DNA of 20,390 bases, from positions 1 to 20,390 of IMG/VR virus record IMGVR_UViG_3300037584_005468; one strand, written 5' to 3'. The stretch is from a virus. Below are positions 1 through 20,390 of the stretch, piece after piece; the stretch's first letter is position 1; each line of letters opens with the position of its first letter. The notes beneath the pieces are model-generated. The model saw only the letters and a list, made by a program, of their open reading frames with translations, searched no databases and had not been told where the DNA came from. The translations under genes were made by a program, and so were the position numbers.

Positions 1-800
1 AAGTTCTTGAACACGAATTGTTTATAGTTCTGACCCATTAGTTTTTGAGACATAATTGACATTCCGTGGTCATCGTTATAAATCATACAAGGTGGAATGT
101 TTACTCCATACTTAATTAAGTCTGATGACATTACTAAGCAACTTCCATCTAACTTGGGATATTGAATCATTCCTATATCAAATTCCTCAACCTTTTCATT
201 TATCTTATTCATAGTTTCGATAGGTAATGGTGACTTTGCTTGATTTGGATTGAGATGTTGTTTATCATCATCAACAAATTGAACATCTACATAATCATTA
301 TGAACGGTAGCGTCCCAACTACTATCCCACATTTTTCTATCACCGAAACACGCTATGTATCTGTGGATATTTTGTTGTTCGGTGTATTCTGATAATGTCT
401 CCAATCCCCAAAACGCCTCTTTAGGAAAGAAACTATCTGTTTCACCCCACATTACATAATCTACTTTTTTACAATAGTTGTAATTTAAATCTCTTCTGTA
501 ATCTGCGTGAAAGTAAAACTCATCTTTCTCTACTTGAAATGTATTCACATCATAACCAAGTTTTTTTACTCTATCCACACCCTTATAGAATTTATCAATA
601 ATATCATCTTCTGTAATCTTATTGGTATCTAATTTTTCTAAGTGTTGTGAAAGATTCAAACATAAATCAATTGTGACATTCTCTTTGTTCTCTATGTTTG
701 TGTCGAGTAGGTTTACAAGTCCATCAATGAAATCCTTATACATTTCAATTTCAAACCACATAATGTTAGTTCCGATTACATATTTGTTATTTAGTTTCAT
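1..800 (-). CDS. GT-A-like glycosyltransferase, 3' end outside the window
   Basis: My translation of the minus strand from an ATG at 800 stays open to base 1, giving at least 266 residues with no stop, so the C-terminus is cut by the window edge. The start follows AAGGATAATT, a good ribosome binding site, and overlaps the end of the preceding gene by 14 bases. A hydrophobic strand leads into VMWGETDSFFPKE (about residues 116-128), resembling the DxD-type metal and nucleotide-sugar site of GT-A folds. A later NDDHGMSIMS segment (about residues 240-250) could supply further acidic residues. It is the last visible gene of a run of sugar-activating enzymes and transferases, which supports a glycosyltransferase role. 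The sugar and acceptor are unknown. The fold assignment is inference from motif and context. Confidence 0.6.
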   Translation of the reverse strand, partial: MKLNNKYVIGTNIMWFEIEMYKDFIDGLVNLLDTNIENKENVTIDLCLNLSQHLEKLDTNKITEDDIIDKFYKGVDRVKKLGYDVNTFQVEKDEFYFHADYRRDLNYNYCKKVDYVMWGETDSFFPKEAFWGLETLSEYTEQQNIHRYIACFGDRKMWDSSWDATVHNDYVDVQFVDDDKQHLNPNQAKSPLPIETMNKINEKVEEFDIGMIQYPKLDGSCLVMSSDLIKYGVNIPPCMIYNDDHGMSIMSQKLMGQNYKQFVFKN

Positions 801-1551
801 AATTATCCTTCACTAAATCCCATACTTGTCTCATCACATCATTTCTCCCCTCTTTATCAAATCCGTTGAAGTGCCAAACCCAACCGGCCTCTGTAATCAT
901 AGGATTCAATATACCTCTGATGTGTAATTGTTGTAGATTAAATCTTTCGTCTAAAAAGTTTATCGGGTGTTTACTATTTCGTATCATATAATTAATTGGT
1001 GTTTGGTCTGAACCTTTCTTCACGGTTTGGTGTTGTCTTGTCTTTAACTCTAACTCGTTTTCATAGTAAAAATCAGTAACACTTTTACACCACTCTTTAT
1101 GTTTCTTGTTCAATACAATGAAACCACAATTGAAGTATGTTGTCCAATCAAATTTTACATCTGGCCAGAAGTCTTGATAACCTTTTATACTATTGATTGT
1201 CCACTCTAAAAAGAATTTATCTTGAACACAACCAAATTCACCATTTGCCTCTTCAAAGAAATTAGGACAATCCCAATGAACCATCGTATCAATATCCACT
1301 AAAGCGACATTATCTGCTTCTATATCGTTCGCTTCTAACACATCCCAAACGTGCCACCTTTGCCAAGTCGGTTTCATACCAACTCCATTATTGAATACTC
1401 CACCACCAGAATCTCTCAATTCATCTTCCAATATTAATAATTCTACATTATGTTTATCACACCAATATTTCCAAGTTTTGAAACACCATTGTTTATAATC
1501 AAGAAAGTCTGGTGCTTTCTCAAAACAAGTCATAAATACTACATTTTTCAC
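787..1551 (-). CDS. GT8-like glycosyltransferase
   Basis: A 254-residue protein. It has an N-terminal strand (VVFMTCFEKAP), a PTWQRWHVWDVLE helix (about 61-73), then VALVDIDTM with a DxD motif (D86, D88) that normally binds the divalent metal and the nucleotide-sugar diphosphate. YFNCGFIVLNKKH (about 140-150), SDQTPINYM and a late WHFNGF follow the usual order in GT8-type and related GT-A retaining transferases. The start codon is GTG: it forms a GTGA overlap with the stop of the upstream epimerase and has AAGGATG about nine bases before it. The next in-frame ATG (residue 7) would cut into the first strand, so GTG is preferred. It probably adds a sugar to the glycan built by the neighbouring enzymes. 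Donor and acceptor cannot be read from the sequence. Confidence 0.72.
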   Translation of the reverse strand: MKNVVFMTCFEKAPDFLDYKQWCFKTWKYWCDKHNVELLILEDELRDSGGGVFNNGVGMKPTWQRWHVWDVLEANDIEADNVALVDIDTMVHWDCPNFFEEANGEFGCVQDKFFLEWTINSIKGYQDFWPDVKFDWTTYFNCGFIVLNKKHKEWCKSVTDFYYENELELKTRQHQTVKKGSDQTPINYMIRNSKHPINFLDERFNLQQLHIRGILNPMITEAGWVWHFNGFDKEGRNDVMRQVWDLVKDNYETK

Positions 1552-2414
1552 TTTATAACATCCTTAATGTAGTCATTCAAATTTACTTTTGGTTCATAAC
1601 CGATATCTCTTTTAGCGAGTGATATATCACAAAGTGTCACTTCCGCTTCACCTGGTCTTTTTGGTATATATGTAAACCCACAACCAAACATTCCTGCTAA
1701 CTCATTGATTGAGTAATTCTTTCCTCTTCCGAGTTCAACATAATCTAATTCAAAACTCTCTGATTCAGAAGTCAGTATCAATCCTTCTACAATATCGTCA
1801 ACGTGTGTGAAATCTCTTCTTTGGAATCCGTCACCCGTGATTGTCAACTCTATACCTTCTTTATATTGTTTTTCAAATACACCAATAACCGTACAATATT
1901 CACCCTCAGTTAATTGATGTGGTCCATACACATTATAAAATCTACAAATTTTAGAGTTGACACCAAACATTTCTTTATACGCCATACAAAGTTCATCACC
2001 CATTACTTTTGAAAAAGTGTAAGGGTTTTCGTAGTGTCCACTATGAACTGATGATGAACCGGCGTAGATTACCATAGGTTTATTATCTTTATTTCTTACC
2101 CACTCCAAGATATTCATAGTTCCTAACATACCGATTTCCATAGTTAATGCTGGAAACTCAAATGAAGGTTGTATTCTTGGAAGTGCTGCCAGATGATAAA
2201 TAATATCTGGTTTTTCCATAAAGAAGTCAAAATCAACCGCGTCTCTGATATCTACATCGTGATAGATACAACCCTCTTGATGATTTTCTTCCTTGCCTGT
2301 TGAGTAGTTATCAATACTGACAACATTGTGTCCGTCTTTTAGTAATCTTTTGATTAGGTTTGTTCCGATAAAACCTGCTCCACCTGTTACTAATATATCT
2401 TTACGCTTTTTCAT
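1548..2414 (-). CDS. NAD-dependent sugar epimerase/dehydratase (extended SDR)
   Basis: A 288-residue extended short-chain dehydrogenase/reductase acting on a nucleotide sugar. The Rossmann dinucleotide motif GGAGFIG sits at residues 11-17, an acidic residue ends strand 2 (SIDNYSTG), the catalytic Ser region is AGSSSVHSG (about 118-126), and the YxxxK pair is Y132 and K136. A C-terminal substrate domain contains RRDFTHVDDIVEG, typical of UDP-glucose 4-epimerase and GDP-mannose dehydratase relatives. An upstream in-frame TTG would add seven residues, but the ATG at 2414 has a strong GGAAGGA seven bases before it and was chosen. It overlaps the preceding gene by 14 bases and the next by 3. It is known as a family of 4-epimerases, 4,6-dehydratases and related enzymes; which reaction occurs here is not decidable by eye. 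Confidence 0.88.
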   Translation of the reverse strand: MKKRKDILVTGGAGFIGTNLIKRLLKDGHNVVSIDNYSTGKEENHQEGCIYHDVDIRDAVDFDFFMEKPDIIYHLAALPRIQPSFEFPALTMEIGMLGTMNILEWVRNKDNKPMVIYAGSSSVHSGHYENPYTFSKVMGDELCMAYKEMFGVNSKICRFYNVYGPHQLTEGEYCTVIGVFEKQYKEGIELTITGDGFQRRDFTHVDDIVEGLILTSESESFELDYVELGRGKNYSINELAGMFGCGFTYIPKRPGEAEVTLCDISLAKRDIGYEPKVNLNDYIKDVIK

Positions 2415-3084
2415 ATTTATGTCCTTCCAATCCAAAGTTCAGAAATGGATTTAATGAATAAACATTACAACCATATCTTTTGTTTAAGTAGTCTCTTAAT
2501 AATTCTGTATCATTACCTATTGATTCTATCCATTGACCTATACTTCCCCAATTTTCGGCAGAAACCCAATCCTTTTCCATATATCCTTCGTAATATAAAT
2601 TACCATCAAGTGTTCCACAATCGTGACCACACACGATAATATTACTCGCTCCCATATGTGCCGCTATATGGATTATACTTGTAATGGTCGATTTACTCGC
2701 TATTATCATCTCATCATTTAGATTAGAGATGTGTCCTTCAAAACTATCAGTTAGTCGACGATTTTGGTGAGTAAACATATAAGAATCTTTGTGTTTCACT
2801 ACATTTTTACCCTCCCAATGATTTCCCTTGAAATATTCAGAAAATATTAAAGGTATTCCTAACTCATCTAACTTTTTTATACTTCTTGGAAACCTTGGTT
2901 CTTCATTACAATCTTTCATAACGATATAATCACAAGGATACTTCTTATAGGTTTGATTTTGACCTATAACTATTTTGTTTGAGAAGAAACTTTCATCGAC
3001 ATAATCCATAGATGAACCTGCCGCTAATACCCAAATATCTTCTCCTTTATGAATATCCTTTAATTCTTGTATAGTCTTTTGCAT
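2401..3084 (-). CDS. DUF115/GT42-like protein, possible sialyltransferase-type transferase
   Basis: A 227-residue protein with the layout of the DUF115 (Maf/MptE-like) and GT42 sialyltransferase group. An early strand and small-residue loop IWVLAAGSSMDYVD (about 17-30) is followed by IVIGQNQTYKKYPCDYIVMKD, where these families place the 'name and position' strand. A later helix-strand IIHIAAHMGASNIIVCGHD (about 137-155) matches the conserved 'G.D' segment. It follows a CMP-sugar-synthetase-like gene by nine bases, and GT42 enzymes use CMP-activated sugars, so transfer of a CMP-linked acidic sugar is a reasonable inference. The pterin diphosphokinase branch of DUF115 cannot be excluded, and I could not place catalytic residues with certainty. 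The ribosome binding site is weak (TAAGATTG). Confidence 0.55.
   Translation of the reverse strand: MQKTIQELKDIHKGEDIWVLAAGSSMDYVDESFFSNKIVIGQNQTYKKYPCDYIVMKDCNEEPRFPRSIKKLDELGIPLIFSEYFKGNHWEGKNVVKHKDSYMFTHQNRRLTDSFEGHISNLNDEMIIASKSTITSIIHIAAHMGASNIIVCGHDCGTLDGNLYYEGYMEKDWVSAENWGSIGQWIESIGNDTELLRDYLNKRYGCNVYSLNPFLNFGLEGHKYEKA
2422..2428 (-). promoter_or_regulatory. ribosome binding site deciding the epimerase start
   Basis: The minus strand reads GGAAGGA here, followed by seven bases and then ATG at 2414. It lies inside the end of the upstream gene. Its position argues for the ATG and against the TTG at 2435, which would place this element inside the coding sequence. Confidence 0.6.
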
Positions 3085-3093
3085 TTTACAATC

Positions 3094-3738
3094 TTAATTA
3101 TATTTATTCCAAATGTATTCAGCAACCATAAAATCAAATTCTGTATCTATATCAATAGATTCTATTTCATCTGTTATGTAAAATGTTGGGTCAACCACCA
3201 CATTCTTGTGTTCGTATAAATCTTCCTTTGATAAAATACAACACCCATAATTTATAGAATAGATATCGGGTAAATCTTGTGAATTTGGTGATTCACTTGG
3301 ATTATAATTCAATGGTTTTCCATCTAACCACATATGGTGTTTTTGTGATGTGACAGTAACTATGTTTCTTAAGTTATATCTTCTATACTTTGTAACTATT
3401 TCAGTAATAGTTTCACTACTCAACAATGGTGATGTGCAAGGTGAGTACATAATATGACCACCATCAACTATTGTGGATAGGTTTTGCATAAAATCACTAT
3501 TGTTAACTTCATTACTTGCAAAGTGTTCATCTCTTTTATGGATACTAACATTATGTTTTTCTGCAATAGATAACATTTCATCAGAATCACTTGATACAAT
3601 TATCTCATCGATACCTTGTACTTTTTTAAGTGTTTCTATTTTTATTTCTAATAGAGTAGTCCCAGCAAAAGGTTTTAGATTTTTATTTTTTACTCTTTGT
3701 GAACCTGCTCTTACTGGTATGATTGCTGTTAATTTCAT
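3094..3738 (-). CDS. CMP-sugar synthetase-like cytidylyltransferase (NeuA/KdsB family)
   Basis: A 214-residue nucleotidyltransferase expected to activate an acidic or keto sugar with CTP. The N-terminus AIIPVRAGSQRVKNKNLKPF (residues 5-24) matches the nucleotide-binding signature IPARxGSKRxxxKN of acylneuraminate cytidylyltransferases. EIIVSSDSDEML (about 45-56) and the SPCTSPLLSSETI segment are also where this family keeps its nucleotide and metal-binding elements, and the IDIDTEFDFMVAEYI tail matches the closing D.D helix. Length is close to the usual 220-230. It starts in an ATGA overlap with the SIS-HAD gene, with AGAGGAAGT before the ATG. The most likely substrates are sialic acid-like nonulosonic acids or Kdo-like sugars, but nonulosonic acid synthases (NeuB, NeuC) are not in the window, so the precursor may come from the host or from genes outside it. 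Confidence 0.82.
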   Translation of the reverse strand: MKLTAIIPVRAGSQRVKNKNLKPFAGTTLLEIKIETLKKVQGIDEIIVSSDSDEMLSIAEKHNVSIHKRDEHFASNEVNNSDFMQNLSTIVDGGHIMYSPCTSPLLSSETITEIVTKYRRYNLRNIVTVTSQKHHMWLDGKPLNYNPSESPNSQDLPDIYSINYGCCILSKEDLYEHKNVVVDPTFYITDEIESIDIDTEFDFMVAEYIWNKYN

Positions 3739-4718
3739 AATACTTCCTCTAACACTTCATCCCAATTATTAGTAAATCTAATACCTCTGTCGTCAATATA
3801 ATATTCTGCTCTTGGTTTCTCCCAAGTGATTTCATCCACATATTTTAGTACATCGTGTTTGTCCAACCACTCTTCTACTAATTCTGTCCCAGTCTTTCCA
3901 TTCACCAATGGTCTATCTGGTCTAGCTTTTGCAGTAAAGATTATTATATTCCATTTATTGTATAGTTGTTTTAATGCATCTAAACTACCTGGTAATGGTT
4001 CTCCATAACAAGTACCATCATACCAACCCTTATCCATATTATGAATAACACCATCAAAGTCAACTGCAATATTCTTTTGTTCATCTTCAAATCCAGGTGG
4101 TACATTCAAGTGAGATATTTCTGTATCAACTTCTGATTCTATCCCCAACTCATCAAATCTTCTTTGATTTGCTTTTCCAGCAATAGTAGGACATTTAAAT
4201 CCAGCTCCGTGAATCAATTCGTAAGTTAACGCGAGTGATAATATTTCTGAAGTGTGGTAGTTTATAACATCAAAACTTATAGGGATAATTCTTTTATCTA
4301 AATCTTCCTTTGGTTGAGCACTCCATAAACATCCATTTATCCCATTGTCAACTGCGTAATTCAAAGCGTTTACTAATGAATTTGATGATGGTCCAGTTGT
4401 TGAACAACTCATTCCAATCGCTAAACATTTAGATTTATCTAATCCTCTTGTTCTTATTTCTAACCACTTTGATAACCAAGTTTCAAATGTTTCATCTGAT
4501 ATAATAGATGTTGCAAGAATACCACTACCTGGAGCGATGACATTCTTATCTGTTAACCTTGACATATCAATTGCTGCGTGGTCTGCAACTCCAAGATTAC
4601 CACCGTGTCCAAATAAAAATATATGTTCCGCATTGTTAAATTGTTCTTGTAGTTCTAACCATTCTTTAGTTCTACCTATCTTTCTAAACTTACTATCGAA
4701 ATTTTCTATACTAACCAT
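3735..4718 (-). CDS. SIS-domain sugar isomerase fused to HAD phosphatase
   Basis: A 327-residue two-domain protein. Residues about 1-195 form a SIS domain resembling GmhA (sedoheptulose-7-phosphate isomerase): FLFGHGGNLGVADHAAIDMSR (about 34-54) aligns with the NGGSA...A.H sugar-phosphate loop, and IGMSCSTTGPSSNS (about 101-114) is the second phosphate-binding Ser/Thr loop. Residues about 215-327 form a HAD phosphatase: IAVDFDG gives D220 and D222, IFTAKARP is motif II (Thr262), and EKPRAEYYIDDRG gives motif III/IV Lys301 and Asp309/Asp310. GmhA and GmhB do successive, non-adjacent steps in ADP- or GDP-heptose synthesis, so a fusion is noteworthy. The specific substrate is inference. A strong AGGAG precedes the ATG. 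It is followed directly, by ATGA overlap, by the cytidylyltransferase gene. Confidence 0.82.
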   Translation of the reverse strand: MVSIENFDSKFRKIGRTKEWLELQEQFNNAEHIFLFGHGGNLGVADHAAIDMSRLTDKNVIAPGSGILATSIISDETFETWLSKWLEIRTRGLDKSKCLAIGMSCSTTGPSSNSLVNALNYAVDNGINGCLWSAQPKEDLDKRIIPISFDVINYHTSEILSLALTYELIHGAGFKCPTIAGKANQRRFDELGIESEVDTEISHLNVPPGFEDEQKNIAVDFDGVIHNMDKGWYDGTCYGEPLPGSLDALKQLYNKWNIIIFTAKARPDRPLVNGKTGTELVEEWLDKHDVLKYVDEITWEKPRAEYYIDDRGIRFTNNWDEVLEEVL

Positions 4719-4729
4719 TGTGTTATCTC

Positions 4730-5398
4730 CTATATAATTGTATCGTATAGTCTGTTTTGTTCTTCTTGTCTTACGATATCTTTTTCGTGTTTCAAAGTCA
4801 GTTCTTCCTGTGGTGGTAAGTGAGAGTATGTTTTTGCTCCGTCTATAACCTCGTGAACTTCTCTAATCCATTTGATATCATCCGTGTTTCTAAATATTCT
4901 CGCTTGATAGTCTGGAAAATTAATCCATCCTTGTTCAGTTTGTCTCCAATGCCAATGTTCTAAATGCCAAGATGTAATACCATTAACTATATTAATTCTT
5001 GGAACCCATATTAAATCTGTATCGTTGATTTCTAATATCTGTGGTAATTGATTTAGTAATATTTCATTTGGAATTTCATCAGCGTCAATACTAAATATAA
5101 AATCACCTGAACATTGTTCTTTAGCGAAGTTCTTTAATTTAGAGAAATCTTTTTTAAATTTAAATGTTGTTACCTTTAATTGTCTTGGTTTAAAGTAAGT
5201 TCCATACTCATATTTTTCTAATACTTTATCAAGTGCGTAAAACTCAGGTTCAAATACACCTGTACCCACTTTTGATATATCTCTTGTAACCACCACTTCA
5301 TCTTCTTCTCTAATATGTTTAGACAAGTGGTCTAATAAGTTGTCTAATTCTTTGTGTTCATTGTAACAAGTTATACTATAACTAATTTTAAGACTCAT
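4730..5398 (-). CDS. family 2 glycosyltransferase
   Basis: A 222-residue GT2-type transferase. It opens with ISYSITCYNEHKELDNLL (residues 5-22), the usual first strand and N-E pair binding the nucleotide. A basic linker and helix KNFAKEQCSGDFIFSIDADE (about 89-108) follow, whose D105-A-D107 is the DxD metal site. A WHLEHWHWRQ segment and RIFRN...WIREVHEVI match WaaE/KdtX-like beta-1,4-glucosyltransferases, which extend lipopolysaccharide core. At 222 residues it is slightly shorter than that family (about 250), with a compact C-terminus. It overlaps the preceding gene by 11 bases. It probably transfers a hexose or heptose within the cluster's glycan; acceptor unknown. Confidence 0.85.
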   Translation of the reverse strand: MSLKISYSITCYNEHKELDNLLDHLSKHIREEDEVVVTRDISKVGTGVFEPEFYALDKVLEKYEYGTYFKPRQLKVTTFKFKKDFSKLKNFAKEQCSGDFIFSIDADEIPNEILLNQLPQILEINDTDLIWVPRINIVNGITSWHLEHWHWRQTEQGWINFPDYQARIFRNTDDIKWIREVHEVIDGAKTYSHLPPQEELTLKHEKDIVRQEEQNRLYDTII

Positions 5399-5876
5399 TC
5401 GTTAATTTCTCCAAGTTTTGTTCAAGTATTATTTTTTTAGTTTGACTTGCCGGTAATCTACGATAGTTGTCAATCAAATAAACTCTTCTTTTTCTACACT
5501 CTCTTAAAAAGAAAGTTCTGAATACATCGTGTTTTTTTACAAATCTTTTCAATCTTGTGTAAATCAACTCAACATCAGTATCATCCATAGAGTCTTCGAA
5601 GTCTCCAATCTCGGTAACACCTCTATCTAATTTTGCACCACCAAGTAATCTGATTGCTTGGTCCAATGTTCTGGCATTTATAGGACCTCTTAAAGTTGTT
5701 TCTAATTGTAGTCCGACGAATAACTTAACATTTCGTTTAGTTGATTTCTTTCTGTAAGTATACTCTGGGTCTATACATAATACGGTTCTTTTCTCTGCTC
5801 GTGATGAGTTTTTACTTTTGTATAAGAAAGAAACTATTTGTCCTGGTTGAACTTTTTGCCAAATAGTATTCCTCAT
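5388..5876 (-). CDS. unknown basic protein with beta-rich N-terminus
   Basis: I do not recognise this 162-residue protein. The first 60 residues alternate hydrophobic strands and turns (PGQIVSFLYKS, KRTVLCIDPEY, KLFVGLQLE), a layout compatible with a small SH3-like barrel. The C-terminal half is helical and basic (YTRLKRFVKKHDVFRTFF, RECRKRRVYL). It has no signal peptide or membrane segment. It starts in an ATGA overlap with the zinc-ribbon gene and ends 11 bases into the GT2 gene, so it is co-translated with glycan genes. The basic helices could contact nucleic acid or a partner protein; that is speculation. Confidence 0.75.
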   Translation of the reverse strand: MRNTIWQKVQPGQIVSFLYKSKNSSRAEKRTVLCIDPEYTYRKKSTKRNVKLFVGLQLETTLRGPINARTLDQAIRLLGGAKLDRGVTEIGDFEDSMDDTDVELIYTRLKRFVKKHDVFRTFFLRECRKRRVYLIDNYRRLPASQTKKIILEQNLEKLTNES

Positions 5877-6325
5877 AGTTCTTTAACGATTCCCATTTCT
5901 TTACACGCATCTAAGAATTCATATTGTCCATACTCTTTTGCATTCTCAATATCTAATGTGTGTTCGTGTCCTTCATATTGTGGGTCTTTTTGTTCCTCTG
6001 GTGATAACTTACGAACTTCTGCTAACTTCCATATCCAGTTGTTTTTAGTTCCTTCTGGATATATGATTCCCATTTTACCCATATTCAATATAGAAGGAAA
6101 CCAATGTATTTGTCTATCATAATCATACATACTGATTTCATTCATTAATTCTGTTGAAGACTCTTGAACCTTAGTTAAATGTTCTGTATCGTTTTTATAA
6201 AGTGAATTACTTGTGAATCCACAATTAAAACACATAAAAGAACTGAACTTTTCTATCTCCAGATTGTCTTCAAAACACTTCTCATCATTGAAACAATTTG
6301 GACAAGTTATTTTTATCTCTGCCAT
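5873..6325 (-). CDS. zinc-ribbon protein of unknown function
   Basis: A 150-residue protein with an N-terminal four-cysteine zinc ribbon: C8xxC11 and C32xxC35 followed by Gly, plus an extra C17. The remaining about 110 residues are acidic and aromatic (IHWFPSILNMGKMGIIYPEG, NNWIWKLAEVRKLSPEE), ending in a short helix. Zinc ribbons of this kind usually mediate nucleic-acid or protein contacts. Nothing in the rest identifies a reaction. One base separates it from the GT4 gene before it, and AAGGATAAT spanning that stop serves as its ribosome binding site. It may be an accessory factor of the glycosyltransferases or an unrelated passenger. Confidence 0.72.
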   Translation of the reverse strand: MAEIKITCPNCFNDEKCFEDNLEIEKFSSFMCFNCGFTSNSLYKNDTEHLTKVQESSTELMNEISMYDYDRQIHWFPSILNMGKMGIIYPEGTKNNWIWKLAEVRKLSPEEQKDPQYEGHEHTLDIENAKEYGQYEFLDACKEMGIVKEL

Positions 6326-6326
6326 A

Positions 6327-7649
6327 TTATCCTTTTTTTAATTTTGGTAGTTTTAATTTTACTGAGTCTGTTTTCTCTTCCAACTTAGGTAATTTTAACT
6401 CCACTTTTTGAGCTATACTATCTAACATCTTATCAACAATAGACTCTAACTTTTTACCCATTTTTTCGTGAGTAAATAGTTCTCTATTTACAATCATCTG
6501 TTTTTTACCTTTAAGTTGATATTTTTTGTAATCAGTAAATACCGATTTCAATAATCTACTCGCTGTGTTATAATTTACGGTTGACCAACGGGCTTCATCA
6601 TTTAAATACTCTTTTGGTAAAGAACTTCTTGGAACTTTTGTCATTGTGTGTGGTAACTCAATGGTATAATCTTTATCCAAAAAGTCCGCTTGACCTGTTG
6701 AGATTGGTGCGATGATTGGTTTACCACTAAATGAGGCTTCCAACAATGGTCTTCCAAATCCTTCTCCGTGAGTAAATGTCAAATGTGCTTTCACTTTCGG
6801 GTGATTATACATTTGATTCATTTCTTCATCAGTCAAGTCTCCGTGTAATAAATATATTTTAGGTAGAGTATTTGCACTAATATCTGACTTAATCATATTT
6901 ATTTTTTCAAAAATTGAATTTCTATCTGTTATTGAAAATCCTGCTGCACTTGTCTTTAAAATTAATGCTGGTGGATTCTTTACATTCTTAAATGTCTCTA
7001 AGAATACTTTCAACATCATACCAACATCTTTTCTATCTTCACCAAGATTTCCACCTAACCAATGTCCTACGAATAGAAAACAAAAATCATTGTCTATTTT
7101 TGAAAACTGGTCCACGATATCGGTTGAGAATAAATTAGTTTCTTTGTATATTTCTGGGTCTGCTCCCTCAAACAATACATCTAATGGTTTCTCTACACTT
7201 AAACTTCCAATCGGTTGTTTCGTTCTAACATCTTGTTTATCATACTTGGTTGTTTTAAAACCTTCTTTGGTAAACTCTGAAGTACATATTGTCATATCCA
7301 TACGATTTACACCCTCAATCCATTGTGCCGGTGGTAGTGTATGTTCTATACCTGCGGTAATACCAATGTTCTTTTTACCCAATGGTTGAAATTCATTTGG
7401 TATCACGATGTGAATATGTAAGTCTGGTTGTCTTTCAAGATTTGCTTCTCTTATAATTCTTTTAAATATTTCTTGGTGATGTTTATTCCCACTCTCTAAT
7501 GCATTTGGTGGTGTATTACCCCAACGAACTGCCTGTATCCTGACATCGTATTTGTCACTCTCAATCAATGCTCTACAAATATCTCGTGAGTGATTTCCAT
7601 AACCACTACGAGTCTGAACTGGTGCTGTTACTAATACCATTGGTTTCAT
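6327..7649 (-). CDS. GT4-type (GT-B fold) glycosyltransferase with Lys-rich tail
   Basis: A 440-residue retaining GT-B glycosyltransferase. The N-terminal Rossmann domain begins VLVTAPVQTRSGYGNHSRDI, with the small-residue loop typical of GT4 enzymes. The C-terminal donor domain has FLFVGHWLGGN (about 192-202), a helix rich in NxxM, and the EX7E motif THGEGFGRPLLEA (E296 and E304), which binds the nucleotide sugar and supports catalysis. The last about 30 residues are an unusual Lys/Leu tail carrying the motif LKLPKLEE and then LKLPKLKKG. The same LPKLKK is at the N-terminus of the preceding GT4 gene. Start and upstream stop overlap as TAATG, so the two transferases are translationally coupled and may act as a pair. 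Sugar and acceptor unknown. Confidence 0.87.
   Translation of the reverse strand: MKPMVLVTAPVQTRSGYGNHSRDICRALIESDKYDVRIQAVRWGNTPPNALESGNKHHQEIFKRIIREANLERQPDLHIHIVIPNEFQPLGKKNIGITAGIEHTLPPAQWIEGVNRMDMTICTSEFTKEGFKTTKYDKQDVRTKQPIGSLSVEKPLDVLFEGADPEIYKETNLFSTDIVDQFSKIDNDFCFLFVGHWLGGNLGEDRKDVGMMLKVFLETFKNVKNPPALILKTSAAGFSITDRNSIFEKINMIKSDISANTLPKIYLLHGDLTDEEMNQMYNHPKVKAHLTFTHGEGFGRPLLEASFSGKPIIAPISTGQADFLDKDYTIELPHTMTKVPRSSLPKEYLNDEARWSTVNYNTASRLLKSVFTDYKKYQLKGKKQMIVNRELFTHEKMGKKLESIVDKMLDSIAQKVELKLPKLEEKTDSVKLKLPKLKKG
6332..6349 (-). repeat. 18-base repeat encoding PKLKK, copy at the end of the GT4 gene
   Basis: The minus strand reads TACCAAAATTAAAAAAAG, identical over 18 bases to 9058-9075 at the start of the other GT4 gene. 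It encodes the last residues of the Lys-rich tail. A diverged third copy of the peptide, with different codons, lies at about 6384-6405. The sequence is A-rich, so chance identity is easier than usual. Confidence 0.55.
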
Positions 7650-9082
7650 TATACTACCTCCATAAGTTCAAATCTTTTTCTTGGTGTCCATTTATCAAAT
7701 GCAGTTTCCATATGGTCTATAAATAAACCACACATAGCCCTTGCACTCATCATCGCTTCATCACCACAAACCCACTCGTGTCCCTTGAATCCACACTCAT
7801 CTCTTTGCTCTTTACCTAAATCATACCAGTATTGGATAGAGTCTGCCACTTCTACCCAATCTGCTCTGTCATCAAAAATATATGGTGTTGGTGGTGAACC
7901 CTGTAATGAACGAGTCTTAGGCCATACTGGTTTTACCCACTCTCCGTGAGTTAAGTCTTCATTGTTTTCCCACTCTCTCCAATCGTGTAGAGATTCAATC
8001 TTTCCATAATCTTGATAAGTAATATGTTTATCTTTTAATTTAAATCCACATTGGTCTTGTAGTCCACCCGTAACATTAACAATAATTGGTGTTCCACACA
8101 TTAGACTTTCACAAGTTCCTAATCCAAAACCCTCGTTGGATGCCAGATTAATTGTGACATCTGCTATATTGTATAAATAATTCAGATGTTGTGCTGATAA
8201 TTTATTGGTTGAAAATATAATATTTAAGTCCGGACATATTTCTTCAACTACCGCTGGTAAATCTGTTCCGTTTGGGTCAATCGGTTGTGTATGTAACACA
8301 AATGCCGTCTTGTCTCTTTGTTCTTTTGGTAGTCTGTCTGCGAAAGTTTTAAATGCCAGAATAGTATCTGATGTCATCTTTCTTCTGATGTTTCTGTTAT
8401 TGTAAAATAAACAAAACTCTATGTCCTTACCTTGAAATAATTCAGATTTCATTTTGTTCATTTCTAATCTTTCTTTTTCATTCTTTACTGGATAGAAATA
8501 TTTTTCACTAATCCCGTGTGGAACATAAGTTGAATCCCAATCTGTTCTTGGTTTGTTCTGACAAACATTTTGCACAATGTTATGTGTTTGTTTTGAAATA
8601 TTCATAATCAAATCACAACTTTCATAGAATGGTTCGTTCCATCTTGGATAAGGTAAGTCGTCCCAAATATTGTAATAATATATTGGAATACTTTGTCTTA
8701 CTTCGTGTTCCATATCATACAACCATTTCCAGAATCTTGGGTCTGTATAGTGAAGAATAGCATCTGGTTTTTCTATATCAAGAATACTTCTTAACATTTC
8801 TTGGTCCCCATATCCATCAATCGGATATATCTTTAATGAAGCGTCTTGAATACCAGTCTCTTCAATCATAGAGTCATTCATATCAAAAACTTTTCCTTTG
8901 TCTGGGTGTTGGATTGCTCCACCAAGTTGAACCCAGTCATACTTGTCAATGGTTCCGACAACAATCTCTCTTGACATTGTACCGACACCACTTGACATTC
9001 TCAAGTCATCTGATAATAATAAAATTTTCTTCTTTTTTCTTTTTTGTGTTTCTGTAACTTTTTTTAATTTTGGTAAATCCAT
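7649..9082 (-). CDS. GT4-type (GT-B fold) glycosyltransferase with Lys-rich N-terminus
   Basis: A 477-residue GT-B glycosyltransferase. After a basic leader (MDLPKLKKVTETQKRKKKK) comes a first strand ILLLSDDLRMSSGVGTMSRE with the glycine loop of GT4 enzymes. The donor domain carries SNEGFGLGTCESLMCGTP with the EX7E pair E317 and E325, followed by PIIVNVTGGLQDQ. A segment of about 60 residues rich in Trp and Asp (about 365-430) is an insert I do not recognise. Its ribosome binding site is AGAGG, 6 bases before ATG. It follows the small regulator by 15 bases and ends in a TAATG overlap with the second GT4 gene. Likely a hexosyltransferase on a phage- or host-derived acceptor; there is no membrane segment, so it should act in the cytoplasm. 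Confidence 0.87.
   Translation of the reverse strand: MDLPKLKKVTETQKRKKKKILLLSDDLRMSSGVGTMSREIVVGTIDKYDWVQLGGAIQHPDKGKVFDMNDSMIEETGIQDASLKIYPIDGYGDQEMLRSILDIEKPDAILHYTDPRFWKWLYDMEHEVRQSIPIYYYNIWDDLPYPRWNEPFYESCDLIMNISKQTHNIVQNVCQNKPRTDWDSTYVPHGISEKYFYPVKNEKERLEMNKMKSELFQGKDIEFCLFYNNRNIRRKMTSDTILAFKTFADRLPKEQRDKTAFVLHTQPIDPNGTDLPAVVEEICPDLNIIFSTNKLSAQHLNYLYNIADVTINLASNEGFGLGTCESLMCGTPIIVNVTGGLQDQCGFKLKDKHITYQDYGKIESLHDWREWENNEDLTHGEWVKPVWPKTRSLQGSPPTPYIFDDRADWVEVADSIQYWYDLGKEQRDECGFKGHEWVCGDEAMMSARAMCGLFIDHMETAFDKWTPRKRFELMEVV
9058..9075 (-). repeat. 18-base repeat encoding LPKLKK, copy at the start of the GT4 gene
   Basis: Same 18 bases as at 6332-6349, here encoding residues 3-8 of the first GT4 enzyme. 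The copies are in opposite ends of two adjacent genes, about 2.7 kb apart, in the same orientation and reading frame. Confidence 0.55.
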
Positions 9083-9097
9083 TAAAACCTCTTTAAT

Positions 9098-9292
9098 TTA
9101 ATATTTTGAACCACTCTCTTCTAAATTCTGATAGTCTAAGACTTTCTTAGCGAACTCTTCGTCATAAACAAATAAGTCTAAACTACGATTTACTAATTTT
9201 TGTAATGAAAAGTCGTCACGAATAGACTTTTCTTTGAACTTCTTGTATAGTTCATCTATGATTTTTACTGATGTTAATTTTTCTTCTTTCAT
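9098..9292 (-). CDS. small ribbon-helix-helix-like protein
   Basis: A 64-residue protein with the Arc/MetJ layout. A short beta strand (KLTSVKI, residues 5-11) is followed by helix A (IDELYKKFKEKSI), a turn, then helix B (SLQKLVNRSLDLFVYD, about 29-44) and an acidic tail. Ribbon-helix-helix dimers bind operator DNA through the strand pair. Its position as first gene of the glycosyltransferase run, directly after a 39-base AT-rich gap with a possible promoter, would suit an autoregulating repressor, but that is inference. The ribosome binding site is AGGAAT six bases before ATG. Short length and lack of a diagnostic residue limit certainty about the fold. Confidence 0.65.
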   Translation of the reverse strand: MKEEKLTSVKIIDELYKKFKEKSIRDDFSLQKLVNRSLDLFVYDEEFAKKVLDYQNLEESGSKY

Positions 9293-9310
9293 ATTATTCC
9301 TATATATATG

Positions 9311-9340
9311 TATATATAATAAATAGTTAGTTTAACTCAA
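9311..9340 (-). promoter_or_regulatory. possible sigma70-type promoter for the RHH-glycosyltransferase run
   Basis: On the minus strand TTGAGT (9340-9335) is separated by 18 bases from TATATA (9316-9311), inside one of only three gaps longer than 20 bases. The -35 box lies on the end of the SLOG gene. Both boxes are imperfect and the gap is AT-rich, so a chance match is possible. Confidence 0.3.
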
Positions 9341-9730
9341 AATAACGAATTTTTTATTTATTTTTTTACAATATTCTAATGCTGATTTTGTTCCGTTGGT
9401 AATCTCTCCGTCTTTACAAAATGCTACAACCTTATCTGAATATTTAACTAAGTCTTTATTTCTCTTGTGATAATAACCTACATTGTAAGGTTTTCCATAA
9501 TTGTAAGCTTCCATTACACAATACATATTGTGGGTTTGGTGTTGTGGTGGGAATTCACTATAAGGTATTTTAAACTCTAATGCAAATTTCTTCGCGTATT
9601 TATCTGCTCCGTCTTTTGCACCACCACTAACTACTTCAACTCCTGGGTGTTCCATTTTCAATCGAAACATAAAGTTCTTAATGTTTCTTTTATTGGTGTA
9701 GGTCCTACTACCTATGATTGCTATCTTCAT
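9332..9730 (-). CDS. SLOG-family (DUF2493, YspA/YpsA-like) nucleotide-binding protein
   Basis: About 132 residues from the ATG at 9730, giving MKIAIIGSRTYTNKRNI, the normal N-terminus of the DUF2493 branch of the SLOG superfamily. The glycine loop VVSGGAKDGADKYAKKFA (about 35-52) and the late NGTKSALEYCKKINKK segment match the ligand-binding sites of this Rossmann-like fold. In-frame ATGs at 9736 and 9775 would add 2 or 15 residues, the latter low-complexity and Lys-rich. The 9730 start is chosen because it begins at the first strand, and it overlaps the preceding gene by 23 bases. SLOG proteins bind nucleotides or nucleotide derivatives and occur in phages and in nucleotide-signalling systems. 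The ligand here is unknown. Confidence 0.8.
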   Translation of the reverse strand: MKIAIIGSRTYTNKRNIKNFMFRLKMEHPGVEVVSGGAKDGADKYAKKFALEFKIPYSEFPPQHQTHNMYCVMEAYNYGKPYNVGYYHKRNKDLVKYSDKVVAFCKDGEITNGTKSALEYCKKINKKFVILS

Positions 9731-10202
9731 CGTCATTTCTTTTTTGTTTTCTTTTCTTGGTTTCAGATGAATCATTGGAATTTACAAAACTATACTTTTT
9801 GTAAAAGTCTTTTAGACCTTCAAGTATTCCAGTTTTTGGGTCATCGTAAAGGTATGCGAATCTGTAATATTGTAGATATGAAAGTGTTGGATTAGGTAAA
9901 TAGTCAATTGAGTTTCTTGGTCTTATGTCATACCAAATAAAATCATTTTGAGTATCAAATAGTTCTGGATATATGGTGAGTTTAGTTGCGTGTTCACCTG
10001 AAGATTTCCAATACTTAATAAATGGTTCTAATGTATTCAAGTCTACCGCTTCATTTTCTCTATCATACCAGAAGTATAATGGAAAGCCGACTCCTTGCAT
10101 ATCCGGTAATTGTTTTAGTTTCATCAGTTCCTGAAATACCTCTTGTTCGTATTCAGTCGCTAAAAAGTCTGTTACTTTAATTCTTAAACCTGGTTCTATC
10201 AT
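9708..10202 (-). CDS. unknown protein with charged tail
   Basis: I do not recognise this 164-residue protein. The N-terminal 140 residues look like a compact mixed alpha/beta domain, rich in aromatic residues (FPLYFWYDRENEAVDLN, NDFIWYDIRP, LSYLQYYRFAYLYD). The last 25 residues are a low-complexity Ser/Lys/Arg/Asp tail (SETKKRKQKRNDDEDSNHR) that overlaps the next gene and may be a by-product of that overlap. Translation is coupled to the nuclease gene by a TAATG overlap, with AAGGAC as ribosome binding site. No membrane segment or signal peptide. Its neighbours (PD-(D/E)XK nuclease, Nmad1, SLOG) hint at nucleic-acid or nucleotide metabolism. Confidence 0.75.
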   Translation of the reverse strand: MIEPGLRIKVTDFLATEYEQEVFQELMKLKQLPDMQGVGFPLYFWYDRENEAVDLNTLEPFIKYWKSSGEHATKLTIYPELFDTQNDFIWYDIRPRNSIDYLPNPTLSYLQYYRFAYLYDDPKTGILEGLKDFYKKYSFVNSNDSSETKKRKQKRNDDEDSNHR

Positions 10203-11035
10203 TATAAGTCCTTACAACTTCTACACTTCTTGTGCTTTTCACATTTTTCATAGTCGTGTGATATGATTTTACCTTTGTCATCATAACACTCATCTATAAA
10301 CTCTTGTAACCTATTCATAACCTTATTAACACTTGGTTTTCCACTTGCCGGTGAGAACGCCTGAATTCTTTTCTGTGGATACATCATATTTTCATATAAT
10401 CTTCTCTTTAATATTAAATATTCAACATCTATTTTATCTTCTGATATTTCTAATTGTTTTGCCATAAAGTGTTTATACAATAATAACTGATTGGTTTTGT
10501 TCTTGTCGGCTTTCATATACTTGTTCCAACCCATAGTAGATGATTTGATATCAATAATTCTCATACGACCAGTTTTCTTATCGTGTAGAACAACATCCAT
10601 ATAACCAACGAACTTCATATCTTTAGGTAAGTTATAGTTTAAATTCATTTCAATACCAACTAACTCAGTATCTTTCTTTTTGAAGTGACTTGACTTTCTC
10701 TTTAAGAACTCATCAATAATATTGAATCCGTCTTGAGTGAACTCTGTCATTTCTTCTTTGGTTACTTCAAATCCGTCACCATATCTTTCTTTGGCTTCTT
10801 TGTATAATTCTTTCATACGATAGATTAGAATATCTTGAAGTGGTAATTCATCTGCTTCTTTGATTGTTCTTTCGTAATAACATACTAAATATGCTTGAAT
10901 AGTTTCGTGAATAGCACTACCGAACAATGTGTAGATATTACCCTTGAAAGTTTCTGCTTTATCCACATAATTTGCTTTCCAAGTGTAAGGACATTTGTCC
11001 CACATTGCGAACTGACTATAACTTATTTTGCCCAT
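10202..11035 (-). CDS. PD-(D/E)XK nuclease, RecB/Cas4-like, with probable Fe-S cluster
   Basis: A 277-residue single-domain nuclease of the RecB/Cas4 group. It has the SYSQFAMWDKCPYTWK opening (C15), GSAIHE with motif-I H43, GYMDVV (D147), IIDIKSS (D162 and K164, the metal-binding and catalytic pair), and a QxxxY motif (Q183, Y187). Three C-terminal cysteines (C265, C271, C274) together with C15 match the four-cysteine 4Fe-4S staple of AddB and Cas4, which locks the nuclease end. Length and motif order fit Cas4-like exonucleases in tailed phages, where they act in recombination or DNA-end processing. No cas1, cas2 or array is nearby, so a CRISPR role is not suggested. GAGGGG gives a strong ribosome binding site within the end of the preceding gene (13-base overlap). 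Confidence 0.88.
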   Translation of the reverse strand: MGKISYSQFAMWDKCPYTWKANYVDKAETFKGNIYTLFGSAIHETIQAYLVCYYERTIKEADELPLQDILIYRMKELYKEAKERYGDGFEVTKEEMTEFTQDGFNIIDEFLKRKSSHFKKKDTELVGIEMNLNYNLPKDMKFVGYMDVVLHDKKTGRMRIIDIKSSTMGWNKYMKADKNKTNQLLLYKHFMAKQLEISEDKIDVEYLILKRRLYENMMYPQKRIQAFSPASGKPSVNKVMNRLQEFIDECYDDKGKIISHDYEKCEKHKKCRSCKDL

Positions 11036-11490
11036 TTACCCCTCGCTACTACTTGTGCCATAACTCCATAGTTTGACACATCTGAAAAACTATCTGTTAC
11101 TGGTTCTCCCTCAACTGAGTTTGTTCCATTTCTCAATAATAATGTTTTCATTCTTTCTATCTTGTCGTTCATTCTGAACCACAATCCTAACAACGATAAT
11201 TTAATATCCTCTGGTGTTTTTAGAATTGTTCCTACTGCTATATTTTGTGGACCATAATCATATTGTTTTCTACAAAACAATTCATATTGTTCTGATTGTA
11301 TTTTTAGAAACTCACCTGTCATTTCAGGATAAGTTCTTTCCATATATCTTACGACATCTTGTGTGTCTACCATTTCTTGTTCCTCTTTGGTCAAGGTTGC
11401 TCTTGGTATTTCTGTTGGGTCGTATTCTTGACCGACATCATCAATAACTTTTGTAGGTGCGTCCTTTATGTGTTCTTTTTGAACATCCAT
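11023..11490 (-). CDS. Nmad1/DUF1599-like nucleotide modification-associated protein
   Basis: A 155-residue protein. Residues about 55-155 carry the DUF1599 pattern: FCRKQYDYGPQNIAVG, then SLLGLWFRMNDKIERMKTLL, then EPVTDSFSDVSNYGVMAQVV. Pfam renamed this family 'nucleotide modification associated domain 1' because it travels with base-hypermodification genes. Its all-helical pattern with E/D clusters recalls MazG-type nucleotide-binding folds. The first 45 residues are an acidic, probably flexible leader. The start overlaps the gp62 stop as TAATG, with GGAG before it. The actual reaction is not known for the family. Here it sits between a replication gene and a nuclease, and no clear base-modifying enzyme is visible in the window. 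Confidence 0.72.
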   Translation of the reverse strand: MDVQKEHIKDAPTKVIDDVGQEYDPTEIPRATLTKEEQEMVDTQDVVRYMERTYPEMTGEFLKIQSEQYELFCRKQYDYGPQNIAVGTILKTPEDIKLSLLGLWFRMNDKIERMKTLLLRNGTNSVEGEPVTDSFSDVSNYGVMAQVVARGKWAK

Positions 11491-11921
11491 TACTTACTCC
11501 ATATTTTTTTTAGTTGTTTTTCGTCTACGCCATATTTGGATACTATTGAATATACAACATCTTTACCCATAATGTCAAGTGTTTTTTCAATATTTTGTGA
11601 ACTTTCTTGAAAGTAATCACATAATATATCCATAGCCCACTTTTCAATCTTAGATTTCTTTTTAGATTTCGTATATCTTAAGTATGTATTTCCTCTCGGA
11701 AGTAGATTTGTATAGAATTGATAAACCGACTTTGGTTTCAATTCCCAGTATCGTTGTATTTCATTTACAACTTCTATCCACTCTGGTTTCATTGACAAAA
11801 ATCTATGCACCATATAATTATTCCAAGTTTTCTTGTCTGCTTCTGTAATGTTGTCCCAATACAATTGGTTCTGAACATTAGTAATTTGTTTTATATGGTC
11901 AAATAGTGTTTTTGTTTTCAT
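11490..11921 (-). CDS. 62: sliding clamp loader small subunit, gp62-like
   Basis: A 143-residue protein recognised as the small subunit of the T4-type clamp loader, which with the gp44 tetramer opens and places the gp45 clamp on DNA. The tell-tale stretch is NNYMVHRFLSMKPEWIEVVN (about 34-53), conserved in marine T4-like gp62 proteins, followed by VYQFYTNLLP and a basic RYTKSKKKSKIEKWAMDIL segment. It is shorter than T4 gp62 (187 residues), as are marine relatives. In T4 gene 62 directly follows gene 44; here about 7.8 kb of other genes lie between them. An AAGG ribosome binding site (11933-11936) sits nine bases before the ATG, in a 57-base gap that also holds a promoter candidate. Confidence 0.8.
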   Translation of the reverse strand: MKTKTLFDHIKQITNVQNQLYWDNITEADKKTWNNYMVHRFLSMKPEWIEVVNEIQRYWELKPKSVYQFYTNLLPRGNTYLRYTKSKKKSKIEKWAMDILCDYFQESSQNIEKTLDIMGKDVVYSIVSKYGVDEKQLKKIWSK

Positions 11922-11945
11922 TGTGAATAACCTTAGATATAAATA

Positions 11946-11974
11946 AGTATATAACTAAATTCTTAAAATGTAAT
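11946..11974 (-). promoter_or_regulatory. possible sigma70-type promoter for gene 62
   Basis: On the minus strand ATTACA (11974-11969) and TATACT (11951-11946) are 17 bases apart, matching the -35 box at 4 of 6 and the -10 box at 5 of 6 positions. It lies in the longest gap of the window, directly before gp62. A separate start here would explain how gp62 is made without reading through the accessory genes. The gap is AT-rich, so chance is possible. Confidence 0.4.
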
Positions 11975-11978
11975 TTTT

Positions 11979-14030
11979 TTAGTATTGATTTGTCATTTCT
12001 GTTCTTGGAAATGAAATTTTGTGTCTTTTGTAATCCATACTATCTTGATACAATTCATCAACTTCATTTGAGTATTTGTATTTCCCAACATTATCTTTAA
12101 TGTTGATTGTATTTCTTGCTACTAAATCTAAATTATCTGTGTCATCAAACAATTGTTTATCAGTCTTTCCAATTTTAAATCCATACTCAACATCAAGTTC
12201 GAAATCATTACCATTAGATTTGAGTGAGAAATTACAATTGAAGTGTGAATCTTTTAAGTTGTATCCTTTGTAGTTATCTCTGATGATAAAATTAATATTT
12301 GATTTATTAGATACATTTACCAATACCCAAGCAAATCCTTTAATTGTTTTTATGACTTCATTTTCAATCGTATCAACTATATTATTTTGTTCTGTTGATA
12401 ATAAAAATTCATTTGTAAATATACTATCGTCCTTTTTCTCTTTCAATTCTACTTCAACCTCTTTGACTTGTAGTGAGTTCTCTCTAATTCTCGCTCTATA
12501 ATATGGTGGCTTTCCACCCTTTTCTTTTGGTGTCGCGTATGAAAAGTCATCTCCGATTAAATCCTCTCCCTCTTTGGTAAAATTAAATGTATTTAACAAG
12601 ACCTCAATAAAAAATGCTCTCAAATGTCTAATCAATAATATATTTTTGTAATCATTTGAAGTCCAAGAATTTAGTATTGTTTTTTCTTTCGATACATCAA
12701 ACTCATCTTTATAAACATCTAATGGTGTGTGGTCTAAAATGTCTGTTGATTGCATTAAATTTAATAATCCATTATTTCCAAAGTATTTATGATTATCATA
12801 CAAGAATTTCAATTGTAACATAAAGTCCATATGATTTTCTTTTGGATAACCTGGAATCCAATTTGCGTTGTAGAATACATTACTCTCGTGAGCTGATTTT
12901 AAGAAATGACTAACATCATCAGAAGTTTGTCCTTTTTCCATTAATGCTAATATTTTATTCACTCCGTTCTCAACACCAACATTCATATAATTTAATCCAA
13001 CATCAACTGCTTTTGTTAACAATTCTCCGTCTAACTTCTTATGTGTTCTGAAATGTCCACCCCAATACATTTTTGGTATATTTCCATTATTTACTTCTTC
13101 TTGCAACTTATCTACAAATTTTTTAAAATTAGGCATTGACCCGTTGATTAGTGAATCAGTAAACCAAAAGTTATTAATGCCAGTCTGTTCTTCTAATCCT
13201 TTCATTTCATTAACTATTTTTTCGTTGTTTTTGTATCTATATAATCTTGTTTCACTACAAAATGTACATTTAAAAGTACAACCTCTTGAAGTTTGCATAG
13301 GTAATGTAACTTCTAAGTCAAATAGTTCTGCCAACTTTCTGTAATCATCAATAACACTTTCGTCCCAACTTGGTGTTTCTAATTCATTAAGATTTTGTGG
13401 TAATAATCCACCATTAAATACTGGTGTTCTACCACTACGACCTTTTTTTAACACCGTAGGAAAACTTGGTGATATTTTATCCCAACGATAAATACCTCTA
13501 ATGTTTTCATAGTGTCCGTCTTCTAAATATTTATTTACCAAATCAGATATAATTCTTTCTCCGTCGTTAGAACCACAAGCGATATCAACAAACTCTCTAT
13601 AATTATCTTTCTCAACTAATCCACCACACTCCGAATACCAAGAGTAAGGACCACCATACCAAATTTGTATCTTTGGATTTTTTTGTTTTACATATCTCGC
13701 AATATAGTCTGTTGTAATAATGTTTGATGTATAAGTGGTGAATGCCACAACATCATATGTTGATAATTTTTCAATATACTCGTGCCATAGGTCTTTAAAA
13801 TAAGGTAGAATTTCTGTTTGAAAGTTTGTTTCTGAATTCCAAGGTTTATCATTACCCCAATCCCAAAACTTTTCTATGTTCTTTTCTTTTGTATAGATTG
13901 ATGATAAGATATTTAAATCTATTTGGTCTACAACGACATCTTTATTGTTGATGTGTGATTTTAAACTACCTATTGCGAACGAAGGTGTTTGAACTGACCA
14001 TTGTGGACAAATACATAATGCTAATCTCAT
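11979..14030 (-). CDS. B12-binding-type radical SAM enzyme
   Basis: A 683-residue class-B-like radical SAM protein. Residues 1-180 resemble a cobalamin-binding domain: LCICPQWSVQTPSFAIGSLKSHI, a DVVVDQIDLNI strand, YDVVAFTTYTSN and IQIWYGGPYSW follow the usual order, but no DxHxxG lower-ligand motif is seen. The radical SAM core starts at TSRGCTFKCTFCSE (C251, C255, C258), which binds the 4Fe-4S cluster that cleaves S-adenosylmethionine. The core continues through FWFTDSLING, YMNVGVENG and the GYPKEN loop (about 394-399). Residues about 430-683 are an extension I do not recognise. The chosen ATG forms an ATGA overlap with the last oxygenase gene. B12 radical SAM enzymes typically methylate or rearrange unreactive carbons; the substrate here is unknown. 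Confidence 0.85.
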   Translation of the reverse strand: MRLALCICPQWSVQTPSFAIGSLKSHINNKDVVVDQIDLNILSSIYTKEKNIEKFWDWGNDKPWNSETNFQTEILPYFKDLWHEYIEKLSTYDVVAFTTYTSNIITTDYIARYVKQKNPKIQIWYGGPYSWYSECGGLVEKDNYREFVDIACGSNDGERIISDLVNKYLEDGHYENIRGIYRWDKISPSFPTVLKKGRSGRTPVFNGGLLPQNLNELETPSWDESVIDDYRKLAELFDLEVTLPMQTSRGCTFKCTFCSETRLYRYKNNEKIVNEMKGLEEQTGINNFWFTDSLINGSMPNFKKFVDKLQEEVNNGNIPKMYWGGHFRTHKKLDGELLTKAVDVGLNYMNVGVENGVNKILALMEKGQTSDDVSHFLKSAHESNVFYNANWIPGYPKENHMDFMLQLKFLYDNHKYFGNNGLLNLMQSTDILDHTPLDVYKDEFDVSKEKTILNSWTSNDYKNILLIRHLRAFFIEVLLNTFNFTKEGEDLIGDDFSYATPKEKGGKPPYYRARIRENSLQVKEVEVELKEKKDDSIFTNEFLLSTEQNNIVDTIENEVIKTIKGFAWVLVNVSNKSNINFIIRDNYKGYNLKDSHFNCNFSLKSNGNDFELDVEYGFKIGKTDKQLFDDTDNLDLVARNTINIKDNVGKYKYSNEVDELYQDSMDYKRHKISFPRTEMTNQY

Positions 14031-14596
14031 ACAAAACAATCTCCCAACATCCAAGTTATCAATGAATATCTTCTACCTTTTGTGATTGGTGTAACTCTAT
14101 GTGATAAGAATGCAGGAAAGATTGTAATACTTCCTCGTGTTCTTGGTGCGGTATAATTGTTTTTACCTGATTTATCCGTGATACCAAACTCTAAATTTCC
14201 ACCCTCATAACTATCTGGGTCTGATAACTGAATAATAGCAGTTAGTTTTCTTGTAGAAGTTTCTTTTGCTCCACAATCGGTATGCCATTTATATTTACCA
14301 CCATTTTCATATCGTAATATCTTTACCTTTTCCATTTCTTGTATATTGTATTTCCAAATAGATAGATTAGATAACTCAAATACCATTTTTAGTTTGTTAT
14401 TGAGTTTCTCATTACTGATTGTAACTTCTTTATTATCACGAACTTCTTTGTTCAGAATATTATCATCATAATTACCAGCGAGTTCTGATTCAGTCGGTTG
14501 TCCTGTTTCTAAATATCTCATCAGTTTTTGACATTGACTTAATGATAGAAAGTCCTTTTTGTGAACTACAAATTTAAAGTTGTCGTTTTGTATCAT
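14027..14596 (-). CDS. 2-oxoglutarate/Fe(II) oxygenase, third of a tandem triplet
   Basis: A 189-residue prolyl-4-hydroxylase-type dioxygenase that would couple oxidation of a substrate to decarboxylation of 2-oxoglutarate. The facial triad is intact: WHTD gives H105 and D107, SHRVTP gives H166, and R176 ten residues later is the 2-oxoglutarate-binding Arg. YEGGNLEFG between them is the usual beta hairpin. The ATG at 14596 makes an ATGA overlap with the preceding oxygenase gene; an upstream in-frame ATG at 14629 would add eleven residues lying entirely inside that gene and is rejected. Length is close to the minimal catalytic domain, with no extra substrate domain. It is followed by the radical SAM gene through another ATGA overlap, so the four are probably co-translated. 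Confidence 0.9.
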   Translation of the reverse strand: MIQNDNFKFVVHKKDFLSLSQCQKLMRYLETGQPTESELAGNYDDNILNKEVRDNKEVTISNEKLNNKLKMVFELSNLSIWKYNIQEMEKVKILRYENGGKYKWHTDCGAKETSTRKLTAIIQLSDPDSYEGGNLEFGITDKSGKNNYTAPRTRGSITIFPAFLSHRVTPITKGRRYSLITWMLGDCFV

Positions 14597-15189
14597 ACGA
14601 AAGTATCTCCTACACCCCAACATACACAAGAATATCTATTTCCTTCGGTTATTGGTGACACCCCGTGTCCTGCAAATGATGGATGTATAATTAATTTACC
14701 AACCTCTTTTTCTATTTTTGTTCCGTCAAACAATGTAAATTCTCCACCCTCGTAATCTGTATTTAAAAATACGATACAAGTTAATTTGACTGAACTAAAT
14801 CTTTTAATTGGGTGAAAGTCTGAGTGTTGATTATACCAATCTCCAATATCGTATCTATGTGCTTGTAGTCTGTTGTCGTAAATCCCTTTGATATTATATT
14901 TGTAAATCATTTGGTCTGCCACTTGAATTGCAGTCCAGAACTTATCAAGATACTTTTGTTCTTCTGTTCTGCTGATGTTCAACATACAAACTTCATCTTT
15001 CATAACTGGTTCGTCTTGCCAAGTAGGATTTACTCCACCTGTGTAATGTCCTTGTTTTCTTTCAGATTGTTCATCAATATATTTGATAAAGAAATCACAA
15101 TCCTCTTGCGTAAAGAAATTACTTTTTTCAACTACCCATTTGAAGTTTTGGTTTAACTTCAAACTATCCATATCTATTGGTTTATACAT
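14593..15189 (-). CDS. 2-oxoglutarate/Fe(II) oxygenase, second of a tandem triplet
   Basis: A 198-residue paralogue of its two neighbours. It has H122 and D124 in QHSDFHP, H175 in FAGHGVSPI and R185 ten residues on, so all catalytic and cosubstrate-binding residues are present. The hairpin reads DYEGGEFTLFDG, and FDG-type ends are common in PKHD/P4H relatives. It differs from the other two in having no FG.....K insert and a shorter strand before the last His, so it may be the most specialised copy. The N-terminus NFKWVVEKSNFFTQEDCDFF aligns with those of the siblings. AGGATAAAA precedes the ATG; it lies seven bases after the first oxygenase gene. Confidence 0.9.
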   Translation of the reverse strand: MYKPIDMDSLKLNQNFKWVVEKSNFFTQEDCDFFIKYIDEQSERKQGHYTGGVNPTWQDEPVMKDEVCMLNISRTEEQKYLDKFWTAIQVADQMIYKYNIKGIYDNRLQAHRYDIGDWYNQHSDFHPIKRFSSVKLTCIVFLNTDYEGGEFTLFDGTKIEKEVGKLIIHPSFAGHGVSPITEGNRYSCVCWGVGDTFV

Positions 15190-15196
15190 TTTTATC

Positions 15197-15823
15197 CTAT
15201 TTGAAGTGGTCTCCGATAAATAATTCTTGAATTACATATCGTTTACCTTTACTGATTGGAACAACATTATGACATAGAAATGCCGGAAAGAAAGTTAATG
15301 AACCTTTTAGTTTGTTCATTGAATACCATTCTTTAGTGTCTTTTTCTTGGATACCGAATTGAACATCTCCACCCTCGTATTCACTTGGGTCTGTTAATTG
15401 AAGTATCCCTACTAATTTTCTTACTGAACAAGTTCCCGCATTAAAGTCTGTGTGCCAACCATAAAATCCACCTTTTGTGTATTCTATTAATTTTAATTCA
15501 TTATCACACCCGTCAATATCAAAATGAAATACTTTATCATTTACGATATTGGCCATTTGAAACATTTTGTCCTGTAACCATTTCCAATCTTTGTTTGGTT
15601 TTGTTGGTCTGAATTGGTTTTCCTCTTGTTCACACAAATACCACTCATTAGTTTTTCTAATCTCTGGTATGACTGCATTTTTTCCTTGTTCATCTCCAAC
15701 ACAACCAATGACATCTTGTTCTGATTCCATAATGTCTTTTAGTAATTCATCACATTTTTCTGATGATAAAAAGTTTGGAATTTGAACTGAATATAAAAAG
15801 TCGTTATTCTGTTTCTGACTCAT
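15197..15823 (-). CDS. 2-oxoglutarate/Fe(II) oxygenase, first of a tandem triplet
   Basis: A 208-residue dioxygenase. The triad is H124 and D126 (YGWHTD), H185 (FLCHNVVP) and the cosubstrate Arg is R195, at the same ten-residue spacing as in both paralogues. The pre-triad hairpin is EYEGGDVQFG. It is closer to the third copy (shared FFPAFL.H and an FG-K insert) than to the second. It begins 20 bases inside the end of the Hint-domain gene, so translation of the two is linked. A structural or Hint protein beside a row of hydroxylase-like enzymes suggests that the enzymes may modify a virion component, but the sequence does not prove this. Confidence 0.9.
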   Translation of the reverse strand: MSQKQNNDFLYSVQIPNFLSSEKCDELLKDIMESEQDVIGCVGDEQGKNAVIPEIRKTNEWYLCEQEENQFRPTKPNKDWKWLQDKMFQMANIVNDKVFHFDIDGCDNELKLIEYTKGGFYGWHTDFNAGTCSVRKLVGILQLTDPSEYEGGDVQFGIQEKDTKEWYSMNKLKGSLTFFPAFLCHNVVPISKGKRYVIQELFIGDHFK

Positions 15824-17615
15824 CTGATACTAAAACCCTATTCGCAAAGTAATTCTTGCCGTTATTTGTTTTGTTAATGTTGTATGTTTCTATAAGTCCG
15901 TCAATTTTTTCAACACTAACTACTTTAATTTTGTTTAATTCATCTGTTAAAACTTCATCACCCACTTCTAATGGTCTGTAATCTGAATCTATGTGTGAAT
16001 CACTCGTGATAAAAAATGGGTGGTCATCTGTGGCCATAATTTCAGTATTATCATCAAACTTATATTTGACTAAATTATCGTGTAGAATTTTTACAACCTC
16101 TAAAACTACTGAGTCTTGTAATTTACCATTTTCTACATCATAGGTTTTTATTTTTGAACCTAATTCAATGTGTTTAATTTTATGATAAGTTCCGTCTGTT
16201 AATGTAATCATTGTATCACCTGTAAAACATTTACCTGGTGGAATATTATGGACCAATATGTCTGATGTAAAGTATGTATCAATGTCCTCTACATCTAATG
16301 AATAAAATGTTTCTTCTTGTGCGACTTCTGTTTTTGATGTAATCTCAACCTCGTTTCCGTCTTTATCCAAGAAGTAATCTCCTGTATCTATATCGGTGGG
16401 TTTAGCCCAACTCCAAACATCTCCCTGTTTCAAGAAGTATCTCGCACCTTTCATCATAGATTGTTTCATAACTGGAACTTTTATACTTCCGTTAATTAAA
16501 TAATACCCATAATAATCCTCTTGATATGTTCTAACCACAACTGAACCTGAAGCGACTGAACCACTCAAATCTGTTGAACTATAACTTAACCAATCCTCAA
16601 AAAAGAATTCATCTGGCATTCCAACTGGTTTGTATGATTTAACAACATCACCTATTTGAACATCTTGAACTTGTTTTGTTGAGTCATCATACATACGAAT
16701 TAAACTACCACTCGGTGTTGAGTATAATAATGCATTTTGCATATGATATCTATCACCACTCAAAATAAACTTTGGTGCTATTGAAACATCTAACTTATCT
16801 TTTTTCTTAATTAGTATTTGTCTATCTGGTGTCATTAAATATTCATACTTCGGTGATTTCAAATATCCTTGTGTTCCTACGGTTGAACCACTCGGAACAA
16901 TGTAAGTTTCAATTAATGAACCACTACTGACTGCATTTTGGTAAGTAGGATTTTCTGCAATATACTTGTGAAACAATATACTATTGTCATACGCAGTTCC
17001 ATCTACACTTGGGTTTTTAACCACGAAGTCCGGGTGATAAGGATTAGAATCTGAAAATGAACCCGTATTAAATAATGGAATTAAACTCGAACTTTCTGGT
17101 GATGAACTTAATATTGTTCTGAATGTTGTTTTGTTAAATGAACCACTAACAATGTTTAATAATGTATCATCACTATACCAAGGTGTTTGCATAAACAAAT
17201 GAAAACTTCCAGTAAATTGATTTTGCCCTCTTTGTGAAAAATAAGTATGCGATGTGTTTCCATTGTATTCAAAATTTACTGGTATTCCGTGTCTTGCAAA
17301 ACTTGCACTAATTATTGGTTGTTGAAATGTAGATGGATTTTCTTTTACATTATCATTTTGTCCATAAATATATGCAGTTGTACAACCTTTTTCGTTTGCA
17401 TAATCTGATATCAAATCAAATGACGCTGTTTGTTCATTATAAGAACCATACATACCACAAGCTGTATTCATTTCATTAAAATAAATATCGTCGGTGGTTT
17501 CCTCTTTGATATAATCAACACCAGATAAAATACCAATATTAGTATTTGAAGGCCAACCTCCACCACTTCCGGTGATATAATTTAAATAATTTTCTATTTT
17601 TGTTTGTATTGACAT
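15804..17615 (-). CDS. virion-like Gly/Ser-rich protein with two Hint domains
   Basis: A 603-residue protein. Residues 1-290 are a Gly/Ser/Thr-rich, beta-type region with repeated SGS or TGS turns (TGSGGG, SGSFNK, TGSFSD, SSGSL, PSGSTVG), reminiscent of phage structural proteins but not matched to a known one. Residues about 297-457 look like one Hint (intein/hedgehog) domain ending in SDILVHN (H456-N457). Residues about 463-603 look like a second, beginning CFTGDTMITL (C463) with ATDDHPFF as the TxxH-type block, ending ANRVLVSDESETE. The first lacks the Cys and TxxH histidine; the second lacks the final HN. AGGAAAAA precedes the ATG in a 27-base gap, and the 3' end overlaps the first oxygenase gene. 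The role may be autoproteolysis, or the domains may be inactive scaffolds. Confidence 0.72.
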   Translation of the reverse strand: MSIQTKIENYLNYITGSGGGWPSNTNIGILSGVDYIKEETTDDIYFNEMNTACGMYGSYNEQTASFDLISDYANEKGCTTAYIYGQNDNVKENPSTFQQPIISASFARHGIPVNFEYNGNTSHTYFSQRGQNQFTGSFHLFMQTPWYSDDTLLNIVSGSFNKTTFRTILSSSPESSSLIPLFNTGSFSDSNPYHPDFVVKNPSVDGTAYDNSILFHKYIAENPTYQNAVSSGSLIETYIVPSGSTVGTQGYLKSPKYEYLMTPDRQILIKKKDKLDVSIAPKFILSGDRYHMQNALLYSTPSGSLIRMYDDSTKQVQDVQIGDVVKSYKPVGMPDEFFFEDWLSYSSTDLSGSVASGSVVVRTYQEDYYGYYLINGSIKVPVMKQSMMKGARYFLKQGDVWSWAKPTDIDTGDYFLDKDGNEVEITSKTEVAQEETFYSLDVEDIDTYFTSDILVHNIPPGKCFTGDTMITLTDGTYHKIKHIELGSKIKTYDVENGKLQDSVVLEVVKILHDNLVKYKFDDNTEIMATDDHPFFITSDSHIDSDYRPLEVGDEVLTDELNKIKVVSVEKIDGLIETYNINKTNNGKNYFANRVLVSDESETE

Positions 17616-17642
17616 AAGTTTTTCCTATGTATAAATATCAAT
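17616..17642 (-). promoter_or_regulatory. AT-rich spacer with TATTTATA before the Hint gene
   Basis: The 27-base gap between the GNAT-like and Hint genes reads GATATTTATACATAGGAAAAA on the minus strand. The AGGAAAAA is the ribosome binding site. The adjacent TATTTATA equals TATAAATA on the plus strand, the T4-type late -10 box, but facing away from the gene. It may be part of a promoter or only an unstructured AT-rich leader. Confidence 0.3.
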
Positions 17643-18080
17643 TTAGTCCATTTTAGTGAATATATTTTCTTTTAATACCGATTTTGCTGGTTCGTTCCAA
17701 TCATCTATAAACATCATTGCGTAATTGTATCCTTGTTGTTTGATTTCATTACAACGAATCCATATTAAATCTAAATTTAAACCTGTTCCTCTATGATTTG
17801 GAAACACATATTTCTGGCATAACATTGGATATTTTCTATTCCAATCTATAAATGCCCAACCACCCTCAACTAAATAAAATGTCCAATTGTCTTTTAATCT
17901 ATTTCGTAGGTCTTTTAAATTCCACTCTTGCCAATCTTTTCCAAACGAATCTTTAAATTCAGATAACTCTTCTGATATTACTTGTATTTGTTCTGAATTA
18001 ATATCATTGTAGTTTGTAACTACTTGATATCTTTGAACTTCTCGTGGTTCGTAATTACTTAAATCTATTTTGTAATACAT
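17643..18080 (-). CDS. GNAT-like acetyltransferase
   Basis: A 145-residue protein with the outline of a GNAT N-acetyltransferase. An N-terminal helical part (QVISEELSEFKDSFG) is followed by antiparallel strands (WTFYLVEGGWAFIDWN, MLCQKYVFPN), then NHRGTGLNLDLIW (about 95-107), which matches the acetyl-CoA pyrophosphate loop R/Q-x-x-G-x-G/A. A FIDDWNEPAKSVLKENIFTK ending resembles the usual N..A...... late helix. It overlaps the SGNH gene before it by 26 bases. An acetyl donor enzyme next to SGNH hydrolases, many of which handle O-acetyl sugars, would suit glycan acetylation and deacetylation. The acceptor is unknown. Confidence 0.62.
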   Translation of the reverse strand: MYYKIDLSNYEPREVQRYQVVTNYNDINSEQIQVISEELSEFKDSFGKDWQEWNLKDLRNRLKDNWTFYLVEGGWAFIDWNRKYPMLCQKYVFPNHRGTGLNLDLIWIRCNEIKQQGYNYAMMFIDDWNEPAKSVLKENIFTKMD

Positions 18081-18738
18081 CTTTTATTTTCTCTGCATAT
18101 TGTTTGTGTGATTTTGGGCCTGGATGCAATCCGTCTTCTGTATAATCAATTCTTTCAAAGAATACATCAAACTTATCTTTTGGTAAATCCATATCCCAAG
18201 TTCCCCAAATGATTTTATCACGACCCACAAAAGTATTTAACATATTATAATGATGTAGAAAGTAAGAGTAATTATTATACTCATTAATATCGACTTTTTC
18301 TTTTACTTGCCAAGCCTTCATAACAACTCCGCCATCATCAAACCAAGTTCTTCTAAAATAATGTGGAACCGTAATAATAAATATCTGTCTGGTTGATGTT
18401 GGTATGTAAACTTCTGATAGAGTCTTGACTGCGAAATCTAAACCTGTTCCACCTGCTCCATAATTATGAACTGATGTGTTTTTATCACCTAATAAATGAG
18501 TAAAGGTTTGAGTTTGTTCTAAATCCCAACCATAAGTCCAACTACAACCAAAAGTATAGATTTGTCGTCCTACATTTTCGTTATTATAGATTGGGTCGTG
18601 TTGTCTTCCACCCTCTAACTTACCATTATTATTTTGGTATATGTTTAGACCTTCTTCTTTTCCGTCTTTACTTACTCTATAATTCTCATAGTAGAATTTA
18701 TCTACATTGTATTTAACTTTCTTGTCCATACCAACCAT
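18055..18738 (-). CDS. SGNH/GDSL-type hydrolase, second paralogue
   Basis: A 227-residue SGNH-like hydrolase. Block I reads TFGCSWTYG with S66 as nucleophile (Cys replaces the usual Asp of GDS), block II is NYGAGGTGLDFA, and block V is EDGLHPGP with D202 and H205 in the DxxH spacing, so the Ser-Asp-His set is complete. The block III G.N region is replaced by DKIIWGTWD. It is clearly a tandem duplicate of the preceding gene (shared SWTYGWD, FTHLLGD, YFLHHY and VGRDKIIWGTWD). Two ATGs are possible, 18738 and 18729; neither has a strong ribosome binding site. Families with this fold hydrolyse esters, often sugar O-acetyl groups. No signal peptide is seen. Confidence 0.78.
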   Translation of the reverse strand: MVGMDKKVKYNVDKFYYENYRVSKDGKEEGLNIYQNNNGKLEGGRQHDPIYNNENVGRQIYTFGCSWTYGWDLEQTQTFTHLLGDKNTSVHNYGAGGTGLDFAVKTLSEVYIPTSTRQIFIITVPHYFRRTWFDDGGVVMKAWQVKEKVDINEYNNYSYFLHHYNMLNTFVGRDKIIWGTWDMDLPKDKFDVFFERIDYTEDGLHPGPKSHKQYAEKIKDVLQNRFK

Positions 18739-19486
18739 TTTTTCTAAGAATATTCTTTATCTTTTCTGCATATTTTCTATGACCGATTGGTCCTGGGTGG
18801 TGAGTTGGTCCAATAAAGTCGTGGATTTCAAAAAATATATCCATTTTGTCGTGTGGTATTTCAACATCCCAAGTTCCCCAAATGATTTTGTCCCTACCGA
18901 CTAAACTATTTAAAAGTTCATAGTGATGTAAAAAATATAAGTAATGGTTGTATTCAGTTTCTTTTATTGCGTTTTCTTTTGCCCAACTTCTACGACCAAT
19001 ATTTTGTTCATCAAAGTGCATTCTTCTAAATGCGTGTGGAACCGTAATCACATATAAGAAATTATCATTTTCGTAATGTTTATACTTTTGATAAACTTCC
19101 GCTATCTTTTTTGCCGCATAGTCCAGTCCAGTTTTACCTGCTCCGTGATTCCATACTGAAGTGTTTTCATCTCCGAGTAAGTGTGTGAAAGTTCTTTCTT
19201 GTTCAATATCCCAACCATAAGTCCAACTATCTCCGAAAGTATGGATTTGTAGTGGTGCATTTATATCATTATACTTCGGGTCAACTTCTCTACTTGTGGT
19301 TTGACTTAACCACAATGGTCTTTCACCCAAGTATTCAATGTTATCTGCTTTCTCACGAATCTGTATATTATCATAATAATACTTATGAACATACTCCAAT
19401 ACCTTTTTAGTAAAAAATGTATCTTCTTTTGTAAGTCCGATTTCTTTACCTGTTTGTGGTCTCCAGAGTTTACTTACCCAGTTCAT
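18713..19486 (-). CDS. SGNH/GDSL-type hydrolase, first paralogue
   Basis: A 257-residue SGNH-like hydrolase from the ATG at 19486. Block I is TFGDSWTYG with S87 as nucleophile, block II is NHGAGKTGLDYA, and the catalytic His lies in THHPGPIGH (H230). The position aligned to the DxxH aspartate of the paralogue is proline, so the third triad member is missing or supplied elsewhere. The start is set by AGGAG at 19495-19491 and the TAATG overlap with the zinc-ribbon gene; an upstream in-frame start would add 20 residues read through the preceding gene. The N-terminal about 75 residues, rich in aromatics, are not part of the SGNH core. Probable role in ester removal from a glycan, unproven. Confidence 0.76.
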   Translation of the reverse strand: MNWVSKLWRPQTGKEIGLTKEDTFFTKKVLEYVHKYYYDNIQIREKADNIEYLGERPLWLSQTTSREVDPKYNDINAPLQIHTFGDSWTYGWDIEQERTFTHLLGDENTSVWNHGAGKTGLDYAAKKIAEVYQKYKHYENDNFLYVITVPHAFRRMHFDEQNIGRRSWAKENAIKETEYNHYLYFLHHYELLNSLVGRDKIIWGTWDVEIPHDKMDIFFEIHDFIGPTHHPGPIGHRKYAEKIKNILRKNGWYGQES

Positions 19487-19740
19487 TACACTCCTGGTTT
19501 TGCTAAACCTGCTGACTCTAACATATTTTGTGGAACTTTTCCACAACTACCACAAGTAAAAACTTGAATCGGAACGATTGATTCTTTACCTGTTGGTGAT
19601 ACTAACGCCGATATCTTCTTTAAAAAGAAAGCCGGTGTGAATGCTGCGTTTCCACAATCCTCACATTGTATAGTATCTGCGTCTGTCAAGTCGAGTTGTG
19701 GTTGTACTTTTGGTGGTACTGGTCCATTTGGATTACTCAT
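19486..19740 (-). CDS. small zinc-ribbon protein
   Basis: An 84-residue protein with two CxxC knuckles (C26, C29 and C63, C66, each followed by Gly) spaced as in a treble-clef or zinc-ribbon fold, with a Pro-rich, Gly/Asn N-terminal leader. The middle holds two short hydrophobic strands (TPAFFLKKISALV, IVPIQVFTCG). It is joined to gene 44 by an ATGA overlap and has the strong ribosome binding site AGGGAG, so it is probably made with the clamp loader and may be an accessory of replication or transcription. That link rests only on position; the fold alone gives no function. Confidence 0.75.
   Translation of the reverse strand: MSNPNGPVPPKVQPQLDLTDADTIQCEDCGNAAFTPAFFLKKISALVSPTGKESIVPIQVFTCGSCGKVPQNMLESAGLAKPGV
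19491..19495 (-). promoter_or_regulatory. ribosome binding site deciding the first SGNH start
   Basis: AGGAG on the minus strand lies four bases before the ATG at 19486, within the last codons of the zinc-ribbon gene. Together with the one-base TAATG overlap it fixes this start. Confidence 0.6.
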
Positions 19741-20390
19741 TTGATACTCCCTATTAATTCTACAAACATAGCCATAATGTTGATTTCTTTATCAACCACT
19801 ACGGCGTCTGATTGTTGATATTTACTTAAAATCAATATACACTCGGCGATATGTCCTTGACCCCAATCATCTACGGTATCAAACATTAGTCTAAATAAAT
19901 CACTAAAGTCTGTTACTTTTGAATCTGCTAACAATTGTCTAATGTTTTTGAATGAGTTTTTCTTATCCTGTGTTTTCAATATATCCAACACTTGATTTTT
20001 ATAATCATTTTGAACAATAGTATTTTCATCAATCATTAGTTTAGAATCTACGACCTGTCTTTGAGCACCATTGATTACTCTTCTGATGTCTGGATAACCA
20101 CCATTTACTATGGTTGCGATATCTTTAACATCATATTGAACTTCTTCATTTGTCAATATGTTTGCCAAATGTTGTGCCACTTGTTTTCTGTCTGGTGGAA
20201 CTATTTGAAATGATTGACAACGACTTTGTATCGGGTCAATAATTCGTTCTACATAATTACAAGTCAATATAAAACGACAATTCTTTGAGAAAGTTTCCAT
20301 AAGATTACGAAGTGCTGCTTGAGCGTTTGGTGTAATGTAATCACACTCATCCAAGATAATCACTTTCATATCTTTGAAACCTAATGTTGA
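19737..20390 (-). CDS. 44: sliding clamp loader large subunit gp44-like, 5' end outside the window
   Basis: The C-terminal 217 residues of a AAA+ ATPase; the frame is open to the window edge, seven codons upstream of the first visible ATG, so the Walker A region lies outside. Visible are the Walker B/DExx box IILDECDYI, the sensor 1 strand RFILTCNY, the SRC motif SRCQSF that inserts the trans-acting Arg finger, and GGYPDIRRVI, the sensor 2 region. A helical collar domain follows. These identify the T4 gp44/RFC-type clamp loader, whose tetramer with gp62 places the sliding clamp for the replicative polymerase. It ends in an ATGA overlap with the zinc-ribbon gene. The order, spacing and SRC motif leave little doubt. 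Confidence 0.92.
   Translation of the reverse strand, partial: STLGFKDMKVIILDECDYITPNAQAALRNLMETFSKNCRFILTCNYVERIIDPIQSRCQSFQIVPPDRKQVAQHLANILTNEEVQYDVKDIATIVNGGYPDIRRVINGAQRQVVDSKLMIDENTIVQNDYKNQVLDILKTQDKKNSFKNIRQLLADSKVTDFSDLFRLMFDTVDDWGQGHIAECILILSKYQQSDAVVVDKEINIMAMFVELIGSIK

Follow-up and report, generated by a model that had tools for sequence, protein, structure and literature searches.

A C-terminal array of one to four Hint domains in marine T4-like phages, with catalytic residues apparently lost at its outer ends

What does a protein do with two consecutive Hint domains when each lacks the chemistry of one end? The question is raised by a 603-residue open reading frame in a 20,390-base virus fragment with T4-like phage genes (the window; Table 1), whose product ends in two such domains, D1 and D2. 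A preliminary description of this DNA had offered three readings: a decayed tandem, a permuted pair acting together, or a self-cleaving linker in a virion protein. We searched for relatives using the whole protein, its N-terminal domain, D1, D2 and two further Hint domains of relatives, M1 and M2, as scan queries. The scans gave several hundred loci, many of which are overlapping views of the same contigs, and array architectures were assigned with profiles built in this analysis. The family belongs to uncultured marine T4-like phages.

Table 1. The array gene, its parts and neighbouring genes in the window (positions in bases of the window).
Feature	Position	Strand	Remarks
Array gene, 603-residue ORF	15804..17615	-	N-terminal domain, Hint D1, linker IPPGK, Hint D2, short tail
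N-terminal domain, residues 1-293	16737..17615	-	ATP-grasp-like AlphaFold2 model, similar to glutathione synthetase and E. coli YgiC; no support by sequence
Hint D1, residues 299-457	16245..16721	-	Without N-terminal chemistry: S299 in place of Cys1, A391 where block B should have His
H456-N457 of D1	16245..16250	-	Candidate Asn-cyclisation site (N457-I458 bond); invariant in 104 distinct D1 segments
Linker I458-P-P-G-K462, D1 to D2	16230..16244	-	Point where the proteins of D1-only relatives end
Hint D2, residues 463-598	15822..16229	-	Cys1 and TDDH retained; S597-D598 in place of HN
C463 of D2	16227..16229	-	Candidate nucleophile of an N-S acyl shift; predicted scissile bond K462-C463
D2 block B, T529-D-D-H532	16020..16031	-	Motif
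C-terminal tail E599-SETE	15807..15821	-	HN followed by ESDT at the equivalent site in one complete D2-like homologue
2OG-Fe(II) oxygenase gene	15197..15823	-	Overlaps the stop of the array gene; Pfam
Two further 2OG-Fe(II) oxygenase genes	14593-15189 and 14027-14629 (span 14027..15189)	-	Pfam
Clamp-loader subunit gene	19737-20369		Gp44 lid-domain match below the Pfam cut-off

The proposal that the protein ends in two tandem Hint domains was borne out by Pfam and NCBIfam for D2 and by a fold model for D1. D2 matches the Pfam families Intein_splicing, PT-HINT and Hint and the NCBIfam model intein_Nterm (2.1e-8), with its start at C463. The D2 region also matched solved BIL and intein domains, both in phmmer and when the full-length model was compared by Foldseek, and among solved structures its nearest relative is BIL2 of Tetrahymena BUBL1. 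By sequence, D1 matches PT-HINT and Intein_splicing weakly (about 7e-4). The full-length AlphaFold model is of low quality at the D1 end and in some stretches of D2, and its D2 part has modest confidence. A model of residues 1–460, comprising the N-terminal part and D1 without D2 (mean pLDDT 86.8, pTM 0.86), gave D1 a clear Hint fold, with Foldseek matches to T. thermophila BIL2 (about 1e-10, TM 0.77) and to a C. thermocellum BIL domain (TM 0.82). D1 and D2 both have the fold of the Hint superfamily and align with each other in hhalign (E 2e-9); judged by such alignments, D1, M1 and D2 are homologous Hint domains.

The catalytic residues were largely as first described. S299 occupies the Cys1 position of D1, aligning with Cys1 of a phage NCTB relative, and the domain ends in H456-N457, followed by the linker; D2 has C463, the TDDH motif and an SD end. 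Block B of D1 does lack a histidine, and here one detail changes: the segment that hhalign places there is M388-K-G-A391, not the VMKQ at 382–385. The division of chemistry between the domains recurs in about 100 non-redundant IMG/VR relatives. Across 104 distinct D1 segments, taken without selecting on HN[IL]P, H456, N457 and P459 never vary, position 299 is Ser, Thr, Ile or Met, and His is absent from column 391. Of 81 distinct D2 segments, 80 have C463 and all have H532; SD replaces HN in 77, the remaining four having HN (three) or a frameshift (one). Values of dN/dS (0.07–0.32 for D1, 0.08–0.40 for D2) indicate that both domains evolve under purifying selection, and the residue pattern is, on these alignments, far beyond chance.

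These observations leave next to no probability for plain decay or an assembly artefact of one contig. Each domain taken alone does look defective, but the same residues are found in about 100 non-redundant relatives on many contigs, with dN/dS well below 1. The idea of a decayed tandem was thus correct in that each domain is without the chemistry of one end, and incorrect in that the protein is conserved under purifying selection; a pseudogene was ruled out on the same conservation and dN/dS. The invariant HN of D1 does not on its own prove chemistry: as many as 30 of its 159 columns, including much of I-D-T-Y-F-x-S-x-x-x-V-H-N, are as invariant, and the SD of D2 is nearly so. That HN is invariant though the other catalytic residues are lost nevertheless suggests, from the alignment, that D1 is not simply inert.

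On its assigned architecture, the window protein is one member of a family with a BIL-like C-terminal array of variable length, from one to four Hint domains, in which the window's D1 and D2 are the first and last members. Complete ORFs, with N for the N-terminal domain, comprised N-D1 (11), N-D1-D2 (36), N-D1-M3-D2 (3), N-D1-M1 (3), N-D1-M1-D2 (10 and 8), N-D1-M1-M2 (1 and 8), N-D1-M1-M2-D2 (10 and 2) and N-D1-M1-M2-M1 (1). Where the contig covers that part of the gene, no array protein of this family lacking D1 was found. The M1, M2 and M3 domains scored at junctions all begin with Cys and end in HN (41/41), and the next residue is Lys for M1 and M3 (28/28) and Ser or Thr for M2 (13/13). Block B of M1 reads TFDH in the main type and VADH in one subgroup. 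Cys1, TGNH, HN and Ser or Thr at +1 in all 13 scored M2 domains (for example L164:3563-3991, L049:2573-3001 and L190:3563-3991) are, by motif, a splicing-intein signature inside the array.

Within the listed arrays, Hint domains are separated by 1–6 residues, and the last domain is followed by tails such as IPPK, KMP, KEP, SP, ESETE or EFGRK. The linker before Cys1 varies from IPP to LPPKC, so no single sequence is required there. In three arrays the last domain is D2-like and complete, with HN, and in one of these HN is followed by ESDT, a tail that many D2 domains carry after SD. Phage NCTB and Erwinia phages encode complete relatives of D1 (Cys1, TxxH, HN). Since D1 and D2 each have complete relatives, each appears to have lost its chemistry on the side that points away from the rest of the array. 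Matches in isolated phages were to the Hint parts only, and an M1-D2 query had no match there at E 1e-8. Separately, an unrelated 1502-residue phage protein (L363:44-4549) ends in two complete tandem Hint domains; its 112-kb contig also encodes a Gp23-type capsid protein.

The architectures bear directly on the proposed permuted pair, in which D1 and D2 would be complementary and share one active site, or would stand in the SICLOPPS-like order C-half, peptide, N-half and cyclise IPPGK. The order of the chemistry (HN, peptide, Cys) is that of a permuted intein, and a passage of PMC7664689 cites a report of a BIL domain ligating without nucleophilic side chains (Aranko 2013). However, D1 keeps its invariant HN in 11 complete ORFs that have no D2, dozens of relatives have complete Hint domains between D1 and D2, and linker length varies. 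Complete homologues of either domain, which had been expected to speak against such a pair, exist as three D2-like domains in last position and as D1 relatives in jumbo phages. D1 and D2 each align over nearly the whole Hint domain, and not as the C-half and N-half of one intein. Given that D1-only proteins exist, as do arrays whose intervening domains are complete, we set aside an obligate or SICLOPPS-like pair as the main reading and regard it as very improbable.

Our best overall explanation, to which we assign a probability of about 0.6, is a fusion of the N-terminal domain and D1 that carries a detachable Hint array, with chemistry lost at the outward ends and with D2 cleaving. The N-terminal, ATP-grasp-like domain would be permanently fused to D1, which would be unable to cut itself off from it, and further self-processing Hint domains of the BIL kind would be appended after D1 in variable number. 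D2, as the last in the chain, would have no need to cut after itself. C463 would attack the preceding K462–C463 bond in an N-S acyl shift assisted by H532, forming a thioester, and hydrolysis, an amine or another nucleophile would then free D2. The predicted product is residues 1–462 ending in IPPGK, possibly conjugated at its C terminus. Cleavage by D2 is probable; that D1 also cleaves after N457 is predicted more tentatively, at slightly under even odds.

By analogy with B-type BIL and Hog domains, D2 is equipped for the acyl shift at K462–C463 and not for cutting after itself. B-type BIL domains have no C-terminal motif and cleave at their N terminus (PMC7765530), and BIL2 of Tetrahymena BUBL1 transfers its N-flank to lysine (PMC8616854). 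What we consider the best argument that D2 is a detachable module is that D1-only phages encode a near-product: their proteins end just past HN, in LPPK (5), IPPK (4), IPQK (3) or IPGKE (1), whereas IPPGK or IPPRK precedes the Cys of D2 in the arrays that have it. The correspondence is not clean: IPPK lacks one residue relative to IPPGK, and the tail of one protein is IPGKE. The nearly invariant SD end of D2 could also be structural rather than lost chemistry.

The active ends of D1 and D2 face the linker, and this invites a variant in which both inward ends work, D1 cutting after N457 by Asn cyclisation and D2 before C463. H456 and N457 are invariant in the 104 D1 segments while position 299 and column 391 drift, and D2 tolerates SD at the equivalent site, so that HN is not needed for the fold as such. 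Against this, HN does not stand out, since 30 of 159 D1 columns show the same invariance, and the tail of D1-only proteins is conserved (P459 in 104/104), which would be pointless were it merely cut off. Cutting at both inward ends seems to us unlikely, though worth keeping in view, and we hold the same of the piece that would be released by it, IPPGK here and whole Hint domains in relatives. More doubtful still is that nothing is cleaved and that the Hint domains, without catalytic activity, serve for folding or binding: half of the catalytic residues of D1 are indeed lost, yet divergent sequences under purifying selection retain Cys1 and TxxH in D2, and Cys1 and HN in the M domains.

The evolution of the arrays suits the detachable-array explanation. 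A phylogeny of the N-terminal domain requires at least nine changes of array type, as would suit C-terminal modules that remove themselves; the D1-only type needs four changes, at least 3 of them forced by well-supported branches. Nucleotide identity between the window and either of two relatives (L030 or L031) is about 70–80% in the part preceding the linker and reaches about 90% or more within D2 (15804-16229), and dS drops likewise from the linker into D2 for some pairs. From this rise in identity and fall in dS at the linker, D2 appears to have been exchanged as a module between phage lineages.

The N-terminal domain offers a lead only. In Foldseek its model matches glutathione synthetase and YgiC, a protein whose E. 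coli annotation is peptide-spermidine ligase, with an E of about 1e-5 but a TM of about 0.3 over a multi-domain alignment. The domain has no match in Pfam or PDB sequences, and neither the GSP_synth and GSH_synth_ATP models nor hhalign against E. coli YgiC gave support; because sequence methods give none, we treat the ATP-grasp likeness, from predicted fold only, as no more than that lead. An E-x-N-T motif (E48, N50, T51) presumably recalls the Mg ligands of glutathione synthetase. Sequence relatives of the domain (16737-17615) were found only in these phages, and none in the bacterial and archaeal genome collection.

The array gene lies between the clamp-loader gene and the 2OG-Fe(II) oxygenase genes. 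In the loci studied closely, a clamp-loader gene and a gene for an 80-residue protein with CxxC pairs lie upstream, the intervening genes varying. A same-strand homologue of the window's oxygenases lies within 900 bases downstream in 114/114 array genes, those with enough downstream sequence, which are non-redundant by protein and not necessarily by contig. The window itself has three consecutive oxygenase genes (14027-15823), followed downstream by a gene for a radical SAM protein (11979-14054), whose B12-binding match is weak and does not reach the Pfam cut-off; a YspA/cpYpsA SLOG-family protein is encoded at 9332-9775. The 2OG-Fe(II) oxygenase superfamily includes prolyl hydroxylases, and one could speculate, with very little confidence, that the array excises and perhaps cyclises the Pro-Pro linker through the Asn chemistry of D1 and the thioester chemistry of D2, and that the adjacent oxygenases modify it. 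With these neighbours and an ATP-grasp-like predicted N-terminal fold, the earlier suggestion of a virion protein found no support. A PHROG 'virion structural protein' match, considered and set aside, covers D1 only, as do the matches of jumbo-phage relatives.

Among known systems, the single domains are of familiar BIL-like and intein-like kinds. The Hint fold and short, variable flanks are common to BIL domains of types A and B and the phage array. Typed by eye from motifs, M1 and M3 resemble type A (Cys1, HN, no Ser/Thr/Cys after HN), which D1 without Cys1 and D2 without HN do not, and the motifs of D2 are compatible with type B (no C-terminal HN, N-terminal cleavage expected), though three D2-like homologues still have HN. 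Unlike BIL domains, the phage protein has up to three further Hint domains after D1, whose N-terminal chemistry is lost. The Tetrahymena BUBL1 polyubiquitin-like locus likewise has several Hint domains per polyprotein; among solved structures, its BIL2 gives the best match for D1 as well as for D2, and this domain moves its N-flank to lysine, the residue that always follows phage M1 and M3. In BUBL1, however, Hint domains are interleaved with folded ubiquitin-like domains, an arrangement absent from the phage arrays with their 1–6-residue spacing, and the phage host protein has an ATP-grasp-like predicted fold.

Hedgehog Hog is, like D2, a C-terminal Hint domain with Cys1 and TxxH, no HN and expected upstream thioester activation; D2 differs in having only five residues after it, no sterol-recognition region, and another Hint domain upstream. 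Class 1 inteins resemble the M2 domains of relatives (Cys1, TGNH, HN, Ser or Thr at +1), whereas D1 (no TxxH, Ile at +1) and D2 (no HN) are without splicing residues, and there is no endonuclease domain or split host gene; ordinary splicing stays unlikely for both, as first supposed. C-terminal Hint domains of proteins encoded in the tail region of jumbo phages (phage NCTB, Erwinia phages) belong to the same D1-like subfamily, with HN followed by 3–10 residues. Phage NCTB BN7874_135 is a stand-alone Hint domain with an N-terminal loss of the same kind as in D1, but the others differ from D1 in being complete (Cys1, TxxH, HN), single and adjacent to annotated tail proteins. At L061:723-1184 in phage NCTB, a stand-alone 153-residue Hint domain without Cys1 or TxxH ends in LVHNKVD and directly follows a tail-protein gene bearing its own C-terminal Hint domain.

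In open-licence papers we found no description of a phage protein whose array has as many as four Hint domains and decayed outer ends, and, as far as that literature shows, tandem arrays of one to four Hint domains ending a phage protein are apparently undescribed. Within a single gene family, self-processing domains have been gained, lost and exchanged, and the arrays form a natural series of zero to three appended domains in which evolution has separated the functions of the two ends of the Hint domain. The invariable 2OG-Fe(II) oxygenase neighbour is a tangible starting point for working out function. Were D2 to pass the N-terminal part on to another molecule, like Tetrahymena BIL2, the array would be an ATP-independent protein-conjugation device in phages.
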